From Myxococcales bacterium (GTDB lineage Bacteria; Myxococcota; Myxococcia; Myxococcales; Myxococcaceae), in the NCBI GenBank assembly GCA_030681895.1, contig JAUXRI010000107.1, positions 1-64,000 of the forward strand: a DNA stretch of 64,000 nucleotides, read 5' to 3'. Positions 1-64,000 of the stretch are shown in pieces; position 1 is the stretch's first letter; the number at the start of each line of letters is the position of its first letter. The notes under the pieces are model-generated. The model saw nothing but the letters and a program-made list of their open reading frames with translations. It did no database searches and was not told the origin of the DNA. The translations under genes and the position numbers were made by a program.

Positions 1-2940
1 GGCTTCGGGCTGCAGGTCGACTTTCAGGGTCGCGTCGACGGTGAAGGCGGCACGGCGACAGGTGGAGCGACGATGTTCGTCGCGCCCGGTGCTCCCGTGA
101 CGGTGCCGCTCTCGGCGAACGAGCAGTTCGAGGTCAGCCCGGCCTCGCTCACCTTCACGCCCGAGAACTGGAACGTGCCGCAGTCCATCACCGTGCGCGC
201 GAAGGCTGGCGTGCGCACCGCCGACATCACCGAAGGCACCGTCACCTCGCTCATCGTCGGGCCCACGCAGAGCACCGAGTCCTCGCTCGACTGCCAGTTC
301 GGCCGCACGGGCCTCATCCCGCTCCCTCGTTGCGGCGACGCCGTGCTCGACCCACACCGCGGTGAGCTGTGCGATCCACCGCTCGAGAGCGCGCTCTGCC
401 CGCTGGGTCAGACGTCGTGCGAGGTCTGCGGCAGCGAGTGCAAGCTGGTCGCCGGCATTCCCAACAAGTGCGGCGACGGCGTGGTGACAGGAAACGAGCG
501 CTGTGACGGTCGCGCGACGGTGACCTGCGCGCAGGAGGGCTTCACGCTCGGCACCATCACGTGCTCCGGCACGTGCCAGCTCGACACGAGCGGGTGCGTG
601 CGCCTGGGCTGTGACGGTGGCGCCAACTGCGAGCCACGCTTCCCCGCGACCCCCGCTGACGATGGCGCGGCCTGTCTGCTCGGCGCCGAGGGCCGCGCGC
701 GCTGCTGGGGCGCCTCGACGGTCGGCCACGCGAGACCTCCCGACGTCTCCTTTCGCCAGGTCGCCGACGGCGTCGCGCACGGCTGCGGCGTGACGATGGC
801 GGGCGACGTTCGTTGCTGGGGTAACGACACCCGCGGTCAGGCGAGCCCCCCGCGTGGCGGGCCGTTCAGCAGCGTGGTGGTGGGCGACCTTCACTCCTGC
901 GCGCTCACGGTGGGCGGCGACGTGCAGTGCTGGGGCAGCGACGAATACGCGCTCTCGCGGGTGCCGGCTGGTGGCCCCTTCGTCGACCTCACCAGCGGCG
1001 CCAACCACGTCTGCGCGTTGACCCGCGCCGGAACCGCGACCTGCTGGGGGCGCCGAGGCGAGGGCCAGACCGTCGTGCCGTCGACGACCTTCACGAAGCT
1101 CGCGAGCGCAGCGAACCACGCGTGCGGGCTGTCGATGATGGGCAGCATCACCTGCTGGGGCAACTTCGGCCCCGGCCGCGTGCCGCTCTCGTTGGTGTGG
1201 CCCTGGCCCTTCATCGACTTCGTCGCCGTCTCGCAAGATGTCTGTGGCCGCTCCGCCGACGGCCGCATCGTCTGTGCTGGGCTCAACACCGGCGACGTCG
1301 GGTTGCCCGATGGCTTCGTGCCCGTCTCGCTCGGTGACGCGTCTTCGGGCCTGTGCGCCCTCGACGCCCAGGGCCGTGCGGTCTGCTGGGGCGCACCCGA
1401 AGCGCGGGCGCCGCTCGTGGGCTCGTTCGCGCGCGTCGACACCGGCAGCGAGTTCTGTGGGGTTCGCGCCGATGGCACCGCCGCGTGCGGCAGCGCCTCT
1501 GCCACCAGCACCTCGCGCCTGCGGCAGGTCATCCGGCCGAACGCCAACACCGGCTGTGCGGTCGACGTCGACGGCGGCACGAGCTGCACGCTGCGGTGGA
1601 CCTCGGGCGGTGTCGCGCGCTCCGCCGACGCGCCGCGCCTCGCCTTCTCGCGGCTGGTGGTGTTCGACGAAGTCGCCTGCGGCCTGCGCACGACCGGCAC
1701 CGTCCTCTGTTGGGGCAACGTCGAGAACGGCGGCACCGGCCTGCCCGTCGAGCCGATGACGGACTTCGCGCACAACGGGCGCACGGGCTGCGGCGTGCTC
1801 GCCGGCACCCAGGGCCTCTCATGCTGGGGCGCCGACCCCTTCGGCATTCGTACTCCGCCTGCCGGCACCTTCACGCAGGTGCGGATGAATCGCCTCTTCG
1901 CCTGCGGCCTGCGCACCGACGGGAGCGTGACGTGCTGGGGCGAACAACCACCAACCGCACCCACGGGCGCCACGTTCACCGCGCTCGCCATGAGTGAGTA
2001 CGGAGGCCTTTGCGCGCTGCAGCCCGACGGCGGGCTGACGTGCTGGGGGGCTCGCCAGCAGACGCTGGTGCCGCGCGAGTCCTTCGAGAGCCTCACGGCG
2101 AGGCCGACCAGCGCCGCCGGGCGCACCCGGGATGGCGGCCTACGCCACTTCGACCTCACGGCCTTCGCGCCTGACAGCGTCGCCCTCGTCGAGGCGCGCG
2201 TCGACGAGCTGGTGGTCGGCGCCGATAGCTTCTGCGCGCGGCATGGGACTGGCGTGATGTGCCTGTCGCCGTCGACGACGGTGGTGCGCCCGCTCGGAGA
2301 CGTGCTGGCCTTCGGCACCGACGAAGCGCTCGCGCAGTGCTGGCTCGTCGATGGAGGTCATGCCCGATGCAACTTCGGCAACGCCCCGCCGCAGGAGCCG
2401 TTGTCGGTGCTGCGCCTGGGCGGCCGAACGCTGCGAGGCCTCACCCGCGATGGCGGCGCGGTGCTCACCGGCGGCAGCCTCGTCGAAGGGCCCTTTGAGG
2501 CCCTCGAAGCGACCGCTGCGACGTGGTGCGCCCGCAGGACCGCGACCGGAACGTGGGACTGTCTGGGCGTGCGCGACGCCGGTGTGGGTGGAACGACGGC
2601 GCCGTTGGAGCGGCTTTCCATTGCGCGCACCGATGACCTCGCCTGCGGTGTCGCCGACGGAGGTTCCGTGAGCTGCTGGGGCCGTGGCCTGGGCCGCCCG
2701 ATGGCCTCGGTGCCCGCAGGCGCGTGGCGCGAGGTTCGCCTCGGTCGAACCCATGGCTGCGGTCTGCGCCCCGACGCCTCGGTGCAGTGCTGGGGCGAAG
2801 CGACCGACCCGACGCTCCTGGACGCGCCCCGCGGCGCCTTCGACCTCGTCGGCAGCGGTGACGGCTACTCGTGTGCGCGACGCGCCGACAGCAGAGAACT
2901 CGTCTGCTGGGGCCGCTACGACGTGAACGTCACCCGGTGA
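1..2940 (+). CDS. Secreted RCC1-repeat protein (5' partial)
   Basis: The frame is open from the first base, so the start and any signal peptide lie outside the window; about 979 residues are visible. The first ~100 residues resemble the end of a Calx-beta/Ig-like domain (SLTFTPENWNVPQ). Next come two Cys-rich units of the myxobacterial disulfide type (CGDAV...CD, then CGDGVV...CDG). The rest is a long series of ~40-residue RCC1_2-like units, each ending in a variant of C-x-W-G, which should fold as one or more beta-propellers. Such proteins are exported surface or secreted proteins of unknown partner in myxobacteria. The gene converges on the lipoprotein gene ending at 2944, with only 3 bases between the stops. 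The family call is firm; the function is unknown. Confidence 0.85.
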   Translation, partial: GFGLQVDFQGRVDGEGGTATGGATMFVAPGAPVTVPLSANEQFEVSPASLTFTPENWNVPQSITVRAKAGVRTADITEGTVTSLIVGPTQSTESSLDCQFGRTGLIPLPRCGDAVLDPHRGELCDPPLESALCPLGQTSCEVCGSECKLVAGIPNKCGDGVVTGNERCDGRATVTCAQEGFTLGTITCSGTCQLDTSGCVRLGCDGGANCEPRFPATPADDGAACLLGAEGRARCWGASTVGHARPPDVSFRQVADGVAHGCGVTMAGDVRCWGNDTRGQASPPRGGPFSSVVVGDLHSCALTVGGDVQCWGSDEYALSRVPAGGPFVDLTSGANHVCALTRAGTATCWGRRGEGQTVVPSTTFTKLASAANHACGLSMMGSITCWGNFGPGRVPLSLVWPWPFIDFVAVSQDVCGRSADGRIVCAGLNTGDVGLPDGFVPVSLGDASSGLCALDAQGRAVCWGAPEARAPLVGSFARVDTGSEFCGVRADGTAACGSASATSTSRLRQVIRPNANTGCAVDVDGGTSCTLRWTSGGVARSADAPRLAFSRLVVFDEVACGLRTTGTVLCWGNVENGGTGLPVEPMTDFAHNGRTGCGVLAGTQGLSCWGADPFGIRTPPAGTFTQVRMNRLFACGLRTDGSVTCWGEQPPTAPTGATFTALAMSEYGGLCALQPDGGLTCWGARQQTLVPRESFESLTARPTSAAGRTRDGGLRHFDLTAFAPDSVALVEARVDELVVGADSFCARHGTGVMCLSPSTTVVRPLGDVLAFGTDEALAQCWLVDGGHARCNFGNAPPQEPLSVLRLGGRTLRGLTRDGGAVLTGGSLVEGPFEALEATAATWCARRTATGTWDCLGVRDAGVGGTTAPLERLSIARTDDLACGVADGGSVSCWGRGLGRPMASVPAGAWREVRLGRTHGCGLRPDASVQCWGEATDPTLLDAPRGAFDLVGSGDGYSCARRADSRELVCWGRYDVNVTR

Positions 2941-2943
2941 GCC

Positions 2944-5184
2944 TCAGTTGGCCCGCGTGCGAAAGACGAGCGTCAGGTCTTCGGGCAGGAACTCGGTGCC
3001 GCTGAACGAGAGCACGCCGGGCGGGTAGCGCAGCTCATACCGGGCGTCGCGAGCCAGCGTGGTGCCCCAGGTGAAGCGCGTGGCGCCGTTGGGCAGCACC
3101 TGGCCGACGGCGTCGGCGACTCGAACGTTCTGCGCGTCGTAGATGCTGGGCGGGCCGAGCGGCTGGGCCTCGAAGTTGTAGCCGAAGCCGAGGTCATCGG
3201 TCTGCCCGGCGAGGCCGCGAACGCGGTCGGTCAGCTCACACACTCCGCCGACCCGCACCCCGGGGCAGCGGAAGGGCGTACGCACGAGGCGCGCGTCGAC
3301 GACGCCGGCCGACTTCGCCGTGGTGAAGGTGGCGACCGGTGCGCGGCCGTCGAGGTAGAGCCACTGGTTCTCTCCCTGCATCACCAGCAGGGCGACGCGG
3401 TACGTCGACCCGGGCGTGAGCGCGCGGGGAAAGGGCACCGTCACCACCGCGCCGTCCACCTGAGGCGTCACCTGCACGCCCTCGAGCTGGTTGACGTGGT
3501 GGAAGACGGCGAAGACCCGCTCCTCGCCGGTGACGGCGCGCGAGAGCGTGAAGGTGACGCGGTCGACGTCGAGCGCGACGGGCCCCGAGGGCGGCTGGCT
3601 GGCGACGAGCGTGGGCGTCGTGGCTTCTGGCAGGGGAGCGCCCACCCTGGCCTCGAAGCCGCCGTGGCAGATGGCGAGCAGCGAGCTCTGCGCGCAGACG
3701 CCCACCTCGTACGGACGACGCCCGTGCGCGAAGGCCGGCGTCCAGTCGTAGCCGGCGTTGGGCGGCTTCTGCTGTACCGGCGCGATGGCCATGCCCGCAC
3801 AGGGCGCGGCGGTGAAGCGCGTGAAGTTTCGCGCGAGGTCGACGCGCGAGCTCCCGCCCGAGCCAAAGGCCATCACGTCGCCGCAGGGCTCGAAGGCGAG
3901 GTGCTCGACGTCACCGAAGCGCCGCAGCTCGGTGGGGTCGACCTCGAACGACACGCCTCGGCTCGAGGTCTCGTAGTTGCGTGCGGGCAGGTCGAGGCGC
4001 TGCTCGACTGTCGGCAGTGGTGACGCCGAGTCGTAGACCGGGTCATGCACGCGGTAGCGAATGTGCGCGAGCGTGCCGCCCTGCCAGTCGACGTTCGGCC
4101 CGCTGACGAGCCACCCGCCGGGGTGCCGGTCGAAAGCGAAGAAGCCGTTGTGCCAGGCATGGGCGCCGTCGAGCGACGCCGAGGGCCGCGCCACCTCGGC
4201 GCTGCGAGAGAGCGCGCCGTTGGCGAGCATCGTGTAACCGTGCGCGCCGGTGAGCGGCGGGGTGCGACCGGCCAGGCCGATGGGGAATTCGCCGGCGAGG
4301 TTCCAGCGCGGGTCCGAGGTGCCGGGCTGCTCGGGATCGTACGGCCGGGGCTCGGTCGGGCGGCGGCTCCAGGTGCGCACGAGCGTCAGCAGTTGAGGAA
4401 AGCCCGAGTCGTCGAGCACCACGCGGTTCGTGCAGCCCACGTCGAAGTGCACGGTGTCGTCGAACTCGAGCGGCGGCGTGAGGTGCTCGGTCCACTGCGA
4501 GGCGCCGGGCTTGCGCCACGAGAGCGCCGTGCGCTTGCCTGCGTGCCACGCGATGACGACGCCGCCCGCTTCAGAGGCGTCGAGACGAACGTCGGGGCAA
4601 CGCGAGGTCGACCAGTGCTCCGTCAGCGGGCCCTGCGCAGGCACGACGGACTTCGTGACGGTGCCGTCGGTGGCCCACCGGTACAGCACGAGTCGAAAGG
4701 GGCGGAGGCGCACGGCGATGAGCACCGAGCCGTCGGGAGCCGCGACCGCATCGAGCGCTCCCACCTGCCACCGCAGCACCGGGTTCTCGGCGTCGAGCGG
4801 TTGGGCCACCCACGGCCGGTCCAGCCCTCCCTGCGCGATGGTCATCACGCCATCTGGGGCCTGGGGGAAGATGACGACGACGCGGTCTGGCAGCGCCGCG
4901 ACCGCGAGCACCGAGTCAGGCACGAGCTTCGTCAGCTCGTACTTCACCGACGTGAAGAGGCTGAGCCCCACCTGCGGGCCGACCTCGCTGTGGCTCTCGT
5001 AGTTGAGGCGCGACACGCCGTCGGTGATGCGCAGATCCTCGGCGAGCGTGAAGGGCAGCTTCCAGTCGGCGAGGCGCGGGCTGGGCCACGTGGGACCGGG
5101 CGCTGGCTCGGGCTGGGGTTTCGCGAAGAGCTCGCACGAGCTGAGGGACAGAGCGACGACGAAGAAGAAGAGGCGCTGCAGCAT
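2944..5184 (-). CDS. Large lipoprotein with bacterial Ig-like (Big_5-type) domains
   Basis: 746 residues. The N-terminus is a lipoprotein signal: hydrophobic core, then lipobox LSSC with the acylated Cys near residue 17, followed by a Pro-rich linker. The middle ~450 residues have a beta-rich look with many Trp/Tyr and resemble a beta-propeller, but no named family is recognisable. Around residues 530-630 there is a Big_5-type Ig-like module (PPSGPVALDVDRVTFTLSRA, then TPGSTYRVAL); the last ~90 residues resemble a second one (ATRFTWGTTLARDARYELRY). Big_5 domains occur in surface and extracellular proteins. No clear ribosome binding site precedes the ATG. Function unknown; outer-membrane anchoring is inferred from the lipobox. 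Confidence 0.8.
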   Translation of the reverse strand: MLQRLFFFVVALSLSSCELFAKPQPEPAPGPTWPSPRLADWKLPFTLAEDLRITDGVSRLNYESHSEVGPQVGLSLFTSVKYELTKLVPDSVLAVAALPDRVVVIFPQAPDGVMTIAQGGLDRPWVAQPLDAENPVLRWQVGALDAVAAPDGSVLIAVRLRPFRLVLYRWATDGTVTKSVVPAQGPLTEHWSTSRCPDVRLDASEAGGVVIAWHAGKRTALSWRKPGASQWTEHLTPPLEFDDTVHFDVGCTNRVVLDDSGFPQLLTLVRTWSRRPTEPRPYDPEQPGTSDPRWNLAGEFPIGLAGRTPPLTGAHGYTMLANGALSRSAEVARPSASLDGAHAWHNGFFAFDRHPGGWLVSGPNVDWQGGTLAHIRYRVHDPVYDSASPLPTVEQRLDLPARNYETSSRGVSFEVDPTELRRFGDVEHLAFEPCGDVMAFGSGGSSRVDLARNFTRFTAAPCAGMAIAPVQQKPPNAGYDWTPAFAHGRRPYEVGVCAQSSLLAICHGGFEARVGAPLPEATTPTLVASQPPSGPVALDVDRVTFTLSRAVTGEERVFAVFHHVNQLEGVQVTPQVDGAVVTVPFPRALTPGSTYRVALLVMQGENQWLYLDGRAPVATFTTAKSAGVVDARLVRTPFRCPGVRVGGVCELTDRVRGLAGQTDDLGFGYNFEAQPLGPPSIYDAQNVRVADAVGQVLPNGATRFTWGTTLARDARYELRYPPGVLSFSGTEFLPEDLTLVFRTRAN

Positions 5185-5225
5185 CGGGAGATTCTAGCGG
5201 GAGCGCGTCGAGGCGGCCTCCTTCT

Positions 5226-5288
5226 CGAGCGGCTCGGGAAGCAGTTGACGCGCCCCCACCTCGGCGTCCTCGCTCCCCGAGCCGCTCG
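5226..5288. terminator. 13-bp perfect inverted repeat, possible terminator
   Basis: CGAGCGGCTCGGG (5226-5238) is exactly the reverse complement of 5276-5288, with a 37-base loop. It lies downstream of the SRPBCC gene (stop at 5334, minus strand) and just upstream of the next minus-strand gene (start 5184). It may end the HXXEE/SRPBCC transcript; there is no T-tract, so a factor-independent terminator is not proven. Confidence 0.4.
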
Positions 5289-5333
5289 TGTCTCACCACC
5301 GCGACCGACCGCAGCCGACGGCGCCGAGCCTGA

Positions 5334-5993
5334 TCAGCGCTTCGACGCCGAGACGTGGCTGCGAATGGCGGTGAGGGCTTCAGCGACACCACCGCGCTCA
5401 CCGATGCCGCGCAGGAAGTTGAGGAAACCATCGCGGGCCACCACGCGCGTGCCGTACTCCGCCATCGTCGTCTTCTCGTCGAGCGCGTAGAGCTGGAAGA
5501 AGCCGGACTGCTCGGTGAGGCCGTCTTCGCCCGAGGGGTCGAGGCTCCACTCCATGCGGCGCTCCTCGGGGTAGAACCAATGCTGAATGCGGAAGCGGAA
5601 GGTGAAGAGGAACGAGACGACCATGTCGTTGACCTCGCCCGTCTCGCTCCGCGCGCCGACCGTCTTCGACTGGGTGACGTGCGGGAGGTAGCGGGCCTGC
5701 TGCGAGGGCTGCGTGATGATGGCGAACACCTCGTCGACGGGGCGGTCGAAGCGCATCACCGCGCGCAGGAGGGCCTGCTCTCCGTCGCCCTGCTTCGAGT
5801 CGAGCACCACCTGGCCTTCTCGGCGCAGCGTCGCCTGCATCTTCGGCGGCAGCGTGGCGATGAAGCGGGCGCCGGGAGTGAGGGCGTCGACGCCTGCGAC
5901 GACGTCGGGAAGGGCGTGGGCGCGGGCAGGCGGGCGCTCAGCGGAGGCGAAGAAGGCTGAGGTGACGACGGCGACGAAGAGGATGCGAGTCAT
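5334..5993 (-). CDS. Exported SRPBCC (START-like) domain protein
   Basis: 219 residues. The start is the ATG at 5993 because AAAGGAG sits 6 bases upstream; the same frame is open much further but that extension has no coding look. The N-terminus is a Sec signal peptide (MTRILFVAVVTSAFFASA). Residues ~65-205 match the SRPBCC helix-grip fold: VMRFDRPVDEVFAIITQPSQ near the start, a central ERRMEWSLDPS strand region and a C-terminal long helix. SRPBCC proteins hold hydrophobic ligands in a deep cavity; here the protein should act outside the cytoplasm. It follows the HXXEE membrane gene after 17 bases, so the two form an operon. Ligand unknown. Confidence 0.8.
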   Translation of the reverse strand: MTRILFVAVVTSAFFASAERPPARAHALPDVVAGVDALTPGARFIATLPPKMQATLRREGQVVLDSKQGDGEQALLRAVMRFDRPVDEVFAIITQPSQQARYLPHVTQSKTVGARSETGEVNDMVVSFLFTFRFRIQHWFYPEERRMEWSLDPSGEDGLTEQSGFFQLYALDEKTTMAEYGTRVVARDGFLNFLRGIGERGGVAEALTAIRSHVSASKR

Positions 5994-6010
5994 GGGCGTC
6001 TCCTTTGAAG

Positions 6011-6682
6011 TTACGAGTGGGCTTCGAGCGCGACGAGGGAGTGGCTGGGCTGCGCGCGCCACAGCGAGGTGGGCGCGAGGGAGGTCCACTTCCGGTCCTC
6101 CAGGTAGTAGCCGAGGAAGATGAGGGGCAGGGCCGCGTAGGCGCCGAAGAAGATGACTCCGCGCGCGCCGATGACGAGGTCGTGCCAGAGCGGGAACACG
6201 CCGAACCACATCAGCCCGACGAAGAGGAGCGACGAGGCGGTGCCCGGGTACACGCGGCGGCGTGAGAGGGACTTCGCGGTGTGGTGCAATTCGTGAGCGC
6301 CCTGGCCCAGCCACACCGTCATCACCAGCAGGTGCCACGGCGGCCCGAGGAAGCCGAGGAAGGCGACGACGAGCATGCCGATGAAGGTGGGCACGAAGCT
6401 CAGGAAGACGGCCTTGCGCGGGTTGAGCGCCCACGCCGACTGTCCCGACGTCAGGTACACCGGGCACTGCTCGTACTCTTCGAACCAGTAGCTCTCGAGC
6501 TTGTGCACGGCCATCGCGACGATGCTGGCGAAGAAGACCCACTTGAACGCGGGCGAGAGCGGCGCGGTGAAGTGGCTGCGGAAGCCCGAGCTGATGAGGC
6601 CGAGCGGCAACACGACGGCGGCGGTGAGCGCGGGGATGAGCATCCCGCTGAGCGCTCCGTTCTTCGGAATGGCGGTCTTCAT
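6011..6682 (-). CDS. HXXEE domain-containing integral membrane protein
   Basis: 223 residues, five or six hydrophobic segments. The name-giving signature is visible as His-Lys-Leu-Glu-Ser, then FEEYEQCPVY a few residues on, and a second polar cluster GAHELHHTAKS lies later, as expected for HXXEE proteins, whose conserved His/Glu residues suggest a metal-binding membrane enzyme. The start is the ATG at 6682 (MKTAIPKNG); the preceding open region reads as non-coding Arg-rich sequence. It heads a two-gene operon with the exported SRPBCC protein. Activity unknown; a membrane enzyme plus a periplasmic ligand-binding protein is a reasonable guess. Confidence 0.75.
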   Translation of the reverse strand: MKTAIPKNGALSGMLIPALTAAVVLPLGLISSGFRSHFTAPLSPAFKWVFFASIVAMAVHKLESYWFEEYEQCPVYLTSGQSAWALNPRKAVFLSFVPTFIGMLVVAFLGFLGPPWHLLVMTVWLGQGAHELHHTAKSLSRRRVYPGTASSLLFVGLMWFGVFPLWHDLVIGARGVIFFGAYAALPLIFLGYYLEDRKWTSLAPTSLWRAQPSHSLVALEAHS

Positions 6683-6793
6683 GGCGTGGCCTCTGGTGAA
6701 GGTGTCCGAGACTCGTTGTGCAGGGCGTGGGCCAGCGCGCGGGGCCGCGATGTTCGTGAGTTCCGAGGAAGGGCTGCGAGGCGCTCGGCGTTC

Positions 6794-6803
6794 GTGTCGA
6801 CAC
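6794..6803. promoter_or_regulatory. GTGTCGACACGGGT element, copy 1
   Basis: Perfect 10-bp palindrome GTGTCGACAC followed by GGGT, about 110 bases upstream of the HXXEE start. The same 14-base string occurs upstream of the next two minus-strand genes (8236 and 9029). GTCGAC alone is common in this genome, but the longer shared context and the consistent upstream position suggest a common regulator site. Confidence 0.4.
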
Positions 6804-6926
6804 GGGTGACGCCACAGGGAAAATCGACGCGCGCTGCCTCGATGTCGAGTCACCGTGGAGCCGCGTCACGACGGTGTTCAGAGCTCGAACGGTACGGCTC
6901 CGAGAGGTGCATGCCAGCCCTCAGCT

Positions 6927-6942
6927 GTGCAACCGGTTGCAC
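6927..6942. promoter_or_regulatory. 16-bp perfect palindrome
   Basis: GTGCAACC/GGTTGCAC with no spacer, between the end of the gene at 6986 and the start of the HXXEE gene. It is a possible dimeric-regulator site. One or two such palindromes are expected by chance in 64 kb, so support is weak. Confidence 0.25.
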
Positions 6943-6985
6943 CCGTCTCGACGGCCCATCGCGTCGAGCTCCGCGATGACAGCGC

Positions 6986-8071
6986 TCAGAGCCTCACGTC
7001 GAAGGTCACGCCCACCGACGGCCCGCCCCGTCCCTGAATCACGGCGAAGCCAGCCCTCGGCGTGATGAAGAGCGCGGACTGAGTCTGCAGTCTGATTCGC
7101 ATGCCGGCATCGCCCCACGATGTCATCTGGGTGGCGCCTCCGCCGACGAGGAGCTGCCAGCCCTGGCGCACTGGAATGCCAAGGCGGCCCTCGCCTCCGT
7201 AGAACCCGAAGCCGGAACGAGCAGTCGACACCAGCGTGGTGCGGCCTTCGAGGTGCAAGCCGTCGAGGGCTCCGATTCGCAGCGCCTGGATGAGGGTGAG
7301 GCCAGCGCCGAGCGTCACCGCCCCGGACTGTTGGGAGGCGTATTCGACCGTCTGTGCGCCGCCGATGCCGAGGCCGACTCCGAAGAAGCGGCCGTCGAAG
7401 AGCGCCTCGACGCCGAGGTTCCAGACACCGCCCGGGGGCGCGGCTGGGCTCGCGAAGCCGCCAGGCATCGGGTCCTGCGAGCCGATGAGTCCACCGGCAG
7501 GCCACAGCCGCGCGCGGAGGGCAAAGGGGACGGACGCATGCCACTCGACTGCGACGTCGGTGAGCAGGCCGATGCCGCTGAACCCGAGCGGAACCACCAG
7601 GCCGAGGCCCGCGCCCAGCGACACGTACCCGCCTTCGCGTTCCGGGAAGAGGAGAGAGCCCGAAGCTGCAGTCGGAGCCGCAGGCCTGGGCGCTTCCACC
7701 GGTGTCATCGGGCTCGGTGCTGGCGCCTGTGCGAGCGGTTCGCGGCTCACCGCGCGCGTCGGCACCAGCCGTGCCTCGCGTCGGAGCAGCTCGACCCAGA
7801 CGCGGCCGTTCGCCACGAAGAGCCCCACCAGCTCACCATCGACCGCGACGTCCTCGATGAGCGCGGGGGCCCGGCCTGCCTCGAGGCGGAAGGAGCGGAC
7901 GCGGCCGTCGCGGCACCCCACGTACAGCAGCTCGAGCTCGACGGCGCCAACCGCTGGGCACCCCGGCTCGACGCTGACGGCGCCGTCTGGTCGCTGGAGG
8001 ATGACGCGACCTTCCTCGAGGTGGAGCTGCGACAGAACGGCCATCGACGAAACGAGCAGGGCGAGTGTCAT
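6986..8071 (-). CDS. Exported protein with C-terminal outer-membrane barrel-like domain
   Basis: 361 residues. The start ATG at 8071 lies inside a leader that is duplicated in front of the neighbour at 8951. The N-terminus is hydrophobic (MTLALLVSSMAVL), a short signal peptide. Residues ~20-130 have a repeated beta look; a Pro/Ala-rich linker follows at ~135-160; the last ~190 residues alternate polar and hydrophobic residues with many Gly and end GPSVGVTFDVRL, a typical beta-barrel terminal strand. I infer an outer-membrane protein with a periplasmic N-domain. No enzyme motif is seen. It shares its leader but not its protein fold with the 8298-8951 gene. Confidence 0.65.
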   Translation of the reverse strand: MTLALLVSSMAVLSQLHLEEGRVILQRPDGAVSVEPGCPAVGAVELELLYVGCRDGRVRSFRLEAGRAPALIEDVAVDGELVGLFVANGRVWVELLRREARLVPTRAVSREPLAQAPAPSPMTPVEAPRPAAPTAASGSLLFPEREGGYVSLGAGLGLVVPLGFSGIGLLTDVAVEWHASVPFALRARLWPAGGLIGSQDPMPGGFASPAAPPGGVWNLGVEALFDGRFFGVGLGIGGAQTVEYASQQSGAVTLGAGLTLIQALRIGALDGLHLEGRTTLVSTARSGFGFYGGEGRLGIPVRQGWQLLVGGGATQMTSWGDAGMRIRLQTQSALFITPRAGFAVIQGRGGPSVGVTFDVRL

Positions 8072-8146
8072 GCGGGGTCCAGTGAGCAACGGGTGTGCCC
8101 GGACACGAAGGGCGTGGGCCCGTGAGCGCCGGTGCGAGCAGCGTTC
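8065..8146. repeat. Duplicated gene leader, copy A
   Basis: 82 bases covering the start codon and upstream region of the 6986-8071 gene. Copy B at 8945-9028 matches it with about five substitutions and four gap positions. Both include the start codon, the following ACACT and a common block GGGCGTGGGCCCGT. Confidence 0.7.
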
Positions 8147-8235
8147 GCACTCGCGACGTCGCCGGTCGCCTCTTCGACTTGCACGTGGCGGGTGCTGCCG
8201 ACGAGCCCAGTCTCTTCGAGGTCGAAGCCGACGAA

Positions 8236-8245
8236 GTGTCGACAC
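8236..8245. promoter_or_regulatory. GTGTCGACACGGGT element, copy 2
   Basis: Second copy of the palindrome plus GGGT, about 165 bases upstream of the start at 8071. It is followed by CGACACGAC, which also follows copy 3. Confidence 0.4.
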
Positions 8246-8297
8246 GGGTTCCGACACGACACCGGTGCGACGCGCACCAGCGTGCGGGGAGCCGACT

Positions 8298-8951
8298 TCA
8301 GAACGTCATCACCGGAACGGCGCTGTGCTCCTTCGCTTCCGCCGCGACGGCCAGCCGGCGCGCCTCGACGATGAAGGGCACCACCACCGCGCCCACCCCC
8401 GCCGCCGCCGCCGCGGCCACGATGCCGTGAAAGATGAACACGCCGGGCACGAGCAGCACGAGCGCGACGCCCACGAGGCACGCGACTCCGACCGCAGCGA
8501 AGGCCCACCCCACGCTGCGCTTGAACATGGCGCCGACATCGTTCGAGAAGAGCGCCGCGCCGAGTGCAATGCCGATCGCCGCGCCGACCACGCTCATCAA
8601 CGGTCCCACCACCATCCCCACCGCGAGCCCGGCCCAGGCGCCACCTGCCGCTGCTCCCAACCCGAACCCGACGAGGCCGCCGACGACGGTCGCGACCCCC
8701 GCTCCGAGGACGCCGAACACCAGCGCCATCACCGCGCGGCCCGCCATCGCACCCGACGACGACGACGCTTCGTCGACGAGGAGCGTCGCCTGTCGAGGCG
8801 AGCTCGACACCTGAACGTCTCGGCTGCCAGCCGGCGGAGCGAGCGGTACTCGTGGAATGGCCTCGGGCTCTGCCCGCACGAGGGGGTACGAGAGTCCGAG
8901 TGTCGGGTCTGCACCGAGGAGCGCGAGGGCGGTGAGCGTGAGCAGTGTCAT
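8298..8951 (-). CDS. Glycine-rich multi-span membrane protein
   Basis: 217 residues, starting at the ATG at 8951 within the duplicated leader. The first ~17 residues are hydrophobic (MTLLTLTALALLG). A short soluble region is followed by three or four long hydrophobic Gly/Ala-rich segments (for example ALVFGVLGAGVATVVGGLVG, GLAVGMVVGPLMSVVGAA, and a later ACLVGVALVLLVPGVFIFHG), reminiscent of Gly-zipper membrane proteins. The tail is short and polar. No family is recognised. Sharing a leader with the downstream barrel protein suggests the two are controlled together. Confidence 0.6.
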   Translation of the reverse strand: MTLLTLTALALLGADPTLGLSYPLVRAEPEAIPRVPLAPPAGSRDVQVSSSPRQATLLVDEASSSSGAMAGRAVMALVFGVLGAGVATVVGGLVGFGLGAAAGGAWAGLAVGMVVGPLMSVVGAAIGIALGAALFSNDVGAMFKRSVGWAFAAVGVACLVGVALVLLVPGVFIFHGIVAAAAAAGVGAVVVPFIVEARRLAVAAEAKEHSAVPVMTF

Positions 8952-9028
8952 GCGAGGTCCATGAGCAACCCGTGTGCCCGGGCACGAACGGCGTGGGCCC
9001 GTCGAGCGCGTCGGTGCGAGCAGCGTTC
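8945..9028. repeat. Duplicated gene leader, copy B
   Basis: 84 bases covering the start codon and upstream region of the 8298-8951 gene; partner of 8065-8146. It abuts the third GTGTCGACACGGGT element. Confidence 0.7.
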
Positions 9029-9038
9029 GTGTCGACAC
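9029..9038. promoter_or_regulatory. GTGTCGACACGGGT element, copy 3
   Basis: Third copy, in the divergent region between the gene starting at 8951 and the FHA activator gene. Downstream the GACAC half-site is iterated (GACGACACGACACGACAC), giving four half-sites in about 30 bases. The activator's own gene starts less than 100 bases away, so autoregulation is possible but unproven. Confidence 0.4.
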
Positions 9039-9125
9039 GGGTGACGACACGACACGACACGGGTGACTGGCGCTTGCCGTGCGCTACGGTTCGCCGCGTT
9101 GAACTCTCCTCGAACGCCAACCACG

Positions 9126-10454
9126 GTGGCCGACAGCGCGGTGCAGCCCGCCCAACGCCGTCCCGTGCCCGGACTGCTCGTCGTCTTCAGCTGCGGCAAG
9201 GCTCGCTACCACCCCGTGGTGCTGCCCCGCGCCGGCACGATGACGGTGGGACGAAGTGACGTCGGTGGGCTCGACCTCGCCGACGAGAAGATGTCGACGC
9301 GGCACGCCGAGCTCAGCTGGGACGGCGCGTTTCACGTCACAGACCTCGGCAGCCGCAACGGCACGTTCCTCGACGGCGTGCAGGTCGACGGCTCGGTGAC
9401 GGCCGGCCCGCTCGCGGTGCTGCGCTTGGGGCAGACCCTTGCGCTGCTCCTCGCCGACGTGAGCCTCTTCTCGACGGGTGAGGTGTCGACCGAGGGCGGC
9501 GTCGTGGTGGGGCCGCGAATGCGCGCGGTGTTGAACGAGGTCGCGCTCGCGCGCCGCGAAGGCAGCCACCTGCTGGTGCGCGGTGAGAGCGGCGCCGGGA
9601 AGGAGCTGGTCGCGAAGGCCTTCCACGAAGCAGCGCCGCGGCCCGGTCCGCTGGTGACGTTCAACTGCGCCAACCTGCAGCCCGGGCTCGCCGAGGCGCG
9701 GCTCTTCGGCACCACGAAGGGCGCCTTCACCGAGGCGAAAGACAGCGCGGGCCTGTTCCTTCAAGCCGACAGCGGCGTGTTGTTCCTCGATGAGATTGCG
9801 GAGCTCGACGCGCAGGTGCAGGCGAAGCTGCTGCGGGCCGTCGAGACCGGCGAGGTGCAGCGCGTCGGCGACAGCGCCGTGAAGCACGTGAAGGTCGCGG
9901 TGGTGGCGGCCTCACACCAGTCGCTGCCGGAGCGCGTGAAGGCCGGCCTGTTTCGGAAGGACCTGCTCTTCAGGCTCAACCGGTTCGAGGTGCAGGTGCC
10001 GCCGCTGCGTGAGCGCCGCGAGGAGCTCCCCTGGCTGATGCAGCACGCGCTCGCGGGCCGGGCAGAGACGCTCCACGTGTCGCTCGTCGAGGCGGCGCTG
10101 CTGCGCGCGTGGCCGGGCAACGTCAGAGAGCTGATCAGCGCGACGCTGGCTGCCGCGACGCGCGCGCAGGCCGATGGCGGCGTGGTGAAGGCGAGCCACC
10201 TGGCTCCGGGCGCTGGTGTGGCCGACGAGCCTGACGCCGCCGCGCCGCCGATCGTCGTCACCACGGTTGTGGGGCGAACGAAGCCAGACGACCTCACGAA
10301 GGAAGAAGTGGTCGCCGCGCTGGAAGCGTCTGGTGGCAACGCGACCCTCGCGGCGAAGAAGCTGGGCCTGCACCGGACGCAGCTGAGCCGGTTGCGGAGC
10401 AAGTTCGGGCTCACTCAGCCGGACGCAGACCGAGACTCCGCTCGTTGTCGGTGA
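9126..10454 (+). CDS. FHA-domain enhancer-binding transcription regulator, altered GAFTGA loop
   Basis: 442 residues from the GTG at 9126; GTG at 9063 or TTG at 9099 are alternatives and no strong ribosome site decides. An FHA domain occupies about residues 20-105 (TVGRSD, STRHAEL, DLGSRNGTFLDG), which normally reads phosphothreonine. A sigma54-type AAA+ domain follows: Walker A GESGAGKE (~153), Walker B LFLDEI (~219), arginine region RLNRFEVQVPPLRER. A Fis-type helix-turn-helix ends the protein (NATLAAKKLGLHRTQLSRLR). The sigma54-contact loop, normally GAFTGA, reads GAFTEA (~199-204). This is a DNA-binding activator probably controlled by a Ser/Thr kinase. It is divergent from the 8951 gene and convergent with the FG-GAP gene. 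Confidence 0.85.
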   Translation: MADSAVQPAQRRPVPGLLVVFSCGKARYHPVVLPRAGTMTVGRSDVGGLDLADEKMSTRHAELSWDGAFHVTDLGSRNGTFLDGVQVDGSVTAGPLAVLRLGQTLALLLADVSLFSTGEVSTEGGVVVGPRMRAVLNEVALARREGSHLLVRGESGAGKELVAKAFHEAAPRPGPLVTFNCANLQPGLAEARLFGTTKGAFTEAKDSAGLFLQADSGVLFLDEIAELDAQVQAKLLRAVETGEVQRVGDSAVKHVKVAVVAASHQSLPERVKAGLFRKDLLFRLNRFEVQVPPLRERREELPWLMQHALAGRAETLHVSLVEAALLRAWPGNVRELISATLAAATRAQADGGVVKASHLAPGAGVADEPDAAAPPIVVTTVVGRTKPDDLTKEEVVAALEASGGNATLAAKKLGLHRTQLSRLRSKFGLTQPDADRDSARCR

Positions 10455-10481
10455 GCGGCTGAACTTCACGGTGCGCCGACG

Positions 10482-11675
10482 TCAGTCTGGGCCGACGCCG
10501 CTCCACAGGCGTACTTTCGTCACAGGCGTCGCGAGGAACGTCGCAGCCAGGTCCAACCGGCCATCACCCGTCAGGTCCACGACTTCGAGGTTGACGAGGT
10601 AGTTGTCAGTCTCCAGCCGTTGGACTTCCACGAACGAAGGCCAACCGCCTTGCCGGAGCACGACGATGCTTGAGGACGTCGGTGTGGACACGCCTGCGCC
10701 CCGAGCACACCCCAGGACAATCTCGGCGAGGCCATCGAGGTCGAGGTCTGCCACGCGCACCACTCCACAGCCGTTCACCGGAAGCGGCACCGGCGCATCG
10801 AAGCCGCCGTCGATCGCGTGGCGCAGCACGACGGGCGTTCCATACCTGCTCGACACCACGAGCTCCTGTCGCCCATCGCCGTCGACGTCGCCGGCCGCGA
10901 CCCGGTCGGGGGTCAGCCCTGGAGGAACGACCACCAGTCCCGGGCCAAACGGGCCGCTCGTTCTCGAGGCGAACAAGGTGACCCCTGCGAGGTACTGGCT
11001 TACCGCCACATCGGGACGCCCATCGGCGTCCATCGACGCGACGACGAGGTCGCTCGGCGAACTCGGGACCGGCCCGACGAGTTCGGGACGACCCACCCAC
11101 GGCTGGCCATCGAGCCCTGCGAGGAACCGGACCTCTGGGCCGGACACGGTCTGGTTCGCGACCACCACGTCCTTTCGCCCGTCGCCGTCGACGTCTGCCA
11201 CCTCGAAGGCCGTCACCCCGTACGTTCCAGCGTCGCCGGAGCTGGTCGCGATGGCCCGGTCCAGGAGGAACCCGCCGTCAGCCGCCTGCCGCAGAACCGT
11301 GAGTCCTTCACCCGGTACGAGCAAATCGACTCGTCCGTCGCGGTCGACGTCCATGGCCTGGATCTCCATGTAGCTGTCGACGGGGGCGTCGCCGCGGGCG
11401 AGCGTCGACCACGCTCCGTTCACCGCAGAGAGCACCCGCACCATCATCGGGTGCCCGACGGCCAGGTCCTGCACGCCATCGCGATTGAAGTCAGCCACCG
11501 CCAGCGAGAGGCCGTTGTCGTCGATGGCCTCTTCGGCGCCGTCGACGAAGGAGGCTGTCGCGCGCGGCCGAGCGGCACTGGGTGCCGGCGTGCACGCACC
11601 TGCGAGCGCCATCACCCCGATGGCAAGCACCGCGAGCGGCGAGAACCACCTTGCGTTGAACACACTTCGAGTCAC
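10482..11675 (-). CDS. FG-GAP/VCBS-repeat lipoprotein
   Basis: 397 residues from the GTG at 11675, chosen because it gives a proper lipoprotein signal (SPLAVLAIGVMALAGAC, Cys near residue 29) with GAGAGG upstream. Several FG-GAP-like units follow, each with a calcium-loop motif such as DFNRDGVQDLAV, DVDRDGRVDLLV, DVDGDGRKDVVV, DVDGDGRQELVV and DLTGDGRLDLAA. These fold as an integrin-type beta-propeller that binds calcium. The protein is expected on the outer membrane; its ligand is unknown. Its 3' end converges on the FHA regulator with 27 bases between. Confidence 0.85.
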   Translation of the reverse strand: MTRSVFNARWFSPLAVLAIGVMALAGACTPAPSAARPRATASFVDGAEEAIDDNGLSLAVADFNRDGVQDLAVGHPMMVRVLSAVNGAWSTLARGDAPVDSYMEIQAMDVDRDGRVDLLVPGEGLTVLRQAADGGFLLDRAIATSSGDAGTYGVTAFEVADVDGDGRKDVVVANQTVSGPEVRFLAGLDGQPWVGRPELVGPVPSSPSDLVVASMDADGRPDVAVSQYLAGVTLFASRTSGPFGPGLVVVPPGLTPDRVAAGDVDGDGRQELVVSSRYGTPVVLRHAIDGGFDAPVPLPVNGCGVVRVADLDLDGLAEIVLGCARGAGVSTPTSSSIVVLRQGGWPSFVEVQRLETDNYLVNLEVVDLTGDGRLDLAATFLATPVTKVRLWSGVGPD

Positions 11676-11756
11676 GCACCACCGGCCTCTCTGCCGTCCG
11701 ACTCTGCGGGACGATGGCAGGCGGGGCAAGGCGGGAGCAGACGCTTCGGGTCCTCT

Positions 11757-12398
11757 TCAGCGCTTGTACGTCCAGTGCCAGGGCTCACCCCGCACGTCGT
11801 TCACGAAGCCGTACTGGCGAGCATTGCGGGCCAGCCACTTGTACGCGCGGCTCGAGTAGCTGCCGACGCCGATGTCTGCCGAGAGGCCGCCCTGGTGGTT
11901 GCTGTAGCCCGGGCGCGCCGCGAGGTTGCCACGGCCCGCGCGGTATGCCGCGTACAGAGACTTCTGCTGCGCCATCGTGCGGAAGCCCGACACCATCGGC
12001 AGGCTCACGCCGGCGCGGCGTGCAGCAGCCTTCATCTTGTTGAACGAGGCCGCAGCGTCGCTGCGCATGTACTTGCCGTTGCCGACCGGCGCGACCGTGA
12101 TCTGCCGCGCCCGGCCGTTCACGTAGCCCGTCACGCGCTTTCCACCCGGAGCCGCCGACGGCCTGCTGACCGCGCTCGCGCCTGCCGGCTTCTTCCCGTC
12201 GGTGAGCAGCTTGTTCCAGGTGCGCGGGCCCACCACGCCGTCGGCGGCCAGCCCGTAGCGCTTCTGGTAGGCCTTCACCGCCTTCAGGGTGTTGTTGCCG
12301 AACGCGCCGTCGGCCGAGCCGGGGTTGAAGCCCGCGGCCTTGAGTTCACGCTGCAGCTGCACCACCTGGGTTCCACGGCTGTTGATTCGAAGGGTCAT
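11757..12398 (-). CDS. Peptidoglycan-binding VanY-type D-Ala-D-Ala carboxypeptidase
   Basis: 213 residues. Residues ~8-65 are a PG_binding_1 domain (VVQLQRELKAAGF, ADGVVGPRTWNKLL). Residues ~105-213 are a VanY/M15 zinc peptidase: SGFRTMAQQKSLY, the zinc motif SNHQGGLSADIG (His168, Asp175) and EPWHW (His208). M15 enzymes cut D-Ala-D-Ala or related peptide bonds in peptidoglycan. No signal peptide is present at the chosen ATG, so export by a non-Sec route, release on lysis, or an upstream start would be needed. The gene is divergent from the TPR-like gene at 12541. Confidence 0.88.
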   Translation of the reverse strand: MTLRINSRGTQVVQLQRELKAAGFNPGSADGAFGNNTLKAVKAYQKRYGLAADGVVGPRTWNKLLTDGKKPAGASAVSRPSAAPGGKRVTGYVNGRARQITVAPVGNGKYMRSDAAASFNKMKAAARRAGVSLPMVSGFRTMAQQKSLYAAYRAGRGNLAARPGYSNHQGGLSADIGVGSYSSRAYKWLARNARQYGFVNDVRGEPWHWTYKR

Positions 12399-12540
12399 GA
12401 TGCGCAGTTGTCGGACGCGCCGCGTTCTCGTCTTTCGCGAATGCTGCGAAGCGCGTTTACCCTGCGGCGTGCGTGCACCAGTGTCACGCCAGCGCGACAG
12501 TGCGAGCCCGCCGAAGTCCGCGAAGACACAGTGAGGTACG

Positions 12541-13494
12541 GTGCCGGTGATGACGGACGACGTGACGGGCGAGCTGGATGACGAGGCGCTCGACGCGCTC
12601 GACCCCATCGAAGAGGCCTGGTTCGCGCAGAACCTCGAGTCCGTCGAGCAGCTCGCGCGGGAGCGGCTGGCGGCCGACGCGAACGACTTTCAGGCCCACG
12701 CGTGGCTGGGCCTCGCCTTGTACCTTTCGAAGAAGACGGCGGCGGGTCAGCGCTCGCTCCAGACGGCCTTCGAGCTGATCAACGCCGCTGCGCTGAAGGC
12801 CGACGAAGAAGAGAAGGAAACGCTCTCGTGGGAGCGCCACGGCCTCGCCGACAAGCTCCTCGATTCGGTGCACGAGCTCCCGCTCCAGCTGTCTGCCGCG
12901 CAGTTCATCGTCGACGGCTTGAAGCTCGAGCACGCGCCCAGCCTTCGGTTGATGGTCGAAGACGTCGCCGAGCGTGAGGGCAACCCGGTGAAGGCCATGG
13001 CGGTGCTCAAACGCGCGCTCACCGCCGACGCGACCGACCCCGAGTCGCACTACCTCGCCGCGAGGCTGTTCGCCCGGCTGGGCAAGCGGCCCAACATGTT
13101 CGGCCACCTGAAGCGGGCGCTCGAGCACGCGGCCGGGAGCATCGCGGTGCGCACGCTCACCCGCTCCGAGCCCGACTTCGACGGCTTTCGGGAGGACGAG
13201 GAGTTCAAGACGCTCACCGACCCGCTCCCGACCGAGCCGGCGCTGCGCCGCCTCTACGCCGCGCTCGATGCTGGAGACCTCGCGCTGGTGGCCACGCTGG
13301 CTGCTGCCGCCGAGCCGACCGCGCAGAACCCGCTCGACGTGCTCTACCCGTACCGCGACGCCGCCGAGCAACTCCTCGAGACCGACGAGGCCGCGTGGAG
13401 CCCGACGCTCGAGCGCGTGCAGGCGGAGATCGAGCGCTGCGAAGAGGCTGATCAGCACAGCGCCGTCTACGCCCGGTTCTGCGGCGACCTGTGA
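12541..13494 (+). CDS. TPR-like cytoplasmic protein
   Basis: 317 residues from the GTG at 12541; GTG 12547 and ATG 12550 are in frame and GAGG at 12533-12536 fits the later ones as well. The sequence is acidic and helical, with helix pairs spaced like tetratricopeptide repeats (DFQAHAWLGLALYLSKKTAA, NPVKAMAVLKRALTADATD, DPESHYLAARLFARLGKRP). No signal peptide or membrane segment. The C-terminal ~90 residues (DPLPTEPALRRLYAALDAGD...) are a separate helical region. TPR proteins are scaffolds; no partner is evident. Confidence 0.7.
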   Translation: MPVMTDDVTGELDDEALDALDPIEEAWFAQNLESVEQLARERLAADANDFQAHAWLGLALYLSKKTAAGQRSLQTAFELINAAALKADEEEKETLSWERHGLADKLLDSVHELPLQLSAAQFIVDGLKLEHAPSLRLMVEDVAEREGNPVKAMAVLKRALTADATDPESHYLAARLFARLGKRPNMFGHLKRALEHAAGSIAVRTLTRSEPDFDGFREDEEFKTLTDPLPTEPALRRLYAALDAGDLALVATLAAAAEPTAQNPLDVLYPYRDAAEQLLETDEAAWSPTLERVQAEIERCEEADQHSAVYARFCGDL

Positions 13495-13725
13495 CGCGTG
13501 CCGTTCCCCACCGCGCCTGCGGTTGATCCAGGTCCAGCCCTGTTCACTCGCGTGCTCAATTGCTTTGACGGGAACCAGGACCAGTTCGTGAACGAGATCT
13601 TCCTGCCGGTCCACACGCCCGCAAGGCTCGCTTCTCGCTGCTGGAATTCGAACTGAAGCCGCGGAGATTCGACCGGGTTGACGTTGGCCCCGGGCTGCTG
13701 AGCGTCTCTCTGAAGGGAGGCCGTC

Positions 13726-14502
13726 ATGCATGGTGCCTCGCTGAGGTGGGGACCGCGTCGTTGGCCGCCGTCATGGGCGTGCGCGGGAGCCCTGGTCGTC
13801 CTGCTGCTGAGCGCCTCGTGCGGCCTGGTCTCCACCCGCTCCGCCACGACCTGTCCGAAAGACACCGTCCCCTGTGGCGACGGGTGCATTCCCCCAAAGG
13901 GTGTCTGTTGTGATGACGGCACGGGGAAGACGTCGAGCTACTGCACCAACCAGGCGACGGGCTGCATGGTGAACGACCGCGGCTGCCAGGCGGTCTTCCC
14001 TGCCGGAGTCACGGGGGCCTTCTGCTGCGGGTCGACTGGCTCCATCGGCTCCAATGACTGCCCCGAGGGCGAGCGCCACTGTGGCCTGCTCTGCCAGCCG
14101 AAGGACCGACCCTGTTGTGCGGAAGGCTCGACGGCAGAGGACTGTCCGACGGCGACGTATGACGACCAGGCGTGCACCCGCGTGCAGTCCTCCGGCTGGG
14201 TGCGCTGTGGCATGTGCCGCAGCCCCGTCCAGTGCGTCTCGTGTCCCCCGGGGAGATGCTGCTCTGGCGACCCGTGCAGCGACCTCTCTTGCGTCGTCGG
14301 AACAGCCTGCACCGGCGTCCCCACCGGAGCCGGCGGTGGCAGCGCTGGAAGCTGTTCGAAGGTCACCGCTGCCGGGTGCTGCGCGAGCGCCTCGGGCACC
14401 AGGACCACGGCCTGCGCCATCGCTCCGCCGTGCACGTGCCCGACCGGGACGACCTTCGTCCGGGTGCAGACCGACGGCAACACGCTGTGCGCGTGTCCGT
14501 AG
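13726..14502 (+). CDS. Cysteine-rich lipoprotein
   Basis: 258 residues with a strong ribosome site (GGGAGG, 5 bases before ATG). A basic n-region and hydrophobic core lead to the lipobox LSASC (Cys32). The mature part has more than 30 Cys, often as CC pairs (GVCCDDG, AFCCG, RPCCAEG, GRCCSG, AGCCASA), so it must be heavily disulfide-bonded outside the cytoplasm. A short Gly/Ser linker (GAGGGSAGS) separates the last Cys cluster. It resembles small Cys-rich lipoproteins common in myxobacteria; no function is known. The 231 bases upstream show no other feature. Confidence 0.75.
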   Translation: MHGASLRWGPRRWPPSWACAGALVVLLLSASCGLVSTRSATTCPKDTVPCGDGCIPPKGVCCDDGTGKTSSYCTNQATGCMVNDRGCQAVFPAGVTGAFCCGSTGSIGSNDCPEGERHCGLLCQPKDRPCCAEGSTAEDCPTATYDDQACTRVQSSGWVRCGMCRSPVQCVSCPPGRCCSGDPCSDLSCVVGTACTGVPTGAGGGSAGSCSKVTAAGCCASASGTRTTACAIAPPCTCPTGTTFVRVQTDGNTLCACP

Positions 14503-14520
14503 CCGGAGTCCCTCGACGCC

Positions 14521-17280
14521 TCAGGGCAGGCACGCCGCCGAGGTGGTGATGACGAGCTGCTGCCGTGGCCGTGGCGCGCTCGTGGTCGTGAAGCGCACCG
14601 CGTTCTGCACCGTGTCGAAGGACCAGGTCTGCGCCGTCTGGGGAATCGTCACGCCATCGACGGTGACCGAGACCGGGACCTGCGGGTCGACCGCGGTCTG
14701 CAGGAACCACGTCTGGCGCCGGCCGAAGAGCGGCTCAGCGACGTGCTCCAGGGTCGCGTGCCAATTCGCCGTGCAGATCTCATCGAGCACGCCGTTGCCC
14801 GGCGTGATGAGCGCCCCGTAGCGCGTGGTGTCAGCCGCGCCGTCGTAGAGACAGCTCGACGGCGGCGCCACCAGCGTGGCCAGGAGCCCGTGCGCGCTGA
14901 AGCGGTTCGGGTCGGCCTTCACGCGGCGGAGTAGCTCGAGGGAGTGCGCGGCTGGCAACGACGACTGGTCGGGCGCGTCGCTCACGAACCACACGGCGAG
15001 CGACGCGTCGTGTCGCAAGAAGCCGGTGTTCGGAGCCTGGGTCAGCTGCGGAGGCCGCAGCGCGAGCGCCGACGTCGCGAGGCCTGCCTCGGTGGCGCCG
15101 CCGTTGACGCCCACCGAGACGAGCGCGGCGAACGCCTGACGGAACGGCGTGGTGCGCGGCGTGAGGAACGACGTCGGCCCGACCGCCCGGAGCGAGCCGA
15201 AGTCAGCCTGGTCGGTGGTGGTGACGCCGAAGTGAAAGTCGACGCCACCGTCGAAGGCGAAGCCGAAGAGCGCGCCGGGGTTGGTGGTGAGGCCCAGGTG
15301 CCTGTCAGCCATGCTGCACGAGTTGTCGAGCACCAGCAGCACGTCGGTCTTCGAAGGCACGGTGAAGCCCGCGACGTTCACGGGTGAGCCGCCGGTGCCG
15401 CTCAAGGCGATGGTCTGGGCGCCGTTGCTCGAGGTGATGGTGAGCGTCGCGGTGTCGGGGCCCAGGTTGAGCGGCCGGTAGCTGACGGTGAACGACGCGC
15501 TGAGGCCGAGGCCGAGCGCGAGCGGAAGGGTGGGCAGCGAGCCCAGCTGGAACTCGGGGCCTGGCGTCAGGGCGATGTCGGTGATCTGCGTGCTGAAGCA
15601 GGTGTTGGTGATGCGAATGGTGCGCGAGAGCGCGCGGCACGACGGGGCGACGTTGCCGAAGTCGACCGCTTCTTCCGACACGACGAGGCACGGCGACGGT
15701 GGCACGCACTGCCCGCCCTGGCACGAGAAGCCAGCGCTGCACGCGCGACAGACGGAGCCTCCGGTGCCGCAGGTCTGCGCGAGCTGTGCGGTGTGGCGTA
15801 CGCAGGTGGTGGCGTTCGAGCAGCAGCCATCGGGACAGGTGCGCTCGTCACAGAACGTGGCGCCCGCGCAGACGCCGCCGACGCAGCTCGCGCCAGTCGG
15901 GCACGCGTCACAGCTCGCGCCGTTGATGCCGCACACCGCGGAGGTCTGCGTCGCGGCCGGGAAACAGGTGGTGTTGACGCAGCACCCGTCGCACGTGAGG
16001 AAGTTGCAGGGCAGCTGCTCGCACTGCCCCTGCCGACACCACTGGCCGGCACTGCACTGCGTGCACGCCGCCATCGCAGACCCGCAGGTCGCGTTCGTCT
16101 GAAACCGCGGCACGAAGGTGATGACCGAGCTGGCCGGCCAGTTCGCGGTCGTGCACGAGCCGGTGGTCGTCGAGCACTGGAGCGCCGAGAGTCCCTCTCC
16201 GCGCGCGCGCTGAAGGCCGACCGAGCCTGACGCGCTGGCGGGAACCGCGGTGCCGTAGCTGAACCGAATGACGCCAGTGCTCTCGAACAAGGTGACCTGC
16301 ATCGACACGCGAGACGTCGTGCTCGGGAGCGCCGCGTCGAAGAACTCGAAGGTCGCCGCTCGCGTGGGTGCCGTGCCCGAGACGCGCCACGAGTAACGGG
16401 TGGTGATCGACGGCGCGAACGAGTCCCACCAGGGGGCGATGAACGCGGCAGGCGCGAACATGCTGGTGTGAGGAATCGCCTGGTTCAGCGAGACGTCGGG
16501 GGCGGTGGTGCCCATGAGGAGGTAGCCGTTCCGAGACAGCGCGACCTCTCGCACCGGCTGTCCGTAGAAGTCGAAGTCGAACGGCAACGTGACCGAGGTG
16601 CTGCTCGAGCCGACGAGGTTCGCGCCGCCCACCAGCGGCTGAAAACCTGCCGGCGTGGGACCGATGACGCGGTAGGCGAGCGACCCGGCCGTCGTGACAC
16701 AGGCTCCTGACTGGTCGCAGCAGCCAGCGTCGCAGGCGCACGCCGAGCCACCTGCAGCTCCACCAGCCGTCGCGGATCCACCGGCAGTCGCAGTTCCACC
16801 GGCCGTCGCAGTTCCACCCGCAGTCGCGGATCCACCCGCTGTCGCGGATCCACCGGCCGTCGCGGATCCACCGGCTGTCGCGGATCCACCTGCCGTCGCA
16901 GTTCCACCAGCCATTGCGGATCCACCAGCCGTCGCAGTTCCACCAGCCATTGCGGATCCACCAGCCGTCGCGGATCCACCAGCCGTCCCAGTTCCACCAG
17001 CCGTCGCGGATCCACCAGCCGTCGCGGCGCCACCCGCCGTCGCGCTCCCGCCACCCGTGGCATTCGCGAACGTGCAGAGCCCGATGACGCACGTGCTCGT
17101 CGAGTCACACTGCCGGCACGCGTTGCCACGTTCACCGCAGTGCAGGTCCGTCACTCCGGCCTGACACGTTCCGCTCGAGTCGCAGCAGCCAACACAGGTC
17201 GACGGCCCGCAGGGTGCCAGCGTCGTCGGCGGAGAACACGAAACCATCAGCAGCAGCGTTGCAACCAGGGCCGAGCGCAT
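14521..17280 (-). CDS. Cys-rich repeat lipoprotein with choice-of-anchor and VWA-like domains
   Basis: 919 residues from the ATG at 17280 (AGAAGG upstream), giving lipobox LMVSC (Cys15). In order: a Cys module of pattern C..STCVGCCD..GTCQAG (~20-70); a Gly/Ala/Thr/Ser linker of 17 hexapeptides (~76-177); a beta-rich region (~190-400) with CWS-like strands; three further Cys modules (TCDGCCVN, TCPDGCCSN, and a C-x-A-C pair); an ASH/HYDIN-like 'choice-of-anchor D' domain (~530-635, VDFGNVAPSCRALSRTIRI); and a C-terminal VWA-like domain with a MIDAS-like DNSCS. Likely a surface adhesin or ligand-binding protein. The N-terminal Cys module recurs in the lipoprotein at 55412-56647. Confidence 0.8.
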   Translation of the reverse strand: MRSALVATLLLMVSCSPPTTLAPCGPSTCVGCCDSSGTCQAGVTDLHCGERGNACRQCDSTSTCVIGLCTFANATGGGSATAGGAATAGGSATAGGTGTAGGSATAGGSAMAGGTATAGGSAMAGGTATAGGSATAGGSATAGGSATAGGSATAGGTATAGGTATAGGSATAGGAAGGSACACDAGCCDQSGACVTTAGSLAYRVIGPTPAGFQPLVGGANLVGSSSTSVTLPFDFDFYGQPVREVALSRNGYLLMGTTAPDVSLNQAIPHTSMFAPAAFIAPWWDSFAPSITTRYSWRVSGTAPTRAATFEFFDAALPSTTSRVSMQVTLFESTGVIRFSYGTAVPASASGSVGLQRARGEGLSALQCSTTTGSCTTANWPASSVITFVPRFQTNATCGSAMAACTQCSAGQWCRQGQCEQLPCNFLTCDGCCVNTTCFPAATQTSAVCGINGASCDACPTGASCVGGVCAGATFCDERTCPDGCCSNATTCVRHTAQLAQTCGTGGSVCRACSAGFSCQGGQCVPPSPCLVVSEEAVDFGNVAPSCRALSRTIRITNTCFSTQITDIALTPGPEFQLGSLPTLPLALGLGLSASFTVSYRPLNLGPDTATLTITSSNGAQTIALSGTGGSPVNVAGFTVPSKTDVLLVLDNSCSMADRHLGLTTNPGALFGFAFDGGVDFHFGVTTTDQADFGSLRAVGPTSFLTPRTTPFRQAFAALVSVGVNGGATEAGLATSALALRPPQLTQAPNTGFLRHDASLAVWFVSDAPDQSSLPAAHSLELLRRVKADPNRFSAHGLLATLVAPPSSCLYDGAADTTRYGALITPGNGVLDEICTANWHATLEHVAEPLFGRRQTWFLQTAVDPQVPVSVTVDGVTIPQTAQTWSFDTVQNAVRFTTTSAPRPRQQLVITTSAACLP
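16750..17055. repeat. 18-bp tandem minisatellite, 17 units
   Basis: Seventeen consecutive 18-bp units encode the hexapeptide A-G-G-[ST]-A-[TM] in the lipoprotein at 14521-17280. Units differ at few positions, mostly the first linker Ser/Thr codon. It keeps frame at any copy number, so linker length can change without disrupting the gene. Confidence 0.9.
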
Positions 17281-17331
17281 GGCGCCTTCTATCGCGGAGG
17301 CGTTCACTTCGGCGCGAGCCCTCGAGGCGGC

Positions 17332-18390
17332 CTACTTGAGGACGACGGGAGGCGCAGACCCGGTCACGGCGTCGACCCACCCACTCCGCAGCTGTTTGGG
17401 GTGGTCGCCCAGGGAGAGGAACGCGCCTCCGGTGCTCTTGTTCGGGTTCACCGGCGTGATGGGGAAGGCCCAGCCGCGGGTGAGGCCGTCTTTCTTCGGC
17501 TGCGGGAGCTTGAAGTGGGCCGCGTACTCGGCAGCGTTCAGGTCCTTCCCGTCGACGCGGACCGTTCTCGTGCGGGCCTCGACGACGCCGTCCGGTCGGA
17601 GCACGACGTCGCCGCTCCAGGCCTTGTTCGAGGGCAGCTTCGCGCCAGCGTCGATGCTCACGTTGGCATCGGAGTTGGCGGTGGTGCTCCCGACGTGCGC
17701 CACCCAGTGTTGCTTCGACAGGCTGAACTGCGTGTTCGAGTCGAAGTTCGCGCCGCGGCCTTTGAGGTCGGCCACCAGCCCGGCGAGCTGCGCTGGGTTG
17801 AGGCCGTCATCTTTTTCTTTCGGCTCCGCGAACCGGCGCCCGACGCCGTAGGCGACCTGCTGCAGGACGAAGACGTCGTTCATGCTCGGCGCGTTGTTTT
17901 CGAGGTGCGTGAGCGCGGTGTCGATGGCCTTCGTGTCGAGTGACGGAGGGAGCTTCACGTCGGCCGCTCCCATCGCAGAGCGGAGCGCCTGGGCGTTGGC
18001 CTTCGCCGCCTCGGGCGAAGTCGAATTGAGGATGAGGGCGTTCACGGCCGCCGCGCCCGCGCAGATGCGATCGGCGTTGTCGATCTTCGGGTCAGCGCTG
18101 ATTTCGTTCACCTGCGAGGCCTCGGTCGCGAGCCGTCTGCGGCCTTCGAAGGTGCTCAGGTCGCGTTGCTCGTCGGGGGCGATCTCTTTCTGGGTCGCTG
18201 GTGCGAGCGCCGGCGTCGACTGGCCCGCAGCGACCCCAGCCTGGGGTCTGGGTTTCGCGGCGCCGGTGGCGAGCCAGCCCTGTGTGCCTTTGACCTGGTC
18301 GACGGCGACGGTCGGCTTCGGCTCGGGCGAGCGCTCCACCCTCGGAGTGGCGATGGGTCCGACGCGGGTCGAGGAGACAGGGGGCGGCAT
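17332..18390 (-). CDS. Uncharacterised protein with Cys/His pair, possible papain-like fold
   Basis: 352 residues from the ATG at 18390, which has GGAG 6 bases upstream. Residues 1-75 are Pro/Ala-rich and disordered in look. From ~80 the sequence is folded: DNADRICAGAAAVNALIL holds the only Cys seen (Cys110), at the start of a helix, and SKQHWVAHVGS holds two His (228, 232). A lone Cys at a helix start with a later His in a beta strand is the layout of papain-like peptidases and transglutaminases, but I cannot place it in a family. No signal peptide. Its 3' end lies 51 bases upstream of the neighbouring lipoprotein start (17280), same strand. Confidence 0.6.
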   Translation of the reverse strand: MPPPVSSTRVGPIATPRVERSPEPKPTVAVDQVKGTQGWLATGAAKPRPQAGVAAGQSTPALAPATQKEIAPDEQRDLSTFEGRRRLATEASQVNEISADPKIDNADRICAGAAAVNALILNSTSPEAAKANAQALRSAMGAADVKLPPSLDTKAIDTALTHLENNAPSMNDVFVLQQVAYGVGRRFAEPKEKDDGLNPAQLAGLVADLKGRGANFDSNTQFSLSKQHWVAHVGSTTANSDANVSIDAGAKLPSNKAWSGDVVLRPDGVVEARTRTVRVDGKDLNAAEYAAHFKLPQPKKDGLTRGWAFPITPVNPNKSTGGAFLSLGDHPKQLRSGWVDAVTGSAPPVVLK

Positions 18391-18766
18391 GGCGGGCTCC
18401 GAAGTGGAAGGCGACTTCAGCAGAGACTCGCGAGCCACGCGCGGTGGGACATGCCCGTACCTTGAAGGCGCGCGGCTGTTGCCTGCCGGCATGCCGAGGT
18501 GCTCATTCCTGGCAGGGCGTGGGCGCCCAGGGAAACCCGTCTCACGACGTACGGCTCGCCGTCGGGACAAGCCCAGGCCAGCACTCGACGTCCGCGGCTG
18601 TATCAATCTGTCGGCTGGGCACATGGACTCGCTGCTGCGCCGGTGAGGCTGTTGTCGCGGAGAACAGGACCGAAGCGCGATGCGGGCGAGGTGCCGAGCC
18701 GACAAACACCTCGCTTCCCCGAGGTCTTGTGTTGCTTGCACCGGGCGGTGCGCCCAGATTCGCGCG
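18391..18766. other. 376-bp divergent intergenic region
   Basis: Separates the minus-strand gene starting at 18390 from the histidine kinase. It should contain both promoters. I see no convincing coding sequence, clear -10/-35 pair or long inverted repeat; only a short ACCTC/GAGGT dyad near 18705-18722. Confidence 0.4.
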
Positions 18767-20668
18767 GTGACCTCTCGCACACCGCTGCAGCAGGCGCAGA
18801 CGCTCCAGCTCTTCGACACGCTGATGGGGAGTGGGCCACTGGGTTTCGTGTTCCTCGATCGAGACCTGCGGTTCGTGCTCATCAACGAGGCGCACGCCGA
18901 AAAGAACGGTTTCTCGGTAGCGGCGCACCTCGGGCGAACCGTGGGGGAGCTCCACCCCACGCTGGAGGCGACCCTTCGAGCCGTGACCGAGCGCATCCTC
19001 GCGACCGGCCAGCCGGTGCTCGATCACGAGTTCACGGGCGAGACGCCGCGCGCTCCCGGCGTCACGCGCACCTGGAGTGAGAGCTGGTACCCGGTGCCCG
19101 ACGAGCGCGGTGAGATCATCGGCTTTGGCGCGGTGGTGGTGGACATCACCGAGCGCAAACACGCCGAGACGGCGCTGCAGCTCAGCAATCACCGCTTCGA
19201 GCTCGCCGTGAAGGCCTCGAAAGCGGTGCTCTGGCAGCAGGACCTGCAGATGCGCTTCATCTGGCTGCACAACCCGGCGCCAGGCATCGATGCCGCAGAC
19301 CCCGTCGGAAAACGGGATGAGGACTTGCTGGAGCGCGCTGAGGACGCGGCTGTGATTGTCGGCATGAAGCGCGAGGTGATGCGCACCGGCGTCGGCATGC
19401 GGCGGGAGTTCTTCCCTCAGATTCAGGGCGTGGTGCGGAGCTTCGAGGTGCTGATGGAGCCCTTGCTCGATGACGCCGGCCACGTCACCGGCCACACCGG
19501 TGCGGCCATCGACATCACCGAGCGCAAGAACGCCGAAGCCGCGCAACGTGAAACCGACCGCAACTATCGGGCCCTGGCGGAAGCCAGTTCAGAGATCCCC
19601 TACCGCTTCTCAGCCGACTGGTCGACGCTGCAGCCGCTGGACGGACGCGGGCTTCTGGCGAGTTCAGCCCGCCCACTCGCGAACTGGGCGTGGATGGATC
19701 GGTACGTGCCCCAGGACGAGCATGCGCGCTTGAAGCAGTTGGTGAGCGATGCGGCCGTGCGGAAGTGTCTCTTTGAGATGGAGCATCGCTTCCTGCGCCC
19801 CGACGGCTCGACCGGCTGGGTGCGTTCGCGCGCGGTGCCCATTCTTGATGAGCACCAGGGTCTGGTCGCATGGTTTGGCGTTGTCAGTGACATCACCGAG
19901 CGCAAACAAACCGAGCTGATGCTGATCGAGGCCACGGCCGTCGCGGAAAAGGCCAACCGCGCAAAGTCGGAGTTTCTCTCCAACATGAGCCACGAATTGC
20001 GGACGCCGCTCCACGCGATTCTCGGTTTCGCCCAGCTCATGGAGCTCGTTTCGCCGGCTCCGACGCCCACTCAGAGCAAGAACCTCGCGCAGATCGTCAA
20101 GGGTGGCTGGTACCTGCTGAATCTCATCAATGAGCTCCTCGATCTTGCGCAGATCGAGTCAGGAAAATTGCCCGTGACGCTCGAGGCAGTCTCGCTCGCC
20201 GAAGTCATGCTGGAATGTCAGGCCCTGATTGAGCCGCAAGCAAACAAGCGCGGAATCGGCGTGACCTTCCCTTCCTTCGCGCTCCTCGGCACTGCCTACG
20301 CGGACCGCACCCGGGTCAAACAGGTGATGATCAACTTCCTCTCCAACGCCATCAAGTACAACAAGGCCGAAGGCGCGGTGACCGTCGACTATGCGCTGAG
20401 TGGGCCTGAGGCCATTCGTGTCAGCGTCCGGGACACGGGTGAAGGCCTGGCCCCGGAGAAGGTCGCGCAGCTGTTCCAACCCTTCAACCGGCTCGGCAGG
20501 GAAGGCGGTGGGGAGGAGGGGACAGGCATTGGCCTGGTGATGAGCAAGCGCCTCGTCGAGTTGATGGGTGGGTCCATCGGGGCCGAGAGCACGGTCGGGG
20601 TTGGGAGCGTGTTCTGGTTTGAGTTGAAGTGGGCGCCCGCGGCGGGTCAGGCAGTGTTGCCCGTGTGA
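18767..20668 (+). CDS. Soluble three-PAS sensor histidine kinase
   Basis: 633 residues from the GTG at 18767; the frame is open earlier without coding character. Three PAS/PAC modules lie at about residues 15-130, 145-252 and 270-380, each ending in a variant of V/A-x-DITERK. The HisKA domain follows with phospho-acceptor His409 (SNMSHELRTPLHAILGF), then HATPase_c: N-box NFLSNAIKYN, G1 VRDTGEGL, F-box LFQPFNRLG, G2 GTGIGLVMSKRL. There is no membrane segment and no receiver domain, so it senses a cytoplasmic signal and must pass phosphate to a regulator encoded elsewhere. It is convergent with the channel gene. Confidence 0.92.
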   Translation: MTSRTPLQQAQTLQLFDTLMGSGPLGFVFLDRDLRFVLINEAHAEKNGFSVAAHLGRTVGELHPTLEATLRAVTERILATGQPVLDHEFTGETPRAPGVTRTWSESWYPVPDERGEIIGFGAVVVDITERKHAETALQLSNHRFELAVKASKAVLWQQDLQMRFIWLHNPAPGIDAADPVGKRDEDLLERAEDAAVIVGMKREVMRTGVGMRREFFPQIQGVVRSFEVLMEPLLDDAGHVTGHTGAAIDITERKNAEAAQRETDRNYRALAEASSEIPYRFSADWSTLQPLDGRGLLASSARPLANWAWMDRYVPQDEHARLKQLVSDAAVRKCLFEMEHRFLRPDGSTGWVRSRAVPILDEHQGLVAWFGVVSDITERKQTELMLIEATAVAEKANRAKSEFLSNMSHELRTPLHAILGFAQLMELVSPAPTPTQSKNLAQIVKGGWYLLNLINELLDLAQIESGKLPVTLEAVSLAEVMLECQALIEPQANKRGIGVTFPSFALLGTAYADRTRVKQVMINFLSNAIKYNKAEGAVTVDYALSGPEAIRVSVRDTGEGLAPEKVAQLFQPFNRLGREGGGEEGTGIGLVMSKRLVELMGGSIGAESTVGVGSVFWFELKWAPAAGQAVLPV

Positions 20669-20744
20669 CGGCGAGCTGACGTCAGAAGCGAGGCTCCGCA
20701 CGTCACGTGCCCGCGGTTCGAAGCAACGGTGCGGCGCGGTACGT

Positions 20745-22886
20745 TCAGGCCTTCGGCTTGGTGGGCAGCGGCGGGCGCGGCATGGTGCTCGGCCCTTCGA
20801 CGCGCGGCCCTGCAGAGACGGGCTTCGCGTCCGGCGGCTTCGGCCCCTCCGGCGGCAACAGGCCAGAGCGCTGAGGCCCTGGCGTGTGCGTCTCGGGCGG
20901 CGTCTTCGGCTCGACGGCGAGCGGCGCGACCAGCGGCTCCGACAACGAGCCACCACGCGAGTCACCGGCCGCTTCACTGTCGTCTTCGGCGATGACGATG
21001 ACGCGGTCTTCTTCCGCAAAGACGATGGCCTCACCCTGCTTCGGGTTGATGAGCGGCGTGCCACCCAGCTTCGAATACCCGATGGCGACTTCTCCGCGCT
21101 GCCGCGCCACCTTCTGCACCGTCAGCCACTGCGTCGTGTAGCCGAGCAGCGCGTAACAGGCCGCGCGCTTCAAATAGACTTCGTTGCCATCGGAGTCGAA
21201 CAGGTCGGCGAAGACGGCGTTGAGCTCGCGGCGCTCCGACACCTGGGCCAGCAGCATCGACGTCATCTCGGCCGACACCACGAAGTCGGCGCCGTAGTCC
21301 TGCTCGAGCAGGTCCTTCGTCCGCGTGTCGAGAATCTCGGAGATGATGCGCGGCCGCTTGTCCTTGAAGGCGTGGAAGAGGTCTCGCAGCAGCAGCACGC
21401 TGATGACGGTGCGCGCGTCTGCCTCGTCGGCCGGCCGGCTGGTGTCGGCCACCACCATCGCCACCATGAAGTCCGGAGACACCACGCGCTTGAGGGCGTC
21501 GGGTGACGTCGGGTCGCCTTCGACGTGCTTGAGCTTGAGGCTCTTGAGGCTGCCGACCTCGTGCTTGATGAACTCGGTGAAGACTTCCTTGTTCTGCCCC
21601 GGCATCAGCCAGGCCTCGCTGCCCGGCAGCACGTAGTTGTCGAACTCGCGGAGCATGTCGCCCAGCTTGGGGCTCATGCCGCAGATGAGCATTCGTTCGG
21701 GCTTGCGGGCCATCGGCGTCGCGCCCGAGAAGCCCTCGGGAATCACCGGCTCGTGCGTCGCGGTGAGCGAGAAGCTGTCGTCGTCTTCGGCGATGACGAG
21801 CAGCTCGTCGCCTTCGCGCAGCGTGTAGTCGTCGGGCGGGTTCAACGTGCACACGGCCGGCCGACCCTGGGAGACGCGGCGAACGCCCACCACCACCGCG
21901 TCCTTCATCATCCACTGCGCGTCGCGAAAGTCTTTGCCCGCGAGCGGACCGACTGGCGAGAAGTAGAACTCGCTGCCCTCGTAGGTGAGCAGGTCGCGGT
22001 ACACGGCCGCGAGCCCGTTCTGCCGCGCCGTCTGCACCATCATGCGCGAGAGCGTCTCGGCCATCGCCACCACCTCGACCCCGCCCGCGCCCAGCTGCTC
22101 CACCACCGCGCGGCGCGACGAGTCGAGCAGCTCGACGACGACGTGGTTCTTCGTCATCGCTCCGGGAATGCGGCGCAGCGCGAGCAGCGTCTTGATGGCC
22201 GCCATGTCTTGCGCGTCGTCGCCTTCGGCCGCGTCGTCGGCGAGCACGATGATGCTGCGGGCGCGCGCGGCGCCCACCTTGCGCAGGTCGTGCACCGAGA
22301 AGGGGCTGCCCTGCCGCACCACCACGCGCGTCGGGCCCATGTCCTCCATGCGCTCCTTCACCGTGTTCTCGACCTCTTCTTTGTCGGTCTCGGACAGGAT
22401 GACGATGCTCGCGCTCGAGCGGTTCGAGTTCGCCTCGCGCAGCTCCCGCAGAATCGCGAAGACCTTCTCGTTGTACCCGAGGATGAGCGTGTGCCCTGCG
22501 TCGATGACGGGGCTGCGGCCCTTGCGCAGGTCTTCAATCTTGTCGCCGATGGTGCTCGAGACGAGGCCGATGAGCAGGGCCACCACGAAGACACCGCTCA
22601 ACGTCGACATCGTGGCGACGAAGCGCACCAGCGTGCCCTTGTCGTCGCCCATGGTGCCGGCGTCGGCGACGCGCGTCATCGCCCACCACATCGCCTCGAA
22701 GAGGTCGAACGTGTCGGTCGGGTCTTCTGGCGGCGGCATCACCACCTTCGCGAGCGCGGCGCACGTCAGCACCAGCAGGAACGAGAGGCCGAAGAGGCCC
22801 ACGAAGCGGGCGACGGGGCTCCACGAGAGGAAGCGGTCGACCTGGTAGCGAACTTTGTCCCCGAACGACGGTGCGTCATCAGCCAT
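20745..22886 (-). CDS. CASTOR/POLLUX-like RCK ion channel
   Basis: 713 residues. One membrane helix at ~26-48, a pore loop (MTRVADAGTMGDD, ~70-82) and a second helix (~90-112) are followed by two RCK/TrkA_N-like domains beginning HTLILGYNEKVFAIL (~131) and RMLICGMSPKLGDML (~400), then a Pro-rich tail. This order and the ADAG pore signature match the CASTOR/POLLUX channel family, known in plants as nuclear-envelope Ca2+/K+ channels and present in bacteria with little study. Four subunits should form a gated cation pore, with RCK domains binding ions or nucleotides. It lies downstream of a membrane-anchored protein and a CorA transporter on the same strand. Confidence 0.85.
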   Translation of the reverse strand: MADDAPSFGDKVRYQVDRFLSWSPVARFVGLFGLSFLLVLTCAALAKVVMPPPEDPTDTFDLFEAMWWAMTRVADAGTMGDDKGTLVRFVATMSTLSGVFVVALLIGLVSSTIGDKIEDLRKGRSPVIDAGHTLILGYNEKVFAILRELREANSNRSSASIVILSETDKEEVENTVKERMEDMGPTRVVVRQGSPFSVHDLRKVGAARARSIIVLADDAAEGDDAQDMAAIKTLLALRRIPGAMTKNHVVVELLDSSRRAVVEQLGAGGVEVVAMAETLSRMMVQTARQNGLAAVYRDLLTYEGSEFYFSPVGPLAGKDFRDAQWMMKDAVVVGVRRVSQGRPAVCTLNPPDDYTLREGDELLVIAEDDDSFSLTATHEPVIPEGFSGATPMARKPERMLICGMSPKLGDMLREFDNYVLPGSEAWLMPGQNKEVFTEFIKHEVGSLKSLKLKHVEGDPTSPDALKRVVSPDFMVAMVVADTSRPADEADARTVISVLLLRDLFHAFKDKRPRIISEILDTRTKDLLEQDYGADFVVSAEMTSMLLAQVSERRELNAVFADLFDSDGNEVYLKRAACYALLGYTTQWLTVQKVARQRGEVAIGYSKLGGTPLINPKQGEAIVFAEEDRVIVIAEDDSEAAGDSRGGSLSEPLVAPLAVEPKTPPETHTPGPQRSGLLPPEGPKPPDAKPVSAGPRVEGPSTMPRPPLPTKPKA

Positions 22887-22936
22887 AGGGCGCGGACCGT
22901 AGCACCGGCCTTTTCACGCGCCTCATGCAACGCGCC

Positions 22937-24253
22937 TCAGCGCGCAGGAGCCTTCGTTCGCCACCGCTCGGCCGCCTGCCGGTCGGCCTCGAGGCCGCGG
23001 TCCCGGAAGCGCCGCGCATAGAGGTCGGCGAGCACCGCGCTGCAGTCGGCCGAGAGCCGGGAGTTGGCGGTGGCGCAGATGGTGGCCTCGGTGATGGCGT
23101 CGTCGATGCGGTCCTGCAGGCGAAGGTCGATGATGCGGCGAATCAGCTCGCTCTCCTGGTCGGCAGGTCTGACGGGCTCCGCGCGGACCTGCTCGTACGT
23201 GTGGGTGGCGCTGATCATCATCCGGGCCTGCTCGCGGAAGTCGCGGCAGATGATGCCGAACTGGCCGCCCTTCGACGCGCAGTCGTTGGTGAGCGTCTCG
23301 AGCGGCCTCGCGAGGCCCTTCGCTTCGTACTGGCTCGCCTGCTCGACGAAGCGCATCAGCGCGCGGGTGTCCTCGACGCTCGATGGGCTCAGAAACGACG
23401 CGTCGCGCGCGAACTCGTTCTCGAAGAGGAAGCGGGCCTGCTCCCGGAGCCGCACGGCGTTCGGCTCGTCGACGAGGCGCGCCCATTGTTTCGCGCGATA
23501 GACGTCGAACTCGTCGTTGGAGCGCTCGGCGAGGTCCTGAGCGAGGCGGGTCACCTCTTGAACGCACGGGCGCGGCTGCGCGTAGCCGACGACGCAGGCT
23601 TCACCGAGGGCGAGCGCGAGGCCGGTCGAGCCTCCGGCCCGCAGCGCGGCGACGTGCACGGCCGTCTCGTTCGCCGGGAGCTTCTCGAGCAGCGCCTGCG
23701 TGATGGCCGACGGGTCTTCCTTCACCGGCGCCATGGGGCTGACAGCGATGGGCCTGGGCTCGGGGAGAGGCTCCTTCGTCCTGAACACCGACAGCCCGCC
23801 GGCCAACGAAGCGGCGACGGCCGCGATGACGGCCACCGTCACGCCGACGCGACGCCAGCTCACCAGCGGGCGAAGGCGCCGCACCTCTTCACGGGACGCG
23901 GTGAGGTCGTCAGGGTCGAGCTGCAGGGCCCACGGGTACCCGATGCGCAACACCGTCTCGACCGCGACACCACGCAGCGAGCGGCCCTCGAGCGTCGAAG
24001 AGCCGAAGCGCTCGGACTCGAGCAGGTCGAGCAGCGCGCCGGCGACGCTCGCCCGCTCCTCGGCGGGGATGACGGTGGTCTCGAGCGCCTGCATGAAGCT
24101 CGCGGCGTGCAGCTCGAGCTCGGCGGGCGGCAGGTTGAGCCAGGTGTTCAGTTGCTGGGGCAGCCGCTCACGGTTCGGGTCTGCGACGTGTGAGTCGTCG
24201 ACTGGCGAGTCGTCGATGGGCGGCTGCGGCTGCTGGTGGACCTCGGTCGTCAC
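22937..24253 (-). CDS. Single-span membrane protein, paralogue of 42550-43725
   Basis: 438 residues from a GTG. A cytoplasmic N-domain of ~130 residues includes the phrase IGYPWALQLDPDDL just before one membrane helix (VGVTVAVIAAVAASLAGGL, ~137-156). The rest is helical with a few Cys (CVVGYAQPRPC, CATANSRLSADC) and should be periplasmic. The 391-residue protein at 42550-43725 has the same layout and the matching phrase LGYPWALYLKSED. Family not recognised. It lies 81 bases downstream of corA and 50 bases upstream of the channel gene, so the three may be co-transcribed. Confidence 0.7.
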   Translation of the reverse strand: MTTEVHQQPQPPIDDSPVDDSHVADPNRERLPQQLNTWLNLPPAELELHAASFMQALETTVIPAEERASVAGALLDLLESERFGSSTLEGRSLRGVAVETVLRIGYPWALQLDPDDLTASREEVRRLRPLVSWRRVGVTVAVIAAVAASLAGGLSVFRTKEPLPEPRPIAVSPMAPVKEDPSAITQALLEKLPANETAVHVAALRAGGSTGLALALGEACVVGYAQPRPCVQEVTRLAQDLAERSNDEFDVYRAKQWARLVDEPNAVRLREQARFLFENEFARDASFLSPSSVEDTRALMRFVEQASQYEAKGLARPLETLTNDCASKGGQFGIICRDFREQARMMISATHTYEQVRAEPVRPADQESELIRRIIDLRLQDRIDDAITEATICATANSRLSADCSAVLADLYARRFRDRGLEADRQAAERWRTKAPAR

Positions 24254-24334
24254 GACGTGCGCGAGCGTAGCGGGAGTTTCGTCGCAGCGTCAGTCAGCCA
24301 GGTGCGCCGGCCTGCCCTTTGAGTGAGCGCGACG

Positions 24335-25243
24335 CTACAGCCAGCGCTGCCGCCGGAAGAACAGCACCGCCACGCCGACCAGCGTGAGCGAGATGACGAT
24401 GGTGGCCTCGAACGCGCGTTCGTGGCCGCTGAAGGGCAACGTCACGTTCATGCCGAAGAAGCTCGCCACCGCGGTGGGGATGGCGAAGAGCAGTGTGAGC
24501 GAGGTGAGCACCTTCATCACCACGTTGAGGTTGTTGGAGATGATGGAGGCGAACGCGTCCATCATCTGCGAGAGGATGTTGGTCGAGACCTCGGCCATCA
24601 CCCTCGCCTGGCGGAACTCCACGAGCACGTCGTCGAGCAGCGCCAGCTCGGAGGGGGACTTGAGCAGCCGCTCGTCCTTCGCCAGCCGGTCCATCATGAT
24701 CTGGTTCGAGGCCAGCGCCGTCTCGAAGTGCACCAGGCCCTTCTGGTACGCGAGCAGGTCGAGCACCTCACGGTTGCGCAGCGAGCGCTCGAGCCGGGCC
24801 TCCACCTCGTCGACGCGGCGGTCGATGTCGCGCACGTCGAGGAGGTACCGCGAGGCGATTCGCGCCAGCAGCCTCAGGAACAGCAGGGTGGGTTGGGCGG
24901 GGTCGAGGTCTGCGGGGAGCGCCAGCCGGGCCAGCACGTCGTCGGGCGCGGGCACGATGGTGACGACCAGGCCCTCGAGCAACATCACCGCGAGCGGCAC
25001 CGTGCGGTACAGGCCTCCGGTCAGCCATGGGACACGCACGATGAGGAAGCTCGACCCGTTCTCGTGGTCGATGCGAGAGACCTCGTCGGGGTCGAGCGCG
25101 TGGGTGAGGAACTCGGCGGGAATGGCGAGCTCGTTGAGCAGCCGCGCGCGCTCCTCTGGGGTGGGGTCGACGACGTGCACCCACCGCGCGCCCGCGAGGG
25201 TGGTGGTGGGCTCGAGCGCGTGGTTGGACCAGGAGGAGAACAT
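24335..25243 (-). CDS. CorA-family divalent cation transporter
   Basis: 302 residues, within the usual CorA length. The N-terminal cytoplasmic alpha/beta domain is followed by long helices (~130-240) and two C-terminal membrane helices. The signature GMN is present at the end of the first (VASFFGMNVTLPFSG). CorA proteins are pentamers that carry Mg2+, sometimes Co2+ or Ni2+, into the cell. The start ATG lacks an obvious ribosome site. Upstream is a 467-bp region with unusual secondary structure that could be its leader. Confidence 0.9.
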   Translation of the reverse strand: MFSSWSNHALEPTTTLAGARWVHVVDPTPEERARLLNELAIPAEFLTHALDPDEVSRIDHENGSSFLIVRVPWLTGGLYRTVPLAVMLLEGLVVTIVPAPDDVLARLALPADLDPAQPTLLFLRLLARIASRYLLDVRDIDRRVDEVEARLERSLRNREVLDLLAYQKGLVHFETALASNQIMMDRLAKDERLLKSPSELALLDDVLVEFRQARVMAEVSTNILSQMMDAFASIISNNLNVVMKVLTSLTLLFAIPTAVASFFGMNVTLPFSGHERAFEATIVISLTLVGVAVLFFRRQRWL

Positions 25244-25710
25244 GACCGCGGCATAGCATCGCGTGCCCGGTGCGCCTGCTCGGTGCTCGTCGCGACGCTG
25301 GTGCCTGCGAGGCTCCGGTCGATCCGCTGAAGCTGATCAGGCTCTGATGAAGGCGGTCGTGAAGGTGCCTCCGAAGCACCGAGACGCGAGGGCCAGCTCG
25401 AATTGGCATCGGCTGCAAACGACGCGGCGCGGGGAGGGCGGTCGATTTCCAGGCGCTGTAAACCGGGTGACGCTTTTGCGGAAACCAGTCCACGTCACCT
25501 TGTGGTCGCTTTTCCGTCACCCTGTTTACAGTCCCCAGAAAAGCGACCAGCTCCCTCGACCCGTTCGGTCGAGTCGGTCACCCAAAGCCGGCCGCATTCT
25601 TCGCGACGACCGTCACCCGAGGCTTCGGAGCGCCCTCGACCAACCCTCGCGCTCGAGAGCAGCCGTTCTCCTCGCAGACCGCGGCCTGGCGTGTCTGGCT
25701 CGTCCCGACG
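25244..25710. other. 467-bp intergenic region with dense secondary structure
   Basis: Lies upstream of corA and downstream of the LRR gene, both on the minus strand. No coding sequence is supported. Bases 25456-25573 contain two interlocked inverted repeats and a hairpin; base composition there is more AT-rich (TTTT and AAAA runs) than the surroundings. Confidence 0.6.
25456..25573. repeat. Interlocked inverted repeats (A-B-A'-B') plus hairpin
   Basis: Arm A 25456-25472 (CTGTAAACCGGGTGACG) pairs with 25515-25531 with one mismatch in 17. Arm B 25503-25514 (TGGTCGCTTTTC) pairs perfectly with 25538-25549. Because B lies in the loop of A, and A' in the loop of B, the two can form a pseudoknot or alternative folds. 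A third hairpin, CTCGACC/GGTCGAG with a 5-base loop, sits at 25555-25573. Distance to the corA start is about 210 bases on the minus strand. Confidence 0.75.
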
Positions 25711-27062
25711 TCAGCGCGCCTTCTTCGGCTTCGCGACCTTCTCCTTCGCAGCGGGCTTCTTCTTCTCGGCTGGCTTCTTCTTCGGAGCGCGCGAGAGCAA
25801 CGTGCCCTTCACATAGATGCGGCACGACGCGAGCGTTGGTGAGGCCGCCAGGTATTCGACGACGGCCTTCTTCTTCAGCCACGCGTCGTTGAGCTGCAGT
25901 CGCGTGAGGCCGCCGAGATTCGGAGAGTCGGCGAGCGCGAACACGCCCGTCTGCGTCACCGTGTTCTCTCCGAGCTCGAGCGAGGTGAACTGCCGGCTGG
26001 CGGCGCTCTTCGCGAGCGTGACGACGCCTGCATCGCCCAGCCCGGTCCCACGCAGCGACAGCGCCTTCAGCGCTGGCAGCTTCAACGCCGCGAGGAACCG
26101 CTCGAGTCCGCGCGGGCCGAGCTGCGAGTTCGTGAGGTCGAGTGAGGAGAGTGACGTGAGCGTCTTCGAGGCTGCCAGCGCCGTGAGCGCCCCGTCGCCG
26201 TACTCGCCTGCCCCGAGGCCGAGGTGCTCCAGCGTCGAGAGGTGCGGAGCCGCGGCGATGGCGGTGAGCGCCGTGTCGTCGAGCTGGTTGCCCGAGACGT
26301 CGAGTGACACGAGCGGCCAGCCACCCTCGAGGAGCGCCTTCACGCCAGCGCCACCCAGAGCGTTCGACGCGAGCTTCACGTCACGCAGGCTCTTCAGGTG
26401 GGGCGACGACGCGAGCGCCGAGGCGCCGGCGACGGTGAGGCGGTGCGACTCGGGTGGGCCCGAGAACATCGGCGTGGGGAAGTCGGGAATCGGCCACGCC
26501 GTCGCTTCGAGGTGAAGCGTGTGCAGGCCGGTGAGGTGCGGGCACCGGGCGAGCTCCACCGCGACCGCGTCTCCACCTGCGGGAAGGCGAAGGTCGAGCG
26601 ACTTCACCCTGCGCAGCAGTGGCGACGACAGCCGGCCGGTGAGCGTCGGCGGAGCGTGGGTCTGGCCGGTGAAGCCCGGTGAGTCGAAGCGCAGCCGTCG
26701 CAGCAACGGCGCTGCTTCGAACAACGGCTCGAGGTCGTCGAGCGCCTCGAGCGGGAGCGTGGCCTCTTCGAGGAACCCGCGGTGGAAGGCGACCTTCACC
26801 TTCCGGAATGGCGTGCTCTTCGCGACGTCGAAGAAGGCGGCAGTCCACTGTGCTTCGTGCGCAGCGAGCAGCTTGTTCTCGGCGATGCGGAGCGCGCGCC
26901 GGCCTCGTCGTCGGGCGCTGCGGCGAGCCGACATTGGAGCGCGATGAGCTCACCTCGCGGGTCGCCGAGGCCGCTCAAGAAGTCTGCGAGCACGAGGCGT
27001 GGTGCATCATCGTCAGGCGCCGCCAGCACGGCCTTGAGGAACTCCGCTTCTCGAGCGTGCAT
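25711..27062 (-). pseudogene. Frameshifted repeat-companion (TIGR02996-like) plus leucine-rich-repeat protein
   Basis: Starts at the ATG at 27062 with GGAG 6 bases upstream. The first ~50 residues match the TIGR02996-like domain (APDDDAPRLVLADFLSGLGD, then PRGELIALQCRLAA). This frame runs off course near 26900, where the LRR protein continues in another frame (ALRIAENKLLAAHEAQW...), giving ~380 more residues with LRR units such as LVSLDVSGNQLDDTAL and LSSLDLTNSQLGPRGL, and a Lys/Ala-rich tail. The switch lies in a GC run (GGCGCGCGCTCC on the minus strand); removing one GC unit restores a single frame. It could be a true frameshift, slippage-controlled expression, or an assembly error. Confidence 0.8.
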
Positions 27063-27199
27063 GGGGTTCTCCGTCACGACTCGCCCACCGTCGGATGCCG
27101 AAGAAAGCGCGAACCGGGGCCAGAGGTCGAGCACGGAGGGCGGTGTCGGGTGGGCCAGGTGGCAGCACCCCGACGACCGCGTCCCTCACGCTCCAGCGC

Positions 27200-30100
27200 T
27201 CACCGGCCCGACGAGCGGCGCCGAGCGAACAGCAGCGCCAACAACGCGAGGCCACCCGTCCCGAAGCCAGACGCGGAGCACCCGGCGCCGCCACCCCAGA
27301 CACCAGCCTGGCGCAGCACCGTGAAGGCGCGCGGCTCGCCGTCGACGCTGCGAGCCGACCTCCACCCTGCGTGCACCGTCACCGCCTGCGGACCCGCGTT
27401 GAGCGTCGCGGTGCAGCGGAAGGTGTCGTCAGCGGCCACGGTGGCCGTGCACAACGGCGTGCCGCTCGCGTCGACGACGGTCACCTGCGTGTCGGCGAGG
27501 CCGGTCCCAGAGAACGCCACCTCGGGCCCGAGCACCTTCGAGTCGGCTTCGGGGAACTGCAGCGCCGGCGAAGGCAGGGTGACGGCCGCGACGAACTGCG
27601 AGCTCGCGGCGTCCGAGCGGTTGCCCGCGACGTCGACCGTCGAGAGGCTCACCGTCTGCTGGCCATCGACGAGGCCAGTGGCGTCACACGACCAGCTGCC
27701 GCTCGCAGACACCACTGCGGTGCAGACGGGCGCGCCGTTCACCGAGACGGTGACGGTGCTCCCGGGCTCGGCGGTGCCCTCGAAGCGCACCACATCACCG
27801 AGGACGCGGCTGCCGCGCGCGGGAGCAGTCAGGCCCGGCGCCGCTGGAGCCATGGTGTCGACGACGAAGCGGACTTCAGCCGAGGGCCGCTTCGTTCCGA
27901 ACCCGTCGTCGGCGATGACGTGCGCCACCTTCAGGCCGTCGACTTCGTCCGCGGTGGGCACGCAGCTGAACGAGCCATCGCTCAGTGACGTCGCCACGCA
28001 GACCGCGCGCCCATCGAGGAAGGCCTCGACGGTGCTCCCGGGCTCCACGACGCCCGACAGCTGCGGCCGCTTCGTCGACGACACCGCGCCAGCCGTCGGC
28101 GCGAGCAGCCTGGGCTCCCGCGTCGACACGATGAAGCGAACGGCCGTCGACGGCGCCGACGCGCGCCCTGACGCGGCGACGCTGACGGCCACGGCCTCAC
28201 GTGCACCACTTGCCAGCGGCGCCATCACCACGCACGAGAAGGCGCCCTGAGCATCGGCTGCAGCACCGCACACCTCGCGGCCATCGACGCGCACCATGAC
28301 GCGCTCGGTGGCGGTCGCGGTGCCGGCGAAGCGGGGCCACGCGTTCGTCGTCTGGCCCTCCGACGGCGAGACGAGCTGGGGAGCCGGGCTGCCGAGGCGG
28401 TCGACGCTCACCGAGACCGCCGCAGACTCGGCGCTGACGCCGGCCGCCGACGACGAGCGCGCGCTGACCTGGTGCAGGCCGTCGCTCATCAGGCTGGCGG
28501 TACACGTCCAGTCTCCGAGCGCCGAGGCATCGGCTTCGCACAACACCTGCGTACCCTCGAGCACCTGCACGTGGCTGCCCGGCTCGGAGAGGCCTGCGAA
28601 GACGACGGACGCGGCCGACACGTGCGTGCCGTCAGCAGGCGTCACGATGGCCGGCGCAGACGGCGCTGCGGTCTGGAGCACCGTGAAGCTGACCGCGGCG
28701 GAAGGCGCCGATTGGCCCGCGGCGTTGGTGGCGACGGCCGTGGCGATGCGTGCGCCAGCCTCGAGCGGCGTGGAGGGCAGACACGCGAAACGCCCCTGCG
28801 CATCGGCGGTGGCGCTGCAGCTGACGACGCCGTCGACCGACACCGCGACGGTGTGCCCCGCGCCTGCGGTTCCCGAGAACGTGGGGCGCGCAGAGACCGT
28901 CGCGCCTGCCTGCGGCGTGAGGAGCTGCGGGCTGCTCATGGGCTGCGTGTCGATGCTGAACGCGGTGGGCTGGCTCGCCGCGCTGACCTGCGCAGCACGC
29001 CCCGCCGTCGCCGTCACCTGATGGGCGCCATCGGGCAGCGACACCGTCGACGTGCACTCGAAGTCGCCTTCGCTCGTCGCGACGGCGTTGCAGAGCTCAC
29101 CCGAGCTGCGCTGCACGCGCACCAGCGAGCCGGGCTCCGCGCGGCCGACGAAGCGGGGCAGGCTGACCGTCACCACGTCACCCGCGAGCGGGCTCGTCAG
29201 CACCGGCGTCGAGGGCCGGGCCACCGGGCGCACTTCGAAGGACACCTCGTCGCTCGCCGACGACGTCAGTCCGGCGTCGTCGATGGCGCTGGCACTGGCC
29301 ACCTTGAGTCCAGGCGTGAGCGCCGACTCGACGAGACACGACCACGCACCATCCTGGTCGACGCGCGCCTGACAGACCTCTGCGCCGTCCACGCGCACGT
29401 GCACCATCGAGGTGGGCTCGCCGCGGCCAGAGAACGACGGCCAGAGGCCAACCACTTGTCCCGCAGAGGGCAACAACAGCGACGGCGCCCCAGGCGGCGT
29501 GATGTCCACCCGCACCGCGACGGCCGGCGTGAGCGGCGACTCGTTGCCTTGCACGTCACGCACCTGCACCTGCAGCGACTGCGGGCCTTCGCTCAACGTC
29601 GAGGGGCACGACCAGGCACCGCTCGCGTCGATGGGCGCACGACAGACCTCGACGCCGTTGGCGAAGACGATGGCCAGGCCGAGCGGTTCTCCAGTGCCCG
29701 ACAGCGTGGGCTGCGCGGTGGCGAGTGTGGCTCCGGCGACCGGCTGCGTGATGGCGCCGAGCGCGGGCCGCGTCGTGTCGATGATGACGGTCACCGACGA
29801 GTTCGCGCTCTGGTTGCCGGCGCGGTCACGCTGCACGAGGTCGAACACCTGAGGGCCATCGGCCAGCAGCGAGCTGACACAGGAGAAGGTGCTCGAGCTG
29901 GAGCAGATGGTCTCGCAGCGCAGCGTCGAGCCCGCGCGGAGCTGCACCGTCGCCGAGGGCTCGCACGTGCCAGAGAAGGTCGGCGTGTTGTCTGCCGTCG
30001 CGCTGCCGTCGACAGGGCTCGAGACGACGAGCGCCGAGGGGTTCGTCACGTCGAGCGTCACGGTACGCGCAGGGCTCGAGGTGCTCAGGTTGCCAGCGGG

Positions 30101-33100
30101 GTCGCGCTGCTGGGCCGTCATCGACACGAGGCCCTCGGGCTGCTGGGGCGAGGTGCAGGTGAACTTCTCGTCGGCGCACATGGCGCTGCAGAGTGAGGTC
30201 GGGCCGGCGAAGACCTCGACGAGCGCGCCAGTTTCGCATCCACCTTCGATGGTGAGCGTGGTGGCCGGCAGGAACGCGCCAGCCGTCGGCGCGGTCAACG
30301 TCGGGGCCGCAGGGAGGGTCGCGTCGAGCCTCACCGTGCGCTGGCTGGGAGTGCTGGTGTTCCCCGCGCGGTCGACCTGCGACACCTGGAGCGTGTGCGG
30401 GCCTTCGGCGAGCGGCGCGCTGATGCACGAGAAGGCGCTCGCGATGCACGAGGCGGTGCAGGCGGTGGTGGCGCCCGAGGTGACCGTCACGGTCGCGTCG
30501 CTCTCACACGCTCCAGAGATGGTGGGCGTCAGCGTCGCGAGCAGCGCGTCGGCGGCAGGCTGCGAGAAGGTCGCTGGATCGATGTGCGTGTCGACGGTGA
30601 AGGCACGGTTCGACGACGACGCGCTCGCGTTGCCAGCGACGTCGGTCTGCCGCGCGAAGACGTCGTGTGTGCCGTCGCTGCGCGGGGCCGCCTCGCACGA
30701 GAACTGGCTCGCGGAGCAGGGGGCTGAGCAGAGCAGCGTCGCGCCCTCGAAGACGTCGACCTGCGCGCCGCTTTCACACGAGCCCAGGAGCATCGGAGTC
30801 GCCGTCGCGATGAAGCTGCCTTCGAGCGGGCTCGTCAGCGCGGGCGCGACGGGTGCGGTGAGGTCGACGGTGATGGCGAGCGACGCGAACGGGCTTTCGT
30901 TGCCGGCGGCGTCGGTCTGGCGCGTCAGGAGCGTCATCGACCCTTCGCCGAGCGCGGAACTCACGCACGAGAAGGCGCTGTCGACGCACGAGGTGCTGCA
31001 CACCACGCCGGGACCGCGCATCACCTGCACGGAGGTGCCGGTCTCGCACGCGCCGCTGATGGTGGGCTGCTCGTTGGCGAGCGTGGCGTTTGCGGCTGGC
31101 GCCTGAACGACAGGAGCCGCAGGGAATTGGGTGTCGATGGTGAACGCGATGGGCGCCGACGGGCTGCTGGCGTTTCCAGCGCCGTCCGTCTGCACTGCGA
31201 CGACGCTCGCCGGGCCATCGAGGCGGAAGCTTGAGGTGCACTCGAAGGCGTCGTTCACGCACGTCGTCGAGCAGAGCGTGTCGAAGCCGTCGAACACCAC
31301 GACCTGCGAGCCTGACTCACAGGCCCCGGCGAGCCGAGGCGTCGCGGAGGGCAGTACGGCTCCGGCGATGGGCGCCGACAGCACCACGGACTGCGGCGCG
31401 CCGGTGTCGACGGTGATGGAGACGCTGGCATCGAGGCTGATGTTGCCCGCGGCGTCGGACTGGCGCGCGAGGAGCAGGTGCGCTCCGTCGCTGAGCGTCG
31501 AGCTCGTGCAGCTGAAGACACCACTCACGCACGACGCGGAGCACGTCGGCGAAGCGCCTTCGAAGACGCTCACGGTCGAGCCGGACTCGCAGCTGCCACT
31601 CACCTGCGGCGTGGCCGTGGCGAGCAGCGCGGAAGCGACAGGCGCGAGCACTGCGGGTGCTTGAGGTGCAGTGACGTCCAGCGTGAAGCCGAGTGACGAC
31701 GATGCCGTGCTGGTGTTGCCAGCCTGGTCGACCTGCACCACCGACACCGACTGCGCGCCTTCTGGCAACGCTGCGCTCACGCAGGAATACGACGAGGCGG
31801 AGCACGTGGCCGTACACAGCACCTGCGCTCCGGCGCTCACCGTTACGGTCGCACCCGTTTCACAGGCTCCACCGAACGTCGGCGTCAGCGTCGACAACGA
31901 GACACCCGCGGCTGGCTGGCTCAACGTCGCCACCGAGACCTGCGTGTCGATGCTGAAGGCCCGAAGCGACGACGACGTGCTGGCATTGCCGGCGGCATCG
32001 GTCTGCCGCGCGAAGACCTGATGGTTGCCGTCAAGCAAACTCGATGACAGACACGAGAAGGTGCTGCCGGCGCACGAGGCGCTGCACAGCACGCTCGCGC
32101 CTTCGAGCACTTCGACCTGCGCGCCGGTTTCACACGAGCCCAGGAGCATCGGAGTCGCCGTCGCGATGAAGCTGCCTTCGAGCGGGCTCGTCAGCACTGG
32201 CGCGACGGGTGCCGTGAGGTCGATGGTGAGGTCGAGCGACACGAACGGGCTCTGGTTGCCTGCGGCGTCGGTCTGACGCGTCAGGAGCGTCATCGAGCCT
32301 TCACCGAGCGCCGAAGCGACGCACGAGAAGGCGCTGGCGACGCACGAGGTGGTGCACATCACGCCGGGGCCGCGCATCACCTGCACCGAAGTGCCGGTCT
32401 CGCACGAGCCACTGATGGTGGGCTGCTCGTTGGCGAGCGTGGCGTTTGCGGCAGGCGCCTGAACGACAGGAGCCGCAGGGAATTGAGTGTCGATGGTGAA
32501 CGCGATGGGCGCCGACGGGCTGCTGGAATTTCCAGCGCCGTCCGTCTGCACCGCCACCACGCTGGCGGGGCCGTCGAGGCGGAAGCTCGAAGTGCACTCG
32601 AAGGCGCTATTCACACACGTCGCCGAGCAGAGCGTGTCGAAGCCTTCGAACACCACCACCTGCGAGCCCGACTCACAGGAGCCGGCGAGCAGCGGTGTCG
32701 CGGACGGCAGTACCGCTCCCGCAACGGGTGCCGACAGCACCACGGACTGCGGCGCGGCGGTGTCGACTGTGAATGACACGCTGGCATCGGGGCTGACGTT
32801 GCCCGCGGCGTCGGTCTGGCGCGCGAGGAGCAGGTGCGCTCCGTCGGTCAGCGCCGAACTCGTGCAGCTGAACACTCCACCCACGCACGACGCGGAGCAC
32901 TTCGGCGACGCACCTTCGAAGATGTTCACCGTCGAGCCGGACTCGCAGCTACCGCTGACTTGCGGGGTGGCGCTGGCGAGCAGCGCGGAAGCGACAGGCG
33001 CGAGCACTGCGGCCGCTTGAGGCGCGGTGACGTCCAGCGTGAAGCCGAGTGACGACGATGCCGTGCTGGTGTTGCCAGCCTGGTCGACCTGCACCACCGA

Positions 33101-36100
33101 CACCGACTGCGCGCCTTCCGGCAACGCGGCGCTCACGCACGAGTACGCCGAGGCCGTGCACGTGACCGTACACAGCACCTGAGCACCTGCGCTCACCGTC
33201 ACCGTTGCGCCGGTCTCACAAGCTCCGCCGAACGTCGGCGTCAGCGTCGACAGCGAGACACCAGCACCAGGCTGGCTCAACGTGGCGACTGCGACCTGCG
33301 TGTCGATGCTGAAAGCCCGAAGCGAAGACGGCGCGCTGGCGTTGCCGGCAACGTCAGTCTGCCGCGCGAAGACCTGGTGGCTCCCGTCAGCCAGGCTCGA
33401 CGACAGGCACGAGAAGGTGCCGCCAGCACACGAGGCGCTGCAGAGCACGCTCGCGCCTTCGAGCACTTCGACCTGCGCGCCCGTTTCACAGCTGCCGCTC
33501 ATCGACGGCGTGGCGCTCGAGAGGAACGCTCCAGCGAGGGGCGCGGTGAGGGCCGGAGCGCTCGGCGCGGTGAGATCGATGGTGAGCGCCAGCGGCGTCG
33601 ACGGGCTCACGTTACCGGCGAGGTCGGTCTGCACGACGCCCAGCGTGTGCGGGCCCTCGGGGAGCGAACTCACTTCACACGCATAGTTGCCGGCACTGCA
33701 CGAGGTGCTGCACACCACCGTCGCGCCGAGCATCACCTGAAGCGTCGCTCCGGCTTCGCAGCTGCCCGTCAGCATCGGCTGCGCGTTCGAGAGCACGGCG
33801 TTCGCTGCGGGCGCAGAGACTCCGGGCGCCGTCGGCGAGACGGTGTCGGTGATGAACGCCACCGGAGCCGAGGTGCCGCTCACGTTGCCCGCGCCGTCCG
33901 TCTGGGTGGCCATCACGGCGTGCGGCCCTTCGGCCAGCGCGATGGAGGTGCACGAGAAGGCGCTGAGCGCGCACGTGGTGGTGCAGAGCACTTGAGCGCC
34001 GTCGGTCACGGAGACGATCGCGCCCGTCTCACAGGAGCCCGAGAGCGATGGGGTGGCCAGCGGCAGCGAGGCACCTGCAAGCGGCGCCGAAATCGCGGGC
34101 GCCAGCGGCGGGAGGCTGTCGATGCTGAACGAGACCGACGCATCCAGGCTGGTGTTGTCCGCAGCGTCGGCCTGCCGGGCGAGGAACGTGTGGGCGCCCT
34201 GGCTCACGGTCGAGCTGGTGCATGAGAACGCGCTCGCGATGCACGTGGCCGCGCACCGAAGCGTCGCGCCTTCGAAGACGCTGACGCTCGCGCCGGTCTC
34301 ACAGGTGCCCGTGACGAGCGGCGTGACGTTGGTCGACACCGAGCCTGCGACCGGCGCCGTGAAGGCGGGCGCCGCAGGAGCCAGGGTGTCGATGGTGATG
34401 GTGACGCCCGTCGACGCCGCGCCTGCGTTCCCCGAGGCATCGGCCTGCCGTGCCGTCACGGTCAACGCGCCCTCAGGCTGCGCCGCCGCGGTGCACGAGA
34501 ACGCCGCCGCCACACACGCGCTGGAGCACAGCACGCTGGCGCCCTGACGCACCGACACCGTGGCGCCGGTGACGCACGAGCCGGTGAACGTCGGCGTCGC
34601 GTCACTCGTCACCAGGCCCGTCGCGGGGCTGCTCACCACCGGAGCCGCTGACGAGAACGTGCCAGTGATGGTCTTCGGCGCCGTGACGTTGGTGACGACG
34701 TACTGGCCGCTCACGACGCTGCCCAGCACGCTGCTGCCGTTGTCGGTGAGCGCGCTCAGGAAGTACCCGCTCGAGGGCGTGATGGTGCACGTCATCGTCC
34801 CTCCGATGAGCACGGGCGAGTTGCAGGTGATGGTGCCGTTGGTGGTGGGCGTGACCGTGATGACCGAGCCCGCCGGCGCGGTGATGGTGAAGTTCCCGTT
34901 GCTGGTGTCGTTGGCGCTGCTGGCCGTCGAGACGAGGCGCACGCGATAGTCCGCCGCTGCGACGAGGCTGCCCGGCACCGTCCACGAGTACGAGCCGCTG
35001 CTCGGCACGCTCGAGGCGATGGTCGAGTGCAACACGCCGCCCTTGTAGAGCTCGATGTTCACCGACGGGACGCCCGACGACGACCACGTGATGGTCTGTT
35101 GGCTGCCGGCTTCGAAGCTCTCCCCGCCGTTGGGGGCCGTCAGCGTCAGCGGAGGCGCTCCCGTCACGGTGTACGCCGCGTACTTGATGCCCTCTTGCCC
35201 GTTGGGGTTGCGCACCACGACGTTGTGCGTGCCGGCCACCACGCCGGGCGCCGAGGCGGTGATCTGCGTCGCCGAGACCACGGTGATGGACGACGCCGCG
35301 GCGCCACCGATGATGACCTGCGCTCCGGCGACGAAGTTGCTGCCGGTGATGGTGATGTTCTGCGAGACGCCGGCCGAGCCCGTCGCGGGCGCGATGGTCG
35401 TCACGCCAGGCGCTGCTCCGGCCACCCAGGTGAAGGACGAGGGCAGGGTGAACTCCTGCGCGTCGGGGTTGCGAACCCGGACGTTGTACGTGCCCGCGGC
35501 CATCGCAGGCACCCTGAAGATGAGGCTCGAGGCGCCGAACTGGGTGATGTTGGCGGCGGTAATCTGCGTCGCGCCGATGAAGAACTGCGCGCCCTGCAGG
35601 TAGTTGGCGCCGTCGATGACGACGAGCGCGCCGGTGGTGGCCACCGACGGCGTCACTGCCGCGATGACGGGCGCGGGGAAGCTCGGCCCGCTCTCGACGC
35701 CGATGTTGTCGACGGTGAAGCCGCGAAACGCGTTGTACGAGGTGTCGCCCGAGTCGAACTTGAACTGCACCTTGATGGTCTGCCCTGCGTACGGCGTCAG
35801 GTTGTAGACGTAGCGACGCCACACTGGAGACTGCGCAGGCCCGCCCGAGCTGTAGGCCGCGTCACCAGGTTGCGGCGCCGCGAAGCTGGGGTTGAGCCGG
35901 CCGAGCTGCGTGTACGTCGTCCCGCCGTTCGTCGAGACGAGCACGTCCATCTTGTCGTAGCTGGCCGCGGCGACGCCTTCGATTTCCCACCAGCTGTCGA
36001 ACTCGAGCTGCGCGACCTCGCCTGCCGGCAGCACGATGCTGGGCGACGACATGGTGCCGAGCTGAACGCTCGCCGAAGAGCCGCCGTTCTTCGCGCCCTG

Positions 36101-36487
36101 CGCGCCAGCGTTGTAGTTGCTCCCGATGAAGGTGCCGGTGCTGGCGCTGCCGAACCACGCCACCTGATTTCCTCCGCCGATGGCTGGCAGGTGCGCGCCC
36201 GTGTCGGCCAGCGTCACCAGGGCCGGGTTGAGCGCGCTCGAGACCGAGACGGTGCTGGGGTTGATGCCGAGCCAGGCGCTGCCCGTGCTGGCCGTCAACG
36301 TCCACGAGCCGAGGCCGCTCTCGAAGTTCTCGGTGAAACGAGAGGTGAGGCCTTGCGTCGTCTTCTGCACCGCGGGGGCTGGAGCCGGAACTCTGGCGGC
36401 GGCGCGTTGAGGCTCGGTACACGACACGAGCGTCACGGCGGCGAAGGCAGCGACGAGCGGAAGGGTCAGTCGGCGAGTGGTGGTCAT
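27200..36487 (-). CDS. Giant Ig-like-repeat surface protein with MYXO-CTERM tail
   Basis: 3,095 residues from the ATG at 36487; the GTG at 36514, which overlaps the upstream stop as GTGA, is an alternative. The N-terminus is a lipoprotein-type signal (VAAFAAVTLVSC). Domains in order: a jelly-roll-like domain (~40-265), two IPT/TIG domains (~270-440), a Kre9-like region (~440-530), and about 27 Ig-like repeats of ~90 residues (~614-3056). The first ~18 repeats carry four Cys (pattern G-[SA]-C-E-[ST]-G...LC...C...FxC); the later ones have fewer. The end (GCSASG..., hydrophobic helix, ARRRSSGR) is a MYXO-CTERM signal, processed by myxosortase in myxobacteria. Likely a long surface adhesin. It is coupled to the OmpA-like gene upstream. 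Confidence 0.9.
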   Translation of the reverse strand: MTTTRRLTLPLVAAFAAVTLVSCTEPQRAAARVPAPAPAVQKTTQGLTSRFTENFESGLGSWTLTASTGSAWLGINPSTVSVSSALNPALVTLADTGAHLPAIGGGNQVAWFGSASTGTFIGSNYNAGAQGAKNGGSSASVQLGTMSSPSIVLPAGEVAQLEFDSWWEIEGVAAASYDKMDVLVSTNGGTTYTQLGRLNPSFAAPQPGDAAYSSGGPAQSPVWRRYVYNLTPYAGQTIKVQFKFDSGDTSYNAFRGFTVDNIGVESGPSFPAPVIAAVTPSVATTGALVVIDGANYLQGAQFFIGATQITAANITQFGASSLIFRVPAMAAGTYNVRVRNPDAQEFTLPSSFTWVAGAAPGVTTIAPATGSAGVSQNITITGSNFVAGAQVIIGGAAASSITVVSATQITASAPGVVAGTHNVVVRNPNGQEGIKYAAYTVTGAPPLTLTAPNGGESFEAGSQQTITWSSSGVPSVNIELYKGGVLHSTIASSVPSSGSYSWTVPGSLVAAADYRVRLVSTASSANDTSNGNFTITAPAGSVITVTPTTNGTITCNSPVLIGGTMTCTITPSSGYFLSALTDNGSSVLGSVVSGQYVVTNVTAPKTITGTFSSAAPVVSSPATGLVTSDATPTFTGSCVTGATVSVRQGASVLCSSACVAAAFSCTAAAQPEGALTVTARQADASGNAGAASTGVTITIDTLAPAAPAFTAPVAGSVSTNVTPLVTGTCETGASVSVFEGATLRCAATCIASAFSCTSSTVSQGAHTFLARQADAADNTSLDASVSFSIDSLPPLAPAISAPLAGASLPLATPSLSGSCETGAIVSVTDGAQVLCTTTCALSAFSCTSIALAEGPHAVMATQTDGAGNVSGTSAPVAFITDTVSPTAPGVSAPAANAVLSNAQPMLTGSCEAGATLQVMLGATVVCSTSCSAGNYACEVSSLPEGPHTLGVVQTDLAGNVSPSTPLALTIDLTAPSAPALTAPLAGAFLSSATPSMSGSCETGAQVEVLEGASVLCSASCAGGTFSCLSSSLADGSHQVFARQTDVAGNASAPSSLRAFSIDTQVAVATLSQPGAGVSLSTLTPTFGGACETGATVTVSAGAQVLCTVTCTASAYSCVSAALPEGAQSVSVVQVDQAGNTSTASSSLGFTLDVTAPQAAAVLAPVASALLASATPQVSGSCESGSTVNIFEGASPKCSASCVGGVFSCTSSALTDGAHLLLARQTDAAGNVSPDASVSFTVDTAAPQSVVLSAPVAGAVLPSATPLLAGSCESGSQVVVFEGFDTLCSATCVNSAFECTSSFRLDGPASVVAVQTDGAGNSSSPSAPIAFTIDTQFPAAPVVQAPAANATLANEQPTISGSCETGTSVQVMRGPGVMCTTSCVASAFSCVASALGEGSMTLLTRQTDAAGNQSPFVSLDLTIDLTAPVAPVLTSPLEGSFIATATPMLLGSCETGAQVEVLEGASVLCSASCAGSTFSCLSSSLLDGNHQVFARQTDAAGNASTSSSLRAFSIDTQVSVATLSQPAAGVSLSTLTPTFGGACETGATVTVSAGAQVLCTATCSASSYSCVSAALPEGAQSVSVVQVDQAGNTSTASSSLGFTLDVTAPQAPAVLAPVASALLATATPQVSGSCESGSTVSVFEGASPTCSASCVSGVFSCTSSTLSDGAHLLLARQSDAAGNISLDASVSITVDTGAPQSVVLSAPIAGAVLPSATPRLAGACESGSQVVVFDGFDTLCSTTCVNDAFECTSSFRLDGPASVVAVQTDGAGNASSPSAPIAFTIDTQFPAAPVVQAPAANATLANEQPTISGACETGTSVQVMRGPGVVCSTSCVDSAFSCVSSALGEGSMTLLTRQTDAAGNESPFASLAITVDLTAPVAPALTSPLEGSFIATATPMLLGSCESGAQVDVFEGATLLCSAPCSASQFSCEAAPRSDGTHDVFARQTDVAGNASASSSNRAFTVDTHIDPATFSQPAADALLATLTPTISGACESDATVTVTSGATTACTASCIASAFSCISAPLAEGPHTLQVSQVDRAGNTSTPSQRTVRLDATLPAAPTLTAPTAGAFLPATTLTIEGGCETGALVEVFAGPTSLCSAMCADEKFTCTSPQQPEGLVSMTAQQRDPAGNLSTSSPARTVTLDVTNPSALVVSSPVDGSATADNTPTFSGTCEPSATVQLRAGSTLRCETICSSSSTFSCVSSLLADGPQVFDLVQRDRAGNQSANSSVTVIIDTTRPALGAITQPVAGATLATAQPTLSGTGEPLGLAIVFANGVEVCRAPIDASGAWSCPSTLSEGPQSLQVQVRDVQGNESPLTPAVAVRVDITPPGAPSLLLPSAGQVVGLWPSFSGRGEPTSMVHVRVDGAEVCQARVDQDGAWSCLVESALTPGLKVASASAIDDAGLTSSASDEVSFEVRPVARPSTPVLTSPLAGDVVTVSLPRFVGRAEPGSLVRVQRSSGELCNAVATSEGDFECTSTVSLPDGAHQVTATAGRAAQVSAASQPTAFSIDTQPMSSPQLLTPQAGATVSARPTFSGTAGAGHTVAVSVDGVVSCSATADAQGRFACLPSTPLEAGARIATAVATNAAGQSAPSAAVSFTVLQTAAPSAPAIVTPADGTHVSAASVVFAGLSEPGSHVQVLEGTQVLCEADASALGDWTCTASLMSDGLHQVSARSSSAAGVSAESAAVSVSVDRLGSPAPQLVSPSEGQTTNAWPRFAGTATATERVMVRVDGREVCGAAADAQGAFSCVVMAPLASGAREAVAVSVAASGRASAPSTAVRFIVSTREPRLLAPTAGAVSSTKRPQLSGVVEPGSTVEAFLDGRAVCVATSLSDGSFSCVPTADEVDGLKVAHVIADDGFGTKRPSAEVRFVVDTMAPAAPGLTAPARGSRVLGDVVRFEGTAEPGSTVTVSVNGAPVCTAVVSASGSWSCDATGLVDGQQTVSLSTVDVAGNRSDAASSQFVAAVTLPSPALQFPEADSKVLGPEVAFSGTGLADTQVTVVDASGTPLCTATVAADDTFRCTATLNAGPQAVTVHAGWRSARSVDGEPRAFTVLRQAGVWGGGAGCSASGFGTGGLALLALLFARRRSSGR
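30775..32130. repeat. 1,356-bp tandem segmental duplication, unit 1
   Basis: Encodes five consecutive Ig-like repeats of the giant protein. Sequence at 30775 onward aligns with 32131 onward at a constant offset of 1,356 bp (452 codons), with long near-identical stretches, for example at 31131 and 32487. The repeat keeps the reading frame. Confidence 0.85.
32131..33486. repeat. 1,356-bp tandem segmental duplication, unit 2
   Basis: Partner of 30775-32130. Adjacent domains outside the two units are much less alike, so the copy is recent relative to the ancestral domain amplification. Confidence 0.85.
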
Positions 36488-36510
36488 GGTGGTTGGCTTT
36501 CGAAAAGTCG

Positions 36511-38232
36511 TCACAGCGCGGTGGTGAACTCGACGCGGCGGTTGCGTTCGCGCGCGGCGGCATCGGTGTTGGGAGTCAGGGGACGGTCAGGGCCGAAGCC
36601 CTTCGCGTCGAGGCGGGCGGCGTCGATGCCGCGCTCGATGAGGGAGCGGCGAACGGACTCGGCGCGCCGCTGCGAGAGGGAGCGGTTGAACGCGGCCGGC
36701 CCGAGGTCGTCGGTATGGCCTTCGATGACGAGGCGCGAGAGCTCAGGGTGCGCCTTCAGCGTCGCGGCCACCGAGTCGAGCAGCGCGAACGACGATGCCG
36801 CGATGACGTCTCGGTTCAGCTCGAACTGCACCTTCTCGGTGAGCGAGAGCCCGCCTTTCGCCACGACGACGACGGCACACCCATCGGCGCTCCCGGGCGC
36901 AGCGTCGGCGGGGCAGGCGTCGCTCGCGTCGGCGATGCCATCACCGTCGGCGTCGGGGCAGCCGCCCAGCGGGCCGGCCTGGGAGGGACAGGCGTCGGCG
37001 GCATCAGCGACGCCGTCGGCATCGGCATCGGCGCAGCCAGACGCGCTCTTCACGCCTGCCTGGTTCGGGCAGCGGTCGGCGGCATCAGGCACGCCGTCGG
37101 CGTCGGCATCGGGCGGCAGGCAGCCACGCAACGACGCGAGGCCAGCCACTTTCGGACACGCATCAGCGAGGTTGAGCAGGCCATCGGCGTCGTCGTCGCG
37201 GTCTGCGCAGCCGGCCAGCGTCGGCAGCCCGGAGCGCTCAGGGCACGCGTCAACGCCGTTGGCGACACCATCTCCATCGCGGTCGAGCGACGCGCAGTCA
37301 GCCAGCCGGTACGGCTCGGACTCGGAGCACACCGGCGGCGCGAGCGGCGTCCACGCGAGGCCACCCATCACCCGCAACAGCGGAGTGCCGGGCAGCGTGC
37401 CGATGCCGGGGCCCGCGACGAGGAAGGCCTCGAGGCGTCGGTTGAGGAACGGGTAGCGCGCTCCAGCGAGCACCTCGAGGGCTCCTGCGGTGCGCGACAT
37501 CGGCACCACGCCGCGAACGGTCAGCTCTCCACGCAGCGAAGGGCCAAGGGTCGAACCGGTGACACCGAGCGACAGCATCGAGCCGACCTGGTCGGTCACC
37601 TCGGGGCTGAACGGAGAGAGCAGCTGCTGGCCTCGCACCACCGCGCCCAGCTCACCGCCGACGCGAACGAACGAGCCGAAGCTGTGCGCGACGCCGACTC
37701 GGGGCAGCAGCGCGAAGCCGAGGCCCGGGTCCTTCGTGAGGCCCGACTCCGAGCCGAAGGGCAACGAGACGCCGAGCGTGATGCCGAGGTCGACGGGGCT
37801 GCCGTTCGACTGGCGGAGCAACGTGCCGCGGGCCTGCAGCACCGGCGCGCCGAGCACCGTCGACGTCACCGGCGCGACGCCCTGCCTCGAGAGGTCGTCG
37901 CCGCCCTGCCACACCACGACGGGCAGCTGCAGGCCGAGCTCGAGCTGGTCGAGCACCGCGTACGCGACGCCCAGGTGCGCGCTGACACGAGCACCGATGA
38001 CGGCGCCGACGCGCGCATCATCGAGGCGGTACACGAGCGGCTGGTGTTGGTACTGGCCGGTGAGCGAGAGCCGCAGCGTGCCCGCGCGAAGTCCGTCGCC
38101 GGTGCCGAGCACGAGCGCGCTTCCCGGGTCGGGCGAGAGGACGCGGTCGAGGTCGAACGAAGGAACCTGCGACTGCGCAAACGACGGCGTGGCGCCCAGC
38201 GCGAGCGCCAGGGCGAGAGTTCGAACGTGCAT
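36511..38232 (-). CDS. OmpA-family outer-membrane protein with thrombospondin type-3 repeats
   Basis: 573 residues from the ATG at 38232 (GGAG 8 bases upstream). A Sec signal (ALALALGATPSFA) leads into a ~290-residue beta-barrel-like domain. Next is a Cys/Asp-rich stretch (~315-440) of five or six thrombospondin-3 calcium repeats (DRDGDGVANGVDACP, DADADGVPDAADRCP, DADGDGIADASDACP). The last ~120 residues are an OmpA peptidoglycan-binding domain (VIEGHTDDLG, NRSLSQRRAESVRRSL, RERNRRVEF). It should span the outer membrane and hold the cell wall. Its stop overlaps a possible start of the giant Ig-repeat gene, which suggests that the two surface proteins are made together. Confidence 0.9.
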   Translation of the reverse strand: MHVRTLALALALGATPSFAQSQVPSFDLDRVLSPDPGSALVLGTGDGLRAGTLRLSLTGQYQHQPLVYRLDDARVGAVIGARVSAHLGVAYAVLDQLELGLQLPVVVWQGGDDLSRQGVAPVTSTVLGAPVLQARGTLLRQSNGSPVDLGITLGVSLPFGSESGLTKDPGLGFALLPRVGVAHSFGSFVRVGGELGAVVRGQQLLSPFSPEVTDQVGSMLSLGVTGSTLGPSLRGELTVRGVVPMSRTAGALEVLAGARYPFLNRRLEAFLVAGPGIGTLPGTPLLRVMGGLAWTPLAPPVCSESEPYRLADCASLDRDGDGVANGVDACPERSGLPTLAGCADRDDDADGLLNLADACPKVAGLASLRGCLPPDADADGVPDAADRCPNQAGVKSASGCADADADGVADAADACPSQAGPLGGCPDADGDGIADASDACPADAAPGSADGCAVVVVAKGGLSLTEKVQFELNRDVIAASSFALLDSVAATLKAHPELSRLVIEGHTDDLGPAAFNRSLSQRRAESVRRSLIERGIDAARLDAKGFGPDRPLTPNTDAAARERNRRVEFTTAL

Positions 38233-38406
38233 AAATGCGCTCCGGGAATTGACGCCGCGCAACTGCGCTGGCGTTTCGGTGGTGTGACGAGTGTCGTGAC
38301 GCGTGAATGACTGCGATTGATCAACGTGACCCAGGGCCTCGCTGAGCGACGAGCCGACCTCGCGAGCGCGCCGTCCGTGTGAATGTTCGACCTTGCCCAT
38401 GGTGCT

Positions 38407-38433
38407 GCCTCCCGCGACGTCACGACGGGAGGC
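38407..38433. terminator. GC-rich hairpin, possible terminator
   Basis: GCCTCCCG and CGGGAGGC form a perfect 8-bp stem with an 11-base loop. It lies 200 bases downstream of the DUF1801 stop on the minus strand and about 175 bases upstream of the OmpA start. No T-tract follows on either strand, so it may instead be a leader hairpin. Confidence 0.35.
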
Positions 38434-38473
38434 GACCTGTGCGACGGCCATGCCGTGCTCGTGGTGCGCGGGC

Positions 38474-38493
38474 TGTCGGGTGATCACCCGACA
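38474..38493. promoter_or_regulatory. 20-bp perfect palindrome, candidate operator
   Basis: TGTCGGGTGA followed directly by its reverse complement TCACCCGACA. A spacer-free 20-bp palindrome is rarely expected by chance in 64 kb even at this GC. It is about 240 bases upstream of the OmpA-like start and is a good candidate site for a dimeric regulator. Confidence 0.5.
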
Positions 38494-38631
38494 AGCGGTC
38501 ATCGGGGTGACGCGCGCGACGAGTGCGACGCATGCCGAGCGCGTTCGTCGAGCCGTCTACTTCAGCTCAGGGTTCGATCAGTCGCGTGTGCTGCGGCGAG
38601 GAAGGCGTGAGAACGCTCAGCGATGAGGCTC

Positions 38632-39030
38632 CTACTTGAGTCTCTCGAGCAGGCCTCTGCGTTTGACGATGTTCTTGTAGTCCCACTGAGTGTCGCGCGC
38701 CTTCTTGAGCCAGCGGCGCAGGTCACGAAGCTTGATGTCATCGGGACGAACGAAGCGCGCTTCAGCTGCCTTGAAGCTGCCCTCGGGCGTGAGGCCCGGT
38801 TCGTCGAAGGACTGGCCGCTCCAGAACAGAAGCCGCGGGCCGCTCTTCAGCACGCTGTACCCGACGACCGGGTTGCCATCGAGAAACCACACCGGGTGCC
38901 CGTGCCAGACTTTGTTCTCGGCTTCGGGGAGCACGCTGCAGATTTCGTCGCGCAGCACGTCGAGCACGGCACGAACGGCACCAGCGTGAGCGCGGTGGTA
39001 GCTCGCGACGGTTGCAGGCGCTTTGGTCAT
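38632..39030 (-). CDS. DUF1801 (YdhG-like) protein
   Basis: 132 residues; the ATG at 39030 has an excellent ribosome site (GGAGGAGAAGG). The sequence matches DUF1801/YdhG-like proteins: AVRAVLDVLRDEICSVLPEA, KVWHGHPVWFLDGNPVVGY, GPRLLFWSGQSFDEPGL. Members are small alpha/beta cytoplasmic proteins; some relatives (Fra/YdhG) are described as iron chaperones, but the role here is unknown. The gene is divergent from the allantoinase operon, with a 155-bp shared upstream region. Confidence 0.85.
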   Translation of the reverse strand: MTKAPATVASYHRAHAGAVRAVLDVLRDEICSVLPEAENKVWHGHPVWFLDGNPVVGYSVLKSGPRLLFWSGQSFDEPGLTPEGSFKAAEARFVRPDDIKLRDLRRWLKKARDTQWDYKNIVKRRGLLERLK

Positions 39031-39185
39031 CGTGCCTTCTCCTCCTGGTGTCCGGTCGCGCAGACGTCGAGTTGCGTGGCGCGCCATCTTCTCGATTCTG
39101 GCTGATTGAGCAAGACGGCCCGAGCGAGTCGACGACTCCATTGCAGCGACTGACGAGCGCGGCCTCCTGAGCGAGGATGCGCGCC

Positions 39186-40550
39186 ATGGCTCACCCTGAG
39201 GTGTTGATTCGTGGTCGTCGCGTGCTGCTCCCCACCGGCGTCGCGCCCGCCATGCTGCACATCACCGACGGCCGCATCACCGCTGTCACGGCCTTCGACG
39301 CGCCGGCGCCGAGTGACGTGCCCCGCATCGACGCGAACGACCTGCTCGTCACGCCGGGCATCGTCGACTCGCACGTGCACATCAACGAGCCGGGCCGCAC
39401 CGAGTGGGAAGGGTTCCTCACCGCGACGCAGGCCGCAGCGGCAGGAGGCATCACCACCGTCGTCGACATGCCGCTCAACTCGATTCCTCCCACGACGTCA
39501 GCCGACAACGCCGAGACGAAGCGCGACGCCCTGCGCGACCAACTGCACGTCAACGTCGCCTTCTGGGGTGGCGTGGTGCCGGGCAATACGAAAGACCTGC
39601 CGGGCCTGCAGCGCTTCGGCGTTCCCGGGTGCAAGTGCTTCACCTGTCACTCGGGCGTCGACGAGTTCCCGATGTCGACGCGCGCCGACCTCGAGCTGGC
39701 GATGCCGGTGCTGCGGGACCTGGGACGCGTCTTGCTCGTGCACGCCGAAGCGCCGGGTCCGCTCGAGCGCGCCGAGCTCGAGGTCGCCGGGCAGGACCCG
39801 CGCCTCTACCAGACGTACCTGCGCTCGCGCCCGAAGTCGGCAGAGGACGAAGCCGTCGCGATGGTCATCGAGCTCTCGCGCAAGCACCGCTGCCCGGCGC
39901 ACATCGTCCATCTCTCGAGCGCGTCGGCGATTCCGCTCCTGCGTGCGGCGCAGGCCGAGGGCGTGCCGGTGACGGCCGAGACGTGTCTGCACTACCTGAC
40001 GTTCACTGCCGAAGAAATTCCTGACGGCGCAACGCACTACAAGTGCGCGCCACCGATTCGTGAGGCGTCCAACCGTGAGCTGTTGTGGAAGGGATTGGAG
40101 GAGGGCGTCATCGGGATGATCGTGTCTGACCATTCTCCCTGCACGCCGGCGCTCAAGAAGCCCGAGACGGGCGACTTCCTCGGCGCGTGGGGCGGCATCG
40201 CGGGCCTGCAGCTCGGGCTCTCGGTGTTGTGGACGCAGGCGCAGGCGCGCGGCGTGTCGCTCGAGCAGATGGTGCGGTGGAACACGCTGGGCCCCGCGAA
40301 GCTGGCAGGGCTGGCAGCGCGAAAGGGACAGCTCGCCGCCGGCTTCGACGCCGACCTCGTCTTCTGGGACGACGCCGCGAGCTTCGTGGTGACGCCCGAG
40401 TCGATTCGGCACAAGCACCACGTCACGCCGTACGCGGGGCGAACGCTGAAGGGCGTGGTGCACCAGACGTTCGTCGGTGGCCGGCTCGCGTACTCGAAGA
40501 CTGGTGGACTCGCGAAGCCGGCTGGACGGTTCGAGGCCGTGGGCCGATGA
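39186..40550 (+). CDS. allB: Allantoinase
   Basis: 454 residues from the ATG at 39186 (GAGG 9 bases upstream); an ATG at 39177 is in frame. It belongs to the cyclic amidohydrolase superfamily. Metal ligands are visible: SHVHINEPGRTEWEGF (His63, His65), the Lys expected to be carboxylated in PGCKCF, His in VHLSS, and Asp in VSDHSPC. The EPGRTEWEG phrase is typical of allantoinase rather than dihydroorotase or hydantoinase. The enzyme opens allantoin to allantoate in purine-nitrogen salvage. It is the first gene of an overlapping operon whose other members have no obvious link to purines. Confidence 0.88.
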   Translation: MAHPEVLIRGRRVLLPTGVAPAMLHITDGRITAVTAFDAPAPSDVPRIDANDLLVTPGIVDSHVHINEPGRTEWEGFLTATQAAAAGGITTVVDMPLNSIPPTTSADNAETKRDALRDQLHVNVAFWGGVVPGNTKDLPGLQRFGVPGCKCFTCHSGVDEFPMSTRADLELAMPVLRDLGRVLLVHAEAPGPLERAELEVAGQDPRLYQTYLRSRPKSAEDEAVAMVIELSRKHRCPAHIVHLSSASAIPLLRAAQAEGVPVTAETCLHYLTFTAEEIPDGATHYKCAPPIREASNRELLWKGLEEGVIGMIVSDHSPCTPALKKPETGDFLGAWGGIAGLQLGLSVLWTQAQARGVSLEQMVRWNTLGPAKLAGLAARKGQLAAGFDADLVFWDDAASFVVTPESIRHKHHVTPYAGRTLKGVVHQTFVGGRLAYSKTGGLAKPAGRFEAVGR

Positions 40551-41014
40551 GAGCGGCGCTGCTGGCGATGGCGTTGACGGTGGCTCCGGCCGCGCACGCC
40601 GCCGAGTTCGGAATCAGCGTCGGAGCCCTCGAGGTGATTCTGCTCCCGCTCGCGCATGGCGGCTTCTATCCGTACATCGGTGGCTCCATCGGAGTGCCGC
40701 TCGTCGACCGGCTGACCTTCATCGCCTCGCTCTCCATCGAGTACAGCTTCGACCAGGGCCGCGGTGGTTTCGTCGGCGTCACCACCCTCGACTACGCGCT
40801 GGGTGAGCGTGTCGGCCTCGACCTGAACGTCGCGTTCATTCACGACCAGCCGGGGCTGCAGTTCTCGCAGGCGCAGTTCTTCCTCGGCGCGGGCCCGGGC
40901 GTGACCATCTACCTCGGCAAGTTTGCGCTCTCGCCGTTCCTCAACTTCTTCGCCGGCCTCACGGTGCCTGGCGCCAGCATCGTGCCCGGCATCAACCTCT
41001 CGCGGGCGTTCTGA
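40547..41014 (+). CDS. Small exported outer-membrane-like protein
   Basis: 155 residues. The start overlaps the allantoinase stop as ATGA and this gene's own stop overlaps the next start, so translation is probably coupled. A Sec signal (ALLAMALTVAPAAHA, cleavage after AHA) precedes Gly-rich amphipathic strands (GFYPYIGGSIGVPL, GAGPGVTIYLG, PFLNFFAGLTVPG). The size fits an eight-stranded barrel or half of one. No family recognised. Position between a purine enzyme and a radical-SAM enzyme is unexplained. Confidence 0.7.
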   Translation: MRAALLAMALTVAPAAHAAEFGISVGALEVILLPLAHGGFYPYIGGSIGVPLVDRLTFIASLSIEYSFDQGRGGFVGVTTLDYALGERVGLDLNVAFIHDQPGLQFSQAQFFLGAGPGVTIYLGKFALSPFLNFFAGLTVPGASIVPGINLSRAF

Positions 41015-42528
41015 TGGCTGACGTCGTCCTCTGCACGCTGAACGCGAAGTTCATCCACGCGTCGCTGGGGCTTCGGTACCTGTTCGCGAACATGGGCGAG
41101 CTGAAGGCGCGCACGGTGCTGCGTGAGTTCGACATCAACCAGCCCGTGCTCGAGGTCGTCGAAGCGCTGCTGGCGGAGCGCCCACGCCTCATCGGCTTCG
41201 GGGTGTACGTGTGGAACGTCGACGAGACGCTCGCGGTGGTGCGGGTGCTCAAGACGCTGCAGCCTGACGTCGTCATCGTGCTCGGTGGCCCCGAGGTCAG
41301 CCACGAGACGCGCGGTCAGCCCATCGTCGAAGCGGCCGACCACGTCATCTGTGGAGAAGCCGATCTCGCCTTCGCTGCGCTGTGCCGCCAACGGCTCTCG
41401 GGTGAAGTCCCCGCGAAGGTCCTCAGCGCGCCACTGCCGGACTTGAACGCAGTGACGCTCCCGTGGAGCGAGTACTCCGATGACGACCTCGCGAACCGGC
41501 TGCTCTACGTCGAGGCGTCGCGCGGCTGCCCGTACCGGTGCGAGTTCTGTCTGTCGTCGCTCGACGAGAAGGTGCGCACGCTGCCGGAAGGCGCGTTCTT
41601 CGACGCGATGGAGACCCTGCTCCGCCGGGGCGCGCGGAACTTCAAGTTCGTCGACCGCACGTTCAACCTCGACGTGAAGCAGAGCCTGCGCATCCTCGAG
41701 TTCTTTCATTCTCGGCTGACGCCCGGGTTGTTCCTTCACTTCGAGCTGGTGCCCGACCGGCTGCCGGAGGCGCTGCGTGAGGTCATCAGTCGTTTCCCTC
41801 CCGGCGTTTTGCAGTTCGAGGTCGGAGTGCAGACGCTGAACCTGGACGTCGAGAAGCTGATCAGCCGACGACAGGACCACGCGAAGCTCGAGGACAACCT
41901 GCGCTTCCTCGCGCAGCACACCGCCGCCCACGTGCACGTCGACCTCATCGTCGGGTTGCCCGGAGAAGACGTGTCGAGCTTCGCGCGTGGCTTCGATGCG
42001 CTGGTGAAGCTGAAGCCCAACGAGATTCAGGTCGGTATGCTCAAGCGCCTCAAAGGCACGCCCATCGCCCGGCACGAGGGGCCGCATGGGCTCGTCTACA
42101 GCCCGCTGCCGCCGTTCGAGATTCTGCGGACTGGGGTGCTGACGTTCGACGAGGTGAACGCGCTCCGGCGCTTCGCGCGCACGTGGGACGCGTTCGGGAA
42201 CAGCGGGCACTTCGTGCTGACGATGCGGCGCGTGCTCGATGAGGCGTCGTCGGCGTTCGAGGTGGTGCAGCGGCTCAGTGAGCATCTGCACGCGCACGAC
42301 GTCGGCAGCAGCGGCGTGGCGTTGACGCGCAAGTTCCGGCTGCTGTTCGGCTTCCTCACCGAGGGGCTCGGGTGGAATCGCACCGCCGCGGCCGAGTCGT
42401 TGTTCGACGACTACCGGCGCTCCGGGAAGACGGACCGGCCGAGCTGGCTCGCGAGCCTTCCTGACGCCGAGCTGGCCGAGGCGGTGCGCGTCGACTTCAG
42501 CGCGCGACAGTCACGTCACCGGAGCTGA
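41014..42528 (+). CDS. B12-binding-domain radical SAM protein (DUF4080-type)
   Basis: 504 residues, starting in a TGATG overlap with the previous stop. Residues ~1-140 form a cobalamin-binding-like Rossmann domain (DVVLCTLNAKFIHASLGLRY, VIVLGGPEVS); the canonical His of B12 binding is not obvious. The radical SAM core starts with ASRGCPYRCEFCLSS, giving the C-x3-C-x2-C cluster motif. The C-terminal ~150 residues fit a DUF4080-type domain. Such enzymes use SAM radicals, often with cobalamin, for methyl transfer or other modification; the substrate is unknown. Third gene of the 39186-42528 operon. Confidence 0.85.
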   Translation: MADVVLCTLNAKFIHASLGLRYLFANMGELKARTVLREFDINQPVLEVVEALLAERPRLIGFGVYVWNVDETLAVVRVLKTLQPDVVIVLGGPEVSHETRGQPIVEAADHVICGEADLAFAALCRQRLSGEVPAKVLSAPLPDLNAVTLPWSEYSDDDLANRLLYVEASRGCPYRCEFCLSSLDEKVRTLPEGAFFDAMETLLRRGARNFKFVDRTFNLDVKQSLRILEFFHSRLTPGLFLHFELVPDRLPEALREVISRFPPGVLQFEVGVQTLNLDVEKLISRRQDHAKLEDNLRFLAQHTAAHVHVDLIVGLPGEDVSSFARGFDALVKLKPNEIQVGMLKRLKGTPIARHEGPHGLVYSPLPPFEILRTGVLTFDEVNALRRFARTWDAFGNSGHFVLTMRRVLDEASSAFEVVQRLSEHLHAHDVGSSGVALTRKFRLLFGFLTEGLGWNRTAAAESLFDDYRRSGKTDRPSWLASLPDAELAEAVRVDFSARQSRHRS

Positions 42529-42549
42529 TCAGTCTTCACTTCGTGCGCC

Positions 42550-43725
42550 TCACTGAGGCGAACGGTCGTTCGTGACGAGTGCGCGCCACGCGTCGAGCTG
42601 ACGTCGAGCCTGCGCGGCCAGGGCAACATCATCGGGGTCACCAGTTCGCCGGGCGCGTCGCGCCCAGTTCTCGCTCCGTCGCTCGAGACACTCGTCGGAA
42701 TCGCAGTACGCCGTCTCGGTCAGCGCCTTCAGCTCCGTCGCCGCGAGGTCGCCCGTCGTCCATTCGACCCAGTCACCGTCTTGCCGCAGCAGTCGCACGA
42801 TCTTCGGCGCGTGCCCGTCGCTCGATGGCGCGAGGGACAGATACCGACGGTACATCGCTCGCGCGGCGCGCTCATGCTCGAGCCGGCGTAGCTCCGCGAG
42901 CCGGGAAGCAATGGCGGGTTGGTGTGGCGCAGGCTCGAGGCGAGAGAGCCTGGCGTGCGCGGCCGCCACGTGCGCCAGGCAGTCGAGCCGGAGCGGATCA
43001 GCCTTTCGACAGGCATCACCCTGCTCGATGACCGTTTCCCAATGGTCTTTCGCGACGAGGCGCTCCAGCACGAGTGCCGGGTCGAGCCAGCCGCCGATGG
43101 CCGGGCGTGGCAGTGAGGGGATGCGCCTGGGCCTGGTCGTCGTCGTTCTTCCGTCGTCTTGCCAGTAGACCAGCGGCTCGAAGTGCACCTCGCGCACTGG
43201 CTTCACGTTCACGTATCGGCCGTCTCCGAGACTCGTCACCACGGGCCAGCACGCCTCGGTCGGCGGGAAGACAGCGGGTAGAGGCTGCTCCGATTCCGTC
43301 TGGTTTGCGCGCTCCGTCACCTCACCGACGTTGGCGGAGGAGCGGCTCGCGAACCCGAGACCGGAAACTGCCACGCCGCAGACGAGGGCGACGAGGCCCG
43401 CCACAAGTGCCCGTCGAGCCGTCGGTGGTCGGGCTGAACGCGAGACGAGCTGCGCGTCTTCGCTCTTCAGGTACAGCGCCCATGGATAGCCGAGCTCGAG
43501 CACCGCCTTCACGAACTCGCTGCGCAGCTCTGGCGTGAGCTTCGCCGTGCACGCGTCGTCGTCGAGTACGCCGATGAACTCGAGCGCCGTTTTTGATCGC
43601 TCGTCGGCAGTGCCGTCGCGGTGGCGTGACGACAGGAGGGCAAGTGCTCGGTCGATGCGGGGCCGTGCGGCTGGCTCCAACCCGGTCTCGGCGAGCAGTG
43701 ATCGTTCAACGACCCGCGCAGTCAT
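42550..43725 (-). CDS. Single-span membrane protein, paralogue of 22937-24253
   Basis: 391 residues. A cytoplasmic N-domain of ~100 residues contains LGYPWALYLKSED, followed by one membrane helix (ALVAGLVALVCGVAVSGLGF). The presumed periplasmic part has Cys at GDACRKADPLRLDC and an Arg/Glu-rich helix. The layout and the YPWAL phrase match the protein at 22937-24253. Family unknown. It converges on the radical-SAM gene with 21 bases between stops and starts divergently from the degraded gene at 43833. Confidence 0.65.
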   Translation of the reverse strand: MTARVVERSLLAETGLEPAARPRIDRALALLSSRHRDGTADERSKTALEFIGVLDDDACTAKLTPELRSEFVKAVLELGYPWALYLKSEDAQLVSRSARPPTARRALVAGLVALVCGVAVSGLGFASRSSANVGEVTERANQTESEQPLPAVFPPTEACWPVVTSLGDGRYVNVKPVREVHFEPLVYWQDDGRTTTTRPRRIPSLPRPAIGGWLDPALVLERLVAKDHWETVIEQGDACRKADPLRLDCLAHVAAAHARLSRLEPAPHQPAIASRLAELRRLEHERAARAMYRRYLSLAPSSDGHAPKIVRLLRQDGDWVEWTTGDLAATELKALTETAYCDSDECLERRSENWARRARRTGDPDDVALAAQARRQLDAWRALVTNDRSPQ

Positions 43726-43832
43726 CTTCGTCCAGCGTAGGTCGCGGTCCGTTCAGGCGTCGAGGCCGCGGCGCAGCTCGGAGCGGCGACACCGGAATGA
43801 CGAAGCGTCGCGGCGCTCCTTCTCAAGTAGTC

Positions 43833-44100
43833 ATGAACAATCGCTCACAGCTGCCGCTGCTGGTGGTCGTCTCAGTCGTTGTTTTCGTTGGTCGCGTTCA
43901 GGCGCAGACCTGCACGACGCCGATGGTCTGAGCGCCAGGTGCAGTACCCCAACGTGTGCGGGCGAATGAGCCGCGTGCTGGGCGGCGGAACGTACACGGC
44001 GACCGTCGAGTACCGCATCAACGGCACCGTCATCTCGTCGCCGGCAGCGGTCAGCTTCACGCAGCGGTCGCTCGTCGTGCACGTGCTTGGGAACAACTGA
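43833..44100 (+). pseudogene. Decayed gene for a small exported protein
   Basis: An ATG at 43833 opens a convincing Sec signal peptide (LPLLVVVSVVVFVGRVQAQ) that ends at a stop at 43931 after 32 residues. In the next frame the sequence continues plausibly (ERQVQYPNVCGRMSRVLGGG, then TATVEYRINGTVISS, ending VVHVLGNN at 44100). The join is near 43918-43935. Taken together this looks like one ~88-residue secreted beta-rich protein broken by a frameshift. The flanks up to the antiporter gene (44101-44245) hold nothing else recognisable. Confidence 0.4.
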
Positions 44101-44245
44101 GCTGTGCCGTCGATGCAGGCGCCGCCGGAGCCCGGCATCGGAGCTGTTCCCGGCCTCGACGACCCTCGCCCGTCTCGACCGAATCGTCTCGTTCGCGGTT
44201 CGGAATCGATTGACTCCGCACGCCCTCGCCTCAAGGAAGGCACTC

Positions 44246-45610
44246 ATGCGGCACGCTCCTCTTCGACCGAAGACCCTCGCCCGCCTCGCAGGCCTCGCCG
44301 TCTTTGCCGCGATGCTCCCGTCGTTCGCGTCAGAGAGCGGCGGCCACTCGGACCCCGCAGCGCCCATCGTGCTCGCGCTCGCCATCATCCTGGTGCTGGC
44401 GAAGGTCGGCGGAGACCTCGCCTCGCGCTTCAAACAACCGGCCGTGCTGGGTGAGCTGCTGGTGGGCGTGCTGCTGGGCAACCTGTCGCTGCTGACCGAG
44501 GCCATCACTGGCACTCCGCTTCGCTACTTCGAGACCATCTCCACCGACCTCCACCTCGACATGCTCTCGCGGCTGGGCGTCATCATCTTGCTCTTCGAGG
44601 TCGGCCTCGAGTCGACCGTCGGCCAGATGATGAAGGTCGGGCTCTCGGCGTTGCTGGTCGCGACCGTCGGCGTGGTGACGCCGTTCGCGCTCGGCTGGCT
44701 CGCCTCGATGTGGCTGCTGCCGACGCACAGCGTGTACGTGCACATCTTCATCGGCGCGACGCTGACGGCCACCAGCGTCGGCATCACCGCGCGCGTGCTG
44801 CAGGACCTCGGCAAGAGTCAGCTCACCGAGTCGCGCATCATCCTCGGCGCTGCCGTCATCGACGACGTGATGGGCCTCGTCATCCTCGCGGTGGTGACGG
44901 GCGTCATCGGCGCTGCGAACGCGGGCACGACGCTCGCGGTCAGTGACATCGCCATCACGCTGCTCAAAGCCGTCGGCTTCCTGGTGGGCTCGCTGGTCAT
45001 CGGCCGGTGGCTCTCGCCGCGCATGTTCCACATCGCCTCGTTGCTCAAGGCGCGCATGGTGTTGCTCGCGTTCGGGCTTGGCTTCTGCTTCCTGCTGTCG
45101 TGGCTCGCCGACTTCATCGGGCTGGCGCCCATCGTTGGAGCGTTCGCGGCCGGCCTCATTCTCGAAGACGTTCACTACCAGGACATCAAGGACCGCGACC
45201 ACCACACGCTCGAAGAGCTCATTCACCCCATCTCGTACTTCCTGGTGCCCATCTTCTTCGTCCTGATGGGCATGCGGACGGACCTGAAGGCCTTCGTCGC
45301 GCCCGGCGTGTTGTCGCTGGCGGGCGTGCTGGTGGTGGTGGCCATCGGCGGCAAGCTGGTCGCTGGCCTCGGTGCGCTGGGCAAGGGCATCGACCGTCTC
45401 AGCATCGGCATCGGCATGGTGCCCCGCGGCGAGGTCGGCCTCATCTTCGCCAGCATCGGCGCCGGGCTGACCATCAAGGGCGAGAAGGTCGTCGACGCGA
45501 GCGTGTTCTCGGCCGTCGTGGTGATGGTCATCGTGACGACGATGATGACGCCGCCCTTCCTCAAGTGGAGCATGTCGCGCGGCGAGAAGAAGAAGGCCGC
45601 GGCCGTCTGA
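44246..45610 (+). CDS. CPA2-family cation:proton antiporter
   Basis: 454 residues from the ATG at 44246 (AAGGAAGG upstream). About twelve membrane helices; after a possible signal/first helix the Na+/H+ exchanger fold is clear: KQPAVLGELLVGVLLGNLSL, DMLSRLGVIILLFEVGLEST, ATSVGITARVLQDLGK, then GAAVIDDVMGL, whose paired Asp is the ion-binding site, and GMVPRGEVGLIFASIGAGL near the end. There is no C-terminal TrkA/RCK domain. It should exchange Na+ or K+ for protons in pH and ion homeostasis. Confidence 0.92.
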   Translation: MRHAPLRPKTLARLAGLAVFAAMLPSFASESGGHSDPAAPIVLALAIILVLAKVGGDLASRFKQPAVLGELLVGVLLGNLSLLTEAITGTPLRYFETISTDLHLDMLSRLGVIILLFEVGLESTVGQMMKVGLSALLVATVGVVTPFALGWLASMWLLPTHSVYVHIFIGATLTATSVGITARVLQDLGKSQLTESRIILGAAVIDDVMGLVILAVVTGVIGAANAGTTLAVSDIAITLLKAVGFLVGSLVIGRWLSPRMFHIASLLKARMVLLAFGLGFCFLLSWLADFIGLAPIVGAFAAGLILEDVHYQDIKDRDHHTLEELIHPISYFLVPIFFVLMGMRTDLKAFVAPGVLSLAGVLVVVAIGGKLVAGLGALGKGIDRLSIGIGMVPRGEVGLIFASIGAGLTIKGEKVVDASVFSAVVVMVIVTTMMTPPFLKWSMSRGEKKKAAAV

Positions 45611-45622
45611 TCGCCGTGCCCT

Positions 45623-45634
45623 GACACGGGTGTC
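45623..45634. promoter_or_regulatory. GACAC-GG-GTGTC dyad
   Basis: Inverted repeat GACAC/GTGTC with a 2-base spacer, just after the antiporter stop and about 90 bases upstream of the lipoprotein at 45720. Its half-sites are those of the GTGTCGACAC elements at 6-9 kb in reversed order. Function unproven. Confidence 0.2.
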
Positions 45635-45719
45635 GCCTCAAATTCCCGAGGGTGCCTCGCGCGAAGTCGGCGCGAACACGGGGACGTTCGCTGGCCCGGT
45701 GCGTGCTCCAGGAGCGTGC

Positions 45720-46055
45720 ATGCGCTCTCTTCTCGTCATCGCCCTCTGCCTCGCCGCCTCTGCCTGCCGCCTCGACACCACCATCGACGCGAAGGACTAC
45801 ACGCAGACCTGCACTGCCAACGCCGACTGTGTGCTGGTCGCCGAGGGTGACGCGTGCAGCCCGTGCGGAGGCTGTCAGACGAGCGCCATCAACGTCAGCG
45901 CGAAGGCGTCGTTCGACCGCGACGTCACCACGCTGAAGAACTCGTGCCCGCCGCGACTGTTCCAGCCGCCCGTCGCGTGCGCCGCCGCAGCGTGCCTGCA
46001 GCCCGAGGCGTTCTGCAACGCGGGCACCTGCGACTCGCGACCCGTGACCCGGTAG
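45720..46055 (+). CDS. Small Cys-rich lipoprotein
   Basis: 111 residues; GGAG 5 bases before the ATG at 45720. Signal and lipobox LAASAC (Cys16). The mature part has about ten Cys (QTCTANADC, CSPCGGC, NSCPP, CAAAAC, FCNAGTC), fitting a compact disulfide-bonded domain like those in myxobacterial 'C-x-D-C' lipoproteins. No function can be assigned. A strong stem-loop lies just downstream at 46081-46117. Confidence 0.75.
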   Translation: MRSLLVIALCLAASACRLDTTIDAKDYTQTCTANADCVLVAEGDACSPCGGCQTSAINVSAKASFDRDVTTLKNSCPPRLFQPPVACAAAACLQPEAFCNAGTCDSRPVTR

Positions 46056-46080
46056 GCGCATGGAGCGGTGATTTCGGGAG

Positions 46081-46117
46081 GTTCGCTCGTCTGCGCTCGA
46101 GGAGCGCACGGGCGAAC
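46081..46117. terminator. Two-part stem-loop downstream of the lipoprotein gene
   Basis: TGCGCTC/GAGCGCA form a 7-bp stem with a 3-base loop at 46092-46108; outside it GTTCGC (46081) pairs with GCGAAC (46112). No T-tract. It begins 26 bases after the stop at 46055, a good position for a transcript end or 3' stabiliser. Confidence 0.4.
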
Positions 46118-46170
46118 GCGACATCTGCGGGCTGGTGACCCTCCGTGGTGAACCCTGCCCGGAGCACCTC

Positions 46171-46818
46171 TTGAACTCCTGCCGAGCCCTGCTGTCCGTC
46201 TGCCTCGTCTCTGCGAGCTGCGCCTCGATTCCCGTGACGGGCGCCGCCGCGACGGGCGCGCCGCTCGAGGTGCTCGAGACGTCACAGACCTTCAACGTCA
46301 CCCGCAAGGTGAAGGTGGCCGAGGTGACCCATCGCGACCGCGTCGGGCGGAAGACCGGCACCTCTGAGGTGACCGAGAACCGGACCCGTCGCGTCACCGA
46401 GTACGACTGGAAGTTGATGCAGGGCGACCAGGGCGTCGACGAGAGCGACTTCTATCGCATCGGTGGAGACCTCGAGCGCAGCGCGCTGGTCGACGAGAAG
46501 CGCCGAGGCGCGGCGACGCTCCACACGCTTGGCGTGCTGACCATTCCCGTGGGCATCGCGCTCGCCGTCGCAGGCGTGCTGCTCGCGTACGTGCCGCTGC
46601 AGACCGTGACTGACCCCGACACCGGCATGCCGACGATGGCGCCCCTGCTGCCCTCGCTCTTTGGCTACGTGATGGTCGGCGCGGGCGGTCTGCTGGCGGG
46701 TGGGCTCGGCAGCATGCTGATCAACGCGGGCAACGAGCTGCTCGCGCCGGGAGTGCGGCTGCTCCCACGCGAAGAGGCCGAGGCGGTCGCCGCGAAGTAC
46801 AACGCCACGCTGAAGTGA
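46171..46818 (+). CDS. Lipoprotein with two membrane-spanning segments
   Basis: 215 residues from a TTG at 46171, preferred because GGAG lies 6 bases upstream and a lipobox follows at once (LVSASC, Cys17). Residues ~30-110 are charged and beta-like (NVTRKVKVAEVTHRDRVGRK). Two hydrophobic segments follow (LTIPVGIALAVAGVLLAYV, and FGYVMVGAGGLLAGGLGSML). The tail ends in a helical EEAEAVAAKYNATLK. A protein that is both lipidated and has two helices is unusual; a GTG at 46147 is another possible start. Family unknown. Confidence 0.6.
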   Translation: MNSCRALLSVCLVSASCASIPVTGAAATGAPLEVLETSQTFNVTRKVKVAEVTHRDRVGRKTGTSEVTENRTRRVTEYDWKLMQGDQGVDESDFYRIGGDLERSALVDEKRRGAATLHTLGVLTIPVGIALAVAGVLLAYVPLQTVTDPDTGMPTMAPLLPSLFGYVMVGAGGLLAGGLGSMLINAGNELLAPGVRLLPREEAEAVAAKYNATLK

Positions 46819-46875
46819 GTCGAGGTCGGTCCACTCCGCGCTGGCCTTGTGACGGCTGCCCGCTAACCTCGCGCC

Positions 46876-47763
46876 ATGCTCCGTCACCTTGCGCTCACGT
46901 TCCTGCTCGTCCTCTCTGGCTGCGCCACCACCTACAACGCGCGCTGGCTCGACCCTGCCGCGCCTGCCACGGCGGCGACGACGCAGACCGACGAGGCGAA
47001 GGCGCTGGTCGAGGCCGGGGACGCGGCGTGGGCCCAGCGAGAGGACGCCGCGAAGGTCCGTGAGGCCATCACGAAGTGGGAAGCCGCTGCGCAGCTGTGG
47101 ACCAACGGAGACCACGCGGCCCGGCTCTCGCGCGCGCACTACTTCCTCGGTGACTCGTTCGTCGCCGTCAGCGGTGACGCCGAGGCCCGTGACGCCGAAT
47201 ACAACGCGAGCCTGGAGTGGGCGGTGAAGGCGATGAAGCTGACCGCGCCCGACACCGTGAAGGACCTCGCGGCCGGTGTGCCCATGGTGACGGCCGTGAA
47301 GAAGGCGCCGAAAGAGGCCTCGGAAGCGTTGCTCTGGTACGCGTCGAGCCTCGGCAAGTGGGCCGCGATGCGCCGCGTCGGCACACGCCTCAAGTACAAG
47401 GACGAGCTCAAGGCCGTCATCGACCACGTCGCCGCCATCGACCCGTCCCAGCATGGCGCCACGCACCGCTGGCTCGCGACCTACGAAGCGCAGACCATCA
47501 ACATCCTCGGCGGCTCGGCGGAGCGCAGCGAGGAGCACTTCAAGAAGTCGCTCGAGATTGCGCCGAACTACGTCGGCACCAAGGTGCTGTGGGCCCAGTT
47601 CCTCTGCCCGAAGACGGGAAACCGCACGCTGGCGAAGAAGCTGCTCGAAGAGGCCATCGCCGCCGACCCCACGCTCGACGCGGGCAACGTCGCCGAGAAC
47701 AAGGCTGATCAACAGAAGGCGAAGGCGCTGCTCGCGAACTTCGACGCGCTGTTCGTGCTTTGA
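46876..47763 (+). CDS. TatT-family (TRAP-transporter-associated) lipoprotein
   Basis: 295 residues with lipobox LSGC (Cys16). The mature part is all-helical and matches the TatT component family: ALVEAGDAAWAQREDAAKV, ARLSRAHYFLGDSFVAVSG, ASLEWAVKAMKLTAPD, GATHRWLATYEAQTINI and ERSEEHFKKSLEIAPNY. In treponemes this fold works with TRAP transporter binding proteins as a periplasmic TPR-like trimer. No TRAP transporter genes lie nearby, so the partner here is unknown. Converges on the caspase operon with 9 bases between stops. Confidence 0.8.
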   Translation: MLRHLALTFLLVLSGCATTYNARWLDPAAPATAATTQTDEAKALVEAGDAAWAQREDAAKVREAITKWEAAAQLWTNGDHAARLSRAHYFLGDSFVAVSGDAEARDAEYNASLEWAVKAMKLTAPDTVKDLAAGVPMVTAVKKAPKEASEALLWYASSLGKWAAMRRVGTRLKYKDELKAVIDHVAAIDPSQHGATHRWLATYEAQTINILGGSAERSEEHFKKSLEIAPNYVGTKVLWAQFLCPKTGNRTLAKKLLEEAIAADPTLDAGNVAENKADQQKAKALLANFDALFVL

Positions 47764-47772
47764 AAGAGCGCC

Positions 47773-48066
47773 TTAGCGACACGCCGTCGCCAGCACGCCG
47801 TAGCGACGCTCGAGCACTTCTGCACACGACTGACAGTCGGTCGCAGCCTGGAAGTCCTGGTCCCAGCAGTTGACGTTCGAGGGCAGCACCCCGAAGTCGC
47901 GAATGAGCTGCTCCCGCGCGTTGGTGCACGTCGTCACGCAGTACGACCACGGCCCGGGCGCCGTCTTCACCGAGCTTCGTTGCACGCCTGTGTCTGGCCC
48001 GGCCTCGACGAACTCCGCGCGTCCACACCCCAGCACCAGCAGCATCAGCATCGTCAGTCGTCGCAT
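47773..48066 (-). CDS. Small Cys-containing lipoprotein of the caspase operon
   Basis: 97 residues. Signal with lipobox VLGC (Cys14). The mature ~83 residues have six Cys, in YCVTTC, VNCWDQD, DCQSC and the C-terminal ATAC. The phrase REQLIRDFGVLPSN resembles RQQLEQDFGVLPTT in the barrel part of the caspase-like protein encoded 32 bases upstream. It is the last gene of a four-gene minus-strand operon with the ECF sigma factor, the anti-sigma factor and the caspase. No known family; it could be a partner, inhibitor or substrate of the caspase (inference only). Confidence 0.65.
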   Translation of the reverse strand: MRRLTMLMLLVLGCGRAEFVEAGPDTGVQRSSVKTAPGPWSYCVTTCTNAREQLIRDFGVLPSNVNCWDQDFQAATDCQSCAEVLERRYGVLATACR

Positions 48067-48098
48067 GCCTGATGGACGAACGAGCCGACGGAAACCGG

Positions 48099-49646
48099 TC
48101 AGCGCGCGTCGCCAGCGAGCACGACGAGGCCAAGGTTGGCCGTCACGAAGTGCAACAGGCCGAACGAGCCGACCGCGAGCTGGTCTCCGACGTCGAGCTT
48201 GAGGCCGAGCGCCCCGAAGCTCCCCAGGCGGGCGAACGCCAGGAGCAGACCTGCGTCGACGGTGACCGCGGGAGCGAGCTCACGCCTGGCTCCAGCGCTG
48301 CCCGCACCCGAGAGGATGCCGATTGCCCCGCCGCCCACCGACACCGTGGCGCGAAGCTCCGACGAGCCCGAGATGAGCGTCGGCTCCCAGCTCACGGCGG
48401 TCGAGGCGGTGAACTCGGGGAAGACGAACGTGGTGGGCAGCACGCCGAAGTCCTGCTCGAGCTGCTGCCTCGTGCCGCGCGGAATCGACACGACGTACGA
48501 GGCCCGCAGCACCCGCCAGCCGAACGCGCTCGAGAAGAAGTGCGTGAAGTCGACCTGCGGCGCGACGCCGACCGTGAAGGTGTCGAGCGGCGCCACGCTC
48601 ACCATCACGCCCACCGCCTCGCGTCCGCGCAGCTGCGAAGGCCCCTTCGTCGGCAGCATGAGCGTGCCCACCAGCGTGAGGTCGGCCTCGGCGAGCGTCG
48701 TCGCGGTGTCTGGCTTCACCTGCACTTCCCGCGAGAACACCTGGCCGTCTTTGACCCGCCGCACGAGATACGGCCCCGGCACGAGCGCGAGGCGGAGCAC
48801 TTGTTCTCCCGGCGCTGCCTCGACGACCGTGATGCCCGTCGACAGCTGCACCACCTCGAGCGGCCCCTGCGTCTGCGCGACGACGAGCTGCGTGCCTGCC
48901 TTCGGCACCGTGGTGAGCACCACGTCCTGCCGGCCGCGAAGGCGAAGGTCGAAGCTCGGGTGCTGTGCCTCGCGGCTGCGCGTCGCGGTGTCTCGAATGG
49001 TGAGCCGGTTCGCGTAGGCGAAGGCCTCCGACAGCGTCACCTGCCCGTCGCCTGACGAGTCCGCCGCGCCGCGCAGGCCGCCGACGAGGTGATGGGTGAA
49101 GAAGCTCCCTTGCAGCACCTCGGCCTCGTGCGCGTCTTCGAGGCCCGAGCTCGCGGCGAGGAGCGCGGTGCCTTCACTCGAGAGCGCCGGCACGCCGACC
49201 TCGAACGGCTTCGTCGGCGTCAGTCCCTTCGCCTGCGTCCACCCACCGCCACGACACGCGTCGATGATGCCGATGCGCACGCCGGAGTTCGAATCGCCGA
49301 GCCGTTCCTTGAGCGTCGCGAGCGGGAGCGGCTTTCCACCCGGGTAGAGCGCGGCTTCGTCGGCGTGGCCTGAGTAATAGAAGACGAGGAGCCCATCGGC
49401 AGCGGCCTCGGTGCGGGCCTGCGCGAGGGCAGCGAGGACATCGTCGGGGCTCGCGTCGAGCAGCACGCGCACGTCGGACGCCGAGAAGCCGCCGCTCGTG
49501 CGAAGGACGTCGGCCAGGTTCTGCGCGTCGCGGTGCGCGAAGTGGAGCGGGGTGCGGCCTTCGATGGCTGCGTTCGAGCCGACCAGCACGGCGCGGCGGG
49601 CGGGCGTGGCGGCGGTGACGAGGCTGAGCACGAGGGCGCTCAGCAT
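48099..49646 (-). CDS. Exported caspase-like (C14) protein with C-terminal barrel-like domain
   Basis: 515 residues from the ATG at 49646, overlapping the anti-sigma stop as TGATG. A hydrophobic signal (LSALVLSLVTAATPA) leads straight into a caspase fold: AVLVGSNAA, RDAQNLADVLRT, then the catalytic pair in FYYSGHAD (His94) and GIIDACRGGG (Cys131). DSSGDGQVTLSE after the catalytic domain is an EF-hand-like calcium loop. Residues ~235-330 are a PEGA-like beta domain; the last ~190 residues look like an outer-membrane barrel of the myxobacterial type. Most bacterial caspases are cytoplasmic, so a signal peptide and barrel are unusual. Cleavage specificity is likely basic (Arg/Lys) or Asp but cannot be read from sequence. 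Confidence 0.85.
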   Translation of the reverse strand: MLSALVLSLVTAATPARRAVLVGSNAAIEGRTPLHFAHRDAQNLADVLRTSGGFSASDVRVLLDASPDDVLAALAQARTEAAADGLLVFYYSGHADEAALYPGGKPLPLATLKERLGDSNSGVRIGIIDACRGGGWTQAKGLTPTKPFEVGVPALSSEGTALLAASSGLEDAHEAEVLQGSFFTHHLVGGLRGAADSSGDGQVTLSEAFAYANRLTIRDTATRSREAQHPSFDLRLRGRQDVVLTTVPKAGTQLVVAQTQGPLEVVQLSTGITVVEAAPGEQVLRLALVPGPYLVRRVKDGQVFSREVQVKPDTATTLAEADLTLVGTLMLPTKGPSQLRGREAVGVMVSVAPLDTFTVGVAPQVDFTHFFSSAFGWRVLRASYVVSIPRGTRQQLEQDFGVLPTTFVFPEFTASTAVSWEPTLISGSSELRATVSVGGGAIGILSGAGSAGARRELAPAVTVDAGLLLAFARLGSFGALGLKLDVGDQLAVGSFGLLHFVTANLGLVVLAGDAR

Positions 49647-50293
49647 CACTTCCCCCCGGAGCGCAGCTCGAAGCGTCGGCACCAGACCGAGCCGCCGTCA
49701 CAGGTGTCGACGATGGCGGGCGTCACGGCCTCGTTCGAGAGCACCACCCACACCACGTCTCCGCCGGGAGCAGCGTCGAGCGTCCACGCGGGGGTCGTCG
49801 TCTCCTTCGTCACCGCCGCTTCGTACAACACCGTCTTCGAGGTCGCGTCGATGACGGTCACGCGCGTGAAGTGCTCGAGCACCACCTGGAAGCGCACCGC
49901 GTCACCGGGCCCGAGAGGTTCCCCGCGCCAGAGTGTGACGGTGTCACCGCGTTTCACCCACGCAGCCGCGGTCGGCGCGCCTTTCACGGTGAAGGCAGTG
50001 CGGGTGTGTTGCTTCGCGACATACCGACCCACAGCCCAGTGAGTCGCGGCCGCGAAGGGAATGGCCAACACGAGGTACAGGGGCACTGCCAGCCGAAGCC
50101 ACGGTGCCCGCCACCAGCGGGGAGCAGGCGCCTGACGCAACTCGAGCACGCGCGCCGGAATCGGAGCGGCCACCATCACCGCCTCGACGTGCGCCCGACA
50201 GGTGAGGCATCCGGCGACGTGCAGAATCACGTCGGCCGTCGGCTCACCGAGCGCGTGGCGGTCGAGCGCCAGGAACGAGGGATGTTCGGTCAC
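49646..50293 (-). CDS. Membrane anti-sigma factor with zinc-binding motif
   Basis: 215 residues from a GTG that overlaps the sigma-factor stop (GTGA). The cytoplasmic N-terminus holds His25-x3-Cys29-x2-Cys32 (HVAGCLTC), the zinc anti-sigma motif. One membrane helix lies at ~64-88 (WLRLAVPLYLVLAIPFAAAT). The ~125-residue periplasmic part is beta-rich (RGDTVTLWRGEPLGPGDAVR, TVLYEAAVTKETTT) and recalls DUF4384 domains, which accompany caspases in other bacteria. It should hold the ECF factor at the membrane until a periplasmic signal releases it. The next gene is the exported caspase, which acts in the same compartment as this domain. Confidence 0.82.
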   Translation of the reverse strand: MTEHPSFLALDRHALGEPTADVILHVAGCLTCRAHVEAVMVAAPIPARVLELRQAPAPRWWRAPWLRLAVPLYLVLAIPFAAATHWAVGRYVAKQHTRTAFTVKGAPTAAAWVKRGDTVTLWRGEPLGPGDAVRFQVVLEHFTRVTVIDATSKTVLYEAAVTKETTTPAWTLDAAPGGDVVWVVLSNEAVTPAIVDTCDGGSVWCRRFELRSGGK

Positions 50294-50766
50294 GACTGCA
50301 CCTCCTGGCGTTTCGCTGCGACGCGGTCATCGAAGCGGTTGAGGAGACGACGCACCGTGCGCTCCGAGATGCCCAGCACCTCGGCGGCTTCCGGTTGGGT
50401 GAGACCATCGACGCGCGAGAGCACCGCGACCTGCAATTCGTCGACGTCGGCGAGGGTGATCAACTGCTCCAGCACCTGACGATGCCCCGTCGCGGCTTCG
50501 AGATCGGCCGCCTGCGTCGCTTGAGGCACGGGCCGGTCCCGCATCGAGCGTTGTCTCAATCGGTCGATGCACAGATGCGTCGCCGTCTTGTACAGCCACG
50601 CCGTCGCGCCCCGCACGTCCCTCGGAGCGCGGCCCTGCCAGAACCTGATGAACACGTCTTGCGCCACGTCGTCGGCGTCATCGACGTCCTTCAAGACACG
50701 ACGGCACTTCTGCCGCACCAGAGGGAAATAGCGCCGCCACGCTGTTTGAACGTCCTCAACCGCCAC
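50290..50766 (-). CDS. ECF-type RNA polymerase sigma factor
   Basis: 158 residues from a GTG with AAGGAGG 7 bases upstream. Region 2 is clear (YFPLVRQKCRRVLKDVDDAD, DVAQDVFIRFWQ, GATAWLYKTATHLCIDRLRQ) and region 4 ends with the helix-turn-helix LTQPEAAEVLGISERTVRRL. No region 3, as in ECF factors. It heads an operon with its anti-sigma factor, the caspase and a lipoprotein; stops and starts overlap throughout. It probably transcribes its own operon. The DUF937 gene starts divergently 161 bases away and could be a target. Confidence 0.92.
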   Translation of the reverse strand: MAVEDVQTAWRRYFPLVRQKCRRVLKDVDDADDVAQDVFIRFWQGRAPRDVRGATAWLYKTATHLCIDRLRQRSMRDRPVPQATQAADLEAATGHRQVLEQLITLADVDELQVAVLSRVDGLTQPEAAEVLGISERTVRRLLNRFDDRVAAKRQEVQS

Positions 50767-50927
50767 CCGACGGCCTCCTTCTCACTGCAGGACGAACGAG
50801 CCTCGCATTTCCGGCCACCACCGAAACTGACTTGCGCGCGTCGACGAGAATCGGCTCCACGCGTTGTGGCGCCTGTTACGTCACCGCTTCCTGCAGTGGT
50901 GCCCCGCGGTTCCTGATGGAGAACGAC

Positions 50928-51698
50928 ATGTCTTCAATCGTTGAGACGATGATGGGTGAGCTCGGTGGTGGAACGCTGCAGCACATTGGAGCCGCGGTCG
51001 GCGCGACGCCGGACCAGACGAAGTCGATGATGGGCGCCGCGTTGCCCGCGCTCATCTCGGGCCTGGCGCAGAACACCGCGAAGCCCGAGGGCGCTGCATC
51101 GCTCGCCGGTGCGCTCGACCGGGACCATGGGCCGAACCTGATGGATCAGCTCGGACCCATCGCGGGACAGCTCCTCGGTGGGGCCGGTGGCAGTGGTGGT
51201 GGCGGCGGCCTCGGCGCGGCGCTCGGTGGCCTGCTGGGTGGCGGTGGTGGTGGTGGCCTCGGCGGCATGCTCGGCAACGCTGGCGGAGGCGGCGCTTCGG
51301 GTGGTGGTCTCGCCGCGCTCCTGCCCGCGGCGATGGCGATGATGAACGGCGGCGGTGACCAGGCCGCGATGCCCAAAGCGCTCAACGGGGCGGGCATTCT
51401 CAGTCACGTCTTCGGCGGCAATCAGCAGCAGGTCGTCGCGAACGCGGCCCAGGCCAGCGGCGTCGACTCGGGCATGATGATGAAGTTCCTCGTGATGGTC
51501 GCGCCGATGGTGATGAGCGCGCTCGGTACGATGAAGCAGAAGAACCACCTCGACGCGAATGGCCTCGCCGGCATGCTGAAGCAGGAGCAGACGCAGCTCG
51601 GTGGTGCGCCGGCGGAGAGCGGCTTCGGCGCAGGCGACCTCATGAAGGTCGGCTCGGCCATCGCCAGCTCAGGCCTTCTCGGCAAGCTGTTCGGCTGA
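50928..51698 (+). CDS. DUF937 (YidB/DUF937-like) glycine-rich protein
   Basis: 256 residues from the ATG at 50928, which has GGAG 6 bases upstream; an ATG at 50916 is also in frame. It matches DUF937: TLQHIGAAVGATPDQTKSMM, ALPALISGLAQNT near the start and VDSGMMMKFLVMVAPMVMSA, AGMLKQEQTQL later. Between them is a ~70-residue Gly-rich linker (runs of G, GGLGGMLGNAGGGG). Soluble, no signal peptide. Function unknown in the family. Divergent from the ECF operon. Confidence 0.8.
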   Translation: MSSIVETMMGELGGGTLQHIGAAVGATPDQTKSMMGAALPALISGLAQNTAKPEGAASLAGALDRDHGPNLMDQLGPIAGQLLGGAGGSGGGGGLGAALGGLLGGGGGGGLGGMLGNAGGGGASGGGLAALLPAAMAMMNGGGDQAAMPKALNGAGILSHVFGGNQQQVVANAAQASGVDSGMMMKFLVMVAPMVMSALGTMKQKNHLDANGLAGMLKQEQTQLGGAPAESGFGAGDLMKVGSAIASSGLLGKLFG

Positions 51699-51708
51699 AC
51701 GTTCGCGC

Positions 51709-52752
51709 TCACGGCGCCCGGGCACTGCACGACACCGTCACGACGAGGCTCGACGGCCGGGCCACCGCGCGAGCGCAGACGGGGCCAGTCAACGCGAGCT
51801 CTCCGTTCTCGCGGTCAGTCCATCGCCACCCGCCGACGCCGCCGTCATCGGTCGGCACCTCGGCGCCCTCGAACGTCACCCGAATACCGCCGTCGGAGTC
51901 AGGCACGGAGCTGGTGAGGAACGAGCACGCGCCGACCTGGTCGCGAATGGTGCGGAAGGCGAGCTGGAGCTCGGCGGGTGACTGGGCCGAGTAGAAGCCC
52001 TGGCTCCCGGTGCGGGGTCTCGAGCCGGCCAGCGACATCGCCTGGAGCGAAGCCCGCAAGCTCGCGTCGTCAGCGATGCCGATGACGTAGGTGGGAATGC
52101 CGTCGGTGGCGGCGCGGCGCAGCTCGGTGAGCGTGTCGGCGAGCGGGCTCGACGTGCAGGTCGGCTCGCCATCGGTGGCCAGCACCATCGCGCGCGCCGA
52201 GTTCCCCGCGCGGCGTGCCCGCAGCACCTGGCCAGCAGCGCCGAGCGCCGCTTCAGTCGGCGTCGGGCCCTCGGGCCGCAACGAGCGAAGGTTCGACACC
52301 AACAGCGCGACGTTGCCGCGCGCAGGCCAGATTCCCGCCTGCGGGGGAATGACACAGGGCTCGCCAATGCTGATGGGGTACGCGAGCCCGCCCAGCTGCA
52401 TGGTCCGGTCGACCTGCGGCAACGTCGCTTCGAGCGAGGCCACCACCGCCTCCCACCGCGTCTGGGTGCTCGAGATGAGCGCGTCCATCGAGCAGGAGCG
52501 GTCGAGCACCAGCTTCACCACGGGCTCCGCGGGGCTGAGGGAGAACGTGCCGTCGAGGCAGGGTTTGGGCACGAAGCCCGCGTCGATGAGCCCCGCGTCG
52601 AACCCCGCGTCGAGGCCTGCGTCCACCCCTGCGTCGCGGCTCCCGGCGTCACGACCGGCGTCGACGGTGACGGGCGGTGGCAGGGTGAAGGTCACGACCT
52701 CGGTGCGCCCACACGCGATGCTCATCAGACCCAGCCACACGAGACGTCGCAT
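51709..52752 (-). CDS. VWA-domain lipoprotein
   Basis: 347 residues with lipobox MSIAC (Cys14). A linker of Asp-Ala-Gly repeats (DAGVDAGLDAGFDAG, ~32-58) is followed by a von Willebrand A-like domain: LVLDRSCSMDAL carries the MIDAS motif D-x-S-x-S, a Thr is expected near PEGPTPTEAAL, and LATDGEPTC supplies the Asp. The C-terminal ~80 residues are beta-rich with Cys. Such domains bind protein ligands through a metal ion. Surface-exposed by inference. Confidence 0.85.
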   Translation of the reverse strand: MRRLVWLGLMSIACGRTEVVTFTLPPPVTVDAGRDAGSRDAGVDAGLDAGFDAGLIDAGFVPKPCLDGTFSLSPAEPVVKLVLDRSCSMDALISSTQTRWEAVVASLEATLPQVDRTMQLGGLAYPISIGEPCVIPPQAGIWPARGNVALLVSNLRSLRPEGPTPTEAALGAAGQVLRARRAGNSARAMVLATDGEPTCTSSPLADTLTELRRAATDGIPTYVIGIADDASLRASLQAMSLAGSRPRTGSQGFYSAQSPAELQLAFRTIRDQVGACSFLTSSVPDSDGGIRVTFEGAEVPTDDGGVGGWRWTDRENGELALTGPVCARAVARPSSLVVTVSCSARAP

Positions 52753-52783
52753 GGGCCGACCCTGCCAGAGACGGACGTGCGCG

Positions 52784-53545
52784 TCAGTCCTTCGCCTGCA
52801 GGCAGAGCTTCTGTGGCGCGTTCAGGTTGCGCGGCCGGTAGCACGACCACTCGAACATCTTGTTGGGGCAGTCGCTGTCCTCGCTGCACATCTTCGTGCA
52901 GAAGCCGACCGAGCCGTTGCCGATGAAGCAGGTGTTCGACTCGCACTCGGCGTTCTTCTGGCAGGTGGCTCCGAAGCCGAAGCGTGACGGCGCGTCTTCC
53001 TTCGAGGCCTTCTTCTTCTTCGCGGGCCGCTCGTCTTCCTCGTCGTCCTCGAGGTCCTTGCCGTTGACCTACTCGGTGCGGCTCGAGCGTGACGTCTCTC
53101 TGGAGGTCGTCTGCTGGTGGCTCTGCACGGTGCCCGCGAACAGCCCGCCGAGGCCCTGCGCGATGGCGCCCAGCACCGGTGGCGGTCCGGAGTCCTCCTT
53201 CTCTCCGAGCGCGGCATCGAGCGACCTGGAGGTGCTCTGCAGCGCGCGCGTGAGACGTTTGCCCGTCGAGCCGGTGCACGCTTCTTCCGCGATGTCGGCG
53301 GTCTGATCAGCCTTGCGCTGCGCGGCCTTGAGCGCGCTGTCCGACGGGTCCTTCTTCGCCGCGCGTACGGCGTCCTCCAATGCCTCCAACCGGCTCGATA
53401 CCTTCTTGCGGCACGCCGCCGGTGCGTCGGCGAGCTCCTCGACGGCCTCCTTCACGCCGTCGACGGCGCTCGAGACGAGGTCGACCCGAGACGCTGCGAG
53501 AACGGGAAAGGAGATGAGAACGACGACGGACAGAAGACGAGACAT
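52784..53545 (-). pseudogene. Exported helical plus Cys-rich protein interrupted by an in-frame TAG
   Basis: Starts at the ATG at 53545 (GGAG 6 bases upstream) with a Sec signal (LLSVVVLISFPVLAAS). Residues ~20-130 are helical and charged, coiled-coil-like, ending ...SSRTE. A TAG at 53069-53071 follows, but the same frame continues without another stop for 94 codons: VNGKDLEDDEEDERPAKKKK, then a Cys-rich domain (TCQKNAECESNTCFIGNG, GFCTKMCSEDSDCPN, KLCLQAKD) to a TGA at 52784. No start codon or ribosome site precedes this second part. The simplest reading is one 253-residue gene with a CAG-to-TAG change, a readthrough product, or a sequencing error. It lies 31 bases after the ILY-repeat gene. 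Confidence 0.7.
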
Positions 53546-53576
53546 GGGAACTCCAGGTGGTGAAGGGGAAGGTGGT

Positions 53577-54260
53577 TCAGCGGTCGCGGCAGTCGAGCGC
53601 TTCCAGCTGGTCGGACTTGAACCAGAGCCGGTTCTCCGACGCGTCGAGGCGAATGCGCGCCCAGTACGCCGAGCGCCCGTCGGTGGTCTCGACACAGAAG
53701 TCGTAGAGCCCTGAGGCCGACTCGAGGCTGAGCTGCTCCTGGCCCGGCAGCCGGCGACGGCCACCAAACTCGGTCCACCGGCCTCGGCCGGGCAGACGCC
53801 AATAGAAACGTGTCACCGTCGCGCGCGAAGTGCGGTTGTCGAAGGTGACGGTGCTGTCGAAGCGGGCTCGACGCGGCTCCTCTTCCTCTTCGTCGGCCAC
53901 GTCGTCATCGTCACGGTCGCGGTCCCGCGCGCGCTCCCGACGACGCGCCACTGCCTTCCTCGCCTGGCCCGCGGCCGACATGCAGTCCGCCTTCTGGTCC
54001 GCGTACAGAATCGAGCGGCACGCCGAGAGCTCGTCGGCCTCGTAGTGCTTGTCGAGGATGCCGCCCATGCAGCGGACGATCTGATCGGCGTAGAGAATCG
54101 TGCCGCAGACCTGCGCGGCCTCGGGCTCCACGTCGTGACCGGCGATGGCGCGAACGCACGCCACCTTCTGGTCGGAATAGAGAATCTTGCCGCAGACCTG
54201 CGCGGCTGACTGCGCGGCAGCGGGGAGGGCGAGCAGGGTGAGGAGCAGGGCAGGGCGCAT
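53577..54260 (-). CDS. Exported protein with three C-x2-ILY-x-DQ repeats
   Basis: 227 residues from the ATG at 54260; a GTG at 54278 is possible. A Sec signal (LLLTLLALPAAAQ) is followed by three 29-residue tandem repeats, each with the pattern C-[GR]-x-ILY-[SA]-DQ-x3-C (VCGKILYSDQKVAC, VCGTILYADQIVRC, ACRSILYADQKADC), so each may hold one disulfide. An Arg/Asp/Glu-rich linker and a C-terminal ~100-residue beta domain follow (TVTFDNRTSRATVTRFYW, LYDFCVETTDGRSAYWARI). Family not recognised. First gene of an operon with the amber-interrupted gene at 52784-53545. Confidence 0.65.
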   Translation of the reverse strand: MRPALLLTLLALPAAAQSAAQVCGKILYSDQKVACVRAIAGHDVEPEAAQVCGTILYADQIVRCMGGILDKHYEADELSACRSILYADQKADCMSAAGQARKAVARRRERARDRDRDDDDVADEEEEEPRRARFDSTVTFDNRTSRATVTRFYWRLPGRGRWTEFGGRRRLPGQEQLSLESASGLYDFCVETTDGRSAYWARIRLDASENRLWFKSDQLEALDCRDR

Positions 54261-54376
54261 GGGTCGCTTTCGGTTCACAACGACCGCAGACGGCTGGGCG
54301 CGGCGCAGGTCTCACGAAAAGCGCGTCGCCTTGAAATCCGCTCGAGGCCGTCTGTCGCCGGGCTAAGACGTCACCC

Positions 54377-55057
54377 ATGCCTCGAGGGACCATCGCTTCC
54401 TGGGACACGGCTCACGCGCGTGGCCAGCTGACGCTCGAAGACGGCACGACGCTGTCGTTCGACGGGAGCGTCGCCACCTCCACCGACATCACCGTCGGCC
54501 TGAGCGCCGAGGTCGTCACCTGCATCGGCCTGGGCGGACAGCTCAAGGCGAAGCTGGTGCTCGTCGAGCGCGATGGCGTGCAGGAGCGGCCCTTCGACGA
54601 TGGCGTGGCCGACCTGCAGCTGCTCGGGCTGCTCAGCGCCTGGTCAGTGCCCGAGGCGCAGGCGGCCGTTCCCGGTGCCGGCGCGCTCTCTCGCGAGCTC
54701 GCCGGAGCGCTGCTGCTCGCCTACTACGCCGACCCGTCTGCCCCCGCGCGCGCCGCATCTGACCGCGTGTTGATGCTCGACGAACACCTCGGTGACTCGC
54801 CCACGATTCCCGTCGAGGCCCTCGCGTCGCTCGCGGCCGAGTCGTTGCGCGCGAGCCTCATTGAATCGACGAAGGGCCTGCACCCGTACAGCCTCACCTC
54901 GGTGCTCAACGCCTTCAACGCCGTGCTGCAGCAGGCGAAGGTGGGGCAGCACTACTTCCTCATCGACGTCGACGCCGACCGCTACGTGCTCGTCGCAGCT
55001 CGCAACGAGGCGTTCGCGCGCGCCGCGCATGCGTCGGTGCTGCGCATCGTGAGCTGA
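54377..55057 (+). CDS. Protein with cold-shock-like OB-fold N-terminus
   Basis: 226 residues. Residues ~3-65 (GTIASWDTAHARGQLTLEDG, then LSFDGSVAT) resemble a cold-shock/OB-fold, though the RNP aromatic motifs are not conserved. The remaining ~150 residues are helical (GVADLQLLGLLSAWSVPEAQ, ALASLAAESLRASLIESTKG, LTSVLNAFNAVLQQAKVGQH) and not recognised. Cytoplasmic, no signal peptide. No strong ribosome site at the ATG. Divergent from the ILY-repeat gene. Confidence 0.6.
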   Translation: MPRGTIASWDTAHARGQLTLEDGTTLSFDGSVATSTDITVGLSAEVVTCIGLGGQLKAKLVLVERDGVQERPFDDGVADLQLLGLLSAWSVPEAQAAVPGAGALSRELAGALLLAYYADPSAPARAASDRVLMLDEHLGDSPTIPVEALASLAAESLRASLIESTKGLHPYSLTSVLNAFNAVLQQAKVGQHYFLIDVDADRYVLVAARNEAFARAAHASVLRIVS

Positions 55058-55084
55058 GTCGCTGAACCCAGGCTCATTTCAGCG

Positions 55085-55350
55085 CCGCGCGCCTCGACCT
55101 CGCGGCTCGCCGGGCTCACGACGCGCACGCGCGCCCAGCTCGACCGTCTGTCGCGGCGCAGCCGAGTCGCTCTCCCTGCGGAAAGCGGACCGCGAGTTCG
55201 AGCTGCTCACGTTGACCGCCTCGGAGCGCTACGACGCCTTGCTGGCGCGCCGTTCATCGAAGAACGCGTGCAGCTGCAGCACACCGCGTCGTACCTCGGC
55301 ATCACGCCGGCCTCCCTGTCACGGCTGCGCCGCCGCCGACGCCTGAACTC
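55085..55350 (+). pseudogene. Remnant of a Crp/Fnr-family regulator
   Basis: No intact frame, but three pieces in different frames follow the order of a Crp/Fnr C-terminal half: SRLAGLTTRTRAQLDRL (from ~55098), then from 55161 AESLSLRKADREFELLTLTA and SERYDALLAR, then from 55247 PFIEERVQLQHTASYLGITP and ASLSRLRRRRRLN, the DNA-binding helix-turn-helix. The cyclic-nucleotide-binding N-terminal domain is absent and at least two frameshifts are needed. The flanks (55058-55084 and 55351-55411) hold nothing else. Confidence 0.65.
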
Positions 55351-55411
55351 GCGTGTCGCCTGGGTGGCGGGAGGACGAGTTCAACACCCCAGGCTCCGCG
55401 ACGACCGGGCG

Positions 55412-56647
55412 CTACGGCGCCATCGTGTACGTCGGCGTCATCGCGTCGAGCTGAGGGAACTGACCGGCCTGCACGGTGACGCGCGGAGGCGTCGTCTGGT
55501 CGGTCTTGTAGAGCCGGCCGCCCGTGCCCACCGCCTGGAAGAACACGTCGAAGGTGCCCTTCGGCAGATACGGAAACACGGTCGCCTGGCCGGTCGTCGC
55601 GTCGGTGCAGGGCACCTCGGCGCCAGCGTTCGGGTACAGCAGGGTGGGCTGGCCCGTCGTCGTGCGCAGGTTGAGGAAGACGGAGGTGACTCCAGCCTGC
55701 GCGCAGGTCAGCGTCGTTGCGCCATCGCGGAACGCCCAACGCACCGGGAGCGAGCCGACGTCCCAGTCCAGCGCCACCGTCACGGGCGTGCTGACGCCGG
55801 CGGGCACTGGCACCTGCTGTTGTTTCCTGAAGTAGACGAAGCCGTTCGTGTCGGCCGCCGAGAGGTCGAGCGTCGCGGTGCCGGTGAGGTTCTGAAACCG
55901 AGTGCCCATGCCTGAGGCTTCGCCGGTGGAGCACGTCACCTCTCGCGGCGTGCCTCCATTCACGGCGACGGTGACTTTGGTGATGGTGGCCTGGGCGCAC
56001 GTGGGCGTCGCAGAGACCGAGAGTGCAGGGAACGACCAGCGCACCAGCAGCTCTCCGGGGCCGGTCGCCATCACGGGCTCGAGCCGCACCTGCGCCGAGA
56101 CATCCTGGTCGACGACCTGCACGCGCGCGGTGCCGCGGAACTTGAGCGTGTTCGTCGCGTCGCGGCCCTCGAGCGTCGTGCTGTACGTGCCGGGGGGAAT
56201 GCTCATCACCACCACGCCGTCGGTGCCCGAGGTGTTGCAGCGGAACGACTGGCTGCGGACGGCCGTGCCCGGCACGTTCACCACGACGTTCGACACGGCG
56301 GCCTGTGCGCAGGTCTGACCGCTGAAGCTCCACAAGAAGATGATGGAGTGGGTCGGGCCGGCGACACCGCCTGCTGAGCCACCCGCCACGCCGCCGCCTG
56401 TCGTTCCGCCCGCGGTGCCTCCACCGGTAGCCGAGCCCAGGCAGACGCCTGCGCCGCACGAGGCCGTCGCTCCACACGCCGAGCACGCCGCGCCGCGAAC
56501 GCCGCACGCGTCGTTCGTGGTTCCGTCGAGGCACATGCCCGTCGGGTCGCAGCAGCCGTTGCAGTTGTTCGGGGTGCAGTGGTTTCGAATCACGCAGCCA
56601 GAAGTCGCGAAGAGAAAGGCGGCGAAAAGGAGCTGGAAAACCCGCAT
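55412..56647 (-). CDS. Lipoprotein with Cys module and three repeated beta domains
   Basis: 411 residues; GAGGA precedes the ATG. Lipobox ATSGC (Cys18). The Cys module (CTPNNCNGCCDPTGMC, ACGVRGAACSACG) is the same type as in the protein at 14521-17280, and like that protein it is followed by a Gly/Thr/Ser linker (GGGTAGGTTGGGVAGGSAGG). Three ~90-residue domains follow, each with a Trp-x-Phe strand and then TCAQA (FLWSFSGQTCAQAAV, VRWSFPALSVSATPTCAQA, VRWAFRDGATTLTCAQAGV). They look like repeated beta-sandwiches. Probably surface-exposed; function unknown. Confidence 0.75.
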   Translation of the reverse strand: MRVFQLLFAAFLFATSGCVIRNHCTPNNCNGCCDPTGMCLDGTTNDACGVRGAACSACGATASCGAGVCLGSATGGGTAGGTTGGGVAGGSAGGVAGPTHSIIFLWSFSGQTCAQAAVSNVVVNVPGTAVRSQSFRCNTSGTDGVVVMSIPPGTYSTTLEGRDATNTLKFRGTARVQVVDQDVSAQVRLEPVMATGPGELLVRWSFPALSVSATPTCAQATITKVTVAVNGGTPREVTCSTGEASGMGTRFQNLTGTATLDLSAADTNGFVYFRKQQQVPVPAGVSTPVTVALDWDVGSLPVRWAFRDGATTLTCAQAGVTSVFLNLRTTTGQPTLLYPNAGAEVPCTDATTGQATVFPYLPKGTFDVFFQAVGTGGRLYKTDQTTPPRVTVQAGQFPQLDAMTPTYTMAP

Positions 56648-56848
56648 GGGTGAGTCCTCGGAGAGTGACGGCGACGCAACGACCTCACCGACGCCTGACT
56701 AACCCACCTTATTCATTGAGGGTCGCATGGGCGCATACATGGTTGGGGCATCCTCCTCCTGACCGATGTTCTGGATCAGGGCCTCGACCGATACTTCTTC
56801 ACGAACCAACGCACCGCATGCCGCGGTGACCTGACCGGGAGCAGCACC

Positions 56849-57118
56849 ATGAAGAAGCTCAACAAGAAGCAGCTGATGAAGAAGGCCCGCGGTCAGGGCA
56901 TGACTGAGTACATCATCATCGTGGCCCTCATCGCCATCGCCGCCATCGGCGTCATCACCCTCTTCGGCGACAACATCCGCAAGCTGTTCGGCGCCTCGGC
57001 TGACGCGCTGGCCGGTGAAGAGTCGGTCACCCCGGCGACGAAGACGTTCAAGGCTGCAGGCGTCGACACGAAGAAGACCCTGTCGACGTTCGGCGAGAAG
57101 AACAACGCGAACTACTGA
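56849..57118 (+). CDS. Flp-type (Tad) pilin
   Basis: 89 residues, GGGAG upstream of the ATG. A Lys-rich leader ends at Gly15, giving the class IVb cleavage site G|QGMTEY with the required Glu5 and Tyr6 of the mature pilin, followed by the hydrophobic helix (IIIVALIAIAAIGVITLFG). Prepilin peptidase removes the leader and the Tad system polymerises the pilin. No other tad genes (ATPase, secretin, peptidase) are in the window, so this is an orphan pilin gene. The mature tail is longer than in the shortest Flp pilins. Confidence 0.88.
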   Translation: MKKLNKKQLMKKARGQGMTEYIIIVALIAIAAIGVITLFGDNIRKLFGASADALAGEESVTPATKTFKAAGVDTKKTLSTFGEKNNANY

Positions 57119-57147
57119 GTCGCGTCGTCGCAGTCGAAGTCGTGGCC

Positions 57148-57180
57148 TCGGGGTCCATCGCCAAGCGCGCTGGGCCCCGA
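57148..57180. terminator. Stem-loop between convergent pilin and sohB genes
   Basis: TCGGGGTCC (57148-57156) pairs with GGGCCCCGA (57172-57180), nine pairs including one G-T, loop 15 bases. It lies 30 bases after the pilin stop and 28 bases past the sohB stop at 57208, so it could end both transcripts. A GTTT run follows on the plus side. Confidence 0.5.
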
Positions 57181-57207
57181 AGTCGTTTCAGGGCCAGGCG
57201 ACGGAGC

Positions 57208-58239
57208 TCACTGCAGCCGAAGGTGTTGCAACCGGCTGATCAACCGCAACACCACGCGCTCGGCGAGCTCAGCCGCCCCGCCCATGACCCGCTCGCGCCA
57301 CGCGTTCGCCGGGTGGAACTGTACGCGGAAGATGTTCGAGTCCTTCGCGCGGCCGAGCAGATAGTCATCACTGGTGTGGAGCGCGTCGACGAGCCCCAGC
57401 TCCTTCGCGCGCGTACCCAGCCAGTATTCGCCAGTCGCCACCTTGTCGATGTCGAGCCCGGCGCGGTGCTGCTTCACGAAGTTCTTGAACAGCACGTGCG
57501 TCTCTTCGAGCTGCTCCTGGAGCTTGGCTTTGCCCTTCTCGGTCACCTCACCGAACAGGGTCACGGTGCGCTTGAACTCACCGGCCGTCATCTCCTGCAC
57601 CTCGACGTCGTGCCGCTTGAGCAGCTTGTGCACGTTCGGAATCTGCGCGACCACGCCGATGGAGCCGATGATGCTGAACGGCGCCGCGACCACCGAGTCC
57701 GCGACGCACGCCATCATGTAGCCACCGCTGGCTGCGACGCGGTCGATGCACACCGTCACCTTGAGCTGCTTGTCCTTGAGCCGCGCGAGCTGCGCTGCCG
57801 CGAGCCCATAGTGAGGCACCGCGCCGCCACCGCTCTCGAGGCGAACGACCACCTCATCCTCCGGCTTCGCGACGCCGACGATGGCCGTCACCTCTTCGCG
57901 CAGGCCACCCGTCGCCGTCGCCAGCACGTCGCCATCGAAGTCGACCACGTAGACGGTCGGTTTCGTCGTGGGGGTCGCCTCGTCAGCCTTCGACTGAGCC
58001 TTGCGGCGTTTTCGAAGCAGCTTGAGCGAGGCGCGGCCCTTCGTCATGCCCAGCTGGAGCCCGTCGCGAAGGTTGTCGAACCGCTCGTTCAGGTTCTTCA
58101 CCTCGAGCCAGCCGCTGGGCCGGGACGAGAACCCGCGCCGGCGGATCAGCATCAACACCGCGGTGGTCGACGCGACGACGGTGACAAAGACGACGAAGCT
58201 GCGAGCGGTGAAGCTGACGAGCTCGTTCACGAGTTCCAT
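57208..58239 (-). CDS. sohB: SohB-type membrane serine protease (S49)
   Basis: 343 residues. An N-terminal membrane helix (SFVVFVTVVASTTAVLMLI) and a basic linker lead into a ClpP-like S49 domain: TVYVVDFDGDVLATA, VVVRLESGGGAVPHYGL, the nucleophile in DRVAASGGYMMA and the general base Lys in AGEFKRTVTLFG. Ser-Lys dyad proteases of this family cut membrane or periplasmic peptides. The arrangement (single helix, GEFKR, TEKGKAKLQEQLEETH) fits SohB rather than SppA. Converges on the pilin gene. Confidence 0.9.
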   Translation of the reverse strand: MELVNELVSFTARSFVVFVTVVASTTAVLMLIRRRGFSSRPSGWLEVKNLNERFDNLRDGLQLGMTKGRASLKLLRKRRKAQSKADEATPTTKPTVYVVDFDGDVLATATGGLREEVTAIVGVAKPEDEVVVRLESGGGAVPHYGLAAAQLARLKDKQLKVTVCIDRVAASGGYMMACVADSVVAAPFSIIGSIGVVAQIPNVHKLLKRHDVEVQEMTAGEFKRTVTLFGEVTEKGKAKLQEQLEETHVLFKNFVKQHRAGLDIDKVATGEYWLGTRAKELGLVDALHTSDDYLLGRAKDSNIFRVQFHPANAWRERVMGGAAELAERVVLRLISRLQHLRLQ

Positions 58240-58332
58240 TCCTCAAGGGCTATCGCGCCCGAGGGCGTGGCGCCACGTTCGCCCGGCGTTTCAGGCGGGT
58301 GCCGGGCGCCGGCGTCGGCTATTGATCGAGTG

Positions 58333-59010
58333 ATGGGTGACGACCGCATCGGCGCGTGGTTGCCAGACGTGCTCCAGGGCATGCCCGCGCGCGTGCTGTT
58401 GCCCGAGCCCTACGAGCCGCAGCGCACGCAGTACCCGCTCGTCGTGTCCCTCCACGGCAGCGGAGAGCGCGGCACCGACAACGCGTCGCAGCTGAAGAAC
58501 GGCATTCGGGTATTCGAGTCGCCCGACCTTCGCCAACGGCACCCGTGCATCGTGGTGGCGCCGCAGTGCGACCGCGACGACACCTTTGGAGGCAGTTGGT
58601 ACGGCGGCTCCTCACGCACCCAGCGCGCCGTCGTGGCCATGGTGCGCGAGCTGTGTGGCCGTCGGTCGGTCGACGCGCGGCGCGTGTACCTCATCGGCTT
58701 CTCGATGGGCGCCATCGGCCTGTGGGACCTCATCGCCCACCATCGCGACCTCTTCGCCGCCGCCGTGCCCATTTCAGGAGACCTGAACGTCGAGCTCGCG
58801 CAGGACCTCTTGTCCTTTCCCATCTGGGCGTTTCACGGAGAGCGCGATGAGCTCGTCTCGAACGCCAACACCCGCGCGATGTTCGCGATGATGCAGCGCC
58901 TCGGCGGCATCACGAAGTACACCGAGTTCCCGGGGGTCGGTCACGATGCGTGGCACCAGACCTTCGCGAGGCCCGACCTCTTCGACTGGCTCTTCGCGCA
59001 GCGCCGCTGA
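58333..59010 (+). CDS. Alpha/beta-hydrolase (esterase/depolymerase-like)
   Basis: 225 residues from the ATG at 58333; a GTG at 58330 is adjacent. The catalytic triad is visible: nucleophile elbow GFSMGA (Ser124), HGERDELV (Asp172) and GVGHDAW (His204). The oxyanion region LHGSGERGTDNASQL near the start matches the PHB-depolymerase/prolyl oligopeptidase-like group, often annotated phospholipase or carboxylesterase. No signal peptide, so cytoplasmic. Substrate unknown. Confidence 0.85.
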   Translation: MGDDRIGAWLPDVLQGMPARVLLPEPYEPQRTQYPLVVSLHGSGERGTDNASQLKNGIRVFESPDLRQRHPCIVVAPQCDRDDTFGGSWYGGSSRTQRAVVAMVRELCGRRSVDARRVYLIGFSMGAIGLWDLIAHHRDLFAAAVPISGDLNVELAQDLLSFPIWAFHGERDELVSNANTRAMFAMMQRLGGITKYTEFPGVGHDAWHQTFARPDLFDWLFAQRR

Positions 59011-59046
59011 GGCATCGGCGTCGACGCCTCGGCTATCGTCGAGGAC

Positions 59047-59547
59047 ATGCTCCGCCTGCTCGTGATGGTCTCGTTGGTCGCTGTCCCTGCGTTCGCCGAA
59101 GACGACTGCACGCTCTCGGAGGACGCCATTCGGCCTCAGCTCGACGCGAAGAAGCTGCCGAAGGGAGCCAGGCTGACCGAGCAGAGGAGGCACGACCGCG
59201 TGCATCGCGAGACGTTGGTCTTCGCCGACGGCCTCGAGGCGACGTTGCAGGTCGGAGGCTGCGCGCACATCGGCTTGTCGGTGGCGCTGAGCTCGAAGAA
59301 GTCCGTGACGGCGAAGCTCACCCCGAGTCAGGCCGTCGCGCTGATGAAGAAGGTCCTCCCGATGCTCCCGCTTGCTGAGACCGCGACCCTTCAACCGAAG
59401 ATCTTCCTCGATGCGCTCGACGCGGCGAAGACGGTGCCCGCCACGTTTCCTGTTCCGTTGCCGTGTGGCGATGCGACGTGTGAGCTCTCGCTCGAACTCG
59501 CCGGCACGAAGAAGACGCTGATCATCGCCTACGACTTCGCCCTCTGA
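59047..59547 (+). CDS. Small exported protein of unknown function
   Basis: 166 residues. Clear Sec signal (LRLLVMVSLVAVPAFAE, cleavage after AFA). The mature part holds four Cys (CTLSE, GGCAHIG, PCGDATC) and mixed alpha/beta character (KKSVTAKLTPSQAVALMKKV, then TLIIAYDFAL at the end). GAGG lies just before the ATG. It begins 36 bases after the hydrolase gene, same strand, so the two may share a transcript. Family not recognised. Confidence 0.65.
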   Translation: MLRLLVMVSLVAVPAFAEDDCTLSEDAIRPQLDAKKLPKGARLTEQRRHDRVHRETLVFADGLEATLQVGGCAHIGLSVALSSKKSVTAKLTPSQAVALMKKVLPMLPLAETATLQPKIFLDALDAAKTVPATFPVPLPCGDATCELSLELAGTKKTLIIAYDFAL

Positions 59548-59632
59548 GTGGAACAGTCGCCTGTGCCCGGAGCCCTCGCGGCGCGACCGTCGTCTGCCGC
59601 GTCTTCGAGCGCGTTCATCCGCGGTGAGCAGG

Positions 59633-59648
59633 CGTCAGACGTCTGACG
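59633..59648. promoter_or_regulatory. 16-bp perfect palindrome upstream of the STAS-like gene
   Basis: CGTCAGAC/GTCTGACG without spacer, 71 bases before the ATG at 59720. It could be a regulator site; perfect 16-bp palindromes are expected once or twice by chance in 64 kb. Confidence 0.25.
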
Positions 59649-59719
59649 TCACGAGCCAGGCGCGTGCCCCGGAGATCAACACCCTGCACCGAGGCGAGTG
59701 AGTTGCACAGCGCCGGCGC

Positions 59720-60175
59720 ATGCACCGCACCTTCGCCGACGTCAGTGGGTCCCTCACCGTCACCGAGCACGCTCCTGGGCTGCTCGAGGTGTGCGTCGCG
59801 GGAAGGCTCTCGACCGAGGTCGGCGCGGCGTTTCCCCGAATCGCGCGTGAAGCCGCGGCGCGTGGCGGGCGGTGCTCCGTGTTCCTCGACGTGAGGGCGC
59901 TGGAGTCGTTTCACGGCCCCGTCCGAGACGCCTGGGTCGCGGCCGTCCTGGAGCATCGGCGGAGCCTCGATGAGGTGGTCGTGCTCTCGCGCGGCCTGCT
60001 CGTCACCCTGTCCGCGCGCGCCGCCGCCGTGGCCCTCGCCGCCGTTGGCGTCCGCTTCGAGGTCGAGACCGATGAGCGCCGCTACCTCGCTCGACGCCTC
60101 GAGGCGCTGACCGCGAATCAGGGGGTTGCCGTCTCGACCCATCAAACTGAAGCTCGGGCGGCGGAAACGAATTGA
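59720..60175 (+). CDS. STAS-like protein
   Basis: 151 residues. The fold pattern fits SpoIIAA/STAS-like proteins: LEVCVAGRLSTEVGAAFPRI, CSVFLDVRALESFHGPVRDA, LDEVVVLSRGLLVTLSARAA. Such domains act as anti-anti-sigma factors or polarity/signalling modules; the usual phosphorylated Ser cannot be placed with confidence here. No ribosome site is evident. Its stop lies in a TGAGCAA/TTGCTCA hairpin, and the fatty acyl-AMP ligase operon starts 227 bases downstream on the same strand. Confidence 0.65.
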   Translation: MHRTFADVSGSLTVTEHAPGLLEVCVAGRLSTEVGAAFPRIAREAAARGGRCSVFLDVRALESFHGPVRDAWVAAVLEHRRSLDEVVVLSRGLLVTLSARAAAVALAAVGVRFEVETDERRYLARRLEALTANQGVAVSTHQTEARAAETN

Positions 60176-60273
60176 GCAACTGATTGCTCACACACAACCG
60201 GCTCAGTTGCGCATCGGTCTGCTCACGGTCGTGTGACAAGTAGCATAAGCCAATGAAGTCACTGCGTCATTGG
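60173..60273. promoter_or_regulatory. Paired inverted repeats upstream of the FAAL operon
   Basis: Two dyads in an AT-richer stretch: TGAGCAA-CTGA-TTGCTCA at 60173-60190, starting at the STAS stop codon, and CCAATGA-N10-TCATTGG at 60250-60273. The right half of the second overlaps one of two direct repeats TGCGTCAT (60263, 60274). A plausible -10-like TAGCAT lies at 60241. This is a likely promoter/operator region for the lipid gene set. Confidence 0.45.
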
Positions 60274-60402
60274 TGCGTCATGGGACGCGGGGAAGGTCAA
60301 CCGACCACCTCCAGACCCGGCGTCGAGAGGGTCCGTTGCCTTGACCCTCCGGAGTGTCCTCTCTAGAGACGCGTCTGCCGGACGCACTCGCGGGAGGACC
60401 CC

Positions 60403-62298
60403 ATGTCGCAGTGGAACGCACCCAACCTGATCGCCGCCATCGATGAGTCGAAGGGCATGACCGAGAAGGGCTACACCTTCCTCGACCGCGACCAGAAGGA
60501 GCTCTTCCTCTCGTGGGACGGCCTTCGCGCCGAAGCGATGAAGCGCGCCGCGCACTTCCGCAAATACGGCCTGAAGAAGGGCGACCGCGTGGCGATGGTG
60601 CTGCCCGACGGTGAAGACTTCGTGCCCACGTTCCTGGGCGCCGTGTGGGCCGGCCTCGTGCCGGTGCCGCTGTACCCGCCGCTCTCGCTCGGCAAGCTCG
60701 ACAGCTACCGCGACACCATGGTGGCCGTGCTGAGCAAGGCCGAGCCGACGTACCTGGTCACCTTGAGCAAGATGCAGCAGGTGCTCTGGGCCGGCCTCAC
60801 GCACGTGAAGTCACTCAAGGGCGTCATCACTGCCGAGGAGCTCAAGGGCCCCGCGCCTGAAGGCGTCTCGCAAGACCCCGCGCAGGTGACCGACGACGAC
60901 CTCGCGTTCCTGCAGTTCACCTCGGGCTCGACCTCGACGCCCAAGGGTGTGGCCGTCACGCACGGCAACCTTCGCGCGAACGCTCACGCCATCATGGTCG
61001 ACGGGTTGAAGTCGGACTCCGCGACGGACCACGGCGTCTCGTGGCTTCCGCTGTACCACGACATGGGTCTCATCGGCTTCGTCATCGCCCCCATGTTCCA
61101 CAAGGTGGCGGTGACGTTCATCCCCACCATGGCGTTCGTGCGCAGCGCGACGTTGTGGTTCGAGACCATTCACCGCGTGCGCGGCACCATCACCATCGCG
61201 CCGAACTTCGCGTACGCGCTCGCCACCAAGCGCACCAAGCCCGAGCAGCTCGCCCGCTGGGACCTCTCGTGCGTGAAGGCCTTCGGCTGCGGCGCCGAGC
61301 CCATCAACTCGGGCACGATGCGCACGTTCGTCGACACGCTCTCGAAGGCGAAGCTCAACCCGAACGCGCTGCTGCCCTGCTACGGCATGGCCGAAGCGAC
61401 GCTCGCCATCAGCTTCATCGGCATGGACGAGACGCTCTCGACCGACGTCATCGACACCGAGGCCTACCAGAAGCACCGCACCGCCGAGCCCGTGCACCTC
61501 TCGAAGCTGGGCGAAGGCAAAGCGCAAGAGGTCGTCAACTGCGGCAAGACCTTCCCCGGCCACGAGGTCGGCATCTTCGACGACGAAGGCAAGCGGCTGA
61601 ACGACCGGCGCATTGGTGAGATTCAGGTGCGGGGCCCCAGCATCGCGAAGGGCTACTTCCGCGACACCGAAGCCACCGAGCGCACGTTCGGCAGCGGCTG
61701 GCTGAAGACCGGCGACCTCGGCTACCTGGCGAACGGAAATCTGTACATCGTGGGTCGCAAGAAGGACATCATCATCATCAACGGGCGCAACTACGACCCG
61801 CAGCGCCTCGAGTGGCTGGTCGATGAGATGGCCGGCGTGCGCAAGGGCTCCTCGGTTGCCTTCTCGAAGCCCGGCACCGCGAGCGAAGAGCTGATCATCG
61901 TCCTCGAGGCGCGCACCAGCAGCGTCACCGAGCTCGAGGCGCTCAAAGAAGCCGTCAAGCAGCGCATCGTCGAGCAGATGCAGCTGACGCCGACCGACGT
62001 CGTGGTGTGCCCCGTCGGCTCGTTGCCCAAGACCTCGAGCGGCAAGCTGCAACGTTCGAAGACGCGACAGCAGTACCTCGACGGCACCGTCGGCAAAGAA
62101 GGCAACCGCACCATCGGCTCCAGCGGCGAGAAGGTCGTGCTCGCCCGGCACGTCGCGATGTCGCTGCTCGGACGGTCCCGCCACCGCGCACGCCGTGTCG
62201 TCGAGCACGCCCTCGAGGTGCGCTCGGTCGATGACGCCGTCGGCAAGCTCAAGCTCGCTGGCGACTACTTCAGCAACCGCCTCACTCGCCTCTTCTGA
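60403..62298 (+). CDS. Fatty acyl-AMP ligase (FAAL-like)
   Basis: 631 residues, start supported by GGGAGG upstream of the ATG. ANL superfamily: phosphate loop FTSGSTSTPKGVAVTHGN, SWLPLYHDMGLIG, ACYGMAEATLA-type motif (PCYGMAEATLAISF), GDLGYLANGNLYIVGRKKDI, and catalytic Lys region TSSGKLQRSKTR. The HDMGLIG and YGMAE signatures and ~600-residue length fit FAALs, which activate fatty acids as acyl-adenylates and load them onto an ACP rather than CoA. The last ~60 residues are an unassigned basic extension. Next genes encode an ACP and a ketosynthase, its likely partners. Confidence 0.9.
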   Translation: MSQWNAPNLIAAIDESKGMTEKGYTFLDRDQKELFLSWDGLRAEAMKRAAHFRKYGLKKGDRVAMVLPDGEDFVPTFLGAVWAGLVPVPLYPPLSLGKLDSYRDTMVAVLSKAEPTYLVTLSKMQQVLWAGLTHVKSLKGVITAEELKGPAPEGVSQDPAQVTDDDLAFLQFTSGSTSTPKGVAVTHGNLRANAHAIMVDGLKSDSATDHGVSWLPLYHDMGLIGFVIAPMFHKVAVTFIPTMAFVRSATLWFETIHRVRGTITIAPNFAYALATKRTKPEQLARWDLSCVKAFGCGAEPINSGTMRTFVDTLSKAKLNPNALLPCYGMAEATLAISFIGMDETLSTDVIDTEAYQKHRTAEPVHLSKLGEGKAQEVVNCGKTFPGHEVGIFDDEGKRLNDRRIGEIQVRGPSIAKGYFRDTEATERTFGSGWLKTGDLGYLANGNLYIVGRKKDIIIINGRNYDPQRLEWLVDEMAGVRKGSSVAFSKPGTASEELIIVLEARTSSVTELEALKEAVKQRIVEQMQLTPTDVVVCPVGSLPKTSSGKLQRSKTRQQYLDGTVGKEGNRTIGSSGEKVVLARHVAMSLLGRSRHRARRVVEHALEVRSVDDAVGKLKLAGDYFSNRLTRLF

Positions 62299-62371
62299 TC
62301 AGTCTTTCACGTTTCCGGCAACACGCAGTCCAACCGCTCCTCGCGAGCCCATCAGCAAAAAGCCCAACACC

Positions 62372-62632
62372 ATGGCAACCGTCCACATCCCCACGCTGTT
62401 CCAGCAGGCCGCTCTCGAAGTCAGCGGCAAGAAGCTCGACAACCTCACCGGCGCCACCGTCATCTCGAAGCTCGGCCTCGACTCCGTCGCCGTCATGGAG
62501 CTCGTCGCGCACTTCGAAGAGAAGCTGAACATCCGCATGCCGGATGAAGACCTCGCGAAGGTGCAGACGGTGGCCGACCTCGGCGGGCTCGTGAAGCGCC
62601 TGATGCCGGCCGGCTCCGAAGTCACCTGGTGA
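62372..62632 (+). CDS. Acyl carrier protein
   Basis: 86 residues. The phosphopantetheine site is LGLDSVAVMEL (Ser38), with helix II/III following (LVAHFEEKLNIRMPDEDLAK). It starts 73 bases after the FAAL gene; an A-rich stretch upstream (AGCAAAAAGCCC) replaces a strong ribosome site. It should accept the acyl group from the FAAL and pass it to the downstream ketosynthase. Confidence 0.9.
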   Translation: MATVHIPTLFQQAALEVSGKKLDNLTGATVISKLGLDSVAVMELVAHFEEKLNIRMPDEDLAKVQTVADLGGLVKRLMPAGSEVTW

Positions 62633-62688
62633 GCTGCTCGTCGCGTCGCTGAACCGTCGTTTTTCGACTCTCTCTCCAAGAGGTCCTC

Positions 62689-64000
62689 GTGAGCCAGCCT
62701 TCCTCGCCTCAGCGGAACGCAGACATCGCCGTCATCGGCATGGCTTGCCGCTTCCCGCACGCGAAGGACCTGCCCGAGCTCTGGAAGGTCGTCTCGACGG
62801 GAGAGGTGACGTTCGAGAACATCGACGACTCGCGGTGGAAGCACTCGCACTTCGTCGACACGAAGGACCCGCGCGCGCCCGACAAGTCGTACGTGCTCAA
62901 GGGCGCGTTCATCGATGGCGTCGACGAGTTCGCGGCGCTGCACTACGGCCTGGCTCCGCGGCGCGTGCAGGTGATGGACCCGCAGCAGCGCATCGCCATC
63001 GAAGCCACCCGCCAGGCCCTGCAGGACGCGGGCTACGACACGAGGCCCTTCGACAAGCTGCACACCGGCGTCTTCCTCGGTGCGTCGGTGAGCGAGTACC
63101 GCGACCTGATGACGGCCCGGCACCGCGCGATGCAGATGGTGAGCGGCGAGTTCGGTGACGCGCTCTCGCCCTCTGAGCAGGAGGCCATTCGCGCCTCGGT
63201 CGCCGACGTCGTGCCCGCGCGAGCGTTCTCCATCGCCGGCGGGTTGCTGAACATGATCGCCTGCTCCGTCTCGCAGACGTTCGACCTGAGCGGGCCCGCG
63301 ATGCAGATCGACGCGGCGTGCTCCTCGGCGCTGGTCGCGATTCACGAGGCGGTCGTCAACCTGCGCGCTGGCGTCTGCAACATGGCGGTGGCCGGCGGCG
63401 TGTACCTGAACCTCGGCCCCGACAACCTCGTCGGCTTCTCGCGCATCGGCGCCATCTCGCCGTCCGGAGCCTGCCGTCCGTTCGACGCCAAGGCCGATGG
63501 CTTCGTGATGGGTGAAGGCGTCGGCGTCGTCATCCTGAAGCGGCTCGACGAAGCGCTGCGCGATGGCGACCGCGTGTACGCCGTCATCAAGGGTACCGGC
63601 TGCAACAACGACGGGCGCGGTGAAGGCCCGATGACGCCGCGGCCCGAAGGCCAGAAGGACGCGATGCGCCGCGCGCACGCCCAGCTCGACTTCGGCGTCG
63701 ACACCATCACCTACGTCGAGACGCACGGCACCGCGACGTCCGTTGGCGACGTGGTGGAAGTCGGAGCGCTGCGCCAGTTCTTCTCGGAGCGCCTCGGCAA
63801 GCCAGTCGACGAGCAGTACTGCTGGCTGGGCAGCATCAAGGCCAACGTCGGCCACACCATGTCGGCGGCCGGTGTCGCGGGCTTCATCAAGACGTGCCTC
63901 ATGATGCACCACGGCGTCATTCCTCCGCAGCCGGCCATCGAGGAGCTCAACCCCAAGCTCGACTTGCCGAGCTCGCCCTTCAAGCTGTCGAGCATCGCGA
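62689..64000 (+). CDS. Beta-ketoacyl synthase of a modular PKS/FAS-like enzyme (3' partial)
   Basis: The frame starts at a GTG at 62689 with AAGAGG upstream and is open to the window end (437 codons). The thiolase-fold KS is nearly complete: IAVIGMACRFPHAKDLPELW, QVMDPQQRIAIEATRQAL, active-site Cys211 in DAACSSALVAIHEA, His346 in VETHGTAT and His389 in ANVGHTMSAAG. The C-terminal KS end and any AT, KR or further domains lie outside. With the FAAL and ACP it fits a fatty-acid-primed polyketide or unusual lipid pathway. Confidence 0.9.
   Translation, partial: MSQPSSPQRNADIAVIGMACRFPHAKDLPELWKVVSTGEVTFENIDDSRWKHSHFVDTKDPRAPDKSYVLKGAFIDGVDEFAALHYGLAPRRVQVMDPQQRIAIEATRQALQDAGYDTRPFDKLHTGVFLGASVSEYRDLMTARHRAMQMVSGEFGDALSPSEQEAIRASVADVVPARAFSIAGGLLNMIACSVSQTFDLSGPAMQIDAACSSALVAIHEAVVNLRAGVCNMAVAGGVYLNLGPDNLVGFSRIGAISPSGACRPFDAKADGFVMGEGVGVVILKRLDEALRDGDRVYAVIKGTGCNNDGRGEGPMTPRPEGQKDAMRRAHAQLDFGVDTITYVETHGTATSVGDVVEVGALRQFFSERLGKPVDEQYCWLGSIKANVGHTMSAAGVAGFIKTCLMMHHGVIPPQPAIEELNPKLDLPSSPFKLSSIA

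Follow-up and report, generated by a model that had tools for sequence, protein, structure and literature searches.

A sigma factor, anti-sigma factor and caspase gene module of myxobacteria with predicted placement in the cell envelope

The caspase family is used by animals in programmed cell death. To our knowledge, work on bacterial caspases has dealt mostly with intracellular enzymes, and their substrates are mostly unknown. In the DegS/RseA/sigma-E system, an ECF factor is held by a membrane anti-sigma factor and the protease is periplasmic; DegS itself has its anchor in the inner membrane and belongs to the serine proteases. The module described here differs in that its protease is a cysteine protease encoded in the same operon and is predicted to sit on an outer-membrane barrel. 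DegS/RseA/sigma-E is named in the available part of PMC10028731, whose subject, the Csx29-Csx30-CASP-sigma system of type III-E CRISPR, comprises a caspase-fold (CHAT) protease which controls an ECF sigma factor via cleavage of its inhibitor. According to the same part, the Csx29 complex is RNA-guided and non-secreted, whereas the caspase here carries an export signal and is accompanied by a membrane anti-sigma factor. The neighbourhoods that were read showed no CRISPR component.

In 2012, four of the five M. xanthus metacaspases were reported to share their operons with sigma-70 genes, and sigma/metacaspase operons were reported also in Anaeromyxobacter, Haliangium, Sorangium, Ralstonia and Fibrobacter (PMC3501461). 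The M. xanthus operons are very probably the same module as ours, and the section on such operons makes no mention of an anti-sigma factor, of export, of a promoter or of a mechanism. An earlier note on this DNA knew of no described circuit of exactly this form. This holds in part: sigma/metacaspase operons have been known since 2012, but no description of the module's anti-sigma factor, export or promoter was found among open-licence PubMed Central papers. The EACC1- and EACC2-caspase systems likewise consist of caspase genes with variable C-terminal domains, and an ECF gene lies in some EACC2 neighbourhoods (parts of PMC7159879 and PMC8195603); unlike EACC1 members, our caspase scores 71.5 with the EACC1-type profile NF047832, below its cut-off of 140. 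Moreover, 23 cyanobacterial orthocaspases fused to DUF4384 are counted in the accessible text of a survey (PMC8283722). There the two domains form one chain, while here the DUF4384-like domain is on the neighbouring anti-sigma factor.

Genes and proteins of the locus

The 64,000-nucleotide stretch analysed (here referred to as "the window") contains four genes which proved to be real, all on the minus strand and at the coordinates given by the earlier note. The first encodes a sigma factor of 158 aa (50290..50766), which matches Sigma70_r2 (3.9e-15) and Sigma70_r4_2 (1.8e-8) and scores above the TIGR02937 cut-off, being one of 81 Sigma70_r2 matches in the genome. Judged by its sequence, a short protein with only regions 2 and 4, it is an ECF (group IV) factor. 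The junctions were also as described: the sigma stop and the anti-sigma start overlap in GTGA (50290-50293), the anti-sigma stop and the caspase ATG overlap in TGATG, and 32 bases separate the caspase stop from the lipoprotein ATG.

The membrane anti-sigma factor of 215 aa (49646..50293) contains HVAGCLTC, a form of the HxxxCxxC motif present in 58 of 76 relatives. Its structure model (mean pLDDT 87.7) has a predicted membrane helix at residues 64-95, a flexible linker (pLDDT <50 at residues 95-103) and an Ig-like beta domain from residue 108. The window protein gave no match to zf-HC2, nor to DUF4384 (PF14326) up to E 1; the two models do hit other members of the family, 14 (zf-HC2) and 10 (DUF4384) of the 40 aligned. 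The proposed likeness of the beta domain to DUF4384 is thus fair at the family level and does not extend to a match of the window protein itself. Where the linker meets the beta domain lies Lys104-Gly105 (codons 49979..49984), a candidate cleavage site judging from conservation and the model. In the corresponding columns Gly is found in 76/76 sequences, and the preceding residue is Lys in 67, Arg in 3, Met in 5 and Ser in 1.

The caspase-family protein, 515 aa from its ATG (48099..49646), matches Peptidase_C14 (9.2e-12); a profile match to metacaspases (3.5e-8) covers the first 80-90 residues of the caspase domain. The pair formed by His94 (49365..49367) and Cys131 (49254..49256, the sole cysteine of the protein) is intact as had been claimed, and both residues are kept in all 76 aligned caspases. 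With the caspase fold and the His-Cys dyad, the protein is by sequence a member of peptidase family C14. D40 (76/76) and D129 (75/76) are conserved as well, and would be the acidic S1 pocket residues of C14B; a P1 preference for Lys or Arg is predicted by analogy with this subfamily. The EF-hand-like loop is present at residues 196-207 (49026..49061, a pattern match), and the pattern recurs in 42 of 76 relatives against 0.03 expected from shuffles. An N-terminal export signal is predicted, in line with the earlier claim; the hydrophobic-core test excludes 7 of the 76 caspases, for at least two of which the chosen start is visibly the cause. In the model, the caspase domain is followed by a beta domain and by eight long strands (residues 342-512, 48111..48623) which fit the barrel-like C-terminus anticipated for this protein. 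The strands may be read as an outer-membrane barrel, a reading of the model and not a match to a solved barrel, as caspases filled the fold-match list.

The last gene encodes a small cysteine-rich lipoprotein of 97 aa (47773..48066), for which profile searches found no family match. A set of 11 homologues shares 65-91% identity with it, and no Pfam domain was recognised in any of them. Among the 20 relatives with downstream DNA read, the lipoprotein is present in L071 and, diverged, in L073; the sequence of L076 ends within its caspase.

Recurrence of the module and its promoter-like element

Judged by sequence, sigma factor, anti-sigma factor and caspase form a unit in myxobacteria and their relatives, often in several copies. 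A sigma and an anti-sigma gene lie upstream at 10 of the 12 caspase loci of the source genome, while about 0.06 loci are expected by chance (81 Sigma70_r2 matches in 9.8 Mb, counting a sigma gene within 1.2 kb upstream and on the same strand as the caspase), so the association is not a matter of chance. Among the 72 named caspase loci with enough upstream DNA, 64 have a sigma gene upstream and 8 have none nearby; 13 of 80 loci were dropped from the upstream count, eight with at least 1200 bases upstream and five with less. In 30 loci that were read, the caspase lies downstream in 24, is missing in four and lies upstream of the sigma gene in one (L178); the remaining locus (L177) is a weak match. 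Exact 4-base overlaps were counted at 52 and 39 of 67 related loci, numbers biased upward because our script chose the start codons nearest to such an overlap. Moreover, the divergence of the three proteins is correlated across loci in a distance comparison. The gene order proposed earlier is therefore conserved for sigma factor, anti-sigma factor and caspase, and the lipoprotein is lineage-restricted.

An ECF-like promoter element, TGGCCGG-N16-CGTC, occurs exactly before the sigma gene (50791..50817, minus strand), 24 bases 5' of its GTG. Among 67 upstream regions compared it is exact in eight relatives, relaxed in two more and confined to the nearest clade; the dyad was derived from sigma upstream regions, so that this count is circular and independent evidence comes only from copies that precede the next gene. 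When 53 upstream regions from a wider set were searched, no dyad did better than shuffles. A genome-wide regulon drawn from the pattern was rejected, since the pattern matches 32 times and its reversed control 33 times. A second copy with one mismatch (TGACCGG, 48075..48101, minus strand) ends 8 bases before the lipoprotein ATG. The 32-base gap contains 24 of its 27 bases, its mismatch falls within the caspase stop codon, and L071 and L073 have an exact copy in this position. The lipoprotein gene is thus likely also transcribed separately, and it is not the plain fourth operon member that the earlier note had made of it. The element before both genes suggests autoregulation and one local target, as read from the sequence. 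That the ECF regulon includes the operon is supported at the level of the motif only.

Possible roles of the caspase

We regard it as probable that the module is a self-activating envelope-stress switch which deploys a Lys/Arg-specific caspase-family protease. An envelope signal would be sensed via the predicted periplasmic domain of the anti-sigma factor, the freed sigma factor would switch on its own promoter, and the caspase, predicted to cut after Lys or Arg, would be deployed into the periplasm on its outer-membrane barrel. Gene order, the overlaps in the window, the invariant dyad, the shared element and correlated divergence are the parts supported by sequence; export, membrane helix, barrel and periplasmic beta domain are predicted. 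What speaks against the switch is the restriction of the element to the nearest clade and its lack of genome-wide enrichment, the 8 loci with no sigma gene nearby, the 7 caspases that do not pass the hydrophobic-core test, and a clade without the caspase domain. The least probable view, to which we give very little weight, is that co-transcribed genes merely serve separate processes. Unrelated genes can indeed share operons, but the module recurs in diverged paralogues of one genome, its genes are tightly packed, the distances of its proteins are correlated, and profile A3 of the anti-sigma domain has eight matches in the source genome, each of which adjoins a caspase.

The caspase might instead be the trigger, as an outer-membrane receptor and periplasmic protease that cuts the anti-sigma factor at Lys104-Gly105, after which further proteolysis would free the sigma factor in a self-amplifying manner. 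Lys/Arg-Gly stands at the linker/domain junction in 70 of 76 anti-sigma factors, C14B members cleave after basic residues (according to parts of PMC6426788 and PMC5756287), and Csx29 offers a precedent by cleaving Csx30, the inhibitor of an ECF factor (available part of PMC10028731). The site was followed in a sample of 89 loci (30 best matches and 59 hand-picked among the matches listed, with L306 left out), collected with a profile lacking the Lys-Gly columns. Among these listed matches, the motif is kept in 63/63 loci with a caspase downstream and is absent from one caspase-less clade of four. The caspase-less loci compared before this sample were L170, L172 and L184, which lack it, and L174, which has it; L220 and L221 denote the sites of L172 and L170, respectively. 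However, 22 of the 26 caspase-less loci among the matches listed keep the motif, and 21 of these belong to a single genus, a clade that has lost the caspase domain and retained the barrel; strict dependence on a neighbouring caspase was rejected; the Fisher p of 0.006 for the association is not valid, as the rows are related. Lys-Gly may be a structural motif. Besides, the five anti-sigma factors with Met and the one with Ser pair with normal caspases, and an altered S1 pocket in these partners was rejected, D40 and D129 being unchanged. We consider the trigger role a minority possibility, and equally tentative is the relay that it would imply, in which a caspase receptor at the outer membrane would signal to transcription and each genome would have many such channels in parallel.

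More doubtful still is that the barrel is the true partner of the anti-sigma factor, as receptor or ligand, and that the caspase domain is dispensable and trims the barrel or its cargo. It draws on one genus in which an exported protein of about 204 aa takes the caspase's place (8/8 such loci read) and shows homology to sister caspases in their C-terminal domain (E 4e-34 to L263). By sequence, this clade has lost the caspase domain and retained the barrel, and the caspase is therefore not always the output of the module. Against this reading, it is the caspase domain that is constant and the C-terminal region that varies among 25 aligned proteins.

With the stress switch as the preferred reading, the module is predicted to place a caspase in the envelope and to tie it to one named regulator. 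Each copy offers one candidate cleavage site, and the source genome has ten copies. The role of a myxobacterial caspase becomes directly testable through one anti-sigma residue, one caspase cysteine and one promoter read-out, and the clade with the barrel but without the caspase domain would serve as a natural control.

The four genes in the window

The set of four genes put forward in the earlier note is present on the minus strand: an ECF sigma gene (50766-50290), an anti-sigma gene (50293-49646), a caspase gene (49646-48099) and a lipoprotein gene (48066-47773), with the sigma/anti-sigma and anti-sigma/caspase overlaps and the 32-base gap before the lipoprotein gene as claimed. Pfam matches confirm the assignments of sigma factor and caspase. 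For the lipoprotein no family match was found, and its 11 homologues (65–91% identity) likewise have no Pfam domain. The view of the anti-sigma factor as a zinc-binding, DUF4384-like protein is fair at the level of the family, given its HVAGCLTC motif and some of 40 aligned members (14 with zf-HC2 and 10 with DUF4384 matches); the window protein alone matched neither zf-HC2 nor DUF4384. Its structure model (mean pLDDT 87.7, pTM 0.54) comprises helices, a long helix at residues 64–95 that is read as membrane-spanning, a flexible linker (95–103) and an Ig-like beta domain from residue 108.

A divergent gene for a DUF937 protein (50832-51698, plus strand) has the promoter region in common with the set, and past it lies a gene for a von Willebrand A protein (51709-52752, minus strand) that weakly resembles the gliding lipoprotein CglB, at a score below the cut-off. 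Residues 41–64 of the lipoprotein and 384–407 of the caspase's predicted C-terminal barrel have a (K/R)xQLxxDFGVLP-like stretch in common (12 of 24 identical), also found on the barrel side in the related loci L071, L072, L074, L075 and L076.

Conservation and multiplication of the module

The assembly of the window genome (9.8 Mb, 352 contigs, completeness 87.85) contains 11 Peptidase_C14 matches, and a twelfth caspase, missed by Pfam, was located via its anti-sigma. On reading the neighbourhoods, we found sigma and anti-sigma genes directly upstream on the same strand in 10 of the 12, all ten sigma genes being among the 81 Sigma70_r2 matches of the genome; at this density, about 0.06 caspase-sigma adjacencies in twelve are expected by chance. 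On contig C282, a repeat-protein gene (NHL-like by eye) separates anti-sigma from caspase. The other two caspases are both on contig C70, where the genes (L013, G000:C70:32000-50950) lie about 7 kb apart with upstream sigma/anti-sigma genes absent, surrounded by genes for other exported-looking proteins. Moreover, all eight matches in this genome of profile A3 of the anti-sigma periplasmic domain adjoin a caspase; the anti-sigmas on C310 and C197, which have diverged further, are missed by this profile.

Relatives were collected by scanning named genome contigs with the window caspase and taking the best 80 of 162 loci, which biases the sample towards this type. These are labelled mostly as Myxococcales, Myxococcaceae, Archangium, Pyxidicoccus, Corallococcus, Nannocystis and Deltaproteobacteria, and some as Fibrobacter and Chitinivibrionales. 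A sigma gene is present within 1200 bases upstream in 64 of the 72 loci having at least 1200 bases there, and also in three of the eight loci with shorter upstream DNA. The sigma/anti-sigma/caspase part of the gene order is conserved. When start codons are placed close to an overlap, the gap is within 15 bases between sigma and anti-sigma in 66 of 67 loci and between anti-sigma and caspase in 62 of 67. Class-wide, the anti-sigma domain profile matches in 103 of 116 genomes. Pairwise distances of the three proteins are correlated across 76 aligned modules (r 0.85–0.87; 0 of 1000 permutations) and across nine modules of the window genome (0.46, 0.71 and 0.45; 23, 12 and 37 of 1000 permutations); for the most part the three genes have moved together. 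The module is real, conserved and multiplied. One typical myxobacterial-type module, L106 (CAMAWH010000006.1), stands in a record titled as a Klebsiella pneumoniae MAG, a label that looks wrong.

A promoter-like element

Among 12 upstream regions taken from the nearest ones, 7 have TGGCC and CGTC with almost constant spacing, compared with 3 or 4 in ten shuffled sets; in a wider set of 53 upstream regions, no dyad rose above shuffled sets. The exact form TGGCCGG-N16-CGTC precedes the window's own sigma gene and that of eight relatives. With two relaxed copies included, the element is found upstream in 10 of 67 related loci, each belonging to the nearest clade, though these counts are circular because the motif was derived from those regions. 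Independent evidence is its recurrence just before the gene following the caspase. In L071 and L073 an exact copy ends 8 bases before the lipoprotein ATG, and so does a second window copy (48101-48075), whose single mismatch falls inside the caspase stop codon. The 64-kb window has 11 matches (5.74 expected), ten of them with one mismatch and this copy among those ten, so its weight rests on its place. In L081 (7430-7510) the exact element precedes another small gene (190 aa, hydrophobic N-terminus), so what this sigma factor controls as its second target may differ between species. The short distance from element to ATG suggests leaderless transcripts. A genome-wide search gave no enrichment of the pattern (32 matches versus 33 for the reversed control), so its credible targets are local. 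ECF factors are described as usually autoregulated, with CGT as -10 and AAC as -35 (PMC8103513); the -35 of this element, in contrast, is not of the AAC kind.

The Lys-Gly site and the proposed switch

The caspase might cut the anti-sigma at Lys104-Gly105, a candidate site at the junction between linker and beta domain, where the 76 aligned modules have Gly throughout at the second position and Lys (67), Arg (3), Met (5) or Ser (1) at the first. For a motif-blind sample, we collected 89 loci (30 top matches and 59 hand-picked among the matches listed) with profile A4 of the same domain, the Lys-Gly columns being excluded. In favour of cleavage, Lys/Arg-Gly is present in all 63 loci having a caspase downstream, and the four loci without it, from one clade, are caspase-less; however, it is kept in 22 of the 26 loci without a caspase within 1.0–2.1 kb downstream. 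Among these 22, L295 also lacks the sigma gene, and the other 21, with TR[IS]KG, all come from one genus, g23. In eight g23 loci read closely, the caspase's place is taken by an exported-looking protein of 202–206 aa, with the same 4-base overlap in seven (barrel-only replacement loci: L224, L231, L237, L247, L265, L270, L273 and L275). A profile built from these proteins hits sister caspases in their C-terminal domain, with E 4e-34 for L263, 4e-21 for L144 and 2e-12 for the own-genome caspase of L017; given this homology, the catalytic domain was most simply lost in g23, with the barrel and the rest of the module kept, and the motif appears to have outlived the caspase. The motif may be structural, or it might be served in trans by further caspases encoded in the g23 genomes. 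Cleavage by the caspase at this site is rather unlikely.

The circuit had been considered undescribed, which holds in part. In the open-licence PubMed Central literature, as far as it was covered, we found no description of an exported caspase paired with a membrane anti-sigma, but sigma-70/metacaspase operons have been in print since 2012, when Asplund-Samuelsson and colleagues reported that sigma-70 genes share an operon with four of the five metacaspases of M. xanthus, an arrangement that recurs in further myxobacteria and in Ralstonia and Fibrobacter (PMC3501461). In type III-E CRISPR, Csx30 binds and inhibits an ECF factor and is cut by Csx29 (PMC10028731); earlier descriptions or proposals also cover the association of ECF54 with CHAT proteins and of ECF factors with EACC2-caspase neighbourhoods (PMC8999054, PMC8195603), and DUF4384 is fused to cyanobacterial orthocaspases (PMC8283722). 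For the present module we propose, with fair but far from full confidence, that an envelope signal would be sensed by the anti-sigma beta domain, that the sigma factor would then be freed and drive expression of the lipoprotein gene as well as of its own operon, and that the caspase would be exported. The module offers a testable hypothesis on what these caspases do.
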